Positions 1-64,000 of a stretch of DNA of 64,000 nucleotides are shown one piece after another (the stretch's first letter is position 1; each line of letters opens with the position of its first letter). The stretch lies in the NCBI RefSeq assembly GCF_015207755.1, contig NZ_JADEWH010000012.1, positions 62,001 through 126,000 on the forward strand, given 5' to 3'. Origin of the DNA: Nodularia sp. LEGE 06071 (GTDB lineage Bacteria; Cyanobacteriota; Cyanobacteriia; Cyanobacteriales; Nostocaceae). Both the position numbers and the translations under genes were made by a program. The notes below the pieces were generated by a model. It ran no database searches and was not told the origin of the DNA. It saw only the letters and a program-made list of their open reading frames with translations.

Positions 1-193
1 CCAATTGTGTACCCGGAATAGATTCTACAGCGAAGCGGTTGGCTAATTCACCTGCATGGGTGTTGAGATAGCTTAAAGCATCAAAGTTTTCGCGAAACAG
101 CAATAGATAACCTGAAGTTTCTGCATCGGGATGAGCTAGGAGATAACGACCGTCTGCTTGCGATCGCACTATATAATAAATTTCAGAAAACAT
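1..193 (-). CDS. Small protein of unknown function, cut by window edge
   Basis: The minus strand reads an open frame from an ATG at 193-191 to the window edge (MFSEIYYIVRS... then HAGELANRFAVESIPGT). I do not recognise the family; no membrane segment or signal peptide is visible. It follows the ABC permease gene on the same strand, so it may be the last gene of that group. The region directly upstream is not a normal leader: it is a partial copy of this gene (see 196-265), and no ribosome binding site precedes the ATG at 193. The ATG that keeps the natural upstream context, at 265, runs into a stop after about ten codons. The gene may therefore be poorly translated or non-functional. The 3' end is outside the window. 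Confidence 0.55.
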   Translation of the reverse strand, partial: MFSEIYYIVRSQADGRYLLAHPDAETSGYLLLFRENFDALSYLNTHAGELANRFAVESIPGTQL

Positions 194-195
194 AG

Positions 196-265
196 TACCC
201 GGAATAAATTCTACAGCGAAGCGGTTAGCTAGTTCACCTACGTGGGTGATAAATTTCAGAAAACA
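196..265 (-). repeat. Partial tandem duplicate of the adjacent gene's 5' end
   Basis: Positions 196-244 repeat 9-57 with a few substitutions, and 248-265 repeat 176-193 exactly, including the ATG. The unit looks like a tandem duplication of the small gene from which the middle (about 58-175) was lost, leaving start codon and distal part joined out of frame. Its ATG at 265 leads to TGA after ten codons, so it is a relic. Confidence 0.75.
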
Positions 266-272
266 TACTCAA

Positions 273-1313
273 TTAAGAATCCAAACGAATCCGGGGATCG
301 GCTACTTTTAAAAGCAAATCTGCCATTAAATTGCCTATATTCAACAATACAGCACTCATTACTAAGCTAGACATCACTAAATACTGGTCTTTTGCCATTA
401 CCGCCTGCAAAGTCAATCTCCCTAAACCAGGCCAGTTAAAGAATTGTTCAGCAATGAATGCACCACCTAATAAACCAGCCAATTCAAAGCCTAATATCGT
501 AATTAAGGGATTTATGGCATTGCGGAGGGCGTGAACGTAAATCACCCGATTCTCCGGTAGTCCCTTAGCACGAGCCGTTTGGATATAATCTTGACGCAGA
601 ACATCCAGCAATTCACCGCGAGTGATTCTTTGCAAACCAGCAAAGCTAGTGATACTTAAAGCAATTGTTGGTAAAATCATGTGCCAGCCGATATCAATGA
701 TTTTACCAAACCAAGAGAAATCAGCATGATTGATGCTTGTCATTCCACCTACTGGGAATAAAGGTGAGGTGATTTGAGCAAATATGAGCAGAAACAAGGC
801 AGTGATGAAACTGGGAAATCCTTGTCCGGTGTAGCTAATCACTTGTAAAATGCGGTCGGTGGCTTGATTTTGTTTAACAGCAGCGAGAATTCCAAAAGGA
901 ATGGCGATCGCCCAGGTACAGAATAAAGATGCGATCGCTAAAAGTAAAGTTGCTGGTATCCGTTCCCACAACAAAGAAGCAACTGAACGTTGATAAACAA
1001 AACTCGTGCCGAAATCTCCGTATCTCACAATTCGCCATAACCATAGCCCAAACTGTTCTGGCCAAGATTTATTCAAACCAAACTGTTCCCTTAATTCCTC
1101 AATTCTTTCTGGGGAAATTGTCGGATTTTGCCGCAGGGTATCTACATAATCCCCTGGAGATAGTTTCATGATAAAAAACGACAGCGCCGTTGCCAATAAT
1201 AAGGTAAACAGTGCTTGGAATATCCGTTTTACCACATAAAAAAATGTTTCGTTCGTGACTAGCCCGATGAGCCAATCCCGACCTGTCTCCAAGGAAATTT
1301 TGGTAGAAGTCAT
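273..1313 (-). CDS. ABC transporter permease, DppB/OppB family
   Basis: Inner-membrane permease of a peptide/nickel/opine-type ABC importer, 346 aa, the usual length. An N-terminal membrane segment (about residues 30-50) is followed by a periplasmic part and a BPD_transp_1 core with about five further helices. The cytoplasmic EAA-type loop is at ARAKGLPENRVIYVHALRN, and the family-typical end DPRIRLDS is present. No binding protein, second permease or ATPase gene is visible beside it, so the substrate cannot be inferred; partners may be scattered, as is common in cyanobacteria. It lies 60 bp downstream of apt on the same strand and may be cotranscribed. Family assignment is firm, substrate unknown. 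Confidence 0.9.
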   Translation of the reverse strand: MTSTKISLETGRDWLIGLVTNETFFYVVKRIFQALFTLLLATALSFFIMKLSPGDYVDTLRQNPTISPERIEELREQFGLNKSWPEQFGLWLWRIVRYGDFGTSFVYQRSVASLLWERIPATLLLAIASLFCTWAIAIPFGILAAVKQNQATDRILQVISYTGQGFPSFITALFLLIFAQITSPLFPVGGMTSINHADFSWFGKIIDIGWHMILPTIALSITSFAGLQRITRGELLDVLRQDYIQTARAKGLPENRVIYVHALRNAINPLITILGFELAGLLGGAFIAEQFFNWPGLGRLTLQAVMAKDQYLVMSSLVMSAVLLNIGNLMADLLLKVADPRIRLDS

Positions 1314-1373
1314 AACAGTTTAGTCATTGGTCATTGGTAATTTGCTCAAGGATATAGGAGAAAGCATCCATAA

Positions 1374-1892
1374 TTAGTATTCAATTAGAGAAATAATCGG
1401 CACATCTGGTAAATGTTTCCGTCCTTGTAAATCCCGTAGCTCGATAATAAACCCAAATCCGACCAGTTCGCAGCCAAACTTCTGCACCAACTTGGCCGTT
1501 GCATTGGCTGTACCACCTGTAGCAATCAAATCATCCACAATTAAAACACGGCTATCTGGATTTAACGCGTCTTGATGCATTTCCAGACAGTCTGTACCAT
1601 ACTCTAATTCATATTCAATTGAATGAACTGCTGCTGGTAACTTTCCCTGTTTACGAACGGGAATAAAACCCGCTCCTAATTTGTAAGCTAAAGGAGGGCC
1701 AAAAATAAACCCACGGGACTCCATCCCCAGAACATAATCCACCTGGAATCCAGCTTGAATACATTTTTTGCTAAAAAAGTCAATAGTGTAGCGTAATCCC
1801 TCTGGATCGCGCAGTAAAGTAGTTATATCTCGAAACAAAATTCCGGGTTTGGGAAAATTTGGGATGTCGCGAATTAGAGACTTTAAATCCAT
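1374..1892 (-). CDS. apt: Adenine phosphoribosyltransferase
   Basis: Cytoplasmic purine salvage enzyme converting adenine and PRPP to AMP and pyrophosphate. The 172 aa length and the start [20 protein letters not shown] are typical. The PRPP-binding motif [14 protein letters not shown] lies at residues 116-129, and the [10 protein letters not shown] segment at about 57-66 is family-specific. It precedes the ABC permease gene by 60 bp; the link looks positional rather than functional. The upstream 404 bp gap holds a dispersed repeat and no other gene I can see. Confidence 0.95.
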
Positions 1893-1900
1893 AAATATGA

Positions 1901-1955
1901 GGGAGTAGGGAGTAGGGAGTAGGCTTGCCGTGAGCCTAGCCGAATGGGAGTAGAG
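1901..1955. repeat. Dispersed short repeat (GGGAGTA run plus TTGCCGTGAGC module)
   Basis: A run of GGGAGTA heptamers is joined to GGCTTGCCGTGAGCCTAGCC, then GAATGGGAG. A near-identical module in the opposite orientation is at 4407-4446, and related copies are inside trpD (13142-13193) and at 13650-13703. The rest of the 1893-2296 gap is AT-rich and presumably carries the divergent promoters of apt and the DUF3038 gene; I cannot place them. Confidence 0.6.
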
Positions 1956-2296
1956 GGAAGAAACTACGAAATTTTCAGTCCTGAGTAACTGAAAAATCCT
2001 ACACTATAATGTCATACGCTGGGAATTTCGGCTCTAATTTAACAATCCATTGACGATACCTAGAATCTACACCAATCTAAAGATAAGCTGGTATTTACAA
2101 CCCAGGGAGGTAAACAGATGCTGTGAAAACTTAAATTTCAGTATACTTAACTATTTGAGTAGAACAAGTAATTAATGTATATATCAGGTAGTATTGCTAC
2201 TGCCACCAGTGTTATTTGCTTGTTTAGGTACTTATCTTAAATTAGTTGTACTAGTTTTATTTAGTCTGTTTAGAACCGCACAAGGTATTTTATAGA

Positions 2297-2923
2297 ATGA
2301 ATGTCTCAGCCAGCTTAACGCCATTGAATAGTCCAACCCCCCCATCATTGCCGATGATTCTGGATACTTTACCAGACCCTGCGATCGCCGCACAGGTTTG
2401 TCCCGCTAGAACCAGGCTGCAAGTTGATCTAATTTTACTGGCGATTGAAGCTTTAGAACTTGGTGGTTCTGAAGCTATTCTGGCTTTTGCGGACGAGTTG
2501 GAATTGAAAGGAATTATTAAAAACCGGGTAAATTTATGGCGGATGCGTAGCTCTAACCCCATGCGAAGAGCGCATATCCGCCGTCCCTTAACTATCATGG
2601 AGGCAAAAGCTTTAGTAGTAATTGCTAGCTATATAGCCCGGCGTTTAACCGTTGTCATTCGCCAGATGTTGTTGACATATCAGCAAATGAGTGAAAAGCA
2701 AATACCCTTGGCACAAAATTTGCGGCTATCTAATTATCTAGAACGATTTCGAGTACATTTCAAAAGTCGGATGAATTCCCGACGTTCTAGTGTACTGGCC
2801 TTAAGTTCTGATGAAAAATTAGATGAGCTAGCAATGAATTTGTTGGGACAATTACTATTTTGTACTGGCACAGCTGGAATGCAGCGCTTTTGGATTAGTC
2901 TTTTTGACGGCGAAGTAGAGTAA
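2297..2923 (+). CDS. DUF3038 domain protein, cyanobacterial conserved unknown
   Basis: 208 aa, predicted soluble, matching by eye the cyanobacteria-specific DUF3038 family (core from LDTLPDPAIAAQVCPARTR through the Arg-rich WRMRSSNPMRRAHIRRPLT). No catalytic motif is evident. The basic central segment (about residues 75-100) could bind nucleic acid or an acidic partner, which is speculation. It is followed on the same strand, after 323 bp, by a DUF4335 gene; these two families are often neighbours in cyanobacteria, suggesting a shared but unknown role. The ATG at 2297 gives the family-like N-terminus. Confidence 0.85.
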   Translation: MNVSASLTPLNSPTPPSLPMILDTLPDPAIAAQVCPARTRLQVDLILLAIEALELGGSEAILAFADELELKGIIKNRVNLWRMRSSNPMRRAHIRRPLTIMEAKALVVIASYIARRLTVVIRQMLLTYQQMSEKQIPLAQNLRLSNYLERFRVHFKSRMNSRRSSVLALSSDEKLDELAMNLLGQLLFCTGTAGMQRFWISLFDGEVE

Positions 2924-3246
2924 CTATTCGCGGTCTTTGAGGTCGGGGCTTTATCTCCCTGCCAACACTACTAGCAAATAGGTGCTTTTTACTTATGCGG
3001 CAGTGGAATTTCAGGCTCGGTTACGGTTGACTAGAGGATGTACTCACCCCCGCACTCTCAAGACTCAATTTTCGTGGATACTCGCCATGCCACTCGGTTA
3101 CTGCCATCGATTCCTTGGGAGCGAGTCAACCCCCTGCGTTGAGACATTTCACCGTAGTTGAATTTTACCACAGCGACTTTAGTCGCGCTGATCGTTTTTC
3201 CTCTCTTAGCTCAAGCTACTGAGTTTCCCAAAATCTGTGAACTTTT
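2924..3246 (+). other. 323 bp gap with an unexplained 34-codon ORF
   Basis: Between the DUF3038 and DUF4335 genes. A 34-codon frame (ATG 3038-3040, TGA 3140-3142) reads MYSPPHSQDSIF...WERVNPLR. A second, longer frame overlaps it (about 2990-3170) without a start. Near 3170-3190 a small palindrome (GCGAC-TTTA-GTCGC) is followed by T-rich sequence and could be a weak terminator. I do not recognise the segment; it may be a degraded insertion element or a structured leader. Confidence 0.3.
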
Positions 3247-4350
3247 ATGAATATCCAACGAAAGTACAGTCTACCGAATTGTACGCTGCTGTTAGAAGGT
3301 TTAAGTGATGCTGCCAAAGCTGCACAATACCAAGAAATGCGTCCAGAACTATCAATATTGGTCAATGCAGAATGCTATATAAATGGCTATAATCAGCCTC
3401 TAATTGGAGGGCGGGAATTTTTTGAAAGTTTAGTTAGGGCCGTGAGTGGCTATGCTCAAGAATTTTTGAGTAATGTGTCCAACCCGCAAGCGCACAATCA
3501 AAACTCAGAATTAGTGGAGTTACAAAAAATTGGCACAAACCGACACAGGTTAATTGTGCATTCTGAAATAACTTCAGAAGGTTTTGAGTCTAACCCTAAC
3601 TATAATAAACCGCCGATTCAAATGGATTTGAACACGGTGCAGTTATTTGATTTAGTAGAAGCTGTGGATCAGTTTTTTGCGGACTCCCAAACCTTACCAG
3701 AATTGTCACTAGAATTACAGCCAGTTGCTAGACGTTACGGCGGTACTAGTCAAGCCCTACTCAAGCAGGCAGTACCGGCAGGGATAGGAGTTTCCAGTGT
3801 AGCTGTTGCCGCGATCGCATTTAGCTTAATTCCAGCCCCAGAGATCCGACCACCAGAGCCAAAGGTACAGGAAGAGACTAGCTCTACAGTACCTAGCACC
3901 AATCCTGCGGCAGCAGAGAAGACAACACTCCCAAATGTAGCGACTCCCGCACGAACTCCCATAGATGTGGCGACTCCCACAGCCGAGACAGCACCTCAAA
4001 TTACAGATTTAGAAGCACTTTTAAATACAGTTACAGAAATTACAGATCGGGAGCAACTACGTGTTCTGAATAGCCAAGTTTATGAAAAAATTAATCCAGT
4101 TTGGAGTGATCGTTCAGCATTAACACAAGATTTAGTCTATCGTGTGGGTGTAACTGCTGATGCTGCGATCGTCGGTTACAAAGCAGTGAATGAAGGAGCA
4201 AATGAAGAAATAGAATTAACTCCTCTGCCTAAACTGCTTTACAATCCTGCAAATAGTTCTCCCATAGCCAATGAACCCATAGCCCAATTTAGAGTAGTTT
4301 TTACCAGCACAGGTGTCTTACAAGTTAGCCCTTGGTGGGGATATAGGTAA
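3247..4350 (+). CDS. DUF4335 domain protein, cyanobacterial conserved unknown
   Basis: 367 aa. The N-terminal half (MNIQRKYSLPNCTLLLEGLSD to about residue 170) fits the cyanobacterial DUF4335 family. A single hydrophobic segment (about 178-195, AGIGVSSVAVAAIAFSLIP) may anchor the protein. It is followed by a Pro/Thr/Ala-rich linker (about 196-245) and a C-terminal domain (about 250-367) containing ITDREQLRVLNSQVYEKINPVW. The topology suggests a cytoplasmic N-domain with the rest across the membrane, or the reverse; this is not determined. Same strand as DUF3038 upstream, convergent with the penicillin-binding protein gene downstream. Function unknown. Confidence 0.85.
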   Translation: MNIQRKYSLPNCTLLLEGLSDAAKAAQYQEMRPELSILVNAECYINGYNQPLIGGREFFESLVRAVSGYAQEFLSNVSNPQAHNQNSELVELQKIGTNRHRLIVHSEITSEGFESNPNYNKPPIQMDLNTVQLFDLVEAVDQFFADSQTLPELSLELQPVARRYGGTSQALLKQAVPAGIGVSSVAVAAIAFSLIPAPEIRPPEPKVQEETSSTVPSTNPAAAEKTTLPNVATPARTPIDVATPTAETAPQITDLEALLNTVTEITDREQLRVLNSQVYEKINPVWSDRSALTQDLVYRVGVTADAAIVGYKAVNEGANEEIELTPLPKLLYNPANSSPIANEPIAQFRVVFTSTGVLQVSPWWGYR

Positions 4351-4406
4351 TTGGGTGTTGGAGACACCGGGACTAGGAAATGGAATTGAGAAGTTTCTTC
4401 CCCCTA

Positions 4407-4446
4407 CTCCCATTCGGCTACGCTCACGGCAAGCCTACTCCCTACT
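4407..4446. repeat. Dispersed short repeat, opposite-orientation copy of 1901-1955
   Basis: CATTCGGCTACGCTCACGGC, then AAGCC and CTACTCCCTACTCCC, mirrors the module at 1901-1955. It lies between two convergent genes, just before the stop of the penicillin-binding protein gene. Confidence 0.6.
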
Positions 4447-4450
4447 CCCT

Positions 4451-6721
4451 CTATTTGACAATTTGCCTCATATAACTGCCCCAAAGTTGAGCTGCTTGTC
4501 CACTGCTGCCGGATGTAGGCGAATTATTGTCATTACCCAACCAAATGCCAGTTACCAGCCGCCGATTGGGGATAGAGCCAATGAACCATAGGTCAACGTT
4601 TTTATCAGTTGTGCCGGTTTTACCACCTTCCCCTAGTCCAATAGCGGCTGCCCGACCAGTCCCGCTAGTGACTACCTGGCGCATCATCCGGGTCATTTCG
4701 TCGGCTACGCCTGTGGGTAAGACTCGCTGGTTGGCATCTCGACTTTGGTCAAAGGAATAAACAACACGGCAGGTTGTTAAGTCATCACGATCTGCACAAT
4801 CACTACTGTCTAGAATCCGACTAATTGCATGGGGTGGATTCCATACACCACGATTAGCAATAGCGCCAAAAGCGCCGGTCATTTCTAAAACATTGACGAC
4901 ACTTTGACCCAGGACTAAGCCGGGAACTGCTTCCAGCGATGACTTGACTCCTAAACGCTTGGCAGTGGATACGACTCTATCTAGCCCTACTTCTCTAGCA
5001 ATTCGCAAAGCAATGGGATTTTCCGACTGGGCAAACCCAGTGGTCATACTTAAGAAATTCCCCGCACCACTTCTACAGGGTCTGTAGGTAAAACCTTGCC
5101 AAGGTAAAGCAGCGCAGGAATAAGATTTGGAAGCTGGTATCCCCCTCTCAAGAGCCGCAGCGTAAGCAAAAACTTTGAAGGTGGAACCTGGTTGTCTTTG
5201 GGCTTGGACAGCACGGTTAAACTGGCTTTGTCTAAAATCAGTCCCGCCTACCATAGACAAAATACTCCCAGTGGTGGTGTCCAGGGTAACGATCGCTCCT
5301 TGAGAAAAACGAAAGGTTGAGCCAGCGTTGTTGACTGAATTACGTAACGCTGTTTCTGCTTGGGCTTGGATTCTTGGATCAATCTGGGTTTCGATTATAT
5401 AGTTACCTTCCCTGGCAGCTCCTACTCCCAAAATTGATTCGAGTTCCTGGAAGACATAACTGTAAAAGTAAGGAGCAATGGTACTGGCTTGCTGTTCGCA
5501 AACTTTGGGGCTAATTTGGACTGGGGAGCGTCTGGCTCGATTAGCGTCCGCTTCTGAGATTTTGCCTCTGTCCAACATTCGCCTAATCACACGATTACGG
5601 TATTCCACCGCTTGTAGCCGATTCGGGCTATCGCCACAAAAATTGAAAGCGTTGGGAGCAGGTAAAATTCCCACTAATGTTGCAGCTTCTGAGAGAGTTA
5701 ATTCTTTGGCTGGCTTCTCAAAGTAATAACGAGCCGCATCCTCAAAGCCAGATGTATCCACGCCCAAAAATACTCGATTTAAGTAAGTCAGCAAGATTTG
5801 ATCTTTACTGTAAAAAGTTTCTAGCTTCAAGGAAACAACAACCTCCCGCAGTTTGCGTCCCAAGGAGTCCTGAGCGCCAACATAGTCCCGGAACAAGCTC
5901 CGGGCTACTTGCTGGGTAACGGTGCTGGCTCCTTGCTGCACATCTCCACTACGAGTATTGACCAGCACGGCTCGCAAAATCCCCAACGGATCAACGCCAA
6001 AGTGCCAATTGTAACGACTGTCTTCTGAGGAAACTACGGCTGCGGCCAAATAAGGGCCAAAATCATCCAGGCGCTGCATATCGACGTGGGAGGTACTCCG
6101 AGGCTCACGCAGGGGGGTGGAGCCATCACGGGCATAAATCACGATGGGCGCGCGAGTAGCAGTGGGTAGAGGTCTGACTGAAAATTTGAGCCATTCTACA
6201 CCGATGATTAACCCCACTAAGGCGCTCACACCACCAATACCGTAAGCAGTCCAAGTTGCTGCTTTAATATACAGGGGCGGTGGATCGACATATTGCAGGC
6301 GCACTGAAGCTGCGAGTTCTGGTGGACCTAAAGTAAAAATATCACCGTGACGCAGTTCTAAGGTATTAACCCGGCGTTTCCCACGATAAATACCGTTAGT
6401 GGAGTTTTCATCTTTGATCACAAAGACAGGGGTGCGTTGAGCCGAATCTCGCGAAAGTGATAGGTGAATTTGGCTGACAACTGGGTTGCGAATGACTATA
6501 TCACAGGATTTAGAACTACGACCGAGGATGTAGCGATCGCCTAACAACGGATAGACCTCCGCCTTATCCGCCCCCGCATCCTGCACCCATATCTCTGGTA
6601 CTTTGGCATTAGGCTTGAGCGCCAATTTGGAAAAGTCAACTCTCGCTTGAATTGTCTGTACTGCTTGAGTCAGTTGACCAAGTAAAGTTTGTGGCTTGTG
6701 AGGAGGTTGGGGGGAACTCAT
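4451..6721 (-). CDS. FHA-domain class A penicillin-binding protein
   Basis: Bifunctional peptidoglycan glycosyltransferase/transpeptidase at the cytoplasmic membrane, 756 aa. Domain order: an N-terminal cytoplasmic FHA domain (about 50-140, LGDRYILGRSSKSCDIVIRN and later DENSTNGIYRGKR); one membrane helix (about 152-177); a GT51 domain (about 200-380, SSEDSRYNWHFGVDP, and QQGASTVTQQVAR); and a transpeptidase domain with SxxK at Ser513 (STFK), SxN at Ser566 (SEN) and KTG at Lys701. The FHA domain binds phosphothreonine, so activity or localisation is probably linked to Ser/Thr kinase signalling; that is inference from the domain. Cyanobacteria carry several PBP1-type paralogues, so no gene symbol is assigned. 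Confidence 0.93.
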   Translation of the reverse strand: MSSPQPPHKPQTLLGQLTQAVQTIQARVDFSKLALKPNAKVPEIWVQDAGADKAEVYPLLGDRYILGRSSKSCDIVIRNPVVSQIHLSLSRDSAQRTPVFVIKDENSTNGIYRGKRRVNTLELRHGDIFTLGPPELAASVRLQYVDPPPLYIKAATWTAYGIGGVSALVGLIIGVEWLKFSVRPLPTATRAPIVIYARDGSTPLREPRSTSHVDMQRLDDFGPYLAAAVVSSEDSRYNWHFGVDPLGILRAVLVNTRSGDVQQGASTVTQQVARSLFRDYVGAQDSLGRKLREVVVSLKLETFYSKDQILLTYLNRVFLGVDTSGFEDAARYYFEKPAKELTLSEAATLVGILPAPNAFNFCGDSPNRLQAVEYRNRVIRRMLDRGKISEADANRARRSPVQISPKVCEQQASTIAPYFYSYVFQELESILGVGAAREGNYIIETQIDPRIQAQAETALRNSVNNAGSTFRFSQGAIVTLDTTTGSILSMVGGTDFRQSQFNRAVQAQRQPGSTFKVFAYAAALERGIPASKSYSCAALPWQGFTYRPCRSGAGNFLSMTTGFAQSENPIALRIAREVGLDRVVSTAKRLGVKSSLEAVPGLVLGQSVVNVLEMTGAFGAIANRGVWNPPHAISRILDSSDCADRDDLTTCRVVYSFDQSRDANQRVLPTGVADEMTRMMRQVVTSGTGRAAAIGLGEGGKTGTTDKNVDLWFIGSIPNRRLVTGIWLGNDNNSPTSGSSGQAAQLWGSYMRQIVK

Positions 6722-7159
6722 CGGCTATTTACATCACAATGTTGGCAAAGAATCAGGCAATGGCAATCTGGATACAGATATTCCACCATTTTACTCATAA
6801 GCCCAAGCAGAAATTGGCTCTACGGAATTCTTACCGATTCAATCTTACACTAAGACAATATGCACTCAGAAAACCTACCCGATTGGGTTTGTTATTTTTT
6901 GACGCATACAAAAGTTTGGTTCCATAGTCTGTTATCCTGATTTTAGCTAATATTTTTGATCAAACAATAAGGGTTAATACTTTTACTTTAGTGCTTCTAA
7001 AAACCATCTATTAATTTACAGTCAATTTAAAGTTTACATCAAAAAAATCTCCTATACTATTTCCCTGATTTATACATCTTCATTTAGACAGATTTTCTCA
7101 AATCAGTTGTTTGATTTAATTGGCGGAGTGTTCAGTCTCCGTTGAGGAAAATTTCACAA
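6722..7159. promoter_or_regulatory. Divergent intergenic region
   Basis: An AT-rich spacer between the penicillin-binding protein gene (minus) and a secreted-protein gene (plus). TATACT at 7053-7058 is a plausible -10 for the plus-strand gene, but no well-spaced -35 is seen. A small palindrome CGGAG...CTCCG (about 7125-7141) sits just before the GAGG ribosome binding site. No other gene is visible. Confidence 0.25.
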
Positions 7160-7555
7160 ATGTTGGGAAAATATCTGACCCTGATTGGTACAGCTTTGAC
7201 CTTGGCTCTGACGACCAATGTTGCTGTGGCCGAATCAAGTAAATCCTCGATCGTCGAATCCGATAGTTTATCCATGAATGCACCAACGGAAATCAAGCTT
7301 TCACCAGAAGGGATGAAAATTCTGTGTGAGCGATCGCCTCTTAATTCCCGTTGTCCTGGAGGTACAGCACTCGTACCTGCTCCCTCTGGTGCTGTTCCTG
7401 TACCACTTATGGATGGTAACACCACAATTGAGAACACAACTACGCCAGAAACTTTGATGCCGTCAGGATCTGACCCCAATAGTAGCCCAACTCCAGCACC
7501 AGAAACTCCGACACAGAATGAGTTTGAGTTTAAGCTCGAACCTAACCCCCAATAA
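7160..7555 (+). CDS. Small secreted protein, unknown function
   Basis: 131 aa from the ATG at 7160, which has GAGG (7144-7147) upstream; a TTG at 7142 in the same frame overlaps that site and is less likely. A clear signal peptide (hydrophobic LTLIGTALTLALTTNVAVA, cleavage probably AVA/ES) is followed by a low-complexity mature part of about 105 residues rich in Pro, Thr and Ser. Two cysteines (CERSPLNSRC) in the middle could form a disulfide. No known domain. It converges on lspA across a strong hairpin. Confidence 0.7.
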   Translation: MLGKYLTLIGTALTLALTTNVAVAESSKSSIVESDSLSMNAPTEIKLSPEGMKILCERSPLNSRCPGGTALVPAPSGAVPVPLMDGNTTIENTTTPETLMPSGSDPNSSPTPAPETPTQNEFEFKLEPNPQ

Positions 7556-7626
7556 ATTAGCAAAATACAGGGTCTGAAAAACTCTCACTACGAGTGATTA
7601 GACGCTAGGGTATAATTCTCAATTTG

Positions 7627-7686
7627 ATAATCCCACGACTGTGAAAGTTTTGCTCTGCTCATTCTCAGAAAAAGTCGTGGGATTAT
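7627..7686. terminator. Long-stem hairpin between convergent genes
   Basis: A perfect 14-bp inverted repeat (ATAATCCCACGACT at 7627-7640, complement at 7673-7686) with a 32-nt loop lies between the secreted-protein gene and lspA. Its position suggests a bidirectional terminator; the loop is long for a classical intrinsic terminator. Confidence 0.5.
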
Positions 7687-7698
7687 TAAGCCTTAAGG

Positions 7699-8175
7699 TT
7701 AGCTTGAGCGATCACTAGAACTTGGTGTTTTTTGGAAAGAAGCAATTAACAGACAAACAATACCAATACTAATAAATGAATCTGCCAAATTAAATACAGC
7801 AAAATTAATCAAGCGAAAATCCAGAAAATCAACGACATAGCCTAAAGCGAACCGATCAATACCATTACCCAAGGCTCCACCTAAAATTAAACCATAGCCT
7901 AACTGATCCCAATGATTTAACTCCTCTCCAAACCATGCCAATGCTATCAATACCAAACTCACACCCAATGATAGCCAGCGTAACCACTCTACTTTGCCTC
8001 GGAATAGACTAAAAGCCGCACCAGTATTAGTCACATATGTAAAATGAAATACATCGGGTATAAGTGGTAGTGTCTGTCCTAAGCTAAAGGTTTGCACTAC
8101 CCAGTATTTTGTCAATTGATCTAAGAAAAAAGCGATGAAGGCAGCAATCCAAAACAGATGATTTTTTAAACGCAT
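7699..8175 (-). CDS. lspA: Signal peptidase II (lipoprotein signal peptidase)
   Basis: Inner-membrane aspartyl protease that cleaves prolipoprotein signal peptides after lipidation. 158 aa with four membrane helices. The family motifs TNTGAAFSLF (about 49-58), GNGIDRFALGYVVDF with catalytic Asp116, and FNLADSF with catalytic Asp132 are all intact. Candidate substrates in this window include PstS (lipobox VATAC) and the amino-acid binding protein (VLSAC). Transcribed alone; bioY upstream on the same strand is 261 bp away and separated by a palindromic repeat. Confidence 0.96.
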   Translation of the reverse strand: MRLKNHLFWIAAFIAFFLDQLTKYWVVQTFSLGQTLPLIPDVFHFTYVTNTGAAFSLFRGKVEWLRWLSLGVSLVLIALAWFGEELNHWDQLGYGLILGGALGNGIDRFALGYVVDFLDFRLINFAVFNLADSFISIGIVCLLIASFQKTPSSSDRSS

Positions 8176-8328
8176 GGAACTAGGGAGTAGGGAGTAGAAA
8201 GTGGCGAGAGAAAGCTAGTACAGCACTGTGTAAATAGAAATAGCATTTAAAAGATTAGCAGCAGCACAGAATAAAAGCCTTGTTACCTTTGATTTGGGGA
8301 ACACCCAACAATTAATTACCCAAAAATT

Positions 8329-8410
8329 GTAGGGTGGGTTACGCTGCGCTAACCCACAATTATCCTGAAGTTTATGGTGGGTTACGGATTATCGTCCTAA
8401 CCCACCCTAC
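8329..8410. repeat. Palindromic dispersed repeat (GTAGGGTGGGTTA arms)
   Basis: The arms GTAGGGTGGGTTA (8329-8341) and TAACCCACCCTAC (8398-8410) are perfect inverted repeats. Between them the TGGGTTA motif recurs with partial inversion, allowing alternative hairpins. It sits just after the bioY stop and could double as a transcript end. Confidence 0.65.
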
Positions 8411-8436
8411 GGCAAGCCTAAATTAGTGCATAATAA

Positions 8437-9039
8437 CTAATAAAACATTAAGTGACGTAATATATATGCTATGACGCTAACAGCGCACACTACAGCTAGT
8501 TGACCGGGTAGCGCAAACCAAGAGTATCTGAGAATTGCTTGCATTAGAGCCAGATTCTCCGTACCTTTCCACTGAAAAAGATAACTGATGATCAAATAAG
8601 TCACACCGCAGAGGTGGACAGTTAACAAGCCACTTATACAACTAAAAGCTAGGGTTTCCAATCTAGGTCTAGCTTTAAAAGCCAAAGACCCACAAATCCA
8701 CGCTCCAGGAATAAAGCCTAGCAGATAGCCAAACTGAGATAGCTTGACATAACCAATACCGCCACCATCAGCAAATACAGGTAACAAGGTTAAACCCATA
8801 ACTAAATAGGCGATTTGCGATAGCGCACCAGCATTTTTCCCTCCTAAACAACCTACTAACAACACTGCACCAACTTGACAAGTGACACCCAGAGAAAAAG
8901 TCTGAATTCCGTGCTTACTCCAACTCCAAGGCCAGGCGATACCATAGGCTTCTAGGAAAGTCCCGCCCATTGTCAGGAGTAAGCCAACCATAGACCATAG
9001 TAATTGAACAGTTCCCACATTTCCAACGCTTCCAGCCAT
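8437..9039 (-). CDS. bioY: Biotin transporter BioY
   Basis: Substrate-binding membrane component (S component) of an ECF-type biotin importer. 200 aa from the ATG at 9039; the longer frame to 9060 begins with TTG. About six hydrophobic helices are present, with family features such as GLTLLPVFADGGGIGYV and FGYLLGFIPGAWICG. No bioM/N (ATPase/T component) genes are adjacent; cyanobacteria typically use BioY with shared or no energising module. The upstream region is the 1.1 kb gap with no recognisable biotin operator. Confidence 0.9.
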   Translation of the reverse strand: MAGSVGNVGTVQLLWSMVGLLLTMGGTFLEAYGIAWPWSWSKHGIQTFSLGVTCQVGAVLLVGCLGGKNAGALSQIAYLVMGLTLLPVFADGGGIGYVKLSQFGYLLGFIPGAWICGSLAFKARPRLETLAFSCISGLLTVHLCGVTYLIISYLFQWKGTENLALMQAILRYSWFALPGQLAVVCAVSVIAYILRHLMFY

Positions 9040-9422
9040 TTTACTTGCACAAATGCTCAAACAATGTTCAAAAAGACTATTTTCTGTGTTTGAGGCTCTA
9101 TTTTTAGCATAGGTTTATACATATTGGTCATACTTAACTAATGTTCATTGTTCATTATGACAAGTGAATCATATTTTTAGTTGATTGTGTACCTAGCACT
9201 CAGGGTTAATCTCTCTATGTCTCTTTGTTCTCTCAAGTCATAGTTTAATAACTACAAAAGATCAACAGAGAAAGAAATACAGCCATCATCAAAGGAGGAA
9301 TGTTACTCTTTTTACAGGTAATATCAGTGGCTAACAAGTTTTTCAGCCGTAAACACCCACAGATGAAATAGTTTTTTCCTGGGAGGCATTTAGAAAAAAG
9401 CTATTTTTACATTTATATATAA

Positions 9423-9641
9423 TTAACTAAAATCCCCAGTAATGGAAAATCCCAACCATTTACCACAGATATATCAGAACTACTATTTGCGGGAAAATTG
9501 CATTTGCAAATCAAGGAAGAAGTACGGCAACAATAAGATGCTACTGAGTTATGCTGTCAAGCTATCCAGAAATCTTTAGATGAGTTTTTTGATAATTTAA
9601 ATTTGTCTGACAAAAGTGCAATTATTACTAATAATTATTGA
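9423..9641 (+). pseudogene. Possible decayed gene in the 1.1 kb gap
   Basis: A 73-codon frame bounded by stops reads LTKIPSNGKSQPFTTDISEL...IKEEVRQQ, one internal TAA, then DATELCCQAIQKSLDEFFDN... to TGA at 9639-9641. Composition on both sides of the stop looks protein-like, but there is no start codon and I recognise no family. The rest of 9040-10203 is AT-rich without a convincing gene. About 9745-9785 contains a dispersed repeat (CTTGGCGACTTGGTGGTTCG), also found inverted at 21285-21326. Confidence 0.3.
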
Positions 9642-10203
9642 TACTCAATGGTCAATTCCTTATTAATAAAAAGTAAAATTAAATATTAATCAGCATTTAA
9701 TAAACAAGTTATATAGCAGTCCTAAATCAGTTGTGAACCACTTTACTTCTTCTCTTGGCGACCTTGGCGACTTGGTGGTTCGATAAATTCATAAATCAAA
9801 TAGGATGGCTATACAAGACGATTTAATGTATGTTTAGCAAGAAATAAAAGATATAGATTACTAGATTGAAAGGGTTTTTTAGTTTATTTTCTAGAATGGT
9901 CAGATTGAAAATAATAAAAACTATCTAAACTATTACAAGCTAATCAAAATATTATTCATTGTGCTTAATCTAAAAAATAACTAATCTATATTGTGAGATT
10001 AGGAGTAATTAAACCTTTTCTGGATTGCCAGAGATTGCATTAATTACTTAATGGTCAAGCCCATTAATCTCAATAGGCTAATAGCTAAGAAATAGCTTTA
10101 GCAATAGGACAAAAAAATAGATTCATGATGCTGGGTTAATTTGTCTAATTAATGTTCCAGCTTTAATGAAAATTTTATCCAATAAATAGGAGACTTTGGT
10201 CTG

Positions 10204-10839
10204 ATGGAAGATTCAATTGTTTTGATGGAAGATTCGATTAATGATGAGGGCGAAAACACTGCTACTGACAATGATGAAATGATTGATTTGCTTCGGCAAT
10301 CACCCTTTGCACCCTTGCTAGAAATTGACGGTGTAACCCCAGAAAGCTTAATCAGTTCTTTTGCCAGCGCTTTTGGCGACTCCGACTCTAGTATTGATCC
10401 TAGTGTGTTTGGTGAAGGTAGCGTCCCAGGTAGTGATCCCTTTGTTGGCTTTGGCGACCCGACGGCTGTAGCTAGCCCCTTGACTGGTGGTGTCAACCCC
10501 TGGGCTGTTATTGATACCGAAGATTTAAATGGCGGTGACTCCTTAAGTGGTGGTATGCCTAGCTCTGGTGGCGTTGGCATGGGTGGGGGCGACTCCTCCG
10601 GTGGCGGTATGCCTAGCTTCGGTGGCGGCGGCATGGGTGGCATGGGTGGGGGTGACTCCTCCGGTGGCGGTATGCCTAGCTTCGGTGGCGGCGGCATGGG
10701 TGGCGGCATGGGTGGGGGCGACTCCTTCGGTGGCGGCGGCATGGGTGGCGGCATGGGTGGGGGCGACTCCTCCGGTGGCGGTATGCCTAGCTTCGGTGGC
10801 GGCGGCATGGGTGGCATGGGTGGCGGCGGTTTCGGTTAA
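10204..10839 (+). CDS. Gly/Met/Ser-rich tandem-repeat protein
   Basis: 211 aa; AGGAG at 10188-10192 supports the ATG at 10204, and a second in-frame ATG at 10225 is part of a short duplication (MEDSIVL-MEDSIND). Residues 1-105 are acidic and non-repetitive (DEMIDLLRQSPFAPLLEIDG, later GGVNPWAVIDTED). Residues 109-211 are imperfect repeats of GGDSSGGGMPSFGGGGMGG. No signal peptide or membrane helix is seen. The opposite strand also has a long Pro-rich open frame, but ribosome site, terminator and composition favour this strand. Function unknown: a structural or phase-separating protein, or a leader with modified repeats, are possibilities only. It converges on the distal end of the scytonemin cluster. 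Confidence 0.7.
   Translation: MEDSIVLMEDSINDEGENTATDNDEMIDLLRQSPFAPLLEIDGVTPESLISSFASAFGDSDSSIDPSVFGEGSVPGSDPFVGFGDPTAVASPLTGGVNPWAVIDTEDLNGGDSLSGGMPSSGGVGMGGGDSSGGGMPSFGGGGMGGMGGGDSSGGGMPSFGGGGMGGGMGGGDSFGGGGMGGGMGGGDSSGGGMPSFGGGGMGGMGGGGFG
10528..10836 (+). repeat. In-gene tandem repeats encoding GGDSSGGGMPSFGGGGMGG
   Basis: About four full units of 57-66 bp plus partial ones, G-rich on this strand and nearly identical at the DNA level (GGTGGCGGTATGCCTAGCTT occurs several times). Such identity implies recent expansion or homogenisation and predicts length variation between strains. Confidence 0.85.
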
Positions 10840-10936
10840 CCGTAATTTTTCAACTGATAGCGGTAACCCGTTTGCTGATCACGTCGAGAAACCGTTTATT
10901 TAGTAGTAGTGATTATTCTGGAAATTTTTGTGAACT

Positions 10937-10964
10937 ACCCCAACTTACTAGCTGAAGTTGGGGT
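10937..10964 (+). terminator. Hairpin after the repeat-protein gene
   Basis: The arms ACCCCAACTT (10937-10946) and AAGTTGGGGT (10955-10964) pair over 10 bp with an 8-nt loop, followed by a short T-rich tract. About 100 bp past the stop at 10839. The rest of 10840-11218 holds dispersed repeats and the opposing terminator. Confidence 0.6.
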
Positions 10965-11156
10965 TATTCGTTAGCTGGAGAATAGGGAGTGGGGGAAGAA
11001 GCAGGGGGCAGGGGGGAAAATTGTGACTTCCCAATGTGACTAATGACCAATGACAAAGGACGACTCTAGCCAGTTAACTTTATTTACGCCGACCTACTTA
11101 TCCGTTTATGTCTTAACCTCCTTGGCGGTTGCTATATCTTTTGGAGGTTGGAAATG

Positions 11157-11196
11157 AAAAAAGAGAAAGTCCAGTGTTAACACTCAACTTTCTCTT
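11157..11196 (-). terminator. Intrinsic terminator at the end of the scytonemin cluster
   Basis: A 10-bp stem (AAGAGAAAGT at 11161-11170, complement at 11187-11196) is followed, reading the minus strand, by a T-run (A-run at 11157-11162 on plus). It lies about 20 bp past the stop of the DAHP synthase gene, the last gene of the cluster. Confidence 0.7.
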
Positions 11197-11218
11197 CGCA
11201 CGGTTAGTTTTATGCTAA

Positions 11219-12283
11219 TTAAACGGAAGTTACTAATGCAGGTATAGACCAGCGATTAACGACTTTGCCGAGAACAGACATTTCCTGTACTAAGCGATCA
11301 AATTTCTCTGGGGTGAGGGACTGAGGTCCGTCAGATAAAGCTCTAGCTGGATTGGGATGAACTTCAATCATTAAGGCATCTGTACCAGCTGCGATCGCAG
11401 CTAAAGCCATCGCTGGTACATACTCGGAATTACCAGTACCATGACTGGGGTCGATCATAATTGGGAGATGGGTGAGCGATCGCAATACTGGAATTACTGA
11501 TAAATCTAAAGTATTACGGGCATATTTAGCATCAAAGGTTCTAATCCCTCGCTCACAAAGAATCACGTTGGAATTTCCTGATGCCATAATGTATTCTGCT
11601 GCCATCAACCACTCGTCAATTGTGGCAGACATCCCTCGCTTGAGTAGCACTGGTTTATCTTGAGCGCCGACTTTTTTCAGCAGCGAGAAGTTGTGCATAT
11701 TCCGCGCTCCGATCTGAATTATGTCAGCGACTTTCGACACGGCGGGTAAATCGGCTGCATCCATTAACTCTGTGATGATGCCCAAACCAGTAGCTTCACG
11801 GGCTGCGGCTAACAAACCTAATGCACTTTCACCATACCCCTGAAAGGCATAGGGTGAAGTCCGGGGTTTGTAGGCTCCTCCACGCAAGAATTTTGCTCCG
11901 GCTGTCTTCACACGCTTTGCCGTTTCCACAATCATGGCTTCATTCTCAACGGAACATGGCCCCGCTACCACCACAATGGGATGATGCTCTCCGAAAGGGA
12001 CAAGACCGTTAGGTGTGGATACAATCACCTCGCTGGCTTCTCCATGTCGAAATTCCCGGCTAACTCGCTTGAAAGGTCGCTGCACTCGTAATACTTGTTG
12101 AATCCAAGGGTTTAACTCCTGGACTTGCAATGTATCGATGACAGATGTATCACCAATGATTCCCAGAATAGCTTTCTGCTGGCCGATGCTTTTTTCAACT
12201 GTGACTCCCCAAAGCTCGGTCAAATCTTGACATATCTGAGTGATTTCGCTCTCAGGTGTACCAGTTTTTAGGACTACAATCAT
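11219..12283 (-). CDS. aroG: DAHP synthase (3-deoxy-7-phosphoheptulonate synthase), type I-beta
   Basis: Condenses phosphoenolpyruvate and erythrose 4-phosphate, the first step of the shikimate pathway. 354 aa: an N-terminal ferredoxin-like ACT-type domain (about 1-75, MIVVLKTGTPESEITQICQD) precedes the TIM barrel (about 95-345, VVVAGPCSVENEAMI, KFLRGGAYKPRTSPYAFQG, and DPSHGTGNSEYV). This architecture is the AroF/Thermotoga-like class. As the last gene of the scytonemin cluster it corresponds to the gene called aroG in Nostoc punctiforme. It probably supplies extra shikimate flux for the indole and tyrosine-derived precursors rather than housekeeping synthesis; dedicated use is inferred from context. 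Confidence 0.93.
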   Translation of the reverse strand: MIVVLKTGTPESEITQICQDLTELWGVTVEKSIGQQKAILGIIGDTSVIDTLQVQELNPWIQQVLRVQRPFKRVSREFRHGEASEVIVSTPNGLVPFGEHHPIVVVAGPCSVENEAMIVETAKRVKTAGAKFLRGGAYKPRTSPYAFQGYGESALGLLAAAREATGLGIITELMDAADLPAVSKVADIIQIGARNMHNFSLLKKVGAQDKPVLLKRGMSATIDEWLMAAEYIMASGNSNVILCERGIRTFDAKYARNTLDLSVIPVLRSLTHLPIMIDPSHGTGNSEYVPAMALAAIAAGTDALMIEVHPNPARALSDGPQSLTPEKFDRLVQEMSVLGKVVNRWSIPALVTSV

Positions 12284-12305
12284 TTTCTTTTCCTTAAACT
12301 TAAAG

Positions 12306-13454
12306 TTATGAGTGCAAAAATTCGGCCAGTTGTTCTAACTTTGTCCAAGCTGCGCCGCTTTGCAGAACGTCTTGAGCCAGTACAAGATTTTTGACACAAC
12401 CTTCTAAAACATCCGTTGCTCCATCAATTGTTGCTGCAACTTGGAGTGCTAGGGCTGTATTTAAAGCGACTACATCTTGCTGCGCTTGAGTGCCTTTACC
12501 TTGGAGAACTGCTTGCAAAATCTCGGCATTTTCTTGAACATCTCCACCTCGTAAGGCCGCAGTGGGTGCAGAACTCAAACCAAGTTCTTGAGGATTGAGT
12601 ACTAAACGACGGACTTTTTTGTCTTGGAGTACAGCCAAGTCTGTTGAGTCTGCCAAGCCGGCTTCATCTAACCTTTCTCGCCCGTGGAGTGCGATCGCTT
12701 GCTGACATCCTAATTGTGATAATGCTTGAGCGATCGCTTCTAATAAATGGGGGTCGTTAACACCAATAATTTGCCCCGTGGGTCGCATAGGATTGACTAA
12801 AGGCCCCAGCAGGTTAAAAATAGTCCGTACTTTCAAAGTTTTGCGTAAAGCCGCCACCGCCTTGAGTGCTGGATGCCAACCAGGGGCAAACAAAAAGGTG
12901 ATGCCAACTTCACCCACAGCCGCTTGTACTTTCTCCTGACTAGCGTTGAGATTTATCCCCAAAGCTTCCAAGACATCGGCAGAACCAGTTTTACTAGATG
13001 CGGAACGATTACCATGCTTGGCAACTTTTACCCCTGCGGCTGCGGCCACAAAAGCCACAGCAGTGGAGATATTAAAGGTTGAAGCCCCATCTCCACCAGT
13101 TCCGCAGGTGTCAATCAGGGGAGTGGTGAGTAGGGAGTTACTTCGACTGCGCTCAGTAACCGGGGGAGTGGGCTTGCCTTGAGCGTAGTCGAATGGGGAA
13201 GAAGATTGGGATTGTAAGACGCTAGCCATACCCACCAATTCTGCGGCGGTGATGCCTTTGGCTTGAATGGCAGTTAAAATCGCTCCCGATAGTACGGGGG
13301 GAATGGCATCAATCAGCCAGCCTTGCATCAGATAAGCTGCTTGGGTAACTGTTAAGGATTGCCGATCAAGTAACTGCTGCAATAAAGCAGGCCAATTGTA
13401 GGAGTCAGGAGTGGGAATGTTTTGCCCAGGTGGAGTTTGAGTTATGGTTGTCAT
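12306..13454 (-). CDS. trpD: Anthranilate phosphoribosyltransferase with repeat-derived insertion
   Basis: Transfers phosphoribosyl from PRPP to anthranilate in tryptophan synthesis. 382 aa from the ATG at 13454 ([10 protein letters not shown]); the frame extends to 13529, but those 25 residues are not family-like. An N-terminal helical domain is followed by the PRPP loop [14 protein letters not shown], then [21 protein letters not shown] and [12 protein letters not shown]. Between VLQSQS and TPLIDTCG there is an extra segment of about 25 residues ([21 protein letters not shown] and following) encoded by a dispersed repeat at 13142-13193. The insertion is in frame and sits in a linker before the PRPP loop, so the enzyme may tolerate it. 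Confidence 0.93.
13142..13193. repeat. Palindromic dispersed repeat inserted inside trpD
   Basis: The arms TTCGACTGCGCTCA (13142-13155) and TGAGCGTAGTCGAA (13180-13193) are inverted with two mismatches, flanked by GGGAGT-type heptamers. Same family as 1901-1955, 4407-4446 and 13650-13703. It is translated in frame as part of trpD. Confidence 0.8.
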
Positions 13455-13649
13455 TTCGATTTGAGGAAATGTCAGCGAATGGGTAAAAACGCGATGAATC
13501 AGCGTTAGGGGACGGGTGGGGACACCCATCCCACCAGAACATTTGTGAGATTTTTTGATTTGTCATTGCCGGACGCAGGGGAGCGGGGAGTACCGGAGCA
13601 AAGGGGAGTTAGAAATTACTTTAAACTTCCTTATTTCCTCTTCTCCCCT

Positions 13650-13703
13650 GCACCCCTTCGACTGCGCTCAGGGCAAGCCTGCCCCCTGCCCCCCTGCTTC
13701 TTC
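13650..13703. repeat. Dispersed repeat between trpD and trpB
   Basis: CCCTTCGACTGCGCTCAGGG, then CAAGCCTGCC and a run of CCCTGC-like units. Close to the element inside trpD 450 bp away. It lies in the 260 bp between the trpB stop and the trpD start. Confidence 0.65.
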
Positions 13704-13713
13704 GGTCAGTCCC

Positions 13714-14940
13714 TTAACTCAGGAATTTGGCTACGGTTTGCACATCTTTGTCGCCTCTGCCAGAGCAATTAATTACCAGGCGGGGACTACCATTGAGTTG
13801 AGGACAGAGGGTTTCTAAATAAGCGATCGCATGAGATGTTTCTAAAGCTGGAATAATCCCTTCTAGTTGGGAAAGTCTTTGAAAAGCATCCAAAGCTTGT
13901 TGGTCTGTGACGCTGTAATATTCAGCCCGACCCAGATCCTTTAAATAACTATGTTCTGGCCCCACACCGGGATAATCTAGTCCAGCACTAATGGAATGTG
14001 CTTCCACTACTTGACCATCATCATCTTGAAGTAAATAACTCATCGCCCCGTGCAGAACTCCCACTTTTCCCTGTGTTAAAGTTGCTGCGTGCTTATCTGT
14101 ATCTACACCCTCACCTGCTGCTTCTACTCCCACTAGGCGCACGGTCGGTTCATCCACAAATTCATGGAATAATCCCATTGCATTAGAACCGCCACCGACA
14201 CAAGCCAGGAGAATATCTGGTAATCCTCCCCACTTTTCCTGACACTGAACGCGCGTTTCTTTACCGATGACAGCGTGGAAATCACGCACGATCATGGGGT
14301 AAGGATGAGGTCCAGCCACAGAACCGAGAATGTAATGGGTGGTTTCTACATTTGTCACCCAATCCCGAATCGCCTCAGAAGTTGCATCCTTGAGGGTTCC
14401 GGTTCCTGCTTCTACAGGACGCACTTCTGCCCCCATTAGCTTCATCCGAAACACATTCAGGGCTTGGCGTTCCATGTCGTGGATGCCCATGTAAATCACA
14501 CACTCTAAACCAAATCGCGCACACACGGTAGCAGTGGCTACTCCATGCTGACCTGCGCCAGTTTCGGCAATAATCCGCTGTTTACCCATGCGTTTAGCTA
14601 GCAAACCCTGAGCCAAAGCGTTATTAATTTTGTGTGCGCCTGTATGATTTAAATCTTCTCGCTTTAAGTAAATTTGCACCCCTGTTCCATCAGGTCGAGC
14701 GTAGTGTGTGGTCAGGCGTTCGGCAAAATATAAGGGGCTGGGTCGTCCGACATAATCCCGGAGTAAGTTTTGCAGTTCTGCTTGGAAGCCTATATCATTG
14801 CGATATTGGTGAAATGCTGTTTCTAATTCACTTAATGCCGGCATGAGGGTTTCGGGGACGTATTTACCGCCAAATTTGCCAAATCTGCCTAAAGCGTCAG
14901 GTCGTACAGTTGCAGTATTGATGTCTTGTATGCTTACCAC
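13714..14940 (-). CDS. trpB: Tryptophan synthase beta chain
   Basis: PLP enzyme condensing indole with serine to give tryptophan; partner of TrpA. 408 aa, the normal length for TrpB1. The PLP lysine is Lys104 in [17 protein letters not shown], the phosphate loop is [10 protein letters not shown], and [11 protein letters not shown] is present. It lies between trpA and trpD in the scytonemin cluster. Scytonemin producers usually carry another trpB elsewhere, so this copy is probably pathway-dedicated (inference from context). Confidence 0.97.
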
Positions 14941-14965
14941 TGGTTAAAATCCTTTAATTTATTAT

Positions 14966-15105
14966 TGAACCGCAGAGGCGCAGAGGGCGCAGAGAGAAGA
15001 AAAAATAAAATCAGAGTATGAAATGCCAAAATTACCTTTCTTTTTCTTTCTACCTTTGCGCCTTTGCGCCCTTCTCCCAAAGGGAGAGGCTAGCGCCAAT
15101 GCGTG
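14966..15105. repeat. Two dispersed repeats between trpB and trpA
   Basis: GCAGAGGCGCAGAGGGCGCA, then GAGAGAAG (14969-14998), is one copy of a family also at 24679-24709, 53886-53913 and 59646-59663. CTTCTCCCAAAGGGAGAGGC, then TAGCGCC (about 15070-15098), belongs to a second family also seen near 16070, 28200, 36770 and 49245. Confidence 0.6.
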
Positions 15106-15143
15106 AAACAAATTCATATTCTCAATCAGCAACGCCATAATTT

Positions 15144-15968
15144 TTAAGCAGAACCAACTTTTTGCAGAGATATGGAGGTAATTGCGGCTTTGAGTTCACG
15201 ACAAAGTTTTTCTACGGCTTGTAGTCCTTGGGTGGGGCTACCTTCAGCTAACCGTTTGACAAAGGCACTACCGACAATTACGGCATCTGCACCCCATTCT
15301 CTGACCTGTTGTGCTTGTTCTGGTGTGGAAATGCCAAAGCCAACGCCAATGGGTTTATCGGTGATGCTTCGCATCTCTGTGAGTAAATGCTGTACGCGGC
15401 TTTGCATTTGCGATCGCATTCCAGTGACTCCAGTTACACTGACAAGATAGATAAAACCTTGAGATTGACGCGCGATCGCAGTTATCCTATCCTGAGAACT
15501 AGTAGGGGCTACAAGCAGAATTACCTCAATCCCAAAGGCAGTAGCAGCTTGGATTAATTTCGCCGCCTCTTCCAAAGGTAAATCTGGTACTACCAACCCT
15601 CGCACCCCAGCCGCCACAATTTCGGCTAAAAATGCCTGAATACCCCGGTGCAGAATCGGATTGTAGTAAGTAAATAAAATTAACGGTGCTTTCAGTTGAG
15701 GACTGATATCGCGCAACATTTCTAGGACTTGTTCTAATTTAATTCCTGTTTGCAAAGCACGAGTTGCAGCTGCTTGAATCACAGGGCCATCTGCAAGGGG
15801 ATCAGAATAGGGAACGCCCAATTCAATGAAATCAGCCCCATTGCGATCTAAAATACGTAAAGCTTCAGCCGTGGTTGTTAAATCAGGGTCGCCAGCTGTG
15901 ATAAAGGGAATCAAAGCACATTGTTGGCGATCGCGTAAATATTGAAAACAATGAGAAATAGTAGCCAT
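15144..15968 (-). CDS. trpA: Tryptophan synthase alpha chain
   Basis: Cleaves indole-3-glycerol phosphate to indole and glyceraldehyde 3-phosphate. TIM barrel of 274 aa from the ATG at 15968; GAGGT lies about 11 nt before it but only 1-2 nt before the alternative ATG at 15977. The catalytic Glu and Asp are in [15 protein letters not shown], and the phosphate-binding end [12 protein letters not shown] is present. It stands between trpC and trpB, separated from trpC by a 392 bp spacer holding a 273 bp inverted-repeat element. Confidence 0.97.
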
Positions 15969-16028
15969 CCTGATCATTCACCTCAAAATGGGTAATTGGT
16001 TATTGTGTTTGAGTCATTGAATTTTTAT

Positions 16029-16301
16029 AGGACTTACGCAAGAACTCTCTAAACCTCTTATTTCTTCTCTCTTTGGGAGAGGCTAGTACCGCAAGGCGGA
16101 AGTCAAAAGTCAAAAATCAAAAGTCAAAAAGCTTATAAAATGGGCTTTTCATGGATTTTGAATGGTCTGTTTATTTACGCCGACTTGTACTAGCGCCTTA
16201 AGCGTTGGCGAAGAGTGTTGCAGACAAGCCTCTCAAACAGAAGGCTTTATGCGGTTGCGGCCAGCCGCGTCTACGTTCTTTCATAATTTTGCGTAAGTCC
16301 T
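16029..16301. mobile_element. Possible MITE-like element, 273 bp
   Basis: AGGACTTACGCA (16029-16040) and TGCGTAAGTCCT (16290-16301) are perfect 12-bp terminal inverted repeats enclosing non-coding sequence. The same end motif (TTGCGTAAGTCCT) also occurs near 49320, so it is dispersed. Internally it carries the GGGAGAGGCTAG-type repeat and TTTATTTACGCCGAC, also near 11083. No target duplication could be assigned, so mobility is inferred only. Confidence 0.45.
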
Positions 16302-16360
16302 GTTCCACAACAATTGCGCCGCGCACATCTTCGCCACCTGAATCCGGCCTGATGCAATTA

Positions 16361-17185
16361 CTAAATATTCAAAAGACTACGCACAGCTGGTTTTATCTGG
16401 CTTTGTTTCACTAAAGATTCACCCACTAAAACTGCACGCGCCCCAGCCTCAGCCACAAAAGATAAATCAGCAGGTGTATATAGTCCCGATTCACTGACGA
16501 CTGTAATACTCAAGCTTTGTAATTGTGGCTGACGTTGTGTTAAAAGTTGCTGAGTTGTTTGTAAATCGACAGTAAAATCCTCCAAATTACGATTATTAAT
16601 TCCTACTAAACGCAGGTTGTCCAGCTTTAGCACCCGATCCAATTCCGTCAAGGTATGAACTTCCACAAGTGCATTCATCCCCAAATCGTGAATCACTGAC
16701 AAAAAGTGCTGGAGTTCTGTATCTGAGAGGATGGCGGCAATTAATAACACCGCATCTGCACCTGCTGTCCGTGCCAAATAAATTTGATAGGGGTCAATGA
16801 TGAACTCCTTGCACAGTAAGGGTAAAGCTACAGCAGCCCGCACAGCGCGGAGATTATCAAAACTACCTTGAAAGAACTTTTGATCAGTGAGGATGGATAG
16901 ACAGGCTGCACCACCTCGTTGGTATGCTTGTGCGATCGCTACCGGATCAAAATCCGCCCGGATGATCCCCCGACTAGGTGAAGCTTTTTTAACCTCAGCG
17001 ATTAAACACGGTTGACAGGGATTTTCTTGTAAAGCACTCAGGAAATTTCGCAGATTCGGAGCAGTATTTAACTGTTGTTGCAAAGCAGTTAAAGGTAATT
17101 TTTGCTGCATTTGTGCAACTTCTTCCCTTTTATGCAACACAATTTCTTCAAGAATGTGACGATGGATAGCAACTGGAATATTCAT
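16361..17185 (-). CDS. trpC: Indole-3-glycerol phosphate synthase
   Basis: Closes the indole ring from CdRP. 274 aa TIM barrel with [13 protein letters not shown] (catalytic Lys region), [26 protein letters not shown] and [12 protein letters not shown]. In the scytonemin context the published cyanobacterial work describes TrpC among dedicated precursor enzymes. It is 42 bp downstream of trpE/G, so the two are probably cotranscribed. Confidence 0.97.
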
Positions 17186-17200
17186 AAATTGCTAAATCGG

Positions 17201-17237
17201 AGATGACTAATGACCAATGACCAATGACTAATGACTA
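17201..17237. repeat. Heptamer tandem repeat TGACTAA/TGACCAA
   Basis: Five or so tandem heptamers (short tandemly repeated repetitive type, typical of heterocystous cyanobacteria). The run overlaps the end of trpE/G and supplies its stop. Shorter copies are near 1322, 11037 and 31634. Confidence 0.75.
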
Positions 17238-19426
17238 ATAACAATGGTCTTCTGCGTGAATGCAAGCATGACGTTTTTAATAATTGCCAAACCGACTTCT
17301 CCTGATAAAGTCATGATTGATTCTGGATGAAACTGAACCGCAGCAATGGGAAGCGTTCGATGTTCAATCCCCATAATTACGTTGTCATCAGAAATCGCCG
17401 TTACTTTCAGTTCTGCCGGCAAATGTTCTTGTAAAGCAAACAAAGAATGATATCTACCGACTGCAAAGGATTTTGGCAAATCTTTAAATGTCACAGAATC
17501 TGGATCTGTAACGAAAATCCGCGAAGATTTACCATGTTGGGGATAGTTGAGAACTCCGAGTGTGCCGCCAAAAGCTTCGACAATACCTTGTAATCCTAGA
17601 CAAACTCCGAAAATCGGGATTTGGCGACTGACACAGGCGGCGACAGTCTCTGAAACTCGAAAATCATTTGGTCTACCAGGGCCAGGAGACAAGACAACTA
17701 AATCAGGGCGTTCTGTATCAAATCGCGATTCGGCAAAGCCATGACGTATTGTGGTAACACTAGCACCAGTTTGGCGAATGTAATTGGCTAATGTGTGAAC
17801 AAACGAATCTTCATGGTCAATTAATAAGATGCGTTTACCAGATTCCACATCAGGAATGCATTTGCTCAAATTTATGTAATTGCACTCCTCGGCTTTTTCG
17901 TCAGTAGCCCTAGCACGTCGAATCGTTTCAAATAAAGCCGCAGCCTTGGTGATTGTTTCTTGTTCTTCTGCTTGGGGAACTGAATCATAAAGGACAGTCG
18001 CACCAACGCGCACTTCTGCAATGGAATCTTGTAACCGAATTGTTCGCAGAATTAATCCAGTATTTAAATTCCCATTGAAATTTAAGTAACCCACGGCTCC
18101 ACCATACCAACGTCGAGCGCTACGTTCATGCTGTTCAATAAACTGAATTGCGGCTCTTTTGGGTGCGCCTGTGACTGTAACTGCCCAGGTGTGAGTTAAA
18201 AAGGCATCTAAAGCATCAAATTCTGGTCTGAGTATGCCTTCCACATGATCCACTGTATGAATCAGATGGCTATATAATTCAATTTGACGACGGCCAATGA
18301 CTTGGACTGATCCAGGTTCGCAAATCCGAGATTTATCATTGCGATCTACGTCTGTACACATTGTCAACTCAGCTTCATCTTTGTGTGAGTTGAGTAACTG
18401 ACGAATTTGATCAGCATCATCAAGGGCATCTTGTCCACGGGTAATCGTACCACTAATGGGACAGGTTTCTATGCGTCTACCTTCAACCCGAACAAACATC
18501 TCTGGAGATGCGCCAATTATGTATTCTCCACCGAGATTAAAAATGAATCCATAAGGGCTGGGATTGATTTGCTTTAAGGTGGCAAAAAGTTTGCTAGGAA
18601 GCGCTTCACAGGGTTCAAAAAAGTTTTGACCGGGAACCACTTCAAACAAGTCGCCTCGGCGGAAGTAATCGAGCGCTAGCTCAACTTGCTTGGCATACTC
18701 GCCCTGTTGATGATCACAAGTTTGATTTGGGGTTAGGCGCTGACCTCGATAATCAATAGATTCACCCGTGCGAGGAAGATTATTGGTGATCCCATTGGCT
18801 GTTTCAAATTCATATTGCAGCCGAAATGCCTGTTGGAGATAATAATCAACAACTATCAGTTCATCAGGTAGATAAAGTACTAAATCTCGCTGGTCTGTGG
18901 GACGTTCTAGGCTGTGGAGAATTGGCTCAAATTGGAAAACTAAGTCATAACCAAATGCGCCATACAATCCTAAATGCTCATCTTCTTGACTAGAGAAAGT
19001 ATGTAGAATTTCGCGAACAACTGTAAATGCTGAAGGTTGCTTACTCCGCTCTTCTTCCAGAAAAAATTGGTTTCCGGGTTGAATAAAGCCGCAGATATTG
19101 TTGTTTGTTTGTTTGATGTCTTGAAGTTCTTGTGATTGGCAAAGGCGCTCTAAAAGTAATGGTAAAAGTATTTGGCCGCGCTCATTCAAAGCTGTTAAGG
19201 TAAAAGAATTCTCTCGTGTTGTCAATTCTAGTGGTGGATTAACAAATCCAATTGCCCATCTTTTGTATCTTCCTGGATATTCATAGCTGCTAGCCAGCAA
19301 GCCTCCACGCTGAGAATTTAGGTGGAACAGAACCTCTTCGAGGGCAGTGTCCATTTTCACTTCTGTGACGGAGCGAGAAACAAGCACACCACCAAGAGTC
19401 GTGTAGGAATGGAAATCAAAATTCAT
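17228..19426 (-). CDS. trpE: Fused anthranilate synthase TrpE/TrpG
   Basis: Single-chain anthranilate synthase, 732 aa. Residues about 1-515 form the TrpE part with the chorismate-binding core (ISGTITRGQDALDDADQIRQ, then HTVDHVEG and FLTHTWAVTVTGAPKRAAIQ). Residues about 530-725 form a class I glutamine amidotransferase with nucleophile Cys609 in GVCLGLQG, His700 and Glu702 in FHPES. The fusion is the form known from rhizobia and Nostoc-type cyanobacteria. It starts the trp section of the cluster (E/G, C, A, B, D). A 465 bp gap upstream could carry an internal promoter. The final codons (VISH, stop) fall in a heptamer repeat. Confidence 0.96.
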   Translation of the reverse strand: MNFDFHSYTTLGGVLVSRSVTEVKMDTALEEVLFHLNSQRGGLLASSYEYPGRYKRWAIGFVNPPLELTTRENSFTLTALNERGQILLPLLLERLCQSQELQDIKQTNNNICGFIQPGNQFFLEEERSKQPSAFTVVREILHTFSSQEDEHLGLYGAFGYDLVFQFEPILHSLERPTDQRDLVLYLPDELIVVDYYLQQAFRLQYEFETANGITNNLPRTGESIDYRGQRLTPNQTCDHQQGEYAKQVELALDYFRRGDLFEVVPGQNFFEPCEALPSKLFATLKQINPSPYGFIFNLGGEYIIGASPEMFVRVEGRRIETCPISGTITRGQDALDDADQIRQLLNSHKDEAELTMCTDVDRNDKSRICEPGSVQVIGRRQIELYSHLIHTVDHVEGILRPEFDALDAFLTHTWAVTVTGAPKRAAIQFIEQHERSARRWYGGAVGYLNFNGNLNTGLILRTIRLQDSIAEVRVGATVLYDSVPQAEEQETITKAAALFETIRRARATDEKAEECNYINLSKCIPDVESGKRILLIDHEDSFVHTLANYIRQTGASVTTIRHGFAESRFDTERPDLVVLSPGPGRPNDFRVSETVAACVSRQIPIFGVCLGLQGIVEAFGGTLGVLNYPQHGKSSRIFVTDPDSVTFKDLPKSFAVGRYHSLFALQEHLPAELKVTAISDDNVIMGIEHRTLPIAAVQFHPESIMTLSGEVGLAIIKNVMLAFTQKTIVISH

Positions 19427-19722
19427 GGATATTTTCTCTGGAATGGTTATTAATCAAAAGCCATTCATTCATGATAATAAGTAAATTGGAAATACGGACA
19501 AATTTGGACAATTTTTTATGGTCTGTATACCTTCCTGACGACAAAGTAAAGCGTAACTTTGTCTGTTTTTAATTAAGGCTTTGCTACTTCCTAATTAAGG
19601 TTAATGAATATTAAACATTTGTTGCATGAAGATTTTTTAGATAGGAATATCAATTTATTGGTTGTTATATTTTTTCAGGGATATCATGATCATCAAATTC
19701 CCCTCCTCGCTGGCCTATCGTG

Positions 19723-19851
19723 TACACACAAGTCCTTTCTGTATGCGTTTGAGCCTGTTTTGCCCCCTAAATCCCCCAAGTTTGGGGGACTTTGAAAATT
19801 CTTGTTCCCCCATAATTGGGGGTTAGGGGGCGATTCGATCACTTGTGTGTA
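19723..19851. repeat. Inverted-repeat element in the eboF-trpE gap
   Basis: TACACACAAGT (19723-19733) and ACTTGTGTGTA (19841-19851) are perfect 11-bp inverted repeats; the flanks outside them also pair loosely (GCTGGCC/GGCTGG). Inside are nested palindromes of the CCCCCTAAATCCCCC ... TTAGGGGG type common in cyanobacterial genomes. The remaining 19427-19891 gap is AT-rich without a gene. Confidence 0.55.
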
Positions 19852-19891
19852 TGCCGGCTGGCGGGGAGAGGTTAGGGGTGGGGTTATTCAA

Positions 19892-21277
19892 TTAATTCTG
19901 GCTATTTTCCATGAGATGTTTGAGGATTAATTGGCAAACATCGGTGGCTTTAATTGATGCAGAATCAAGCAAGTCAGTTTGTTGAGTAATTAATAATGGG
20001 CCTTCATTAGGGGAAGGCGGAACACAACCGTGAGATCCACGTACTAAGTCAGCATCTAAGGGAATAACATCCATCAAGTAGCGAAAACCAAGTTGTTTTT
20101 TTAACAGTTTCAGTGCAATTTTTAACTTGGGAAGTTTAATTTGCGGGTCTAGGAAAAGTTCTACAGGGTCATAACCGGGTTTGCGGTGGATATCGACAGT
20201 TCTGGCAAAATCGGGGGCGCGGCTATCATCTAGCCAGTAATAATAAGTAAACCAAGCATCTGGTTGAGCTACTGCTATCAACTCTCCCGATCTAGAATGA
20301 TTGAGATGAGCATCTGCCTTGTTGGTATCATCTAAAACATAGGCAACTCCCTCAGTTTCTTCGAGAAGCGATCGCACTTTGGGAAGATAAAATGGATCAT
20401 TAACATAAACATGAGCAATCTGATGGTCAGCCACTGCAAAGGCTTTACTCGCACCAGCATCTAAAATTTCTCGTCCCAGTTCTTCGCGCACACTCAGCAA
20501 ACCTTTTTCCCGCAGCATCCGATTTAAATGGATGGGTTTTGTGACTGATGTAATTCCATATTCCGACAAAACAATAACTTGAGCGCCACGATTTTCGTAG
20601 TATTGAATCAAATCACCACAAACTGCATCAATTTCTTGTAGATCCTGTGAAACTTTGTTGGTATCAGCACCATATTTTTGTAAGCAGTAATCCAGATGTG
20701 GTAAATAGACCAGTGTCAGCGTTGGGTTACAGTCTTTTTCCATCCACTTTGCTGATTCTGCAATCCATTGGGTAGCGCGAATTGATGTGTTAGGCCCCCA
20801 GAAGTTGAATAGAGGAAACTGACCTAAGTCTTTTTGCAGTGGCGATCGCAATTCTCCCGGTTGCGTATAAATATCGGGGATTTTTCTCCCATCGGCGGGA
20901 TACATCGGTCGGGGAGTGATGGCATAATCCACTGAAGAGTACATATTATACCACCAAAACAAGTTGGCGCAGGTAAAGTTGGGATCTACAGCTTTGGCCA
21001 TTTCCCAAATTTTGGGCGCTTGTATGAGTTTGTTGGATTGTCTCCAAAATTTGATTTCACACTCATCTCGGAAGTACCAACCATTACCGACTATTCCATG
21101 CTCGCTAAGTGATTTCCCTGTGAGATAGGTTGCTTGTGCTGTACAGGTGACGGCAGGTAATACGGGGGCGATGGGTACTATTTGTCCTTGTTTTGTCCAA
21201 TGGGAAAGGAAGGGGGTATGCTCACCTATTAGGTTGGGTGTTAATCCTACTATGTTCAGAATTACAGTTTTTTTCAT
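19892..21277 (-). CDS. eboF: EboF, alkaline phosphatase/pyrophosphatase-like protein
   Basis: 461 aa member of the alkaline phosphatase superfamily, closest in pattern to nucleotide pyrophosphatases; position next to eboE and eboD identifies it as EboF. The ebo genes are established as needed for export of the scytonemin monomer to the periplasm. The nucleophile region is kept (PAVTCTAQATYLTG, Thr44; SEHGIVGNGW), as is a late GSHG. By eye several usual metal ligands are changed: the first Asp motif reads NIVGLTP, PDxxGHxxG reads LDYCLQKYG, and SDHG reads SEYG (238-241). No signal peptide is visible. It may have altered metal use or a non-hydrolytic role. Confidence 0.88.
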   Translation of the reverse strand: MKKTVILNIVGLTPNLIGEHTPFLSHWTKQGQIVPIAPVLPAVTCTAQATYLTGKSLSEHGIVGNGWYFRDECEIKFWRQSNKLIQAPKIWEMAKAVDPNFTCANLFWWYNMYSSVDYAITPRPMYPADGRKIPDIYTQPGELRSPLQKDLGQFPLFNFWGPNTSIRATQWIAESAKWMEKDCNPTLTLVYLPHLDYCLQKYGADTNKVSQDLQEIDAVCGDLIQYYENRGAQVIVLSEYGITSVTKPIHLNRMLREKGLLSVREELGREILDAGASKAFAVADHQIAHVYVNDPFYLPKVRSLLEETEGVAYVLDDTNKADAHLNHSRSGELIAVAQPDAWFTYYYWLDDSRAPDFARTVDIHRKPGYDPVELFLDPQIKLPKLKIALKLLKKQLGFRYLMDVIPLDADLVRGSHGCVPPSPNEGPLLITQQTDLLDSASIKATDVCQLILKHLMENSQN

Positions 21278-21284
21278 AAGATTT

Positions 21285-21326
21285 TACGAACCGCCAAGTC
21301 GCCAAAAACGCCAAGAGAAGAAAGAT
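21285..21326. repeat. Dispersed repeat upstream of eboF
   Basis: CGAACCGCCAAGTCGCCAAA, then AACGCCAAGAGAAG, is the inverted counterpart of the copy at about 9745-9785. It overlaps the immediate 5' flank of eboF. Confidence 0.5.
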
Positions 21327-21445
21327 ATAATTTCACGAGTTATTTAGGTAAGCTAAAAAACATTTAATTTGCATATTTAAATTACATTAAACTATTGTGG
21401 GAGAGGGCAAAAATGCCCTCCCATTTTATGCAAGTTAAATGCCGA

Positions 21446-22684
21446 TTAGCTTACTAATTGTTTGGTTAAGAATTTTGTTTGTACCCATTCGTACTCGCGC
21501 TGAATTGATGCGAGTAAGTCTAGTTTCATTGCTTCGGGAAGTACTTCCCAGGTGTAGGTTTCAATTTCTAAATGGGCGCAAGTGTTGTTATCCCGCAGTA
21601 AATTTAGTACGGTAGAAATATCGTCTTGAGTGGACTGCAAAAGATGATAATCATGGATGAAAATGGGTACGTGGAAATGAATCCGCCACTCACAATCATT
21701 GGTATTTTCTAGGTGTGGTAAGGCGTTTTCTAAGTCGGGATAATGAATTAGTCTGTTATTTTGTTCGCGGGCAATTACTTGATGTAAATATGTAGATTCA
21801 GCAAAAGGACGTAATCTTTCTCCTACTAAGCGACGTTGTGCGGTATCCTCTGACAAATTTACTTGTAAGGCAGCACTAATCTGAATTTTGCCAATTTGAA
21901 TCCCCGCAGCTTGAAATTGCTGAAAAACTGAAATGGGATTTTCATACTCAACTGCAAAATGGCAGGTATCGTAACAAATACGCACATGATCTAGTAAATA
22001 TTTCTCGGCAAGTATTGGTGAAATTCCCAGATGCTTGACCAAATAAGCGCCACCAACAGGTAGTAAATGCTTCTGAAAATAATTCACAACTTCATCTGCA
22101 TTTTCAATTAATCCATCCGGTTCTGGTTCCAAATCTAGATGCAGCAGTTTCCGTTGCTGATTACGGATATCTACCATTTGAGCGACTACTTGTGCTATCT
22201 GGAGACTAGCACTATCCATCACTGATGCTTGGACAAGTTGATTTCCCTCATACCAAGGCTTGTAAGATAACGGCAGAGTGGAAATACTCCCTTCTGTATC
22301 AGTGGGTAATAATGCTGCCAAAATCTCTGTAAGTTGCAACGTATATTCCAAGCGTTCCGGCTGAGTCCAATTCGGTGCATAAACTTGGTCTTTCACTACT
22401 TCCCGATGGAATTTGCCATAAGGAAAACCATTCAAAGTAAACACATATAGACCTTCTTCAGTTAACCAAGACTGAAACTGAGTTAAAGCTTTTCCTTCCA
22501 GCAATTCCCTAGCTGCTACTGCTGCTAAACGTAACCCAATACCAAAGGATTTCCCTGGAGCTACTTTGGCTTTCAGAGGAGGGATATACTGCTTTAAATT
22601 AGCAAAAACCTTATCCCACTCTTCCCCAGAATGAATATTAGTACAATAGGTCAAATCAAAATTATTATTACTACCTAACTTCAT
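21446..22684 (-). CDS. eboE: EboE, TIM-barrel metabolite-traffic protein
   Basis: 412 aa, resembling sugar phosphate isomerase/epimerase (xylose isomerase-like) barrels and carrying the family start MKLGSNNNFDLTYCTNIHSG. Candidate metal-binding residues are in LLHLDLEPEPDG, ICYDTCHFAVEYENP and WRIHFHVPIF. The catalytic reaction is not known; the ebo cluster as a whole is linked to delivery of pathway intermediates to the periplasm. Located between eboF and eboD, 168 bp upstream of eboF. Confidence 0.9.
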   Translation of the reverse strand: MKLGSNNNFDLTYCTNIHSGEEWDKVFANLKQYIPPLKAKVAPGKSFGIGLRLAAVAARELLEGKALTQFQSWLTEEGLYVFTLNGFPYGKFHREVVKDQVYAPNWTQPERLEYTLQLTEILAALLPTDTEGSISTLPLSYKPWYEGNQLVQASVMDSASLQIAQVVAQMVDIRNQQRKLLHLDLEPEPDGLIENADEVVNYFQKHLLPVGGAYLVKHLGISPILAEKYLLDHVRICYDTCHFAVEYENPISVFQQFQAAGIQIGKIQISAALQVNLSEDTAQRRLVGERLRPFAESTYLHQVIAREQNNRLIHYPDLENALPHLENTNDCEWRIHFHVPIFIHDYHLLQSTQDDISTVLNLLRDNNTCAHLEIETYTWEVLPEAMKLDLLASIQREYEWVQTKFLTKQLVS

Positions 22685-22778
22685 TTACTTATCCAGAAAA
22701 ATGAGTAACAATTAGAACAAAAAAATATAACACACATCTAATCTTCATCAGCGTTTATCAGCGTTCATCGGCGTTTGA

Positions 22779-23987
22779 TTATTGACTTTTAAAAAACACC
22801 TGTAACCGCAAAATTGCTTCTCTGTATAAAGATAAATCCACCTCGTGAACCTCAATACCCTTGCCAATACCTTGCAGCAGTGTCAACGTCAACTCTCCAC
22901 CCAAGTGTTCCCGGAACTCAGTCAAACCACGGAATAAACAACGGGGATGTTCTGGATATGATAATTGTTCAGCTAGTTCTGGCACATACAAAGTGAAACC
23001 CAGTCCCGAAATTGTATTGAGGATTTTTTGCCACTCTGAAAAACACAGCATTCCCAGAAGATAGGAATAAGTGCTATCCAAAGCAATACCAATTGCGACA
23101 GCTTCCCCATGACGTAAACTATAGTTGGTTAAATGCTCTAGTTTATGAGCCGCCCAATGTCCAAAATCGAGGGGACGGGATGAACCTATTTCAAAAGCAT
23201 CACCACTGTGAACAATATGTTCTAGATGTAATTGAGCGCAACGATAGATCAGCTGTTGTATACTCTCCATTTCTCGATGGACAAGTGCGGCGCTTTGGGT
23301 GTGAATAAAATCAAAGAAATCCGCATCTTTAATTAGTGCTACCTTCAGCGCTTCGGCAATTCCAGAACGCCAGTCACGCTCATCCAAAGTTGTTAAAAAA
23401 GCCGAGTCATTAATCACTGCATAAGGTGGGGCGAATGTGCCGAGAAAGTTCTTTTTCCCAAAGGCATTAATGCCGTTTTTTACCCCCACACCTGAATCAT
23501 TTTGTGCTAATACTGTCGTCGGAATCCGAATTAAGCGAATTCCCCGATGAGCAGTTGCGGCTGCATATCCGACTAAATCCAACACAGCACCACCCCCAAT
23601 AGCCAACAAGTAGGAGTGGCGACATAAACCTGCTACATCAACCGTCTGATGAATTTGCTCTACCAAACCGCGATCGTTTTTGGCAGCTTCTCCACCGGGA
23701 ACTATCATCGGTTCCACTGCGAGATTTAATGTTTCTGCATAAAACTTGGTGTACGCTTCTAATTGCTGAAGTAATGCAGGTTGAAATTGTAATAATCCTG
23801 CATCCACAACTGTGACTACTTTCTTCGGTTTTGTTTCTCCATCGGCTGTAATCACTTGGGCTAAGGTGGGATTTCTTAAATCAAATAGATTCTTAGTGAA
23901 GTAAACCTCATAGTTGAAGCTAACCGCAACACGTTGATTGATTGATAGCTGAGAAGATACAGTTTTTTGGTTAAAATTTATTACCAT
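22779..23987 (-). CDS. eboD: EboD, 3-dehydroquinate synthase-like sugar phosphate cyclase
   Basis: 402 aa NAD-dependent sugar-phosphate-cyclase fold. GGGAVLDLVGYAAATAHRG, IPTTVLAQNDSGVGVKNGIN, EALKVALIKD and FGHWAAHKLE show the cofactor and metal-site motifs. Because it sits beside eboE and eboF I call it EboD; in Nostoc punctiforme the gene at the equivalent place after dsbA is called aroB, and both names may describe related proteins. Whether it makes dehydroquinate or another cyclitol cannot be told by eye. The start overlaps the dsbA stop by 7 nt, implying coupled translation. A dispersed repeat (CATCAGCGTTTATCAGCG, about 22745) follows the stop. Confidence 0.85.
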   Translation of the reverse strand: MVINFNQKTVSSQLSINQRVAVSFNYEVYFTKNLFDLRNPTLAQVITADGETKPKKVVTVVDAGLLQFQPALLQQLEAYTKFYAETLNLAVEPMIVPGGEAAKNDRGLVEQIHQTVDVAGLCRHSYLLAIGGGAVLDLVGYAAATAHRGIRLIRIPTTVLAQNDSGVGVKNGINAFGKKNFLGTFAPPYAVINDSAFLTTLDERDWRSGIAEALKVALIKDADFFDFIHTQSAALVHREMESIQQLIYRCAQLHLEHIVHSGDAFEIGSSRPLDFGHWAAHKLEHLTNYSLRHGEAVAIGIALDSTYSYLLGMLCFSEWQKILNTISGLGFTLYVPELAEQLSYPEHPRCLFRGLTEFREHLGGELTLTLLQGIGKGIEVHEVDLSLYREAILRLQVFFKSQ

Positions 23988-24628
23988 TGTTTTGTTAAGA
24001 TTTCTATAAATGCAGCCCGATTTAAAGCCCGCAGTAATACATTTGCCGACTGAGAACCGTCTACTTTGACTTTGTTATTGAAGATGAAAAACGGCACGCT
24101 ATTAATGCCATTTAACCGAGCAAATGTGGATTCAGCCATAACTGCGTCAACAGCATGATAATCAATCAATTGCTGTCGTAAGTGGTTTTCATCCATTTGG
24201 TGATTTGTCCCGATGGTCACAAGGACTTCAATATCACCGATATTCAAACCGTTTTCAAAGTAAGCTTGATAAATTGCTTCTACAAGATCATTTCTGATTT
24301 TTACTGGTGCGAGCGCAATCAATTTGTGAGAAAGCTGAGTATTAACAGCCAAAGCAATTTTGTCAAAATTGAACTTAACTCCAGCTATCTCACCTGCCTG
24401 TCGCGCATAATCAAACATCTGCTGAAGTTCTGCGGAACTAATGCCTTTTCTCTCTTGCATAAAACTACGAAATTCATATCCCTCTGGAGGAACAGTATTA
24501 TCGAGTAAAAAAGGATGCCAGCGAATATTTACTACTTCTCCTTCCCATTGTGCCAGTGCATCAAAAAGGTGCTTTTTTCCTATTCTGCACCAGGGACAAA
24601 CAGTATCGTGAAAGATGTCAATCAGCAT
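23981..24628 (-). CDS. dsbA: DsbA/FrnE-family thiol oxidoreductase
   Basis: 215 aa thioredoxin-fold protein with an inserted helical domain; active site CPWC at residues 11-14 (DTVCPWCRIGKKH) and a cis-Pro loop near NSVPFFIFN. No signal peptide is visible, which fits FrnE-type cytoplasmic members better than classical periplasmic DsbA. A gene of this kind belongs to the described scytonemin cluster (named dsbA). Possible roles are oxidative steps or thiol maintenance of Scy proteins; these remain inference. Its end overlaps eboD by 7 nt. Confidence 0.9.
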   Translation of the reverse strand: MLIDIFHDTVCPWCRIGKKHLFDALAQWEGEVVNIRWHPFLLDNTVPPEGYEFRSFMQERKGISSAELQQMFDYARQAGEIAGVKFNFDKIALAVNTQLSHKLIALAPVKIRNDLVEAIYQAYFENGLNIGDIEVLVTIGTNHQMDENHLRQQLIDYHAVDAVMAESTFARLNGINSVPFFIFNNKVKVDGSQSANVLLRALNRAAFIEILTKQW

Positions 24629-24671
24629 AATTTTTGTTAATTAGAATTAGGTGTTGCTAATTGAAAATATG

Positions 24672-24709
24672 AGTTTTGGCACGCAGAGGCGCAGAGGCGC
24701 AGAGAGGAA
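24672..24709. repeat. Dispersed GCAGAGGC repeat upstream of dsbA
   Basis: GCACGCAGAGGCGCAGAGGC, then GCAGAGAGGAAG; same family as 14969-14998, 53886-53913 and 59646-59663. Confidence 0.65.
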
Positions 24710-24781
24710 GAGTTGAGAATATTGAGCTTTGAATTTCATACACCAATTCAGCAATGCCAAAATGTTTACAGTATCAATAAA

Positions 24782-25717
24782 TTATCTGTGTGCATCTGTG
24801 TTTATCTGTGGTTGAAAATCTCTTTGATTCTCCTTTGAGGAAAAACCATGTAAAGACTGTACTAAATAGTTATCTTTTGCTCCCATAAATTCTTGAGCAT
24901 TTTCAAATTCTTTAATTAATGCAGTTCGGTCTTTTTTTGCCACCAGCATTGCCAAGCGGCTATAGGTATTAGCTAAAGAGTTAATTGCCTGACATCGCTC
25001 TTCTGTGGCGAGGATGATATCAACGCATAAGTTAGAATTTTGGGCAAACAAACGCTGAAGAATTTCAATTTCTTGACGATAGCTAGGTGTTGACATAGAT
25101 AAACTACGTTCTATATCGATTTCAGCTTGTGTCAAGAAAACACCAAGACTAAATCTAGAAAAGTGCTGCGTTGCTTGAACAATTACCATCATTTGGTCAT
25201 GTTCTTCAGGAGTGCAGGTGATCAGTTCTCCACCCTGATTTTTAATTAAGTTTAATAACCATTGAAATGAATCATCGTTCCTACCTGGACATACCACTAC
25301 TTTTTGTCCTAAGAAGGACTTGATATTTGGCCCAAACATGGGATGTAGTCCCATTACGGGGCCTGAATGGTGTTCCAGCATTGCTTGAGTAGATTGAGTT
25401 TTGATACTCGTAATATCGCACAATGCTGTATTAGGAGATAGGTATTGAACTGCACGCTTAATAACCTCAACAGTTCGTGCAATAGGAACACTAACTAAGA
25501 CTAATTCGGACTGACTTAATAGTTGATCTGCATACATCCAATCCTCTTGTTCGAGAATACTAACGCTGTGACCTACAGCCGAAAGTTGCTCTCTAAATAA
25601 TTTTCCCATCCTGCCAAGTCCACCGATAATGGTAATGTTTCGGGTTCTGGCATGATTTATGGATGCAGACTCAGGCTTTAGTTTTTGATGGCTTTGTTTG
25701 ATCTGATCTGGGATCAT
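24782..25717 (-). CDS. tyrA: Prephenate dehydrogenase TyrA
   Basis: Oxidative decarboxylation of prephenate to p-hydroxyphenylpyruvate, the second keto acid used by ScyA. 311 aa. The Rossmann motif IIGGLGRMGKLFREQL begins near residue 30, and GLHPMFGPN and ATQHFSRFSLG mark the helical catalytic part. It resembles the dehydrogenase half of E. coli TyrA without the chorismate mutase domain. The C-terminal residues (FQPQINTDAHR) are encoded by the dispersed CACAGATAAACACAGATG repeat, suggesting the original end was replaced. The glycosyltransferase gene ends 3 nt upstream of its start. Confidence 0.92.
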   Translation of the reverse strand: MIPDQIKQSHQKLKPESASINHARTRNITIIGGLGRMGKLFREQLSAVGHSVSILEQEDWMYADQLLSQSELVLVSVPIARTVEVIKRAVQYLSPNTALCDITSIKTQSTQAMLEHHSGPVMGLHPMFGPNIKSFLGQKVVVCPGRNDDSFQWLLNLIKNQGGELITCTPEEHDQMMVIVQATQHFSRFSLGVFLTQAEIDIERSLSMSTPSYRQEIEILQRLFAQNSNLCVDIILATEERCQAINSLANTYSRLAMLVAKKDRTALIKEFENAQEFMGAKDNYLVQSLHGFSSKENQRDFQPQINTDAHR

Positions 25718-25720
25718 ATT

Positions 25721-27010
25721 TCAATTTTCCAGAATTGATTTTTTAGAATTCAATTTAGGTAGGATATCCAAAGTTAATTCTCGCTCTGGAGTTACATCAT
25801 AAAATAACTCCTCATAGCGATGCAGTGCTTGGTCAAAGGAATAGTTTTCTACGGCAAATTTTCTGCCTTTTTCACCTAGATGCGCTGCTAAAGTCGGATT
25901 TTTATATAATTTCTGGACTGCATCTGCTAAAGCATCAGGTGATTCTGGATGTACAACTATGCCACCGCCACTGAGTTGAATTGCTTGAGCCGCAGTGCCA
26001 TTTTTTGGGACTGAACCTACTATTGGGCTACCACTGGCTAAAAGCAATGGTATTTTTGAAGGCATATTAAATGAAATTACATTGCGCTTCTGCACAATTA
26101 ACCCTACATTAGCTGCTGCTAACATTTGCGGTAGTTGTTCTCGTGGCTGCAAGGGTAGTAACAATACGTTATCCGCGCCACAACTTAGACAATATTGCTG
26201 CAAGCTTTGTAATGCTTTTGATTCTCCCACGATTACAAAGACAATTTCTGGAATTTGACGCAAGCGAATTGCTGTTTCTACTACTGTTTCTAGTCCTTGT
26301 GTCAGCGCAATGTTGCCTGAATAAAGTACGACAAATTTACCATTTAATTGATGTTCTACTCTCCAGGGGCTATTTTTATTGGCTAACGGGCGGATGAAGT
26401 TGACGTTTACCCAATTGGGAATGCAAACGATTTTTTTAGTCGGCACTCCCTTGTTGACTAAATTCTCTCGAAACGCTTCACTAATCACACTAATAGTGTG
26501 TGCATTCCGATAGGCAAATTTTTCGAGGATTGTGAGCGCTCGAATCATCCACTTGTTTTTAATCAGCCCGATGCGGATGGCAGCTTCTGGAAGAATATCT
26601 TGGACATTTAGCACTACTGGGCAATTGTATAACCAACCAAGCAAACTAGCAGGTAAAGAAACCAGTAGCGGTGGAACTGTTAGAAGAATCACATCTGGTC
26701 GCTGTCCTTTGAGGGCTTGTGGCAAACTTGTGAACACAAAGCTTAACTCTAAGAGTAACCGATCAAGAAGGTTAGGTTTGGACTTAATTCTTAGATAACT
26801 ACGCTGAATGGTGACACCATTTTTTTGTTCGGTTAAGTACCATTTACCTTGATATCCATCGTAAATTTGGCGCTGAGGATAATTGGGCATTCCTGTGATT
26901 ACCCGGACTTCATGACCTTGCTCTACTAGTCCTTCTGCTAGTTCAGTCATTAAAGGCGCAATTCCAATTGGCTCTGGATAATAGTTGTAAGAATAAATCA
27001 AAATATGCAT
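25721..27010 (-). CDS. Glycosyltransferase family 4 (scytonemin cluster)
   Basis: 429 aa GT-B fold. The N-terminal acceptor domain (MHILIYSYNYYPEPIGIAPL) is followed by the C-terminal nucleotide-sugar domain with VVLYSGNIALTQGLE, MPSKIPLLLASGSPIVGSVP and a late acidic pair (VHPESPDALADAV). The overall pattern is WcaI-like. A glycosyltransferase stands at the same place in the Nostoc punctiforme scytonemin locus; its substrate is unknown. It may glycosylate the pigment or sheath polysaccharide. It is nearly contiguous with tyrA (3 nt) and 158 bp after eboC. Confidence 0.88.
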   Translation of the reverse strand: MHILIYSYNYYPEPIGIAPLMTELAEGLVEQGHEVRVITGMPNYPQRQIYDGYQGKWYLTEQKNGVTIQRSYLRIKSKPNLLDRLLLELSFVFTSLPQALKGQRPDVILLTVPPLLVSLPASLLGWLYNCPVVLNVQDILPEAAIRIGLIKNKWMIRALTILEKFAYRNAHTISVISEAFRENLVNKGVPTKKIVCIPNWVNVNFIRPLANKNSPWRVEHQLNGKFVVLYSGNIALTQGLETVVETAIRLRQIPEIVFVIVGESKALQSLQQYCLSCGADNVLLLPLQPREQLPQMLAAANVGLIVQKRNVISFNMPSKIPLLLASGSPIVGSVPKNGTAAQAIQLSGGGIVVHPESPDALADAVQKLYKNPTLAAHLGEKGRKFAVENYSFDQALHRYEELFYDVTPERELTLDILPKLNSKKSILEN

Positions 27011-27168
27011 GAGATGTTAATGTCTTGGAGGCACTCTAATAACTTTGGCTTTGTTGAAATAACTCATAAACTTCTGGCAAAAATCCAAGAGATGAATGAT
27101 TAACCACTGATATAGATGCTGATGCCAGAGGTCTAATATATAGAAATCAAAATTTTCAGTTTTATATT

Positions 27169-28092
27169 TTAAGTTACTGCAAAAATTTGTGCCAGTTTCA
27201 TGGAAATCGGCAGTAGGCTTAAAGCTAGTAGCCCGGATATCCAACCTGCAAAACCTGCAACAATACTAGTATCTAAAATAATTAGTGATAGTATGCCAGC
27301 TTTAACTGCGAAGCGGATCTGTTCTGGGGTAGGTTCGCGTACAGCTTTGATGAAAGGTAATAACACCTGAATTGTGAAGAAGATCAGAAATGGTAATGCT
27401 GTAAATATTTGATAGTTGGTTAACAGTCCCAGCCCTAAAAGTCCTAAGATGACTATTACTATCAATATTAGCGCTACTATGCCGTTACTGATATTGGCTC
27501 CATGTACTTCGCCTCGACTCAGGAGGGTGATAGCAGCAATGTAAATGATGGGAATCAAGGCTAAAAACCAATATTCTCCTACCATTGCAGGTATGACACT
27601 CACGCCCAACAATAAGTTTCCTCCACGACAAATCCCCATATTGATCGGGCCGAAAATAGGATGATGTTTCCCGAAAGCATTATAAAATAAGGCGGCTATG
27701 GCGATGCTAAAAGCTAGAATGGCGCTCAACCAAGAGACTTGAGATGCTGCTACTACACCTATACTTAAAAGCCAACTTCCTAGTAAGGTTGCTTTCCTCA
27801 GAGATGCTTTACCACTAGGTATAGGCCGTTCTGGTCGTTCTTGAGTGTCTAGTTCGGTATCAAATACATCATTAAATACGATGCCTCCGCCATATAAGCC
27901 GGTGGTGGCGAGTAGTAACCATGCTAGGGGGATCAGATTAATCTCCCATCCTATCCCTTGATTGGTGATGATCATATACTGGGAAGCTGCGAAGCCAGCT
28001 AGGATATCTGCCCAGGCTGTGACAATGTTTGCTGGGCGCATTAATTGTAGATATGCCCAAAGGCGATGGGAAGTTACGATTGCTGTGTTCAT
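27169..28092 (-). CDS. eboC: EboC, UbiA-family prenyltransferase
   Basis: 307 aa integral membrane protein with about eight or nine helices. The first Asp-rich motif of UbiA enzymes is intact at residues 74-82 (NDVFDTELD), followed by ERPIPSGKAS. The second motif is less obvious. By family it would transfer a prenyl group to an acceptor in the membrane; the ebo substrate is not known. Together with EboA, B, D, E and F it is implicated in getting the scytonemin precursor to the periplasm, so a prenylated carrier is an attractive but unproven idea. Confidence 0.92.
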   Translation of the reverse strand: MNTAIVTSHRLWAYLQLMRPANIVTAWADILAGFAASQYMIITNQGIGWEINLIPLAWLLLATTGLYGGGIVFNDVFDTELDTQERPERPIPSGKASLRKATLLGSWLLSIGVVAASQVSWLSAILAFSIAIAALFYNAFGKHHPIFGPINMGICRGGNLLLGVSVIPAMVGEYWFLALIPIIYIAAITLLSRGEVHGANISNGIVALILIVIVILGLLGLGLLTNYQIFTALPFLIFFTIQVLLPFIKAVREPTPEQIRFAVKAGILSLIILDTSIVAGFAGWISGLLALSLLPISMKLAQIFAVT

Positions 28093-28096
28093 GTTT

Positions 28097-28130
28097 ATAA
28101 TTCGTAATTTGTAATTCGTAATTCGTAATT
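28097..28130. repeat. TAATTCGTAAT tandem repeat in the eboB-eboC gap
   Basis: Four or so units of TAATTCGTAAT-like sequence directly before the eboC start. The rest of the 448 bp gap (28131-28540) carries a GGCTTTAGCCTCTCCCTTTG repeat and a CCCTAGCCCCTCCCC tract. No gene is visible; an internal promoter for eboC is possible but not identifiable. Confidence 0.6.
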
Positions 28131-28540
28131 AAGAAGGTTTGATGCTGGTGCAAGTGTCTGTTATGTAAGAGGAACATAGACCGAAGGGCTTGCCGCATTG
28201 GCTTTAGCCTCTCCCTTTGGGGCTACGGTACACAGAAGTCGGTAAATTCTCGTTTGTGTCATAAGACCCCACCCCTAGCCCCTCCCCGCAAGCGACTATC
28301 CATTACCCACAAAATTCTTAACAATCTTGAAACCTTTGTTTTGTAAGGTTCATAAGGATTGGAATTTATGACGGGCTTGACAAATCAGCCTTGGCTATTC
28401 TCGCTAAAAACCTGCTTTTATTGAGAATGGACAACGTAGGTTTAAGGCTTCGCGATTTGGAGAGCGATCGCTCTCGCAAATGTTAAGAAAGATCCGGGTA
28501 ATGCATAGCCGCAAGCGAGGAGGGGAACCGGGAATTGGTG

Positions 28541-29473
28541 TTACTCAATTAGTGCGTATTCACGGCTGGATTCTATTAGTGGTTGTTGTCCCCGCAGTAC
28601 GGAATTATCATTGAATTTCTGTCGCTGATCTATGGGTTGGGGATTTAGCCAATCGGATTCTTTTATTTGTCCACTTTGGCTGTAAGCTGAAAGCGCATTT
28701 TGATAACAGACTGCTCTAACATCGGCTGCGGAAATTCCCCGTTCTAGCATTAATTGGGCGGTCTTGGGTACGGCTAGAGGGTCACTGACTCCCCAATCAG
28801 CACTACTATCTACGATGATGCGACGAATGTTATCACGTCCTGCTTCACTAAGGCTGCCATAATGACGGACAATTTCTACCATGCGGGCATTTCCCATTTT
28901 TGTGTGGGGGTAAATTGTGAATGCTGCCCAAAAGCCCCGTTCTAAGACTTCTTCTACTGTCTCTTCATTGTTATGGTCTACAATTACTTGCGATGGTTCT
29001 AAACCATGTTCAATACAGACATCCATGCTGCGACTTGTACCCGCTTTTTTGTCGCGGTGGGGTGTGTGAATCATCACCAACATATCTAGTTCTTTGGCTA
29101 GTTGTAGTTGGCGGCGGAAGTATTTATCTTCGGCTGGGGTCATGTCATCGTAACCAATTTCACCGATCGCAACTACACCTTCTTTACAAGCATACAGGGG
29201 CAATAGTTCCATGACTTGTTCGGCTAGGGCTTCGTTATTGGCTTCTTTGGAGTTTAACCCCATTGTGCAGTAATGCTTGATGCCAAACTGAGCGGCTCGG
29301 AATCTTTCCCAACCGACTAAGCTGCTGAAATAATCCTGGAATGAACCAATATTGGTGCGGGGTTGTCCTAACCAGAAAGCTGGTTCAATGACTGCGACTA
29401 TACCTGATGCGCGCATTCTTTGATAATCGTCGGTGGTGCGCGAACTCATGTGAATGTGGGGGTCAATAAACAT
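28541..29473 (-). CDS. eboB: EboB, TatD-family metal-dependent hydrolase
   Basis: 310 aa amidohydrolase-fold protein. The metal-binding start is FIDPHIHMSS (His6, His8), with EIGYDD, MIHTPHRDKK and VDSSADWG as later metal-site segments. Closer to a TatD/phosphotriesterase-like pattern than to nucleases; substrate unknown. Between eboA and eboC in the usual ebo order. Predicted cytoplasmic. Confidence 0.92.
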   Translation of the reverse strand: MFIDPHIHMSSRTTDDYQRMRASGIVAVIEPAFWLGQPRTNIGSFQDYFSSLVGWERFRAAQFGIKHYCTMGLNSKEANNEALAEQVMELLPLYACKEGVVAIGEIGYDDMTPAEDKYFRRQLQLAKELDMLVMIHTPHRDKKAGTSRSMDVCIEHGLEPSQVIVDHNNEETVEEVLERGFWAAFTIYPHTKMGNARMVEIVRHYGSLSEAGRDNIRRIIVDSSADWGVSDPLAVPKTAQLMLERGISAADVRAVCYQNALSAYSQSGQIKESDWLNPQPIDQRQKFNDNSVLRGQQPLIESSREYALIE

Positions 29474-29529
29474 GATTTTATTAGTGTTAATACTGGTAAA
29501 TTAGAGTAAATTAGTTACTCTGTTCCTCA

Positions 29530-29600
29530 ATTACGAATTACGTAGCTTGCTTCTCGCCCTTGGCGAGTATTACGAATTACGAATTACGAATTACGAATTA
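29530..29600. repeat. TTACGAA heptamer repeats around the eboA stop
   Basis: About four tandem TTACGAA units (29570-29600) plus an outlying copy (29531-29541) separated by GCTTGCTTCTCGCCCTTGGC. The repeat provides the eboA stop codon. Confidence 0.75.
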
Positions 29601-30289
29601 TTGACTAATTGCCAAAGTTCGACGGGGACTGCACGGTTAGCTCTGTGGCGTTCGTGGGCATAGTCCATTAACATCCTTGCTAGGTCACGGTTAGCGCGAA
29701 TATCAAGACCCTGAATTAAATGCAGAGGACTGCCGACAAACAAGGCTTTCAGCACCATTTGATTCCATGCCAGTGTGTCAAAATACTGGGCTGGGTAGGG
29801 ATTTCTTAAGGCGATCGCATCGAAAACTGCAATCATATTACTGCGGACTCCCTCAGCAGCGCGTTTTTGTAGTTGTTCTGAGTATGGTAGCAGAGGTAAA
29901 GCTTGATATAGAGCTACTAATTCTCCGCCATCGGCAGTTGTGAAGACTTGCTCTAACGCCTGTAAATATTTTTCTGTCTGATTTTGTGGGAGAGCCAATA
30001 CTAATAATGTGCGAGCGGCTTGATCCACACTCCAATGACCGGGACACCAACCAACTTGCATGACTGAAGCAGCTTTTAAGTCTTTTGGGTTGAGTTCTAG
30101 CGGCTGTTTACCTGTATAGCGGGAGACTGCACTGAACGCCGTAAAAAACTCACGACCAAGATCACCGCCTCGAATCTGCTCTCTTTTTTGATCTAGCCAG
30201 GTCAGAGCTTCTTGAGTAACTGCTTGTGAAACCCAGTGGCGTAATAAGCTAGTAATACTGGTTTGCTTCAAATAAATTACAGCAGACAT
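29591..30289 (-). CDS. eboA: EboA
   Basis: 232 aa, the first gene of the ebo block, recognised by position upstream of eboB and eboC and by a mainly helical, HEAT-like pattern without catalytic motifs (WLDQKREQIRGGDLGREFFT near the start, RANRAVPVELWQLVNNS at the end). Probably a soluble accessory or scaffold protein; activity unknown. Its last residues and stop lie in a heptamer repeat. It follows scyF by 124 bp. Confidence 0.85.
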   Translation of the reverse strand: MSAVIYLKQTSITSLLRHWVSQAVTQEALTWLDQKREQIRGGDLGREFFTAFSAVSRYTGKQPLELNPKDLKAASVMQVGWCPGHWSVDQAARTLLVLALPQNQTEKYLQALEQVFTTADGGELVALYQALPLLPYSEQLQKRAAEGVRSNMIAVFDAIALRNPYPAQYFDTLAWNQMVLKALFVGSPLHLIQGLDIRANRDLARMLMDYAHERHRANRAVPVELWQLVNNS

Positions 30290-30413
30290 AATTACTATTT
30301 CAATAATTTTTATTCTTACCCTGACTCACTTTTGGGTTTTAAATCCTCAAATGAAATCAGGGAAAGATTACAGTTGCGAAGTTATTAAACAGAAGTCATT
30401 TCCGGTTTCTTCT

Positions 30414-31580
30414 CTAAACTGATGAGACTTTTTTCTGCCGATTTTTCCGCAACGTTACGACACTAGCCCCTATACCGAATATTCCCAGACCTAAGATAGA
30501 CGCAGGCTCAGGTACTTTAGCCGCCCGTTCTACTGATAAAACTTGAACACGACCTTGGAAAAAATCTCCGACATAGACTTTACCATCGTTGTAGTGCAAG
30601 CCAGCAGTCCAGTTAAACTTGCCTGGTTCAAGGTCAATGGGGTCACCATAGGGAGTTGTGCCGCCTAAAGCCGGAGGTGTGGGTGGTGGTACAACTTCGC
30701 CAGATGAATCGCGGGTTGGTTCGCCAAAGCTAGTTAAGAAGTTACCGTCTTGATCGAATACTTGAACGCGGCTATTTTGAGAATCTGCGACATAAATATT
30801 CTCGTATTCGTCCAAATCAATGCCGATTGGCTCTTTAAATTGTCCGGGTTCAGAGCCAGTAGAACCAAACTCAAAGAGAAAATCACCATTGGAGTCTAGA
30901 ACTTGAATGCGTCCGTTGTACTGGTCGTTAATATAAATTCTGCCAGTTGTGTCGGAGATAATTAAACCTCCTGGCCCCAAAAATTGACCGGGTTCACTGC
31001 CAGGACTGCCAATAGTGTTAATTTGTTCGCCTTCGGGATTATATACTTTGATAATGTCAGCACTAAAGTCACTCACATATAAGTTACCAGCTGCATCGAA
31101 ATCCATTCCTCCAGGGCCAAAGAATAATCTATCTTCTACAGGGCCGCTAAAGGAAGCATAGGATGTCTTATAGTTACCGTCGGCATCGAAGACATTAATC
31201 CGGCTGTTGAAAACATCACCGACGTGCATATCTCCGGTGATGGGATTGAATCTGATGTCTGCTGGTTCGTCGAACTGTCCAGGCCCTGAGCCAGTGCTGC
31301 CAATGCCTTTAATATAGTTGCCTTCGCTATCGAAGACATCAACGCGGTCAATACCCCGACCATTACTGACGAAGATATTATCAGTCGAGTCTTGTACTCC
31401 TATGCCTTGGGGAACAGTCATTACTCCGGGAACACCTGGGAAATCGCCATCGGTAAAGGTGGCAGGTCTACCAATACTCGTTTCGTAATTTAAAGTCAAG
31501 GCTTCGGCTGTACTTACTGCTGCTAGTGTCATAAATCCAGCGCTAGCAAGTGCGATTGAGAGTTTTTTCACTAATGTCAT
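30414..31580 (-). CDS. scyF: ScyF, exported NHL-repeat protein with PEP-CTERM tail
   Basis: 388 aa. A signal peptide (LASAGFMTLAAVSTAEA) leads into about six NHL beta-propeller repeats (recurring GSTGSGPGQF and NIYVADSQNSRVQVFD). The C-terminus is a PEP-CTERM signal: VPEPASILGL, a hydrophobic segment and basic RKNRQKK. AGGAG lies 6-7 nt before the ATG. Published work places ScyD-F in the periplasm, with roles in late scytonemin assembly; for ScyF no reaction is shown. Follows scyE by 58 bp. Confidence 0.93.
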   Translation of the reverse strand: MTLVKKLSIALASAGFMTLAAVSTAEALTLNYETSIGRPATFTDGDFPGVPGVMTVPQGIGVQDSTDNIFVSNGRGIDRVDVFDSEGNYIKGIGSTGSGPGQFDEPADIRFNPITGDMHVGDVFNSRINVFDADGNYKTSYASFSGPVEDRLFFGPGGMDFDAAGNLYVSDFSADIIKVYNPEGEQINTIGSPGSEPGQFLGPGGLIISDTTGRIYINDQYNGRIQVLDSNGDFLFEFGSTGSEPGQFKEPIGIDLDEYENIYVADSQNSRVQVFDQDGNFLTSFGEPTRDSSGEVVPPPTPPALGGTTPYGDPIDLEPGKFNWTAGLHYNDGKVYVGDFFQGRVQVLSVERAAKVPEPASILGLGIFGIGASVVTLRKNRQKKVSSV

Positions 31581-31638
31581 ATAAGCTCCTGGGGACTATG
31601 GGGTGTGTGGGGTGTAGGAACAAGGGAATAACCAATGA

Positions 31639-32964
31639 CTAATGACTAAATTTGCGTTTGCGCTTTGCTAGCGAAGTTGTACTGAATGCGGCTGCGGCGA
31701 GCAGACCTAGTACAGTTGTGGGTTCGGGAACTTGCTTGGCACTGAGATCAATTTTGATCAGTTGTCCTGTTCCTGAGAGTCGGGAATTATTTGAGGTATA
31801 TAAATTTCCATCAGGACCAAAAGTTAAGCCTGAAGCTAGCTGTAGTCCATCACCACTCCAGATAGTTGTGCGATCGCCATTCGGAGCTATCTTGATCAAA
31901 GAACCACCAACATCACCAATGATATTACCGCCCTGTTCAATGACTTTCCATTCTGACTGATCGATGTGTTGCAATGCATACAAATTGCCTTCAGGATCGT
32001 ATGCCACACCTGTCAGTTGTGTAAAACCATCAGCAATGGTTTCTATTGATAAATCATCAGGGTTAACTTTATGGATACGTGCTTCACCTTCTGGATAGGG
32101 AAAATATGTAAATTCGCTGACTGTTAAACTCCCATCAGGTGCGATCGCAATACCTGTAGGTACTGATTGGTTTGATACTGGAAGACCATTGGATGCAGTT
32201 GTAAAACCTGGGGGTAATTCCGCCCCTCCGGTTGGATCTACTATCCCCTCTGGAAGAGTGGGAAATTCGAGTTTATCTGCTGATATGAGTTTCTCTGGGA
32301 ATTTGGCTACGTTCTTGATCCCACTACCATCAAGTCCCACAGAATATATTGTGTTCCCGCCCCCATCAACCACGTAAGCTGTATCATCCTGAATTGCCAT
32401 AGCATAAGGGTTGCTAATCACATCACTGCCATCAGGATTATTTTGGAGTTCATAGTTGGCAAAATCGGCCAGACTTGTGAGTGAATTAGTGGTTAAGTCT
32501 ACTTTATATAATTGTCCCAGTAACGGGGCGTTTAATGGATCTTCTCGTGTGTTGGGATGCCCAGCATAGCCATACAAAAGATACGCGTTACCTTGGGAAT
32601 CAAATTTAAAGTCCGCAGGACCAGCCGCTTGTTCCCCAGAAGGGGTTAATGCTAAAGATGGGAGATTCGGGATGACGGTTTCTGTTTTCCCGTCTGGAGT
32701 AATTTTGAGCAGGGAAGCAGTATCACCAGAACATAAAGGTATATATTGGGCGCTAGGTGATGGTACACAACTTCCGTCTTTGCCATCGCCCCCGGAACCA
32801 CTCTCTGTTAAATAAATACTGCCGTCAGGAGCAAAGTCAAAATTTCGGGGATTATTCAAACCATCGGCGATTACCGATAGAGTTGCGGCTGATGCGGCTT
32901 TGGTGCTAGCGACAGAGGCAATACAAAGAGTCAAAAGAGTCAGAGTAAATGACTTGAGTTTCAT
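31639..32964 (-). CDS. scyE: ScyE, ScyD/ScyE-family exported protein
   Basis: 441 aa with a signal peptide (LTLLTLCIASVASTKAASA), a beta-propeller-like body rich in PDGxxYxxE motifs (FAPDGSIYLTESGSGGDG; SVPTGIAIAPDGSLTVSEFT) and a PEP-CTERM end (VPEPTTVLGL, helix, KRKRK). ScyE has been linked to the final dimerisation of the monomer moiety in the periplasm. Paralogue of ScyD next door. The last codons (FSH, stop) are drawn from a TGACTAA repeat. Confidence 0.93.
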   Translation of the reverse strand: MKLKSFTLTLLTLCIASVASTKAASAATLSVIADGLNNPRNFDFAPDGSIYLTESGSGGDGKDGSCVPSPSAQYIPLCSGDTASLLKITPDGKTETVIPNLPSLALTPSGEQAAGPADFKFDSQGNAYLLYGYAGHPNTREDPLNAPLLGQLYKVDLTTNSLTSLADFANYELQNNPDGSDVISNPYAMAIQDDTAYVVDGGGNTIYSVGLDGSGIKNVAKFPEKLISADKLEFPTLPEGIVDPTGGAELPPGFTTASNGLPVSNQSVPTGIAIAPDGSLTVSEFTYFPYPEGEARIHKVNPDDLSIETIADGFTQLTGVAYDPEGNLYALQHIDQSEWKVIEQGGNIIGDVGGSLIKIAPNGDRTTIWSGDGLQLASGLTFGPDGNLYTSNNSRLSGTGQLIKIDLSAKQVPEPTTVLGLLAAAAFSTTSLAKRKRKFSH

Positions 32965-33085
32965 ACTTTTAGAGGTTCAGAGTTGGTAATTTGGAGAAAT
33001 TTTGATGACAAGGAATTATTGCCCTAGAGGTATTTAGGGTAAACACTGGTATTAATTGAAAACTTTTTACCTGAGCGCTCAGGCT

Positions 33086-34366
33086 TTATTGATGAAGGGG
33101 TTTGAGGCGGTTACTCTTTCGCAACCAAACAACGCCCAAAGCGCCAAGAGTTAATAGACCTAATGCAGAGTTAGGTTCAGGAACAGACTGGATATTCTGA
33201 ATGCTGATAATTTGTCCTTCTCCTGGGCGATCGCCTCGGTTGGCGATGTAAATGGTACCATCAACACCAATGGTCAAGGCACTAGGCGATTCTAAGCCGT
33301 TGCCACTGAGAATAGTTGTACGAGTCCCATCGGGAGCTATTTTGATCAAAGCACCATCTTGATTACCTTTCCAGCCTGACTCGTTGGCATACTGCAAAGC
33401 GTACAAATTACCATCTTGATCAAATTCCAAGTCCATGAGTTGGGTAAAACCATCTGCATAGATTGTTGGTATACCGTCATCACCAACGCGATAGATGTTT
33501 GCTCCTCCTTCTGGAAAGGGAAAACCAGTATATTCACTGATATAGTAAGCTCCGTCTAGTCCTTGCGCCACACCTGTTGGTACTGATTGAATACTCAACT
33601 CTAATGGTGGTGCTTCAGTTTGAGTGGGAACTTGTTCAGGTTCATTCGATGGTGTAAGGGAAGGTGGGAAGACTGGATTTGTTAATGTTTTTTGGGGAAA
33701 TACTGCGATCGCGAAGCTCTCCGCAGGAATCGCTTGCAAATCAGAACCACTAGTATTAACACTTAATAAATCGTTAGCAGCCGAATCAACTATTACAAGT
33801 TGATCACCATCTATGAGAAATTTTAAGGGATTGCTATTGAGATCATCGCCATCAGGATTGTTAACAAGTTCATAGTTAGATATATCTGCAATACTCGTCC
33901 AGGAATTGGTGTCAAAGTCAGGAACGATGATTGTTCCTAGACCAGTTTCACCCAAACTCTCGCGATAAGTGGGATTAGTTCCATACCCCAGCAGCACATA
34001 AGGCTGACCAGTAGCATCAAATTGAATATCACGGGGGCCAGCAGCTCTTTTGCCATCTGGTAATGCTAAGGAGGGTAATTCTGTCAGTATAGGCTGGATT
34101 TCACCGTTGTCAATGACGCTGACTACTCCATTATTGCCATAACATAAGGAATCGCCTTCACCGCTTGCTGGTGGAACACAAGCACCACTTCCTCCAGTCC
34201 CACCTTCTGTAATATAGAGTTTACCGTCGGGGCTAAAACTCAGACCACCTGGATTATTTAGACCGTCGGCAATTACTGTAAAAGATGCGGCTTCTACTGC
34301 TTTCATTCCTGAAAAAGCAGTCATATAAAAACTGATCAAGGTAATAGTAAGTTGCTTGATTTTCAT
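33086..34366 (-). CDS. scyD: ScyD, ScyD/ScyE-family exported protein
   Basis: 426 aa, clearly a duplicate of ScyE in layout: signal peptide (ending SGMKAVEA), FSPDGKLYITEGGTGGSGAC with a short Cys-containing loop, SVPTGVAQGLDGAYYISEYT, and a PEP-CTERM tail (SVPEPNSALGL, hydrophobic stretch, RKSNRLK). Periplasmic by prediction. Mutant studies in Nostoc punctiforme found ScyD less critical than other Scy proteins, as far as I recall. 121 bp upstream of scyE. Confidence 0.92.
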   Translation of the reverse strand: MKIKQLTITLISFYMTAFSGMKAVEAASFTVIADGLNNPGGLSFSPDGKLYITEGGTGGSGACVPPASGEGDSLCYGNNGVVSVIDNGEIQPILTELPSLALPDGKRAAGPRDIQFDATGQPYVLLGYGTNPTYRESLGETGLGTIIVPDFDTNSWTSIADISNYELVNNPDGDDLNSNPLKFLIDGDQLVIVDSAANDLLSVNTSGSDLQAIPAESFAIAVFPQKTLTNPVFPPSLTPSNEPEQVPTQTEAPPLELSIQSVPTGVAQGLDGAYYISEYTGFPFPEGGANIYRVGDDGIPTIYADGFTQLMDLEFDQDGNLYALQYANESGWKGNQDGALIKIAPDGTRTTILSGNGLESPSALTIGVDGTIYIANRGDRPGEGQIISIQNIQSVPEPNSALGLLTLGALGVVWLRKSNRLKPLHQ

Positions 34367-34490
34367 CTGTTGCAGGTCTTTATATAGCTTTAGTATTGGT
34401 TTGCGTCAATTTGTCATGTTTTTAAACGCAGAGGAGTGCTGAGGTTTACTAGTTTTAATTCACTAGGAATTAGTTTGGAATCAAGATTTT

Positions 34491-35462
34491 TTAGTGGCTG
34501 GTAACTACTGAATTTTGATTTTTTGGTACATAGCTCATGCCCAAATCAAAGGATGTCATGTTTCCGGCTTTGGCTTCTAACATCCGTTTGATGTTCATGC
34601 TTTCGGCTCCAAAGTCTTCAATTTGTAGTTTCCCGTGAGCGAGAACTTGATCTGTTTTCCAGAATGTGATTCGATGCAAGATGAACCCAGAAGCTTCAGG
34701 ATCAGCAAATGCATAGGCTGTGGGAATGAGTAGGGCGACGGAACGCTGATAAAATCCGTATTCTGGATAAAAGTTTTCTTGTTCAAGCAAGTTGTATTTG
34801 CTCAAAGTATGTAATCGCAGAGAAATTTTAATCTTTTGGTCATATTCATCTCTGAACTCACCTGATTGGGAAGTAATTTCTCCAGATGGTCTGACTAAGT
34901 GCGCCCACTCATCCATATTTTGCAGGTCTGACAAATACTTGATCCCGATGTCCATTGGAGCATCAACATAGATGGTATCGGTATCAATAAAGTGGCGACC
35001 TTTAGCTGCTGTACTGCGACCAGCTTGGCGTTCTAAAATCGCTTTGAGAGAACGAGTCTCGGAAGTATGTACAGTGTGGATTCCCTGCATAATCATGGGA
35101 GTCTGTCTTTTGGGATCGACAAAACTCAACCAGTGGAAGTACACACCTTTTTCATCCGTTTCTGGATCAATGTAGTTCGGAGGAAACAATAAAACCGGAT
35201 ATACTTGGAAGTATTGATTATACTCAAATCCGCAGTGCCATTCGATGCCATAGAACAGCGGGTTTTCTAGCTTTTTCACATGATAATAGAGATTTTTATG
35301 ATACCCAGAGGCAGTTCCCACCCAGGTATCTTCGTCAATTTGCTCGATCATCCGGCTAAAAAGCGTCCAATCATCTAAGTTCTTTAAACTGCAAAGATAC
35401 TCAAAGGCGCTCTCTGGTGAAGTAGCGATATATGTTGATGCGGCAAATGTGTTTTTTTCCAT
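34491..35462 (-). CDS. scyC: ScyC, scytonemin cyclase
   Basis: Performs the intramolecular cyclisation of the ScyA product into the tricyclic ketone precursor. 323 aa without signal peptide, apparently two related halves of START/polyketide-cyclase-like fold: the STYIATSPESAFEYLCSLKN ... LDDWTLFSRM segment near the N-terminus is echoed by IYVDAPMDIGIKYLSDLQN ... MDEWAHLVRP in the second half. Length and order between scyB and scyD match the described cluster. Cytoplasmic. Confidence 0.94.
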   Translation of the reverse strand: MEKNTFAASTYIATSPESAFEYLCSLKNLDDWTLFSRMIEQIDEDTWVGTASGYHKNLYYHVKKLENPLFYGIEWHCGFEYNQYFQVYPVLLFPPNYIDPETDEKGVYFHWLSFVDPKRQTPMIMQGIHTVHTSETRSLKAILERQAGRSTAAKGRHFIDTDTIYVDAPMDIGIKYLSDLQNMDEWAHLVRPSGEITSQSGEFRDEYDQKIKISLRLHTLSKYNLLEQENFYPEYGFYQRSVALLIPTAYAFADPEASGFILHRITFWKTDQVLAHGKLQIEDFGAESMNIKRMLEAKAGNMTSFDLGMSYVPKNQNSVVTSH

Positions 35463-35546
35463 GCTTCAAACAATTTTGGATTTTGGGATTTGGGATTGAT
35501 TCCACAGAGAAATTTGGGGGCTTTTCCTGAGATTAATCGTGAGTAA

Positions 35547-36608
35547 TTAGGCAGCAATTTCTCTAATTTTGCTTTTCCTGGCATTCATAATTCGGTCTTC
35601 AGCTAACCGTTTAGATGCATCATTTGTATTGATATTTTGCTGTTTAGCAATGTCGAAAATTGCTAGGAGGGTGTCATAAATGTTATGCACTTGTTGGAAA
35701 GCTTTTTCTTCGTTGTAGCCAATCATTTCGTTATAAACATTGATCAGACCTCCGGCATTAATCACATAATCAGGGCAGTAAGTGATGCCTTTTTCGGTGA
35801 GCATTTGACTATGTATTTGTTCATCCGCTAACTGATTATTAGCCGCGCCAGCAATAATTCCCGCTTTGAGCAGAGGAATTGTCTCACTATTCAGCATTCC
35901 GCCTAAAGCACAAGGTGCAAAGATATCAACATCAAGGGAGTAAATTTCATCTGGGCTGACAACAGTCGCACCGAAAAGTTGTTTTACTTCTTCTGTTTTG
36001 GCTGGGTCTACATCGCTGACGTACAGTTTCATCCCATGCTCATGTAAATGACGACAGAGATTTTTGCCGACATTTCCCAAGCCTTGCACTGCAACTTTTA
36101 ACCCCTGAACTTCTTGGCTTTGCCAATGAGATTTTACAGCCGCTTTGATGCCTAAAAATACTCCGAGGGCAGTGACAGGAGCCGGACCACCAGACTTTTC
36201 TGATACCCCAACGACATATTTAGTTTCTTTGCGGATTGAGCGGACATCTTCAGGAGTCAGGTTGACATCTTGTCCTGTAATAAAACGTCCATTGAGACTT
36301 TCAATAAAACGTCCATAAGCTCTCATTAGCTCATCGGTTTTTTGCTGCGGATGAGCAATAATTACTGCTTTTCCGCCACCAGCCGGAATGTTAGCACAGG
36401 CAGCCTTATAGGTCATACCACGACTGAGACGTAGCGCGTCTTTTAAGGCTGCTTCTTCATTAAGATAGGGGAAAAGTCTTGTCGCCCCCATTGCTGGCCC
36501 TAAGCTGCGATCATGGATAGCAATAATTGCTTTGATATCGGGATTCCTGCCATGACAGAATAAAACCTGTTCATGACCCATTTCTCTCACAGTTTCAAAT
36601 AGCAGCAT
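35547..36608 (-). CDS. scyB: ScyB, tryptophan dehydrogenase (Glu/Leu/Phe/Val dehydrogenase family)
   Basis: Oxidatively deaminates tryptophan to indole-3-pyruvate. 353 aa. The substrate-binding lysine Lys68 (SRGMTYKAA) and catalytic Lys80 (IPAGGGKAVI) match leucine dehydrogenase; the dinucleotide motif is GLGNVGKNLCRHL. A long LeuDH-like helix ends the protein. It precedes scyC by 84 bp and follows scyA after a repeat-bearing 259 bp spacer. Confidence 0.95.
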   Translation of the reverse strand: MLLFETVREMGHEQVLFCHGRNPDIKAIIAIHDRSLGPAMGATRLFPYLNEEAALKDALRLSRGMTYKAACANIPAGGGKAVIIAHPQQKTDELMRAYGRFIESLNGRFITGQDVNLTPEDVRSIRKETKYVVGVSEKSGGPAPVTALGVFLGIKAAVKSHWQSQEVQGLKVAVQGLGNVGKNLCRHLHEHGMKLYVSDVDPAKTEEVKQLFGATVVSPDEIYSLDVDIFAPCALGGMLNSETIPLLKAGIIAGAANNQLADEQIHSQMLTEKGITYCPDYVINAGGLINVYNEMIGYNEEKAFQQVHNIYDTLLAIFDIAKQQNINTNDASKRLAEDRIMNARKSKIREIAA

Positions 36609-36734
36609 TCGCGTTTTCCAACATTGATTTTAGATGATTTTCAGTAATTAAATGCCAACCAAACCGCTACACAAAGTGATTATTCCTCATACCACACTTC
36701 TTTGTCATAACTTGTCTGGTGTAGCCATAGGTGC

Positions 36735-36845
36735 GCCGAATTCCTGCCTTTCTTCTCTTCTTCTCTTCTTCCTTCTCCCAAAGGAAGAGGCTAGCGCCAT
36801 AAGCGAAGCTATGCCGAAGGCTTTATGCGGTTCGTTCCTCTTAAC
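36735..36845. repeat. Dispersed repeats in the scyA-scyB spacer
   Basis: A TCTTCTCTTCTTCTC tract, then CTCCCAAAGGAAGAGGCTAG and GCCATAAGCGAAGC-type sequence. Related pieces are at 15068-15105, 16060-16260 and 49228-49275. It separates the first two pathway genes. Confidence 0.55.
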
Positions 36846-36867
36846 GATAAAAGCGAAGAATTCATCA

Positions 36868-38754
36868 TCAAACTGATGGGAATGAAGCTGGTTTAGGTGA
36901 ACCATTAACCTGATTTGATTTGACTCCTTGTGCTGCCAAACTTTTATTCCGTCCACCAGAAGGTGCAGGTTGATCAGCATCAATCACTACATCAACTAGA
37001 AAAGGAACCTTTGCCGCGATCGCCTGCTCTAATGCAGCTTCCAAGTCTGACTCTCGCACCACTCCCACGGCTTCTGCACCCATACCGCGAGCAATCATCG
37101 CAAAGTTGGTTTCAGGCATTTCTGCATCTGCACCTTTTAATCCCAACATTTTCATGCCTTGATGGCACATATTGTAACGGGCATCATTTAGCACAATCCA
37201 GACAGCAGGAATATTGTATTTCACGGCTGTGCTGATTTCGTTATTCATCAGCATCGCCCCATCGCCGACAATCGCGACAGCTTTACCATTTCGGACTTGG
37301 GCTGCACCTAATACTCCTGTGGCTGTGTGACCCATAGCCCCTACTCCGGTGCTGACTCGATAACGATTGGTTTGAGCAAATCGCAGGAAATGAGTTGACC
37401 AAGTAAAGGAGTTACCGCACTCGGCCATAACTACTGCATCGCTACCCTCAACAATGATTTTTTGAATTGCAGCCATTAACACGAATGGTCGCACTGGATA
37501 GTCGATGTTTGCAGGTGGTGCAATGACTGGGCGTTCTGGATGAGGTAGGCTGATATCTCTGGAACAAGGGGGAATATCTGGCCAATGCTGCAAGAGTTCT
37601 TGCATATAAGCTTTGATGTCTGACTGAATGGGGAATGTTTCAGCGTCCGAATAGGCTACCCCTGGAACTTCTGGGTCAATGTCTACATGGATAAAGCCTC
37701 TTGGGGGAACCATTGCTTTATTCCAAAAGGATGTGGGTTCGCCTAAACGGGTTCCTAGTACAAGTGTGCGGGTTGGAGGTTGCTGTTCCATATAAGTGAG
37801 AACCGAAGCATGACCGCCTAAGCCTGTGACACCGACAAACTGGGGATGATCTTCGGGAAAGATGCCTTTAGCACGTGGTGAACACATGACTGCGGCTCCG
37901 GTTTTTTCGGCGAATTGGCGAATCTCCTCTGCGGCGTGACGAGCGCCAAAACCTACCCAGATGGCAAAGTTTCCCGCTGATAGTAATTCTACGGATTTAG
38001 CGATCGCTTCCCCTTGAGAGGTCATGGGAAAACTCGGCACTTCTAATTGTGGTAGGGAGATGTGATCAATTAAGCTCGTCTGTATGGCTGTGGGAATGCT
38101 TAAATGAACCACAAATCCTCCTGGTTGCGCTAAACCCAGAGCAATTTTGCGAAAAATCTGGGGAAGTTGCGCCGCCGATTCAATGGTGATCGCATAGTTG
38201 AATAGCGCCCCTGGGGTAAAAATTCCGCCACTGGGTAGGGTGTAGCTGCTGGTTTCCTGAATCGCCCAACGTCCCCGTTGCGGGGCGGAAGTGCAAGCGG
38301 AGAGCAAAATCACTTTTGCACCTTCACCACGAGCCGCAAATAACCCGGTGAGGGCGTTGGTAATCCCTGGCCCGGCTGTGGTAAACACTACCGTAGGGCG
38401 ATCGCTAGCAAAATACGCCTCGGAAGCAGCAAAAGCCGCCCCGGCTTCATGGCGGAAGTTCAGCACCTCTATATTGCTATTAGATAACGCATTCCACAGG
38501 CTAGCCATTGCACCACCGGCGACCCCAAAGGCATAGCCTACGCCCAAATTTTCTAGCATTTGAGCGATCGCATGGGCGACAGAAACCTGGGGGGATTCAT
38601 TCACTAAAAAAGGTTGAATTTCCGGTTTCGATGCGATTTTGTCCAATTGCTGGGAACCGTTGGAGGAAGATTCTACAAAACTGTTGGGTGGCAATTTCTT
38701 GTATAGCTCACTTGTAATTGGAGGGGAGTTTGAATCACTATAATTTTGACTCAT
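36868..38754 (-). CDS. scyA: ScyA, thiamine-diphosphate acyloin synthase
   Basis: Acetolactate-synthase-like enzyme that couples indole-3-pyruvate and p-hydroxyphenylpyruvate into the beta-keto acid precursor of scytonemin. 628 aa from the ATG at 38754 (MSQNYSD); the frame extends to an ATG at 38805, so 645 aa is possible, and neither start has a strong ribosome site. Three-domain ThDP fold: the activating Glu is in FRHEAGAAFAASEAYF, the central domain includes FAIWVGFGARHAAEE, and the ThDP/Mg motif is GDGAMLMNNEISTAVKYN. First gene of the cluster; its promoter should lie in the 1.3 kb region shared with the divergent two-component system. Confidence 0.95.
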   Translation of the reverse strand: MSQNYSDSNSPPITSELYKKLPPNSFVESSSNGSQQLDKIASKPEIQPFLVNESPQVSVAHAIAQMLENLGVGYAFGVAGGAMASLWNALSNSNIEVLNFRHEAGAAFAASEAYFASDRPTVVFTTAGPGITNALTGLFAARGEGAKVILLSACTSAPQRGRWAIQETSSYTLPSGGIFTPGALFNYAITIESAAQLPQIFRKIALGLAQPGGFVVHLSIPTAIQTSLIDHISLPQLEVPSFPMTSQGEAIAKSVELLSAGNFAIWVGFGARHAAEEIRQFAEKTGAAVMCSPRAKGIFPEDHPQFVGVTGLGGHASVLTYMEQQPPTRTLVLGTRLGEPTSFWNKAMVPPRGFIHVDIDPEVPGVAYSDAETFPIQSDIKAYMQELLQHWPDIPPCSRDISLPHPERPVIAPPANIDYPVRPFVLMAAIQKIIVEGSDAVVMAECGNSFTWSTHFLRFAQTNRYRVSTGVGAMGHTATGVLGAAQVRNGKAVAIVGDGAMLMNNEISTAVKYNIPAVWIVLNDARYNMCHQGMKMLGLKGADAEMPETNFAMIARGMGAEAVGVVRESDLEAALEQAIAAKVPFLVDVVIDADQPAPSGGRNKSLAAQGVKSNQVNGSPKPASFPSV

Positions 38755-38805
38755 GGATTTAACGTAATTCCAGAAACTTGTATAAAGGCTTCTTTCTTTG
38801 CACAT

Positions 38806-40138
38806 TCACATCGCTGGGAATATCTAATACAAACGTCTCTGTTTTTTACAGTTATGACCGGATTTGATCAATAGTAAAGACGGTTGAATACTGGTAATTG
38901 ATGCTTGTGATTGCAGGCACAATTTTTTTGTAAAGCGTACACAGTCAAGGACGTGCTTATGTGAATCATCATAGAGTCCATGAAAAGATATTCACAATCA
39001 ATATTCTTTTGCTAGGGTTGTCAAATTTTTCGCTGTGATTATGATGAATAGATTATGGATTCAGCCGAGCAGGAGATTCATCTTGTATGGCTTCTAGGAT
39101 AATTGAGATACAGCAGTTCCCGGTGTTATGAGGTAAAAATATTAATGATAAAACTCTTGTGGTGCGGGCATCTTGCCCGCTATGTGTACCTCATAGCAGA
39201 AGGAATTGCTGTATATTTACAATCAATATTCTTTTGATATAGGTGTAATTTTTTTTGTAATTATATTAGCCAAATAGAAAAATTACTTTTGTGATCCTTC
39301 TGAAGAGAAACCAATAATTTTATAGCTTTCACTTGCTAATACAACCATCTAAATAAAATTTTCTCATTTTCATCAAATACCTTTACAAGTCATTTTTGTG
39401 ACTAATTTTGAGATATATAGTCTCATTATTTTTATTGCTTTAGATGGATGAATCAGTAAAAATTAGGTATTATTTACTCTAAACTGTCTTGGTGACAACA
39501 CATAATCTAGGACTACGTTATTTTTCTTTAATGAGATGTATTTCTCCGGACAGATGACTCAGCCAGCTATCATATAGTTAAATCTTTAACAATAGATCGG
39601 AGTTAAGAAAAATTACAAAATAAAAAATATTAACAAAAGCTTATTAGTTATGTCCAAAAAATTTTAGTCTTTATGCACTGTACAAATAAGATGTTTTATG
39701 AATTAATAGAATTATGAGGTTTAAAAATTATGGGTATATCCTCATATGGCTAATCTAAAAGGTACATATCTAATTTGAAACATGGCTAATCTTGGAAACA
39801 TTCAAGATTAATGGTGCAAAATTTCCCCAAGTTACATCATTCATTTCGTGCTGTGAACTGGGCGCTTCCCTATGAGTGGTAAATTCAGGTAAAATCTCAT
39901 TGATAAATTCAGATTATTTCAATGAGCGCGGCAGGGTTTCAACTAATAGCTCAAATAAATTTTAATTAACAAATTTGCTTTACAGAAAATTTAAATCGGC
40001 TAGAATAAATAATATCTATTTTTTTAATTAATTAACAATAATTTGTTAGCAGGAAATTCACAAATAACTGTAGGTATTTCTGATGTTGAATTTATTTATG
40101 GCTCTAGTGCTGAATTATGACCAGGAGAAAGTCAAGTC
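38806..40138. promoter_or_regulatory. 1.3 kb divergent region between scyA and the sensor kinase
   Basis: Unusually long and AT-rich. An exact 18-bp direct repeat (ACAATCAATATTCTTTTG) lies at 38994-39011 and 39219-39236, with looser similarity continuing for about 40 bp (..GGTTGTCAAATTTTT against ..GGTGTAATTTTT). Between them is an inverted-repeat element (39108-39214). No ORF of note is present. It must hold the scyA and kinase promoters, and the direct repeat is a candidate regulator site. No promoter hexamers could be fixed with confidence. Confidence 0.5.
39108..39214. repeat. Inverted-repeat element with inner hairpin
   Basis: 28-nt imperfect arms: ATACAGCAGTTCCCGGTGTT, then ATGAGGTA (39108-39135), and its mirror (39187-39214). 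Inside is a tight hairpin GCGGGCA-TCT-TGCCCGC (39164-39180). The layout is that of a miniature dispersed element. Confidence 0.65.
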
Positions 40139-42097
40139 ATGAATTCTAGTAAACATACATTAGTTTTATCCAACTCTCAATGGAAGCTACAGCCAGAAAT
40201 AGATTTTCACTTTGCTTATTTTCTGATCAATCAATCTGTAGATGCGGCTTTCTGTTTAGGCGAAAATCAGCAGTTTCTTTATGTCAATGATGCCATTTGC
40301 CAAATGACTGAGTATTCCCGTGAGGAATTACTTTCCTTGAAGCTGCATGATCTAGATATCGACTTTCCTCTACATAATTTGTCAGATATCAGAGCAAAAG
40401 ATTCCTCTAACTTTAACTCTCGCTATCGCACCAAGGGAGGGCGGATATTATTAGTAGAAATATCGATGATCTCTGTAGAAAATCAAGGTAAAACCTTTAG
40501 CTGTGCTGTGATTCGAGACAAAAGTGATCAAATAATCGAGTTGAGTGTACAAACATGGATGGATGAATTAAGGAAAGCCAAAAACTATTTTCAACAAGAA
40601 GTTTCGCAACTCAGCACAAAAGAAGTAGAACTGGGAATATCCCTGTCCATATTTAATTCTACCCTCGAATCTGCTGCTGTCGGCATTGTTGCAGTTAACT
40701 TTGAGGGAGATATTCTGAGTTTGAATCAGAAGTTTATCGATATGTGGCAGATTCCAAAATCTCTGATATTATCTCAGAAATGTCCTCAATGCAAAGCCTT
40801 TTTTGAGAATCAAGTTAAAGATCCAGAAGCCTTTTCTCGACTCATTTGGGAAGTTTCTAGCCAATGTGATTTCGAGAGCTACTATATTCTGGAATTGAAG
40901 GATGGAAGAAGCTTTGCACACTACTCTAAACCTCACTACCTGGCTGATAAAATTGTCGGGAGAGTCTGGAATATTTGGGACATTACAAAATCCAAACAAA
41001 CAAACGAAGCTCTCAGGCTGAATGAAGCAAGATTCCGGACTTTAGCAGAAACAACAGAAGCAAACATTTTCTTAATTCAAGGAACGCATCTGTGTTACAT
41101 AAATCCTGCGGTGGAGAAACTCACTGGCTACAAAAAAGAAGAATTACTCAAAGACTTTGACCTTCGCCGACTGATTAAGAGTCAAGAACATAGACAGGTA
41201 CGCCACCAAAACTCCGCCGTGAATTTTGAATACCAGGAAATGAATCTGCTGAAAAAAGACGGCACAGAAAGCTGGCTAGCTTGCGCGGTTACTAAGCTTG
41301 ATGGAATGCTGGATTTCGGTGGAAAACCAGTGGAACTGATTACAGGCATTGACATTACAGATTACAAAAATGTAGAATCAGACCTTAACCAGGCTTTAGA
41401 ACAAGCAAAACAACTCAGCGAACTCAGAGCGCAGTTTCTTGCTATGGTCTGTCATCAATTTCGGACTCCACTAAATATTGTTTCATTTTCCAATAGCTTA
41501 CTTAAACAACAAGTAGACAAACACACAGAGCAGAAAATACAACCATTAATCGAACATATAGAAAAAGCCATCGAACAAATTAGCCAAATGTTGGATGATA
41601 CTTTGTTCTTTGCTAAAGCCGAAACAGCTAAAATAAATTTTGCCCCTCAACAGCTTGATTTAGTAGAGTTTTGCCATGATTTAGTGGCACAAATGCACAT
41701 GAGCATGAGCGAAAAATCAATCAGATTTGTCAGTGAATTTGACTACCTAACAGCCTGGGTTGATGCCAAATTGCTAGAGCCGATTTTGAAAAATTTGCTC
41801 GATAATGCCATTAAATATTCTCCCTCCCAAATAATGGTTTATTTTACCCTTACTTGCGAGAATCAAAAGTTAATTTTTCAGGTCAAAGACCAGGGAATTG
41901 GTATTCCAATAGCAGAGCAAAAAACTTTATTTGAACCATTTTATCGGGGGAGCAATATTGGCAATATACCCGGTACTGGACTAGGGTTATCAATTATTAA
42001 AACCCTGGTAGATTTACATGGCGGTGAAGTTGCTCTGGAAAGTACGGTAGGTGTAGGCACTACCTTTACTGTGATGCTGCCATTAATTAAAAAATAA
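40139..42097 (+). CDS. PAS-domain sensor histidine kinase
   Basis: 652 aa, no membrane helix, so a cytoplasmic sensor. PAS 1 (about 35-130), a helical linker, PAS 2 (about 170-285), PAS 3 (about 295-410), then HisKA with phosphoacceptor His439 in MVCHQFRTPLN and a HATPase domain (NLLDNAIKYSP; VKDQGIGIP; GTGLGLSII). PAS domains suggest redox, ligand or chromophore sensing. It is transcribed away from scyA and 55 bp upstream of the response regulator gene, the arrangement of the two-component system flanking the Nostoc punctiforme scytonemin cluster, whose regulator is needed for UV-A induction. Confidence 0.93.
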   Translation: MNSSKHTLVLSNSQWKLQPEIDFHFAYFLINQSVDAAFCLGENQQFLYVNDAICQMTEYSREELLSLKLHDLDIDFPLHNLSDIRAKDSSNFNSRYRTKGGRILLVEISMISVENQGKTFSCAVIRDKSDQIIELSVQTWMDELRKAKNYFQQEVSQLSTKEVELGISLSIFNSTLESAAVGIVAVNFEGDILSLNQKFIDMWQIPKSLILSQKCPQCKAFFENQVKDPEAFSRLIWEVSSQCDFESYYILELKDGRSFAHYSKPHYLADKIVGRVWNIWDITKSKQTNEALRLNEARFRTLAETTEANIFLIQGTHLCYINPAVEKLTGYKKEELLKDFDLRRLIKSQEHRQVRHQNSAVNFEYQEMNLLKKDGTESWLACAVTKLDGMLDFGGKPVELITGIDITDYKNVESDLNQALEQAKQLSELRAQFLAMVCHQFRTPLNIVSFSNSLLKQQVDKHTEQKIQPLIEHIEKAIEQISQMLDDTLFFAKAETAKINFAPQQLDLVEFCHDLVAQMHMSMSEKSIRFVSEFDYLTAWVDAKLLEPILKNLLDNAIKYSPSQIMVYFTLTCENQKLIFQVKDQGIGIPIAEQKTLFEPFYRGSNIGNIPGTGLGLSIIKTLVDLHGGEVALESTVGVGTTFTVMLPLIKK

Positions 42098-42152
42098 TCG
42101 GTTTTTCCCAGTAATCTTGTCCGTTTCCTGCCACAATTTAGGGTGCTAGAAA

Positions 42153-42986
42153 ATGAAGTACGAATCGGTGAAAAAAATTTTGGTAATTGAAGATGATGCT
42201 ATTACCCGTCATCTTTATGTCAAGGGTCTTCAGGCTAAAGGTTTTGATATTATAAGTGCTGAAAATGGTCTGGCTGGTATCCAACAAGCACAAGAGTATG
42301 TCCCTGATTTAGTGGTTTGTGATATTACCATGCCTGATATAGATGGTTATAGTGTTCTGACTATGCTGCGTCAAGATCCTGTTACCGCAATTATTCCTTT
42401 TATTTTTATCACTGGTAGCTGCACTAGAAAATCTGTTCGCAAAGGTATGGAATTAGGTGCAGATGACTATGTGACTAAACCCTCTACACTAGACGAATTG
42501 CTCAGAGCAATTACTACCCAGTTGCAAAGACAAGCTATGCTCCAAAGCTGGTGCGCTACTAAATTTCAGGAAGCTCAAAAATCAGCATCCGCAGATAAAA
42601 CTTCCGCCTTGAATCAACCTCATTCAATATTTCCCTGTATTCCCCAATTAAAAAAAGTTTTTGACTTTATCGAAGCCCATTATCATGAAGGAATTACACT
42701 GTGTGATGTCGCTGAAGCTGTTGGCTATTCACCTGCTTACTTAACTAACCAAGTCGGAAAGCAGACAGGAGAAACTATAAATAGTTGGATTGTGAAACGC
42801 CGGATGCAAGGAGCGCGGTTTTTACTGCAAAATGATCACCAAACAGTCGAGCAAATTTCGAGAGCATTGGGTTATCAAGATGTGTCCCATTTCTCCCGTC
42901 AGTTTCGTCAACATCATGGTTTACCGCCCCATGCTTGGCGCAAAGAACATCAGGTGGGGTATTACAAAATTAAAGTCAGTAATTAG
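42153..42986 (+). CDS. Response regulator with AraC-type DNA-binding domain
   Basis: 277 aa. Receiver domain at about 8-125 with phosphoacceptor Asp57 (VVCDITMPDIDG), acidic pair EDD at 13-15 and the conserved Lys in VTKPS. A short linker leads to an AraC/XylS double helix-turn-helix (about 168-272: GITLCDVAEAVGYSPAYLTN and VEQISRALGYQDVSHFSRQF). Cognate of the upstream kinase by adjacency. By position it is the likely activator of scytonemin genes. AraC-type proteins commonly bind direct repeats, of which one pair is present upstream of scyA. Confidence 0.93.
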   Translation: MKYESVKKILVIEDDAITRHLYVKGLQAKGFDIISAENGLAGIQQAQEYVPDLVVCDITMPDIDGYSVLTMLRQDPVTAIIPFIFITGSCTRKSVRKGMELGADDYVTKPSTLDELLRAITTQLQRQAMLQSWCATKFQEAQKSASADKTSALNQPHSIFPCIPQLKKVFDFIEAHYHEGITLCDVAEAVGYSPAYLTNQVGKQTGETINSWIVKRRMQGARFLLQNDHQTVEQISRALGYQDVSHFSRQFRQHHGLPPHAWRKEHQVGYYKIKVSN

Positions 42987-43047
42987 GAAATTTTCTCTCA
43001 AAAATCTCCCCAATATGCTTTTGAAATGAGGGAGAGAATTTGACAAT

Positions 43048-43077
43048 CTCCCGCCACAGGTGACAACTTGGCGGGAG
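43048..43077 (+). terminator. Intrinsic terminator after the response regulator
   Basis: CTCCCGCCA (43048-43056) pairs perfectly with TGGCGGGAG (43069-43077), followed by TTTCTTG. About 60 bp past the stop at 42986. Confidence 0.75.
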
Positions 43078-43209
43078 TTTCTTGCTGTATATTAACTTGG
43101 TTTTTGGTGATTATAGCACCAATTTGTATTAAGAATAATTACGGATAAATTTTAGTGCGAAAATAAAATTCCCATGTAGCAAATTGCTCAAAAAAAGTAT
43201 ATCTTTTTG

Positions 43210-43238
43210 CTTTTGTTAACCTTTTGTTTACCTTGAGA
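43210..43238 (+). promoter_or_regulatory. Candidate Pho box
   Basis: Direct repeats with an 11-bp period: CTTTTGTTAAC (43210-43220), CTTTTGTTTAC (43221-43231), then a partial CTTGAG. The period and the TTAAC/TTTAC cores resemble PhoB-type (SphR) sites. It lies about 210 bp before pstS, upstream of the PstS-like relic, whose promoter it may originally have served. Confidence 0.55.
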
Positions 43239-43293
43239 TGTATCTACTAGGGGTATTCTTATTCACTGTACAGAAATAAATTCACGAAAAATT

Positions 43294-43407
43294 GATAGTG
43301 ATGCTTGTGTCATAGAGCAAGCCTTAGACATTTCCGGTGGTACTGCTACAACTGTAGACTTTGGTGCCAGTGATGTTGCCATGACCGATAAAACAAGGTC
43401 TTTTTGA
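43294..43407 (+). pseudogene. Relic of a PstS/SphX-like phosphate-binding protein gene
   Basis: A short frame ending at TGA 43405-43407 reads IEQALDISGG, then TVDFGASDVAMTDK. The second string is the family motif seen in the intact PstS here as VDFGASEAPITDS. There is no start, no signal peptide and no C-terminal two-thirds, so only a remnant of an internal segment survives, between the Pho box and pstS. Confidence 0.6.
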
Positions 43408-43447
43408 TTTGAATCCGTAGTCGTTTCGCAAAGTGAATATATTTTTC

Positions 43448-44554
43448 ATGGTTCTCAATCGCAAAGTCCTTTTAGGAATCGCCTCTCTACCCATCCTGTT
43501 AGTAGCAACAGCCTGTACACCTAGCCCGGAAGCTAGTAATGATGCTAGCCCACCTGGTCAGAACGTTAGTGGTAGTGGGCAGAAGGTAACCATTAGTGGG
43601 GCTGGGGCAAGCTTCCCTGCACCTCTTTTTCAACGGTGGTTTGATGCCTATAATCGGCAAGTTGACTCCAATGTCCAGGTGAGCTATCAGTCCATAGGAA
43701 GTGGGGCAGGTTTGGAGCAGTACATCAAAGGCACAGTAGACTTTGGAGCCAGTGAAGCACCCATTACTGACTCCGCAGATCGACTAAAGTCGTTCAAAAC
43801 AGCTTACAATTACGATCCGATCCAAGTTCCGATGACTGGAGGATTTTTATCTTTCTCCTACAACTTACCAGGAGTTAACGATCAAGAACTCAAACTCTCT
43901 CGCACAACTTACTGTGGTATCGTAACGGGTAAAATTACTCGATGGAATGATCCAGCGATCGCCAAGGACAACCCCAGTTTAAAAATTCCCGACTTAGGTG
44001 TTACCTTTGCCCACAGGTCTGATGGCAGTGGTACTACTTTTGTATTCACCAACCACATTCAAACTGTCTGCCCAGAATGGAAGTCTGGCGCGGGAACTTC
44101 AGTAGACTGGCCTGTGGGCATTGGCGGTCAAGGTAACGAGGGCGTAGCCGCCACGATTCAGCAGAATGAAGGAGCCATTGGTTATTTATCCTATGCTTAT
44201 GCTGCTCTTAACGACATTGACTCAGCCCTAATTGAAAACAAAGCCGGAACCTTTATCGCCCCATCCCCAGAAGCAGCAGGCAAGGCTCTACTAGATCAGC
44301 CAGTACCAGAAGATTTCGCCCTCCTAGTCCCCGATCCATCCGGGAAGGATTCCTACCCCATAGTCGGTCTAGCTTGGGTGATGATTTATCGAAATTATGA
44401 AGACGATGCCAAATGGCAAGCTATGCGTAAGGTCTTTGAATGGTCTTTAGGCCCAGAAGGCAAGAAAATCGCCGAAGAACTTCTTTATGTTCCTATTCCT
44501 GATGCTTTAGCAGAACGGATTAAAAAGCAGTTTGATACCGTGAACGCCAAGTAA
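43448..44554 (+). CDS. pstS: Phosphate ABC transporter substrate-binding lipoprotein PstS
   Basis: Periplasmic high-affinity phosphate receptor. 368 aa from the ATG at 43448; the longer frame begins with GTG at 43433. The lipoprotein signal ends LLVATAC, giving a lipidated Cys. Phosphate-site motifs are SGAGASFPAPLFQRWFDAY, VDFGASEAPITDS and HRSDGSGTTFVFT. First gene of pstS-C-A-B-B. Expected to be phosphate-regulated through the Pho box upstream. Confidence 0.96.
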   Translation: MVLNRKVLLGIASLPILLVATACTPSPEASNDASPPGQNVSGSGQKVTISGAGASFPAPLFQRWFDAYNRQVDSNVQVSYQSIGSGAGLEQYIKGTVDFGASEAPITDSADRLKSFKTAYNYDPIQVPMTGGFLSFSYNLPGVNDQELKLSRTTYCGIVTGKITRWNDPAIAKDNPSLKIPDLGVTFAHRSDGSGTTFVFTNHIQTVCPEWKSGAGTSVDWPVGIGGQGNEGVAATIQQNEGAIGYLSYAYAALNDIDSALIENKAGTFIAPSPEAAGKALLDQPVPEDFALLVPDPSGKDSYPIVGLAWVMIYRNYEDDAKWQAMRKVFEWSLGPEGKKIAEELLYVPIPDALAERIKKQFDTVNAK

Positions 44555-44664
44555 GGATCTGAGATTATTGGGAGTGTCCTTGATCATCAAACACTCCCAA
44601 AATTGATTTAGATACCTGAGTTAGGGCAGGGAGCAATGTAACAATATTATGGAGCAAAAAACTC

Positions 44665-45630
44665 ATGACATCGGCTGATCCATCTACTCGATTAACCGAT
44701 CATAGCCTTGAAAAGCAGACTAGTCCGGCTAGAGTTCTCGATGTCGGTTTTTGGGGACTAACTCTGCTACTAGCCATTAGTGCTGGCGCAGTTTTACTCT
44801 GGGTGATTGTCCAGACGACTATAGCAGCTGCACCAGCCATTCAAGAATTTGGTCTTGGTTTTTTATGGGGTACAACCTGGAACCCTGTCACCAACGTCTA
44901 TGGGGTACTGCCTCAGATATATGGAACCATAGTCACTGCCTTTATTGCCCTGTTAATTGCAATTCCTCTGGGCATCGGAGTAGCCATATTTTTAACCGAA
45001 GGATTTGCTCCCACTTGGGTGACAACTCCCATTGCCTTTGCCATTGAGCTAATCGTTGCTATTCCCAGTGTTGTTTTAGGGATTTGGGGTATCTTCGTCC
45101 TGATTCCAGCTATTAAACCTGTTTTCAGCTTTCTCAATACTTACTTGGGCTGGATTCCTATTTTTAGTGGCAATGCTGCTCCAGGCAATAGCATCTTAAT
45201 TGTGGGCTTGGTATTGGCAATTATGATTGTGCCTATTATTATCTCTATTACCCGTAGCACTTTTGAAGTCCTACCGCCATATCTCCGCAATGGTTCTTTA
45301 GCTTTAGGCGCAACTCGTTGGGAAACAATACTCAGAGTATTAATTCCCGCTGGTTTGTCGGGAATTGTTAGTTCTGTGATGTTGGCTATGGGTCGAGCGA
45401 TGGGGGAAACTATGGTCGCCGCCATGCTAATTGGTAACGCCAACCGGATTAACATTTCATGGCTTCGTCCCGGATCGACGATTACAGGTTTAATTGCCTC
45501 CCAATTTGGAGAAGCCGGACGCACCCAAGTGGCGGCGCTGATGTACGCTGGCGTAGTGCTAATGGTCTTATCGCTGGTGGTGAATATTTTAGCTGAAATG
45601 ATTATTCGTCGATTCCAGAATATTGAGTAA
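44665..45630 (+). CDS. pstC: Phosphate ABC transporter permease PstC
   Basis: 321 aa inner-membrane permease with six predicted helices and a BPD_transp_1 core. The EAA-type loop is NGSLALGATRWETILRVLIP, and GRAMGETMVAAMLIGN is typical of PstC. A GGAG site precedes the ATG. Pairs with PstA, 68 bp downstream. Confidence 0.96.
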   Translation: MTSADPSTRLTDHSLEKQTSPARVLDVGFWGLTLLLAISAGAVLLWVIVQTTIAAAPAIQEFGLGFLWGTTWNPVTNVYGVLPQIYGTIVTAFIALLIAIPLGIGVAIFLTEGFAPTWVTTPIAFAIELIVAIPSVVLGIWGIFVLIPAIKPVFSFLNTYLGWIPIFSGNAAPGNSILIVGLVLAIMIVPIIISITRSTFEVLPPYLRNGSLALGATRWETILRVLIPAGLSGIVSSVMLAMGRAMGETMVAAMLIGNANRINISWLRPGSTITGLIASQFGEAGRTQVAALMYAGVVLMVLSLVVNILAEMIIRRFQNIE

Positions 45631-45698
45631 AGTTTCCGGCTTTTTTCTCAGCTTTTATTGAAGAGTGGATGCAAAATTAAGTTTACGAAAGATCAATT

Positions 45699-46604
45699 AT
45701 GGATAATCGAGCTAGTCAGCCTGACTTTGCGTCTAAAGGCAATAATTTCGATATCAGTAGTCAGACGATGGCTCCCCATCGCCGCATTACTGGGCAGGTG
45801 TTGACGATTTTAACTATGGTCTTTGCCGCGACAGTAGTTATCCCTCTGATTTGGGTTCTGGTGAGCGTGTTTCAAAAGGGTGTTAGTTCCCTGGTATTTC
45901 CCGATATTTTTACGAAGCTTCCCCCACCACCTGGTTTATCTGATGGGGGCTTTGGTCATGCTATTGTTGGGACTTTAATGACTCTCGGCGTTGGTACACT
46001 GATCTCAGTTCCCTTTGGTATAATTGCTGCCATTTACTTGGCTGAGTTTGGTCGGGGAACTAAGTTGGCTTACTTTGTGAAATTTTCCTGCAATGTCCTG
46101 ACTGGGGTTCCGGCTATTCTGTGTGGCTTATTTGCCTATTCCATTGTAGTTACGCCTTTAGGGTCGTTTTCGGCTTTTTCTGGTGGGGTAGCCTTGGCTG
46201 TGTTAATGCTACCTATTATTATTCGGTCTACGGAAGAGGCTTTGTTGCTAGTACCTAATGAGTTGCGGTTGGCAGCAACGGGTCTGGGTGCGACTAGATT
46301 TGAAACCGTGGTCCAGATTGTGTTACCAGCGGCTGTGACTTCAATTGTGACAGGTGTGGTTCTATCCGTTGCCCGCGCATCTGGAGAAGCGGCTCCCTTG
46401 CTGTTCACCTCCTTTAACAATAATTTCTGGGCGACAAATATTTGGGAACCTGTGGCAACTCTACCAGTGTTGATTTACTTTTTCTCAATTCTTCCCTATA
46501 AGGCTTCTCAGAGTTTAGCTTGGGCTGCTGCCTTGGTATTATTGGCAATTGTGCTGTTGTTTAGTATTGCGGCTCGGTATTTCAGTCGGCGAAAGACGTT
46601 TTAG
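45699..46604 (+). CDS. pstA: Phosphate ABC transporter permease PstA
   Basis: 301 aa, six helices; EAA-type loop LRLAATGLGATRFETVVQIV and the PstA-type segment VARASGEAAPLLFTSFNNNF. The N-terminal 35 residues are a polar cytoplasmic extension. Between pstC and the first pstB gene. Confidence 0.96.
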   Translation: MDNRASQPDFASKGNNFDISSQTMAPHRRITGQVLTILTMVFAATVVIPLIWVLVSVFQKGVSSLVFPDIFTKLPPPPGLSDGGFGHAIVGTLMTLGVGTLISVPFGIIAAIYLAEFGRGTKLAYFVKFSCNVLTGVPAILCGLFAYSIVVTPLGSFSAFSGGVALAVLMLPIIIRSTEEALLLVPNELRLAATGLGATRFETVVQIVLPAAVTSIVTGVVLSVARASGEAAPLLFTSFNNNFWATNIWEPVATLPVLIYFFSILPYKASQSLAWAAALVLLAIVLLFSIAARYFSRRKTF

Positions 46605-46668
46605 GAACAGGGAATTTGCATCAATTTTGGTGCGATCAACTCATCCAGGTTCTATTTAAATTGGAGAT

Positions 46669-47484
46669 ATGATGATGGAACAAAAAATGAGTAGTGCAGC
46701 CGTGGATACCCAGCACATTTTTCAAGTCAACAATCTATCGGTTTACTATGGCGGTGCGATCGCCCTTCGGGATGTGACAATGGATATCCAGAAGGACAAA
46801 ATTACCGCTTTCATTGGTCCTTCGGGTTGTGGTAAAAGTACTCTTTTACGTTGCTTCAATCGGACTAATGACTTGATTTCGGGCGCTCAGATCAAAGGAC
46901 AACTAACTTACCGAGGCCAAAACTTTTATGCGGCTGGAGTTGACCCGGTGGTAGTACGTCGTCGGGTGGGGATGGTGTTTCAGCAGCCGAACCCTTTCCC
47001 CAAGACGATTTATGACAATGTAGCCTATGGCTTACGGGTGAATGGCATTAAGAACAACATGGATGAGATTGTGGAAAAATCCCTCCGCCGTGCCGCCCTC
47101 TGGGATGAGGTGAAAGACAATCTCCAGAAGTTGGGGACTTCCCTTTCCGGGGGACAACAACAGCGTCTGTGTATTGCTCGCGCGATTGCGGTGCAGCCAG
47201 ATGTAATTCTCATGGATGAACCTTGCTCGGCTCTTGATCCTGTCTCGACGATGCGGATTGAGGAGTTGATGGTTGATTTAAAACAGGAATATACGATTGT
47301 GATTGTCACCCATAATATGCAGCAGGCTTCTAGGGTGGCGGACTATACGGCGTTCTTTAATGCTGAAGCGATGGAAGGCGGTAAGCGAGTGGGTTATCTG
47401 GTAGAGGTAGATAGCACCGATCAGATTTTTTCCAATCCCCAGAATCAAAGCACTCGCGATTATGTGAGTGGTCGTTTTGGCTAA
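46669..47484 (+). CDS. pstB: Phosphate ABC transporter ATPase PstB (first copy)
   Basis: 271 aa ATPase with Walker [10 protein letters not shown], signature [14 protein letters not shown], Walker [14 protein letters not shown] and the switch His in IVTHNMQQA. Three consecutive ATG codons open the frame (46669-46677); a GGAG lies just upstream, so the exact start is uncertain by one or two residues. Followed by a second PstB gene. Confidence 0.95.
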
Positions 47485-47641
47485 GTCCAGAGAGAGTGGA
47501 GGATGGGAATCGAAACTGCGTCAAGTCGAGGGTTTTGATTACCACTATCCTGGCTCACTGGGCAACTTGCCAAAGAGCTGAGTGAAACTGTATCCAAAGT
47601 AAGTTCTCTATCGCCAAATTTAACACTACACTATACTAACT

Positions 47642-48445
47642 ATGGCTACTAAGACTAGTACATTGAATGATACTGAAACCGCTTTACGGACAGAAAATCT
47701 GAATGTTTACTACGGCAATTTCTTAGCTTTGCAGAATATTTGGTTGGACATCCCCAAAAATCAGGTGACATCCTTTATTGGGCCTTCTGGCTGTGGTAAA
47801 AGTACATTGCTGCGATGCTACAACCGTCTGAATGACCTGATTAATTCGTTTCGAGCCGAAGGTAAGGTTTATTTTTACAATAACAATTTGTATGCACCAA
47901 ATATTGATCCTGTAGAGGTGCGCCGCAGAATTGGGATGGTATTTCAAAGACCAAACCCGTTTCCGAAATCAATTTATGACAATATTACTTTTGGAGCCAA
48001 AATCAACGGCTATAAAGGTAATCTAGATGAATTGGTAGAACAAAGTCTGCGACAAGCTGCTTTGTGGGATGAAGTTAAAGATAAACTCCGGCAAAGTGGT
48101 GCATCTTTATCTGGGGGACAACAGCAACGCTTGTGTATTGCTAGAGCGATCGCAGTGCAACCGGAAATTATTCTCATGGATGAACCTTGTTCAGCCCTAG
48201 ATCCCCTTTCGACTTTGCGGGTAGAAGAACTAATTCACGAACTCAAAGAGAAATATACCATCGTCATCGTTACCCACAATATGCAACAAGCTGCACGAGT
48301 GTCTGATAAGACAGCATTTTTCAACGTGAAGCTTTCCGAAGGTGGTCGCAGTGGTTATTTAGTTGAATACAATGCCACAGAACTGATTTTCAATGATCCT
48401 CAGCAAGAAGATACGCGAGATTATGTCAGTGGCAGATTTGGTTGA
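47642..48445 (+). CDS. pstB: Phosphate ABC transporter ATPase PstB (second copy)
   Basis: 267 aa, about two-thirds identical by eye to the preceding PstB, with Walker [10 protein letters not shown], signature [14 protein letters not shown] and Walker [14 protein letters not shown] intact. Two pstB genes in one operon are known from cyanobacteria and could allow heterodimeric or alternative ATPase pairs. The 157 bp separating them holds no gene I recognise. Confidence 0.95.
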
Positions 48446-48473
48446 GCGAACAGATTGATCACTGTTTTCACTC

Positions 48474-48509
48474 CCCACCCAACAAAACTTTGAAGGTGGG
48501 TATTTTTTT
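48474..48509. terminator. Terminator between pstB and the amino-acid permease
   Basis: CCCACC (48474-48479) pairs with GGTGGG (48495-48500), followed by TATTTTTTTA. It ends the pst operon on the plus strand; the T-run touches the stop of the convergent permease gene. Confidence 0.65.
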
Positions 48510-49203
48510 ATTGATTGTGTTTTTGGCGACGCTTCACAGGGTTCATCCAGACTTCTAAAAAGGAGAAAAATTGGGATGACAGCAAGGTGAGAACTAGATA
48601 AACAAGAGCAACTGCGGTATAAATTTCAAAAGCCCGATAGGTTTCAGCGACAATTAATTGACCACGCCGGAACAGTTCCTCAAAGCCGATGACTGCCACA
48701 AGACTGGTATCTTTGAGCAGGGTAATAAATTCATTCCCCAAAGGCGGAATCATCCGACGCAGGGCTTGGGGAAAGATAATGTAGTACATGGTTTGCGCTC
48801 CACTCATGCCTAGAGATTCGGCGGCTTCTGTTTGCCCAGGCTCAATGGATTGAATGCCACCACGGACAATTTCGCCAATGTAAGCGGCTGCGTTGAGGCT
48901 GAGAGCGATTACCGCAGCGATTAAACGGTCAAAGCGCAAAGGTATCCCAAAGCTTTGAGCAACAGCGGGTAAGCCGAAGTAGAGCATAAAAATCTGCACT
49001 AAGAGGGGCGTACCACGAAAGAAATCGATGTAGGCGCGTGCTGCCCAGCTTAGGGGCATAATTGGCGACAGGCGGGCGATGCCAATTAAGGAGCCACCTA
49101 TCATGCCTAATAATACTGAGAAGGCCGTAATTTGTAGTGTTACCGCAGCCCCCTGGATTAAATCCGGTAGGGCTTTGAAGATGATATCTAGAGTCTGGGA
49201 CAT
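48508..49203 (-). CDS. Polar amino acid ABC transporter permease
   Basis: 231 aa HisM/GlnP-type permease, five helices; family start LIQGAAVTLQITAFSVLLGM and the EAA loop AAESLGMSGAQTMYYIIFPQ, followed by GNEFITLLKDTSL. Downstream of the binding-protein gene on the same strand (168 bp, repeat-filled spacer). Exact amino acid specificity (glutamine, glutamate or other) is not readable. Confidence 0.93.
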   Translation of the reverse strand: MSQTLDIIFKALPDLIQGAAVTLQITAFSVLLGMIGGSLIGIARLSPIMPLSWAARAYIDFFRGTPLLVQIFMLYFGLPAVAQSFGIPLRFDRLIAAVIALSLNAAAYIGEIVRGGIQSIEPGQTEAAESLGMSGAQTMYYIIFPQALRRMIPPLGNEFITLLKDTSLVAVIGFEELFRRGQLIVAETYRAFEIYTAVALVYLVLTLLSSQFFSFLEVWMNPVKRRQKHNQ

Positions 49204-49225
49204 ATAGGGATGAGGGATAGCAAAA

Positions 49226-49332
49226 TTATGAAGAAACGAACCACATTGGCGCTAGCCTCTCCCTTTGGGAGAAGGACACAAAGGACACAAAGTTAAGAAA
49301 GTTTCACAGAGTTCTTGCGTAAGTCCTAATAT
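49226..49332. repeat. Dispersed repeats between binding-protein and permease genes
   Basis: TTGGCGCTAGCCTCTCCCTT, then TGGGAGAAGG and GGACACAAAGGACACAAAG, followed by TTCTTGCGTAAGTCCTA. The last string matches the end of the 273 bp element at 16029-16301. Confidence 0.6.
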
Positions 49333-49371
49333 GGAAAGTGCAGTTGTTTCGTCGCCCCGCACGCAGCATTT

Positions 49372-50202
49372 TTATTGTGCAGGGATGGTTTTTGGTAGTT
49401 GCGGGGGTTCTGCATCGAACCATTTTTTATAGATTTGAGCGTAAGTTCCGTTGTCTATAATCTCGGTCAAAGCATTGTTAATGGCTTGGAGGTGGGGTGA
49501 GTTTTTCGGTAGAGCAATGCCATAGAATTCTTCGGTGATCAATTGACCTACGACTTTCACACCTTTGACTTTACCAGTGTTAATGGCATCTAGAGTTACA
49601 GGAGCATCGTTGACTACGGCATCTACATTACCATTTACCAGTTCTTGCAAGGCTAAAGGGGCGGAGTCAAATTCCCTGACTTGCGCGCCTTTGACGCTTT
49701 TGGCTGTTTTAGCACCAGTTGTGCCAATTTGAGCCGCGATTTTCTGGTTTTGCAGAGTTTCTAAGGATGTGATGGTGGTATTATCTTGGCGGACGGCGAT
49801 CGCTAATCCGGCTTTAAAATAAGGTTGGGAAAAAGCGATTGTCTGTCCACGTTCTGGTGTGATGGAAATGGCACTGATAGCAGCATCAATGGTATTAGCC
49901 TGGAGTCCCGGAATCATCCCATCGAAGGGTAAACTTTCAAACTCAATGGTGAATCCGCCTGATTGTCCCACTGCTTTGATCAAGTCGATATCAAAACCCA
50001 CTAACTCTCCCCCAGTTCCCTTGGATTCAAAGGGCGGAAAGGAAGGTTCTGTAGCTACTTTTAAGGTTTTTACTGTGGTGGTGGTTTCGGTTGCAGGTGT
50101 ATTGCTCTCAGGTGCGGTACAAGCAGATAAAACCAATGTGGCACTCAACCCCACTAGGAATTGTTTGAGGAAAAGCGATCGCGTTATTTTTGGCTCGAAC
50201 AT
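49372..50202 (-). CDS. Polar amino acid ABC transporter binding lipoprotein
   Basis: 276 aa SBP family 3 protein. Lipoprotein signal with VLSAC; then LKVATEPSFPPFESKGTGGE, VGFDIDLIKAVG, AISITPERGQTIAFSQPYF and GNVDAVVNDAPV, all typical of GlnH/HisJ-like receptors. Divergent from the ATPase gene across 88 bp. Confidence 0.94.
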   Translation of the reverse strand: MFEPKITRSLFLKQFLVGLSATLVLSACTAPESNTPATETTTTVKTLKVATEPSFPPFESKGTGGELVGFDIDLIKAVGQSGGFTIEFESLPFDGMIPGLQANTIDAAISAISITPERGQTIAFSQPYFKAGLAIAVRQDNTTITSLETLQNQKIAAQIGTTGAKTAKSVKGAQVREFDSAPLALQELVNGNVDAVVNDAPVTLDAINTGKVKGVKVVGQLITEEFYGIALPKNSPHLQAINNALTEIIDNGTYAQIYKKWFDAEPPQLPKTIPAQ

Positions 50203-50230
50203 GATCTTTAAATTTCCCCAGTAAATTTGA

Positions 50231-50260
50231 TTGTTGAATTTTAACTAAGTTAAATATAAT
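50231..50260 (+). promoter_or_regulatory. Candidate sigma-70-type promoter for the ATPase gene
   Basis: TTGTTG (50231-50236), an 18-bp spacer and TATAAT (50255-50260), 30 bp before the ATG at 50291. It lies in the 88 bp divergent region, so the binding-protein promoter must overlap it. Confidence 0.4.
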
Positions 50261-50290
50261 ACATTAATCTCAAATCCAAAATTCTCTGAC

Positions 50291-51049
50291 ATGGGAAACG
50301 AACAATTTCCAGCAGCAATTAGTTTTGCAAATATCGCCAAAAGTTTCGGCGCTTTGAAAGTCTTAAAAGGCATCACCGGCAACATTAACCGCGGAGAAGT
50401 CGTGGCAATTATTGGCCCTTCTGGTTGTGGTAAAAGTACCCTGTTACGTTGTTTCAATCGCCTAGAAACGATTAATAGCGGCAGTTTAATTGTTAACGGC
50501 ATCGATTTATCGGCTCCTAATTTCAACCTTCAACAATTGCGACAACTCCGGTCACAAGTAGGCATGGTTTTTCAGCAGTTCAATTTGTTTCCCCATCTGA
50601 GTGTGCTGGAAAATCTGACGATCGCACCGCGTCAGGTACTGGGAAAAAAACGGAAAGAATGCAATGAATTAGCTGGGGTTTATCTCGATAAAGTTGGTTT
50701 ATTTGACAAAGCAGCTGCTTATCCTGAACAACTTTCCGGCGGACAGAAGCAGCGAGTCGCGATCGCCCGTAGTCTATGTATGAATCCCCAGATTATGTTA
50801 TTTGACGAACCAACCAGCGCTCTCGATCCGGAACTCGTCGGTGAGGTTTTGCAAGTTATGCAGCAATTAGCAGTAGAGGGAATGACAATGGTCGTGGTGA
50901 CTCATGAAATCCAATTTGCGCGGGAAGTCGGAAATCGGGTAATTTTTTTAGATCAAGGTGTGGTGGCTGAACAAGGTGCAGCTAATCAAGTTCTCAGCCA
51001 TCCCCAGTGCGATCGCTTGCGGGTTTTCCTCAGTCGGATTAGTGCCTAA
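50291..51049 (+). CDS. Polar amino acid ABC transporter ATPase
   Basis: 252 aa GlnQ/HisP-type ATPase: Walker [11 protein letters not shown]-loop [16 protein letters not shown], signature [15 protein letters not shown], Walker [15 protein letters not shown], His switch VTHEIQFA. It completes the importer with the divergent binding protein and permease genes. It ends 11 bp from the convergent DUF3131 gene. Confidence 0.94.
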
Positions 51050-51060
51050 TTATTCTCTAA

Positions 51061-53871
51061 CTAATTGCCTGAAACCCAGTAATTTTTCCCAGCATCAGCA
51101 ATAAATCGGGATTTCTGGGTTGGACTCTGGGGTAAACCACGGCCAGAATTGCCAGCATTGACAGCTTGCCACCAAGGAGATTTCATGGTAGTTGTGGGGC
51201 GAATTAAAGGCTGTTGCTTGGTAGCCATATATAGCAGGGATGACAAAACCAGACTATTGGTGCTACTGCTAAACCCCAGGGCAGTTTTACCAGTTTTCTC
51301 ATCAAAGCCCTCATAAAACCCCAGCAGAGGACGATATAAGTCGGTAGTGGCTTTGAATAATTCTTGGGCATAATTATCTTCTGGCAGCATGGCATAATAG
51401 GCGAATGCTACGGCTGTACTCACAAATCGCTTGTCTGCTAAAGGTTGTCCATCATCACCTAAAGTTAACCAAGGTTGGTTTTGACCAGTAATTGTACTGT
51501 GAACGATGTATGGTTGCTGTTCGATTAAAGTCGTACCGGCCGCTGTCAGGGTTTTAGTCCGACGATAGCGTTCGCTTTGGGCTTGGAAGATGTTGGTAAA
51601 TAGCGATCGCATTTGCGGATCTAGACCAAATTCTAAGCCATACAATAAGAAGGGATTGCTGACTGTATATTGATTTACCTGGGAATTGCTATCTGTTCTC
51701 ACACGTTGAATTGGTACTGGGACACCTTCAACTTGAGCAGTTTTATATTCACCCCCCACAGCCGAACCATCCACATCAAACCCCCACAATTGAAAACCCC
51801 TTGCAGCATATTCTTCATAGCCCAAGCTGGTTTCAGGTTGCACACGGGGAAGCGATCGCCCTTTTTGGTCTTTGACTACAGTTGCACTGGCCAGTTTACC
51901 GTTATTCACCACCCGCAAATAAGACCAATCCAGGGCAATTTGATCAACAGCTCTGGTGTACTCTGGATGACAGGTTTTTAAGTTATGCAATGCTGCTAAG
52001 ATTCTGCCGACATCTAAAGCCGACCAGCCACTACCTTCTGGTGTGGGATTGCCACCGTAATCTATGGCTTGTAGGGTGCGGGTATCGTAACCCCGATGAG
52101 GTAATTCTCCCATAAATAAAGGCATTTGAGTTAAAGCTGCCAACAATTGCCGGGTGCGCTGGTCAAATTCCTTGGCAGAAATTACATCAAGTTTCCGGGC
52201 GGCGTGTAGGGCGGTGAGATAATTGCCCAATCCCCACATAGTTGCACCTTTAATATCTTGGCGATCGCTGACCAATCCAGTTGTAGATTGATAATTGGCT
52301 GTGAAATATGCCCAAGCAGCTTCCGCATAACGCCGTTGCACACCTGTGAGGGGTTGAGTGATGGCTGGACAAGATGATGGCTGGGGTTGTCCTACAGGCG
52401 GGATGGGTGCAACTGTGACTGCGACAGGACTTGCATCTGGTGTCACCGAAGAGGTTGTTGGAGGAGGTGTAACCGCTGGTGTCGGGGGAGTTTCTGGAGT
52501 CTTAACTGCTGGAGTTGGGGGAGTTGCTGGAGTTGTAACTGATGGAGTTGATGATGGTTGAAAATTCGCAAAAGAGACATTACTGCCCCCAATTAAAGGC
52601 AGATTTCCCCTAGCTTTGTAGTATAAAATCTCCATCATTAGCCCATTAGTATTACCTGTGAGGGCTTTATTTGGCTGTTGGGTTTCCTCATAAATTCCCG
52701 CATAGAAACCACCACCATCAGGACTGCGTAAATCCTTAGCGGCTTCAAAAAGTTTTTGAGCATAAGCATTATTCGGAAACAGATAACGCCAGCCAAATGC
52801 TGCTTTAGAGCTAAAGGTTCTAAACTGGGGAAACAGCTTATTTTCTTCGGTAATAGTTGCCCAGGCAACACCATTAGAATAAACAGTATTGTAGAGAAAA
52901 TAAGGAGGTTGATCAATGTTGTCTTCCGAAACAGCAGTCAACTGTCCAGTAGCGTCAAAACGCCGTTTTTGTGTTTCTAAAACTCTGGTGGCAAAATCTT
53001 CTAAATATCCGACTAAACCAAATTCAATTCCATCTAAAATATAAGATTCACTCACTACATAATTGTTCGCATTAGTAGTTTGAAAATCACGCGTATCCAC
53101 GGGAATTTGTACACCATTAATATCCACAAATTTAAATGGTTCTAAAGCTACTGCTTTCGGTGCTTTAAATCCCCAAAGTTCATATCCCCTGGCAGCATAT
53201 TCTTCATAACCTAGTCGTCCTTCTTGGACTAACAAAGTTTTCTGATCGGGGAGAACTGTAGCGCCAAAAATTTGATCATCTTTAAGCGATCGCCCAATTT
53301 GCCATTTAGTCACAATCCCCTGAAGCCAATCATTATACTGCGGGTGACAGGTACGGATGACGTGAAAGGCCGCTAGTAACCGCCCAATATCTAAAGCAGA
53401 CCAGCCAATTCCTTTTGCTACGGGGTTATTGCCGTAATCAACCATTTCGCCGGTGGCGGTGTTGTAAACTTTATTCGGTAAAGCGTCCTCAAATAGCTTC
53501 AGGTTAATCAGGGAGGTGAGAAATGGATTCAGGCGCGAGTCGAAGTCAGACTGATCAATTAAATTTAACCAGCGTGCGGCGTTTAAGGCCATGAGGTAAT
53601 TACCCATGTCCCAGAGTGTTCCGGAGGGATAGCCGCCGGTGGAATTGGTAAATCCGGTTTTTGGTTGGTAGTTGTTGACAAAATATTGCCAGGCGGCGCT
53701 GGCGTAGGTCTGTTCCTCTGGGGTGAGGGGATCGGTGATGGTGCTACAGCTGTTGGTGTTGGGGGTTTGAGCTATGCTGGTGTTGGGGATGTAAAGTAAA
53801 AATTGCAGCAAGGTTCCACAGAGGAATAATGCAATTAGTGGGAAGATTTTTTGGGGAAGATGTTTGAGCAT
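51061..53871 (-). CDS. Exported protein with two DUF3131 domains
   Basis: 936 aa. N-terminal signal peptide or anchor (IFPLIALFLCGTLLQFLLYI), then two homologous DUF3131 domains (about 40-430 and 495-905) joined by a Pro/Thr/Val-rich linker (about 432-490). Each repeat carries the same landmarks: AWQYFVNNYQPKTGFTNSTG or AWAYFTANYQSTTGLVSDRQ, GYPSGTLWDMGNYL, IGWSALDIGRLLAAFH, and LGYEEYAARGYELWGF. The helical pattern with Trp/Asp-rich motifs recalls (alpha/alpha)6 carbohydrate-active enzymes, but no activity is established. It is followed by a single-domain paralogue and sits in a locus with a cellulose-synthase-like GT2, so a role in polysaccharide processing is inferred. Confidence 0.88.
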   Translation of the reverse strand: MLKHLPQKIFPLIALFLCGTLLQFLLYIPNTSIAQTPNTNSCSTITDPLTPEEQTYASAAWQYFVNNYQPKTGFTNSTGGYPSGTLWDMGNYLMALNAARWLNLIDQSDFDSRLNPFLTSLINLKLFEDALPNKVYNTATGEMVDYGNNPVAKGIGWSALDIGRLLAAFHVIRTCHPQYNDWLQGIVTKWQIGRSLKDDQIFGATVLPDQKTLLVQEGRLGYEEYAARGYELWGFKAPKAVALEPFKFVDINGVQIPVDTRDFQTTNANNYVVSESYILDGIEFGLVGYLEDFATRVLETQKRRFDATGQLTAVSEDNIDQPPYFLYNTVYSNGVAWATITEENKLFPQFRTFSSKAAFGWRYLFPNNAYAQKLFEAAKDLRSPDGGGFYAGIYEETQQPNKALTGNTNGLMMEILYYKARGNLPLIGGSNVSFANFQPSSTPSVTTPATPPTPAVKTPETPPTPAVTPPPTTSSVTPDASPVAVTVAPIPPVGQPQPSSCPAITQPLTGVQRRYAEAAWAYFTANYQSTTGLVSDRQDIKGATMWGLGNYLTALHAARKLDVISAKEFDQRTRQLLAALTQMPLFMGELPHRGYDTRTLQAIDYGGNPTPEGSGWSALDVGRILAALHNLKTCHPEYTRAVDQIALDWSYLRVVNNGKLASATVVKDQKGRSLPRVQPETSLGYEEYAARGFQLWGFDVDGSAVGGEYKTAQVEGVPVPIQRVRTDSNSQVNQYTVSNPFLLYGLEFGLDPQMRSLFTNIFQAQSERYRRTKTLTAAGTTLIEQQPYIVHSTITGQNQPWLTLGDDGQPLADKRFVSTAVAFAYYAMLPEDNYAQELFKATTDLYRPLLGFYEGFDEKTGKTALGFSSSTNSLVLSSLLYMATKQQPLIRPTTTMKSPWWQAVNAGNSGRGLPQSPTQKSRFIADAGKNYWVSGN

Positions 53872-53925
53872 GGTTTGATGATCTCACGCAGAGTCGCAGA
53901 GTCGCAGAGAAGAATGCCTGAGAAT

Positions 53926-55383
53926 TTATAAGCCAGCCCAGACTGTGAGGGGTTTTCCGACTTGTTTATATAGTAGGCTGGAGAGAATTACGCCGTTGTT
54001 GTTGGCGGTGAGGCTGGTGTTGGGTTCGCCCAGAGATTCGTAGTAGCCGTTGTACCAGCCGTTTTCGGATTGCAGATTTGTTTGGACAAAATCCGAGAGT
54101 TTACGGGTGTAGTCGGTGTTATATAGTACGTTCCAGCCAATGGCGGCTTTGCTACTGACAAATCGTAAGTTCTGATGTTGTTCGCGGGTGTCTGTAATCG
54201 CTACCCAAGGTTTTCCATTCACAAATAAGGTGTTGTAAACGAAGTAGGGGGGACGGTCTAGGTTGTCTTCTGTGACGGCTGTTAATTGTCCGGTGCTTCG
54301 ATAACGGGCTTCTTGGGCTGCTAATATGCGATCGGCGAAAACTTTCGGTAAAGATTGAAATCCGGTTTCAATGCCGTCTAAGATAAATGGTTCGCTGAGG
54401 ACGTAGTTATTAGCGCCTGATGTGTCATGATCTCGTTTATCGTAGGGTATGCCTTGGCCGTAAAGATTGGCATAGCCTGTATTGGCTTGATATTCTAGGG
54501 CGGCTTTGACATTTAAGCCCCAGAGTTTAAGACCGTAGGCGGCATAGTTTCCGTAGCCTAAGCGTCCTTCTTGGTTATATTGTTCTTTCCCTTCGACGAC
54601 GCTGGTACCATACATTTCACCTTTACTGGTGAGGCGTTTAACTTGCCAAGATTCCCAAACTTTTTCGGTTGGCGATCGCCACTGGGGGTATTTTGTCCCG
54701 ACTATTTTTAACCAAAGTGCCATTCGTCCTAAATCGATGGCTGACCAGCCAATTTCTTCGCGTTTTTCTAGTTGACCGTAGTTAACTGGTAGGAGAGTTT
54801 TGGAGTTATAGACTTTGTTGGGGAGTTCTTTTTTGTATAAAGGCATAGTTGCTAATGTCTGCAACATTGTCCCCATCTTTTCATCAAATTCTGACGCAGA
54901 GACAATCTTCAGTTCCTTGGCGCTGACCAAAGCTGCCATTCCAGCTGCTTGATCCCATAAAGTTACAGAAGGAAAGCCATCAACGGAATTGACTAAACCT
55001 GTTTCATTGTTCCAGTTCCGCTCAAAATATGACCAAGCTTGACGGGCGATCGCCATTTCTGCTGGGGTGAGTTTTCCGACATTCGCCGCAACATAGGGTA
55101 CAAGAGAGATTTGAACTTCTTTGGGGTTAACGGGATCGCCTGGTAAAACTAAAGATTCCGCGTCAAGTCTCGCCAGTTCTTTGGGATCAACTCCTGATTT
55201 TTTCACTGAAGCCATCGGTTGTGTGCTAGATGTTTCTGGTGTGTTTACAGAAGCCTTCTGAGTCCGAATTAGATACCCAGATAAGGAATTAAGCATAGAA
55301 ATGGCGATCGCCGCTGTGACTACTCCTCCGACAGCAGCCAGTATAGATAACTTGTTTGGTGGTGGTTCAAAATCAGAGGTCAT
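53926..55383 (-). CDS. Membrane-anchored DUF3131 protein
   Basis: 485 aa: a short cytoplasmic N-terminus, one membrane helix (about 12-33), a low-complexity stretch, then one DUF3131 domain (about 100-480) with AWSYFERNWNNETGLVNSVD, ASLV/IGWSAIDLGRMALWL and LGYGNYAAYGLKLWGL. Closest to the first domain of the 936-aa neighbour, from which it is separated by 54 bp containing a GCAGAGTCGCAGAG repeat. Probably periplasmic and cotranscribed with the neighbour. Confidence 0.88.
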   Translation of the reverse strand: MTSDFEPPPNKLSILAAVGGVVTAAIAISMLNSLSGYLIRTQKASVNTPETSSTQPMASVKKSGVDPKELARLDAESLVLPGDPVNPKEVQISLVPYVAANVGKLTPAEMAIARQAWSYFERNWNNETGLVNSVDGFPSVTLWDQAAGMAALVSAKELKIVSASEFDEKMGTMLQTLATMPLYKKELPNKVYNSKTLLPVNYGQLEKREEIGWSAIDLGRMALWLKIVGTKYPQWRSPTEKVWESWQVKRLTSKGEMYGTSVVEGKEQYNQEGRLGYGNYAAYGLKLWGLNVKAALEYQANTGYANLYGQGIPYDKRDHDTSGANNYVLSEPFILDGIETGFQSLPKVFADRILAAQEARYRSTGQLTAVTEDNLDRPPYFVYNTLFVNGKPWVAITDTREQHQNLRFVSSKAAIGWNVLYNTDYTRKLSDFVQTNLQSENGWYNGYYESLGEPNTSLTANNNGVILSSLLYKQVGKPLTVWAGL

Positions 55384-55510
55384 TTTTGTATAAGTCCTTG
55401 TGGTGTTACTTAATATACAGTTTTACAGATAATAACAATTTCATCCTGATCTACAAGCAAATATAAAGATATACAAACTGCTGTAGATATTTTTTCAACG
55501 CCCAGGTTGC

Positions 55511-56794
55511 TTAAAACTTGATTCGGAGTTGTCCGGAGAGGCCGTTGTTATTGTAAGCGCTTTCGCCGGTGTCTTGATTGCGAACATTACTAAATATATA
55601 GCCCAGGTCTACTTCTGCATTGGGTGCAAGTTTGGCTGTACAGCGAGTTTGATAGCTATTGGCGTTGTCAAAATTTCCATTGAGTCGCTGTTGTCCGACG
55701 GTGACAGCAAAGCGACAGCGCCAGCCATCAAATAAATTTCCTTCCCAACCCAACTCAGCATTATAAACCAGAAAATCTGGCGGAGAAAAATAGCCACTCT
55801 CTCCTTCAACATCACTTGTGTAGTTCCAAGAAAACAAGTTAGCAGCCACAGAAAATTGACCTAATTTCCGTTCTAATCTGCTAAAAGACTGTTGTTCAGA
55901 ATTACCATCGCTATAACTACCCCAACGATATAAAGCAAACAAGCTAGTATCTTGGTCAATCTGCCAAAATAAATTTGGCCCAAATCGCCAAGCTGTAATT
56001 TGATTATCTAAAGTTTGAGCATTGAATTTATAAAGCCCTTGTTCGATGTTTCCTGAAATAGCCACAAGAGATGTTAATTTACCATTTGGTGCAACTTTAG
56101 CGGGAGAAATGGCAGCTTCGACTTTAGCATTAAAATTCATCGCTGTGGGTAGACGATTAAAAGTATCTATTCCTGTGGCTGTGACTAGAGTCACTTCTCC
56201 AATTTTTCCTTCCCAGCCCACTTGTAAGGGAATATTGATAATTGTCTCAATACCCGATTTTTTAAAACTATTGAAACCTGTTTTAAACCTGATTAAATTG
56301 CCATTTTCTAGTCGAAATTGCGCTGTGGGTTCAATAATTTGATTGATTTGGCCAAAATTATCACTATCATTCCGAAAATCTGTTTGGATATTTTCTAAAA
56401 CAGCAAATGGTGTTAAAGGTTCAGTCGATGTTGGTGGTGGAGTTATTTTGGGTGGTGGTGGTGGTGGTAATTTGAGACCAGGATTAAAATTTTCTGGAGC
56501 AGTCAGTAAAATCGGGTCTGGGGTTTGGGGAATTAGATCAGATTTTGCCAGTTCGGTAACTGAAGTAATTCGCTCATTCAAGTCTGCTATTTCATTATTT
56601 GAATCCTCAATCAAAAATTCTGTGCCAGGATGATGATGATTATGGGAGTGGTTTTCTTCCAGGCTAATAACCGAAATAACTGGTTCCGCCTTTGCTTGAT
56701 TCATCCATAACATTCCCAAACTAACACTATAAATGATTATCCGTAAATTACCTGCGTATTTATAACTAAGCACCTGATGAAAAATATACGTCAT
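55511..56794 (-). CDS. Putative outer-membrane beta-barrel protein
   Basis: 427 aa. Signal peptide ending NQAKA/EP; a His-rich stretch (HSHNHHHPG) and a Pro-rich linker (LKLPPPPPPKITPPP, about 113-127); then about 290 residues of alternating hydrophobic/polar beta-strand-like sequence ending in LRIKF with a terminal Phe, the usual outer-membrane barrel signature. No family recognised. First gene of the minus-strand group with the DUF3131 proteins, divergent from the GT2; a polysaccharide exit channel or porin is possible. Confidence 0.65.
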   Translation of the reverse strand: MTYIFHQVLSYKYAGNLRIIIYSVSLGMLWMNQAKAEPVISVISLEENHSHNHHHPGTEFLIEDSNNEIADLNERITSVTELAKSDLIPQTPDPILLTAPENFNPGLKLPPPPPPKITPPPTSTEPLTPFAVLENIQTDFRNDSDNFGQINQIIEPTAQFRLENGNLIRFKTGFNSFKKSGIETIINIPLQVGWEGKIGEVTLVTATGIDTFNRLPTAMNFNAKVEAAISPAKVAPNGKLTSLVAISGNIEQGLYKFNAQTLDNQITAWRFGPNLFWQIDQDTSLFALYRWGSYSDGNSEQQSFSRLERKLGQFSVAANLFSWNYTSDVEGESGYFSPPDFLVYNAELGWEGNLFDGWRCRFAVTVGQQRLNGNFDNANSYQTRCTAKLAPNAEVDLGYIFSNVRNQDTGESAYNNNGLSGQLRIKF

Positions 56795-57134
56795 TAATTA
56801 GTGTACCTCTGATCCAGGTAAAAATTGATCACAAGATATTGCAAATTTTCAGTAGTGAACTATACTGGGCAAACGAGTGTATTTGAGGTGATTTGAGAAT
56901 CTGGATTGAATCTCATAACTACTCAGTCACCCTTGGTCTGTTCTCCAGAGGCAATATTCAGAACTTAACTGATCAAAGTCGCGGCTACTTTTCCAGAAGA
57001 TAGGAAAATCGCCAATTGCGAATTAATGCCTCAGTAAATCTGAATACTAATACTTTTATTTTCCAAAGTTTACTTTACCAAACCAAGCACGAAACAGACA
57101 ACCATTAATTTTTGAATTTTCTTTCAGGTGCAAT
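56795..57134. promoter_or_regulatory. Divergent region between barrel protein and GT2 genes
   Basis: 340 bp of AT-rich sequence between two divergent genes of the putative polysaccharide locus; no ORF, no clear hexamers, no strong hairpin. An AGGTG ribosome site precedes the GT2 ATG. Confidence 0.3.
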
Positions 57135-59132
57135 ATGGCTTCAGTCTCTATTCTTAATGATGCAATAAATTTTTCTGGTAATAGCCGTTCCAGCCTCAAA
57201 AAAAGAACCCTGCTGTTTCGCTATTTGGCAGAAATAAATTTAATTTTTGGTGCTTGGTATTTGCATTGGCGGATTGGTAACTCTATCAACTTTGATGCAT
57301 TGTGGCTTTCGATTCCCTTATTATTAGCAGAAATTTACAGTTACTGTGGTGGAGTCATGTTTGTCGTTGGACTTTGGCGACCCCTCGTCAGACAAATTAA
57401 ATCCCTCGACCAGCTAACACCAAGCATACCCACCGCTGATTGGCCTACTGTAGATGTATTTGTCACCTGCTACAACGAACCGCCCGAAATTGTCGAAGCA
57501 ACCGCCAGAGATGCTTTAGCAATGGATTACCCCACCATCAAGTTACGCGTTTATATCCTGGATGATGGTAATTCCGAGCAAATGCGACGGATGTCAGAAA
57601 GATTATGTATTGAAGATTTACAATCGCCATTATTACAACAAGAAGCTAACCGAATTGATGCAGAACGTTCGACTCTGGTAGAGCGTCTTGAACAATTAAA
57701 TAATTTACAACCAGATTTACAAGCGGCTGAAGAATGGTTACAAAACTATTCTGACACAGCAGATCATCCGACAAAACTTTTAAATAATCTCCGGCAATTT
57801 CTTTTATGGTTAAATATTTCTAGTCAAACTAATAGTAATTCCCAGAATACTATACAAGAACGCCTAACTACAGAACGAGAATTATTAGAAGCAGCCATTT
57901 ACCAAAAAGAATTAGAACTAGTTGAACTCGCACGTTTGCGTTATATTGCTCGACCCAAACAACCAGGAATAGCACATCACGCCAAAGCAGGTAATCTCAA
58001 TTACGCAATTTTTTCTGGCGAAACTGTCGGTGATTTTATCCTGACTTTAGATGCAGATCATATTCCTAAACCCCAATTTCTCAAGCGAGTTTTGCCGTAT
58101 TTTTTAACTTACAATTTCTTCTCAGGAAAGTACGAATCAAACAAAATTGCCTTTGTCCAGACACCCCAAGATTTTTATAATATTCCCTCTGGCGATCCCT
58201 TTGGTCATCGCGCCAGTTTATTTTATGGCCCTTTGCAACAGGGTAAAGATGGGATGAATGCGGCTTTCTACACAGGTACAAATGCCGTATTGAGAAGAGA
58301 AGCATTAATTAGTGTAGGGCTACAATATTTTGCCGATGAATACGCCAAAGATGAAAAGCGTTTAGATGAATTTGAATTAATTGGCGGTGTATCCAGCAAC
58401 AGTATTACTGAAGATATGAATACAGCTATGCGCTTACACGGTGCTGGCTGGAAATCGGTTTATCACAATGAATTGTTAGCGGAAGGATTAGCACCTGATG
58501 ATTTGAGTTCTACATTGAAACAGCGATTACGTTGGGCGCAAGGAACTATACAAGTTTTAGTCAGAGAAAATCCCTTAACAAAAGCCGGACTCAGCTTTTG
58601 GCAAAAGTTGCAATATTTCAAAACCATGTATAGCTATTTTTCAGGTTTTGCGACTGTGATATTTATCTTGTGTCCGATCATCTATTTTTTCACAGGAATT
58701 ATCCCAGTGAAAACATACGGACCTGATTTTGCTTTACACTTCTTCCCAGCTTTTGTGATTAATCGCCTTACCTTTCTGGCTGCGACTTGGGGGATTCCCG
58801 CTAGAGAAATATGGCGTTCCGAACAATATGCGATCGCCTTATTTCCTTTATTAATGCAAGCAGTGTGGAGTGTCTTTTCTGGACAGCCAATCAAATTCCA
58901 AGTTACACCCAAGCAGCGCCAATCAGGAATATATCTCCGGCTGATTTGGCCGCAGTTAGTTGTCTTTAGCCTAACTATTTTAGGCATGATCTGGAGCCTG
59001 TTTCGGTTTGCGACCGGGACTTTAGATACTCCTGGGATTTATTTACTCAATGGTGCTTGGGCTATTTACAACCTGTCATTAATTTGGGCAATCATTAATG
59101 CCGCTATTTGGCAACCAAAGTCTAATTCGTAA
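57135..59132 (+). CDS. Cellulose-synthase-like family 2 glycosyltransferase
   Basis: 665 aa processive GT2 of the inner membrane. Two N-terminal helices (about 28-80), catalytic motifs DDG (143-145), DAD (306-308), TED (425-427) and QRLRW (463-467), then several C-terminal helices (about 490-655). Unlike bacterial BcsA it has no C-terminal PilZ domain. It also carries about 105 extra, mostly helical residues (about 158-267) between DDG and YIARPK, where BcsA has a short link. It probably polymerises and exports a beta-glucan-like chain; the product is unknown. Divergent from the barrel/DUF3131 group and followed by partner-switching genes. Confidence 0.9.
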   Translation: MASVSILNDAINFSGNSRSSLKKRTLLFRYLAEINLIFGAWYLHWRIGNSINFDALWLSIPLLLAEIYSYCGGVMFVVGLWRPLVRQIKSLDQLTPSIPTADWPTVDVFVTCYNEPPEIVEATARDALAMDYPTIKLRVYILDDGNSEQMRRMSERLCIEDLQSPLLQQEANRIDAERSTLVERLEQLNNLQPDLQAAEEWLQNYSDTADHPTKLLNNLRQFLLWLNISSQTNSNSQNTIQERLTTERELLEAAIYQKELELVELARLRYIARPKQPGIAHHAKAGNLNYAIFSGETVGDFILTLDADHIPKPQFLKRVLPYFLTYNFFSGKYESNKIAFVQTPQDFYNIPSGDPFGHRASLFYGPLQQGKDGMNAAFYTGTNAVLRREALISVGLQYFADEYAKDEKRLDEFELIGGVSSNSITEDMNTAMRLHGAGWKSVYHNELLAEGLAPDDLSSTLKQRLRWAQGTIQVLVRENPLTKAGLSFWQKLQYFKTMYSYFSGFATVIFILCPIIYFFTGIIPVKTYGPDFALHFFPAFVINRLTFLAATWGIPAREIWRSEQYAIALFPLLMQAVWSVFSGQPIKFQVTPKQRQSGIYLRLIWPQLVVFSLTILGMIWSLFRFATGTLDTPGIYLLNGAWAIYNLSLIWAIINAAIWQPKSNS

Positions 59133-59304
59133 TCAAAAATTTCCCATGTACTCTGTAAGGTGCGTTAATCTGCGTCATGACGCATCTAAGAAACTGAGAA
59201 ATCGTTTCTTGAAGCTATTAAAAAAGCTTCATAAAGCTTGCTTTTACTTAAATTCAATGTAAGAATTAGATCATATCTAATAAATCAATTTAAAGGTAAA
59301 CTCT

Positions 59305-59631
59305 ATGAATCCCACAGTCAAGATACTTGAACCTTCAGGCATTTTAAATGCAGTTAAAGGTAATGAACTCCGCCGGGAAATTACTAATCTTACCTCCACT
59401 GGCGCTGATATTGTGTTAATTGATTTGAAAGATGTCAATTTTATTGATAGTTCGGGGTTAGGTGCTTTAGTTGCGTCTATGCAAGCTGTAAAACAAGTTA
59501 ATGGCAAACTCTTTGTCTGCTCTGTTAATGCTCAAGTGAGGATGATTTTTGAATTGACAAAAATGGATAGAATTTTACAAATTTTCCCTACTAGAGATGA
59601 ATTTAATAATCAAGTCTTAGCAACACAATAA
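59305..59631 (+). CDS. STAS-domain anti-sigma-factor antagonist
   Basis: 108 aa single STAS domain; the phosphorylatable Ser is in the motif FIDSSGLGALVASM. Homologous in kind to SpoIIAA/RsbV. It forms a module with the PP2C phosphatase and the HATPase kinase next door. It follows the GT2 by 172 bp on the same strand. Target unknown; in cyanobacteria such switches control motility and exopolysaccharide. Confidence 0.93.
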   Translation: MNPTVKILEPSGILNAVKGNELRREITNLTSTGADIVLIDLKDVNFIDSSGLGALVASMQAVKQVNGKLFVCSVNAQVRMIFELTKMDRILQIFPTRDEFNNQVLATQ

Positions 59632-59644
59632 TTTATTTATCTCC

Positions 59645-59725
59645 AGCAGAGGCGCAGAGAAGAATAAAACATCAAATAGTAATGAACCACAGATAAACAC
59701 AGATGAATATGGATAAATCTGTAGC
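59645..59725. repeat. Dispersed repeats after the STAS gene
   Basis: GCAGAGGCGCAGAGAAGAA (59646-59664; same family as 14969 and 24679) and ACCACAGATAAACACAGATG (about 59682-59704), the family that also encodes the TyrA C-terminus. Confidence 0.6.
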
Positions 59726-59806
59726 TCGTCTCCATGAAAACTGCTGATCTAAATTCCCCAAATCCTCTGTCTTCTCTGTGCTACGCGAACGAAAAAAAAT
59801 GACTCT

Positions 59807-60967
59807 CTAACTAAAGGTAACTTTCAGTAGAGATAAATCATCATCAAAATCAGTACAAGCGCTGAGACATTTAATCTGCGCCAATACTTCCTGAAGATTA
59901 CAACTATTTGCCTGACTACAGTGGATTAATACGTCCAGAAAAGCATGAAGACCCCAAATTTTACCATCTGGTTTTAGAACTTCATAAGCACCATCACTAA
60001 AGAGGTATAAAGTACTGTTTGCCGCAATTTCTAAAGTATCTACTTGAAAATTAATATCAGGGAGAAAACCAATTGGCAAATCTAAAGAATTTAGCTGTTT
60101 GATATCTGTAGCATCTTTACCCAGGAGCATCGCTGGTGGATGTCCAGCATTAGCATAAATTAATCGCTGTTCTAGACGATTGTATACTCCATACAAAATT
60201 GTGAAATACTTGTTACCATGACTACTCATTGGAAAACTATAATTAAGCGCTTTTAAAACTTCGCCGGGATGAGAAAAATTAGTATTGGGTAGAGACTGCG
60301 ATCGCAAGACATTCAACACAGACACAGACAGTAGGGCTGAACCCACCCCATGTCCAGAAACATCTAAGAGATAAATAGCCAAATTATCATCATCAATCCA
60401 GTAATAGTCAAAGCAATCTCCGCCTAACTGTGCTGAAGGAACAAACAAAGCTTCCGTAGTTACAGCACCAAGAAGCGGGGATGGTAAAAGCGATCGCACA
60501 TACTCCGCAGCTTCAGCCAATTCTGCTTCTAAATTTTGGTTTAGCTTCTCTAAAGCTAGCTGTTTATTTTTCAAATCCTGATTGAGTTGATGTAATCTTA
60601 ACCCGGCTCTAACCCGCGCCTTCAATTCATTCATTTCAATCGGTTTAGAAACAAACTCATCCGCGCCAGCATCTAATCCTTTAACTCGCTCCCCCTCTTC
60701 CCCTGGTGCTGCTCCCTTAGCAGTCAGCAAAATAAAAAAAGTTGTCGCCAAATTGGGATCTTCCTTCACTTGACGACACACCTCTAAGCCATCTATTTCT
60801 GACATTACCCAATCACAGATAATCAAAGCTGGATGTAATATCTTCGCCTGTGTAATTCCTTCTTCTCCATTGCTGGCTACAGTGGTATCGTACCCCTGAT
60901 TTTGCAATGTTCTTTTCAGTGCTGCGCGCACTATCGGATCATCATCAATAATCAGGATCTTAAACAT
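59807..60967 (-). CDS. Response regulator with PP2C (SpoIIE/RsbU) phosphatase domain
   Basis: 386 aa from the ATG at 60967 (MFKILIIDDD); the longer frame starts with TTG. Receiver domain about 1-120 with phosphoacceptor Asp in LIICDWVMSEIDG, a coiled-coil linker (about 130-160), then a PP2C-type phosphatase with metal-binding LGGDCFDYYWID, LDVSGHGVGSALLS and FSDGAYEV. It should dephosphorylate the STAS protein when its receiver is phosphorylated, releasing the switch. Flanked by its STAS and kinase partners in opposite orientation. Confidence 0.94.
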   Translation of the reverse strand: MFKILIIDDDPIVRAALKRTLQNQGYDTTVASNGEEGITQAKILHPALIICDWVMSEIDGLEVCRQVKEDPNLATTFFILLTAKGAAPGEEGERVKGLDAGADEFVSKPIEMNELKARVRAGLRLHQLNQDLKNKQLALEKLNQNLEAELAEAAEYVRSLLPSPLLGAVTTEALFVPSAQLGGDCFDYYWIDDDNLAIYLLDVSGHGVGSALLSVSVLNVLRSQSLPNTNFSHPGEVLKALNYSFPMSSHGNKYFTILYGVYNRLEQRLIYANAGHPPAMLLGKDATDIKQLNSLDLPIGFLPDINFQVDTLEIAANSTLYLFSDGAYEVLKPDGKIWGLHAFLDVLIHCSQANSCNLQEVLAQIKCLSACTDFDDDLSLLKVTFS

Positions 60968-61144
60968 AATTTTCAACTAATACTAAATTTTGACCAACGC
61001 GCATAAAATAAATATTTCCCTGTTATTTGGCGATTTTTTTGTTCAAATTCATTTTATTTTCATAAAACATTGTTATAACTAATTTATCAAGTAAAATTTG
61101 CTATTATTTTCCCTCCACAAATTCAAATATTTGACAGGTAAAGA

Positions 61145-61561
61145 ATGAATAAAAAAATTCATCTAAAAGTGAAGACAGACCTTAATGATACAGAGAAAGT
61201 TTTATCATGGTTTGAGCAAATTAATCAACCTCCTCTTCCTGATCAAAATGTCTGGTGGAAATGTCAAACTTTACTGATTGAAGGTTTTACTAATATTGTA
61301 GAACACGCACACAAAAATTTACCTGTAGAAATTCCCATTGAGTTGGAAGTTGTGCGGTTAAGTGAGCATATAGAGATTCGCATCTGGTCTGTTGGTGAAG
61401 CATTTGACTTGGAACAGCAATTACAAATTACACCTGAACTCACAGATAATTTTCAAGACAGAGGTCGCGGTCTCAAAATCATTTCTTCAATAGCAGAAGA
61501 ATTCAGTTATCTTCCTACAGATGATCAGCGTAATTGTCTATTTTTTAAAATCAAATATTAA
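61145..61561 (+). CDS. Anti-sigma-type serine kinase, HATPase domain
   Basis: 138 aa single HATPase_c_2 domain like RsbW/SpoIIAB: N-box EGFTNIVEHAHKN and G-box DRGRGLKIIS. Expected to phosphorylate the STAS protein and to sequester a target. Divergent from the phosphatase gene. Together the three genes are a complete partner-switching set. Confidence 0.9.
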   Translation: MNKKIHLKVKTDLNDTEKVLSWFEQINQPPLPDQNVWWKCQTLLIEGFTNIVEHAHKNLPVEIPIELEVVRLSEHIEIRIWSVGEAFDLEQQLQITPELTDNFQDRGRGLKIISSIAEEFSYLPTDDQRNCLFFKIKY

Positions 61562-61686
61562 TTTTTTGGTCTTTCTCAGCAAGACTTAATCAGGATGTGG
61601 CAGAACGAACTGCATTCTCTGACGAAACGCTTTAGCTATTAGTCTTAGCGTCTCAAATAGAAAGAACGTGTCCCAGAATTTTGGCA

Positions 61687-64000
61687 TTATTTAGCTTGAT
61701 TATTAGGGTCATTTGCTGCTAAAAAAGCTTTAATTTCTTGTAGAAAGCCTTCTAATTCTACCATAATTTCAGTTGCACCGATGCACTCTTGTTTATGACT
61801 CATTTGTTCTAGCTTTTCTACAGCTTGCTGCATAGATATAGCTCCTACATTGGCGCTTGCACCTTTGAGATGATGTGCTTCTCGCGCTAGTTGCTGAAAA
61901 TTATTGGCAGCGATGGCAGCTTTGGTTGCTTCTAAATGTAACTGGCTATCTTCAACTAATATTTGTAATAATTCCAATTCAAATTCGGTGTTATTTTCCG
62001 AAAGCTGATGTAAATGTTCCCAATCAATTGCTAGTTCAAAATCAACATTTGTATTCAAAATTACTTGGCTCCAATGCTCTAGTATGGCTCCTAATTTGTC
62101 TTTTTTTACTGGTTTACTCAAATAATCATCCATGCCAGCATCTAGACAGTTTTGTTGGTCTTCTTTCATGGCATTAGCTGTCATGGCAATGATCACGGGT
62201 TGCGGATGAAGACGACGACGAATTTCTCTAGTAGTTTCTAAACCATCTAAAATTGGCATTTGGCAATCCATGAGAATTAAGTCATAGGCAATTGTTTCTA
62301 ATAGCTGTAAAACTTCTTGACCATTGTCTGCAACATCAGCTGCATAACCTAAATTTTGCAGTTGCTTCAGGGCAACTTTTTGATTGACTAAATTATCTTC
62401 GGCTACCAAAATTTTCAATTTGGATTTAGTCAAGCCAGTTTTAGGAATAATTGGTTGCTCAATTTTGGGAGATGTTGGTCGGCTTTCCAAGATATTAATG
62501 ATTGTATCGAATAGCCGAGATGGTTTTACAGGTTTGACTAAATAACTAGCAAATCCTATATTTAAGGCTTTTTGAACTTCATCTCTTTGATTAGTAGAGG
62601 TCAACATAATGATGGGAATATCCGCAATTAAAGGATTTGCTTTGATTTGTGTTCCCAAAGTTAAACCATCTACTTCCGGCATTTGCATATCAATCAAAGC
62701 CACATCATAAAGCATTCCTTTTTCAGCAGCAGTTTGTAAAGCATTCAGGGCTTGGGCTGCACTGTCCGCCGCATCTACTTGCATTCCCCAACGGGTAGCT
62801 TGATGATAGATAATTTTCCGGTTGGTAGCATTATCATCTACTACTAACAAGCGCCGATGGGTGAGAATTTCCCAGTCCTGTACAGGGGAAACAGGCTGAG
62901 ACTGCTGATTAAAAGCTAGTTCAAACCAAAATTGAGATCCTTTTCCTAGCTGACTGTTTACCCCAATTTTTCCCCCCATCAAACTAACTAACTGGTGACA
63001 AATAGCTAGTCCTAAACCTGTACCACCATACTTGCGAGTAATGGAAGCATCCACTTGGGTGAATGGCTGAAATAGTTTGCTTTGGTCTTCAGAGGAAATA
63101 CCGTTACCTGTATCTGTGATGGAAAAATTGATGCAGGCTGTATTTGGGGTTTGATTTCGCAGTTCGGCTCGGACGACAATTTCTCCTCTGCTGGTGAATT
63201 TGATGGCGTTACCAACCAGATTCATCAAAATTTGGCGCAGCCGACTAGCATCACCTTGGAGATAAACCGGAACGTTGCGATGAATCAAGCCGGCAATTTC
63301 TAATCCCTGCTTATGGGCTTGGGGTGCTAATAATTCTAAAACTTCTTCTACACAACTAGATAAGTCAAAATCTAAAGTTTCCAGAATCATTTCTCCGGCT
63401 TCTAGTTTTGACAAATCCAAAATCTCATTAATTAAGCATAAAAGCGCATCGCCACTAATGCGAATTGTCTCGGCAAAATCACGCTGTTCTGGATTCAAAT
63501 CAGTTTCTAATAATAAGCCAGTCATTCCCAAAACCGCATTCATGGGTGTGCGAATTTCATGACTCATATTGGCTAAGAAAGCACTTTTGGCTTGAGAAGC
63601 TAATTCTGCTTGTTCGCGGGCAATTTCTAGTTCTTGTCGTTGGCGTGTTTCTAGTTCCAGTAAATTGGCTTGAGCTAAAGCAATCCCGATTTGATCAGCA
63701 AGCGATCGCAAAAGTTCAATTTCCCAATTATTCCATTGCCGGGGATGATTGCACTGATGGGTAATTAGCAATCCCCAAAGTTTATGTTGCCGGAAAATAG
63801 GAATCACCAGATTAGCTTTGACCTGAAATTGTTCCAGTAATTGTTTATGGCAAGGCTCGATGTCAGATTGTGCTAGATCATGAATAACGCCTATTTTACC
63901 TTGATAGTATTTCTGGAGATAATTATCTGTGAAACAAGGTTCCATAATGTTTTGACCCATAACCACAGGTAATTCAGGAATTGCAGCTTCTTTTAGTACT
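61687..64000 (-). CDS. Hybrid sensor histidine kinase, GAF-HK-REC-REC-Hpt, cut by window edge
   Basis: The frame stays open to the window end, so the N-terminus is missing; at least 771 aa are present. Order: C-terminal part of a GAF domain ([19 protein letters not shown]); a coiled coil; HisKA with His in [16 protein letters not shown]; HATPase ([25 protein letters not shown]); receiver 1 ([13 protein letters not shown], Asp in [12 protein letters not shown]); receiver 2 ([13 protein letters not shown], Asp in [12 protein letters not shown]); and a C-terminal Hpt with His in [16 protein letters not shown] complete phosphorelay in one chain. The GAF pattern resembles phytochrome-type chromophore or ligand domains, which cannot be confirmed here. 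It could feed the REC-PP2C protein nearby (inference). Confidence 0.92.

Follow-up and report, generated by a model that had tools for sequence, protein, structure and literature searches.

A gene cluster near the right end of the window (the whole stretch of 64,000 nucleotides analysed, from Nodularia sp. LEGE 06071) was read, with moderate confidence, as encoding synthase-dependent secretion of a cellulose-like beta-glucan. The same core set of genes recurred in distantly related bacteria and is hardly described, as neither the function of DUF3131 nor the pairing of a partner switch with the synthase was found in the literature covered. As its family and motifs suggest, the GT2 (57135-59132) would polymerise sugar, probably from UDP-glucose, and pass the chain across the inner membrane. 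In the periplasm the chain would then be processed by the DUF3131 proteins, as transglycosidases or hydrolases with the (alpha/alpha)6 fold of the GH189/GH144 superfamily, and a barrel, to judge by its modelled fold, would give the product passage across the outer membrane. A partner switch of STAS, SpoIIE and HATPase proteins, linked to the synthase and joined by response regulators, may control expression or assembly, replacing the PilZ/c-di-GMP input.

Gene content of the locus and kinship of the synthase

The initial annotation had described four genes here, with the GT2 gene divergent from the barrel gene and two DUF3131 genes, and the open reading frame coordinates agreed with that layout. 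Open reading frames, Pfam matches and comparison of loci extended the conserved unit rightward from the GT2 to 63966; in the 16 kb of genome beyond the window, reading the list of open reading frames by eye yielded no related gene. Match scores and conservation across genomes make chance an unlikely account of the locus. Its features are as follows.

51061..53871, minus strand: exported protein of 936 aa with two DUF3131 domains (open reading frame list and Pfam; signal peptide by eye)
53926..55383, minus strand: DUF3131 protein of 485 aa with an N-terminal hydrophobic anchor, seen by eye (Pfam; GH189-like (alpha/alpha)6 model)
55511..56794, minus strand: stand-alone outer-membrane barrel of 427 aa, PgaA/BcsC/PelB type, without a TPR part (structure model)
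about 56905..57113, plus strand: remnant of a fourth DUF3131 gene, C-terminal part with an internal stop (tblastn)
57135..59132, plus strand: cellulose-synthase-like GT2 of 665 aa, alr3757-like, with a PCR-type insert between LDDG and DADH and no PilZ (Pfam, motifs)
59305..59631, plus strand: STAS-domain anti-sigma-factor antagonist, positional counterpart of alr3758 (Pfam, gene order)
59807..60976, minus strand: response regulator fused to a SpoIIE phosphatase (Pfam, gene order)
61145..61561, plus strand: HATPase_c_2 protein of anti-sigma-factor/kinase type (Pfam)
61687..63966, minus strand: hybrid histidine kinase with GAF, HisKA and HATPase domains, two receivers and Hpt; only some of the loci have it linked

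The 665-aa GT2 matched Cellulose_synt and other GT2 families in Pfam, and no Pfam match to PilZ, the c-di-GMP receptor domain, was found on it, just as the initial annotation had it. It scored 328 bits against CelA, which is below the TIGR03030 (BcsA) cut-off of 699.1 bits, and 22 bits against MdoH/OpgH; it was by far the best CelA-like protein of the source genome, where the next place reached 69.5 bits. At the level of sequence, a BcsA-like nature of the GT2 was supported. The motifs D, D, ED and Q were invariant in 69/69 aligned sequences, an alignment that left out sequences below 700 bits or outside 560-850 aa (e.g. L088, L097, L106 and L108). QRLRW was kept in all 39 cyanobacterial GT2s aligned, and the window GT2 carries TED and QRLRW; features of synthase-dependent secretion thus present in the window were the D,D,ED,QxxRW motifs and, by model, an export-type barrel. 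The spacing from LDDG to DADH was 152-295 residues in the 39 cyanobacterial GT2s and 45 in the 30 others, which include plasmid loci. In those 30 (L089-L119, L033-L036) the last motif ended in K and Y throughout, as QRFKY, with F in 29. Such an ending instead of QxxRW is unusual for a processive beta-glucan synthase, and their product may differ.

Anabaena alr3757 is called a "CesA with PCR domain" and discussed as a cellulose synthase in the available passages of a review. PCR-domain CesA proteins (alr3757, Npun_F1469, SYNPCC7002_A2118) resembled the window GT2 in lacking PilZ and in carrying an insert between U1 and U2, and a STAS gene adjoins the synthase in Anabaena as it does in the window; the same passages do not name DUF3131, a barrel or a partner switch among the system's components. 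According to the published work available in part, alr3757 precedes alr3758, an anti-sigma-factor antagonist gene; HetR binds upstream of alr3758, and its promoter is more active in heterocysts. The published 21-nt forward primer for the alr3758 promoter matched exactly inside the GT2 gene of locus L064, upstream of its STAS gene, and the L064 GT2 was 78% identical to the window GT2; alr3757 and alr3758 are therefore most likely orthologs of the window GT2 and STAS genes. The published reverse primer had no match in L064 at up to 3 mismatches. A HetR-like site with 2 mismatches was seen at L064:16263-16277; it falls within the GT2 gene near its 3' end, past the primer site and ahead of the STAS gene. 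HetR is present in the source genome, and a HetR site upstream of the window STAS gene was rejected: the 64 kb held 3 matches at up to 3 mismatches, against 2.55 expected, none of them at STAS.

The likeness to alr3757, the QRLRW motif and the sub-cutoff BCSC_C match of the barrel (below) would all suit a genuine cellulose system, of the type IV/Xcs kind found in cyanobacteria, in which DUF3131 would be the functional counterpart of BcsZ, an endoglucanase on beta-1,4-glucan. We consider this explanation unlikely.

Proposed periplasmic enzymes and the modelled outer-membrane barrel

Three DUF3131 domains had been proposed, and Pfam placed two of them in the 936-aa protein (PF11329, 1043 bits in all over two stretches) and one in the 485-aa protein (509 bits, once), against a cut-off of 20.3. 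No Pfam family besides PF11329 was matched at E up to 5. In the predicted model, the 485-aa protein adopted a carbohydrate-active (alpha/alpha)6 fold of the SGL superfamily, nearest to the GH189/GH144/GH162-type beta-1,2-glucan enzymes, with GH189 the nearest. The proposal that DUF3131 would resemble (alpha/alpha)6 hydrolases was upheld as far as a carbohydrate-active (alpha/alpha)6 fold in the model. Kinship with GH8/BcsZ was rejected, GH189 being much nearer by modelled fold.

Residues of the DUF3131 domain are numbered on the modelled 405-residue domain. By profile alignment, E192 aligned with the position of the acid/base Glu (E1356 of TiCGS) in the GH189-like L121, near the end of the alignment; one forced alignment mode gave the same pairing, and default and global modes did not extend to E192 or left it unaligned. 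Glu stood at this position in 76/76 DUF3131 sequences. E292 was paired with the GH189 nucleophile E1442 by eye, from motif spacing only, and was Glu in 70/76; the second half of DUF3131 could not be aligned with GH189 by profile, and the matches to the nucleophile and to E1400 rest on eye and spacing. In the 936-aa protein, domain 1 kept the Glu residues of interest and domain 2 had Thr at the proposed nucleophile position. DUF3131 thus resembled GH189 transglycosidases in fold and in the aligned acid/base Glu, possibly in the nucleophile too, and differed from them in that its members are separate exported proteins with a CelA-type partner GT2 and in that Asn or Thr, by eye, replaced the GH189 His pair. 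With the fold taken from a model and the acid/base Glu from a profile alignment, the DUF3131 proteins would be glucan-active enzymes. The GH189 relation suggests a beta-1,2-glucan and the GT2 family suggests a beta-1,4 linkage, a conflict that was counted against the secretion reading.

Upstream of the GT2, tblastn with the intact fourth DUF3131 gene of L085 recovered a remnant (56% over 63 aa, E 2e-14). L032, L045, L048, L085 and others carry an undamaged copy of this gene next to their GT2. Besides this decayed fragment and the two genes listed above, the source genome had no full DUF3131 gene. Other genomes of the genus showed further decay of the locus (L124-L126). PF10091 was present in 2 of the 16 genomes reached through loci.

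The 427-aa protein had been called barrel-like, rightly by its modelled fold: the model was a barrel of the PgaA/BcsC/PelB type, with 16 strands counted, and its sequence match to BCSC_C in Pfam stayed below the cut-off (19.7 vs 23.5 bits). No TPR scaffold was matched by Pfam in this protein or its neighbours. In PNAG (PgaA) and Pel (PelB) export the barrel has its counterpart, whereas in the cyanobacteria the barrel stands alone; a TPR protein with a PgaA-type barrel occurred in L034 of Paracoccus. An exported protein of about 300 aa, here Hyp300 (L035:6334-7230), was seen in 27/31 non-cyanobacterial loci of the scan described below; it has two alike halves and two conserved Cys, and its last residue was aromatic in 17/20. 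The L035 member matched no Pfam family, PHROGs gave no result, and hhalign found no kinship between the window barrel and Hyp300, which is perhaps a new outer-membrane barrel.

Distribution across genomes

Named genomes were scanned with a DUF3131 alignment of four rows; 233 stretches were confirmed, and the best 80 loci were kept by score, not at random: 49 cyanobacterial and 31 other. Going by their titles, most of the latter came from Gamma-, Beta- and Alphaproteobacteria, and one came from Hydrogenimonas. Genes were tallied at thresholds of 300 (GT2), 150 (SpoIIE), 35 (STAS), 200 (barrel), 35 (Hyp300) and 100 bits (OpgC); a looser tally at 30 bits gave somewhat higher SpoIIE counts. The common cyanobacterial order was barrel, single DUF3131, double DUF3131, (GH26-like), (fourth DUF3131), GT2, (PIG-L), STAS, SpoIIE, HATPase and hybrid kinase; many loci were truncated or missed one or more of these genes. 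The window has its right half inverted relative to its left, as do L040, L045 and L085. The GH26-like gene, which encodes an exported protein sub-cutoff in Pfam (L032:23696-24751), in most cases stood between the DUF3131 genes and the GT2 and had a relative in 9/49 cyanobacterial loci.

Among the best 80, cyanobacterial loci with at least 20 kb (n=29) held the GT2 in 26, STAS and SpoIIE together with the GT2 in 22, and the barrel in 16; the GT2 was missing from L042, L052 and L074. Non-cyanobacterial loci with at least 20 kb (n=26) held the GT2 in all 26 and STAS and SpoIIE with it in 24, and the window-type barrel was found in none of the 31 non-cyanobacterial loci. The patchy barrel, the three loci missing the GT2 and the lack of a TPR scaffold were counted against the secretion reading. 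The core set in vibrios, Shewanella, enterobacterial plasmids and rhodobacters refuted the idea of a cyanobacterial speciality. On annotated plasmids of Paracoccus, Pantoea and a rhodobacterium the core was accompanied by OpgC or another acyltransferase, and in some by GH16 or GH2.

The presence of the GT2 in the same locus across phyla also bears on a catabolic account, in which the barrel imports oligosaccharides, DUF3131 degrades environmental glucans and the GT2 is a chance neighbour. Characterised SGL-clan enzymes are mostly hydrolases in the portions of the literature available, GH16, GH2 or GH26-like genes stand in part of the loci, and lone DUF3131 genes exist; against it stand the GT2 counts in well-covered loci and a barrel model that fits exporters better than uptake porins. 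We regard this account as very improbable.

Co-occurrence of the GT2, DUF3131 and the barrel, named as a check in the initial annotation, was found beyond the window. In 146 cyanobacterial genomes including the source, full-length DUF3131 and the barrel each occurred in 6 and the window-type GT2 in 7, and the same six genomes held all three; with a carbohydrate-active fold modelled for DUF3131, neither outcome that would have spoken against the proposal was seen. Two further genomes (G010, G115) had no more than DUF3131 fragments, and the seventh genome with a GT2, G029, had the GT2, STAS and SpoIIE without DUF3131 or barrel, its GT2 of about 784 aa lying at 8583 of locus L130 (G029:C33).

A search of relatives gave a DUF3131 match in 14/40 genomes, and the double DUF3131 gene and the barrel went together. 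Both were found in G000, G005, G007, G011, G013, G014, G019 and G025, where G011 had the double gene cut by a contig end, G019 had broken genes with the barrel split over two contigs, and G007 kept barrel and GT2 1.7 Mb apart. Both were absent from G002-G004, G010 and G021, apart from short barrel pieces in G004 (an end of 27 residues) and G003 (about 50 residues); G034 had a partial double DUF3131 gene at a contig end and no barrel. G003 and G004, of the same genus, kept the GT2, the partner switch and the single DUF3131 gene, with barrel and double DUF3131 gene lost or reduced to remnants; GT2 dN/dS was 0.12 between them and 0.15 and 0.18 against the window. G002 and G021 had a lone DUF3131 gene without a GT2. 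Because a constrained GT2 persists without barrel and double DUF3131 gene in the former pair and DUF3131 stands alone in the latter, the synthesis and export modules seem separable; these losses, with G029, were also counted against the secretion reading.

Lineages that keep the GT2 and a DUF3131 gene after barrel loss would also suit a system like that of osmoregulated periplasmic glucans, in which a GT2 glucan is cyclised or shortened by DUF3131, stays mostly periplasmic, is acylated by OpgC where present and has the barrel as an accessory. OpgC-like genes occurred in 7/31 non-cyanobacterial and 2/49 cyanobacterial loci of the best 80 (L074, L078) and in L132, with Pfam OpgC_C confirmed in L034, L035 and L132, and the available part of a review ties a PCR-type CesA of Synechococcus 7002 to a layer that lies between the peptidoglycan and the outer membrane. 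The GH189 relation and the OpgC genes of some loci would fit such a role, but the exopolysaccharide-type barrel tracks the double DUF3131 gene, the source genome has no OpgC, and the GT2 is far closer to CelA than to MdoH/OpgH; we judge it fairly unlikely. In cyanobacterial L074, L078 and L132, an OpgC-type acyltransferase was seen next to an extra DUF3131 gene near the main locus, together with an extra barrel in L078.

Relation to described systems and meaning

The secretion system proposed here resembles Bcs in its BcsA-like GT2, its BcsC-fold barrel and a periplasmic (alpha/alpha)6 enzyme, and differs in lacking PilZ, in a barrel without TPR, in an enzyme of GH189/GH144 rather than GH8 type and in its partner-switch genes. 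Of the suggested counterparts of BcsA, BcsC and BcsZ, the first held by sequence and the second by model (PgaA/BcsC/PelB-like), and the third gave way to the GH189/GH144/GH162 relation. The impression that no system of this composition had been described was right only in part: the GT2 type is already discussed in print, and a Klebsiella block with a synthase and three DUF3131 proteins is mentioned in passing in the portions available. That block (3b) comprises a cellulose synthase, three DUF3131 proteins, OpgC, a hybrid kinase and an anti-sigma factor with its antagonist; it shares the GT2, the three DUF3131 and the regulators with the window and has OpgC, with no barrel named in the available text of the population-genomics paper, which lists it as an accessory block and gives no mechanism. 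Shewanella swp_2164-2170 and Brucella BMEI1837 were among the few other DUF3131 mentions, in tables only in the parts available. None of the mentions found, in partly available sources and a coverage that takes in a minority of subscription journals, treats DUF3131 function. In the same coverage, no paper was found joining three of anti-sigma factor antagonist, SpoIIE, exopolysaccharide and cellulose synthase; a Burkholderia SpoIIE/cellulose paper, in its available part, concerns another system, with c-di-GMP and a bcsB gene. We take BMEI1837 to be the cyclic glucan synthase of Brucella.

As a tentative generalisation that we somewhat doubt, the loci may form a trans-phylum class in which a cellulose-synthase-type enzyme works with GH189-like retaining transglycosidases, encoded as separate proteins, by which the chain is remodelled or cyclised once in the periplasm. 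Export would fall to a module free of TPR (barrel and double DUF3131 protein in cyanobacteria) that can disappear from a lineage in which synthesis persists, and a sigma-factor partner switch would replace c-di-GMP.

Export of cellulose-like glucans in cyanobacteria is poorly defined according to the available part of a 2025 review. For a synthase type so far known, in the published passages available, as a lone gene, the locus offers linked candidates for the exporter, for periplasmic enzymes and for regulators, and a role is proposed for the uncharacterised family DUF3131. The locus also ties the PCR-type synthase to a gene that is bound by HetR and upregulated in heterocysts, in a strain amenable to genetics. 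With the core common to vibrios, Shewanella, enterobacterial plasmids and rhodobacters, one experiment would inform many bacteria.
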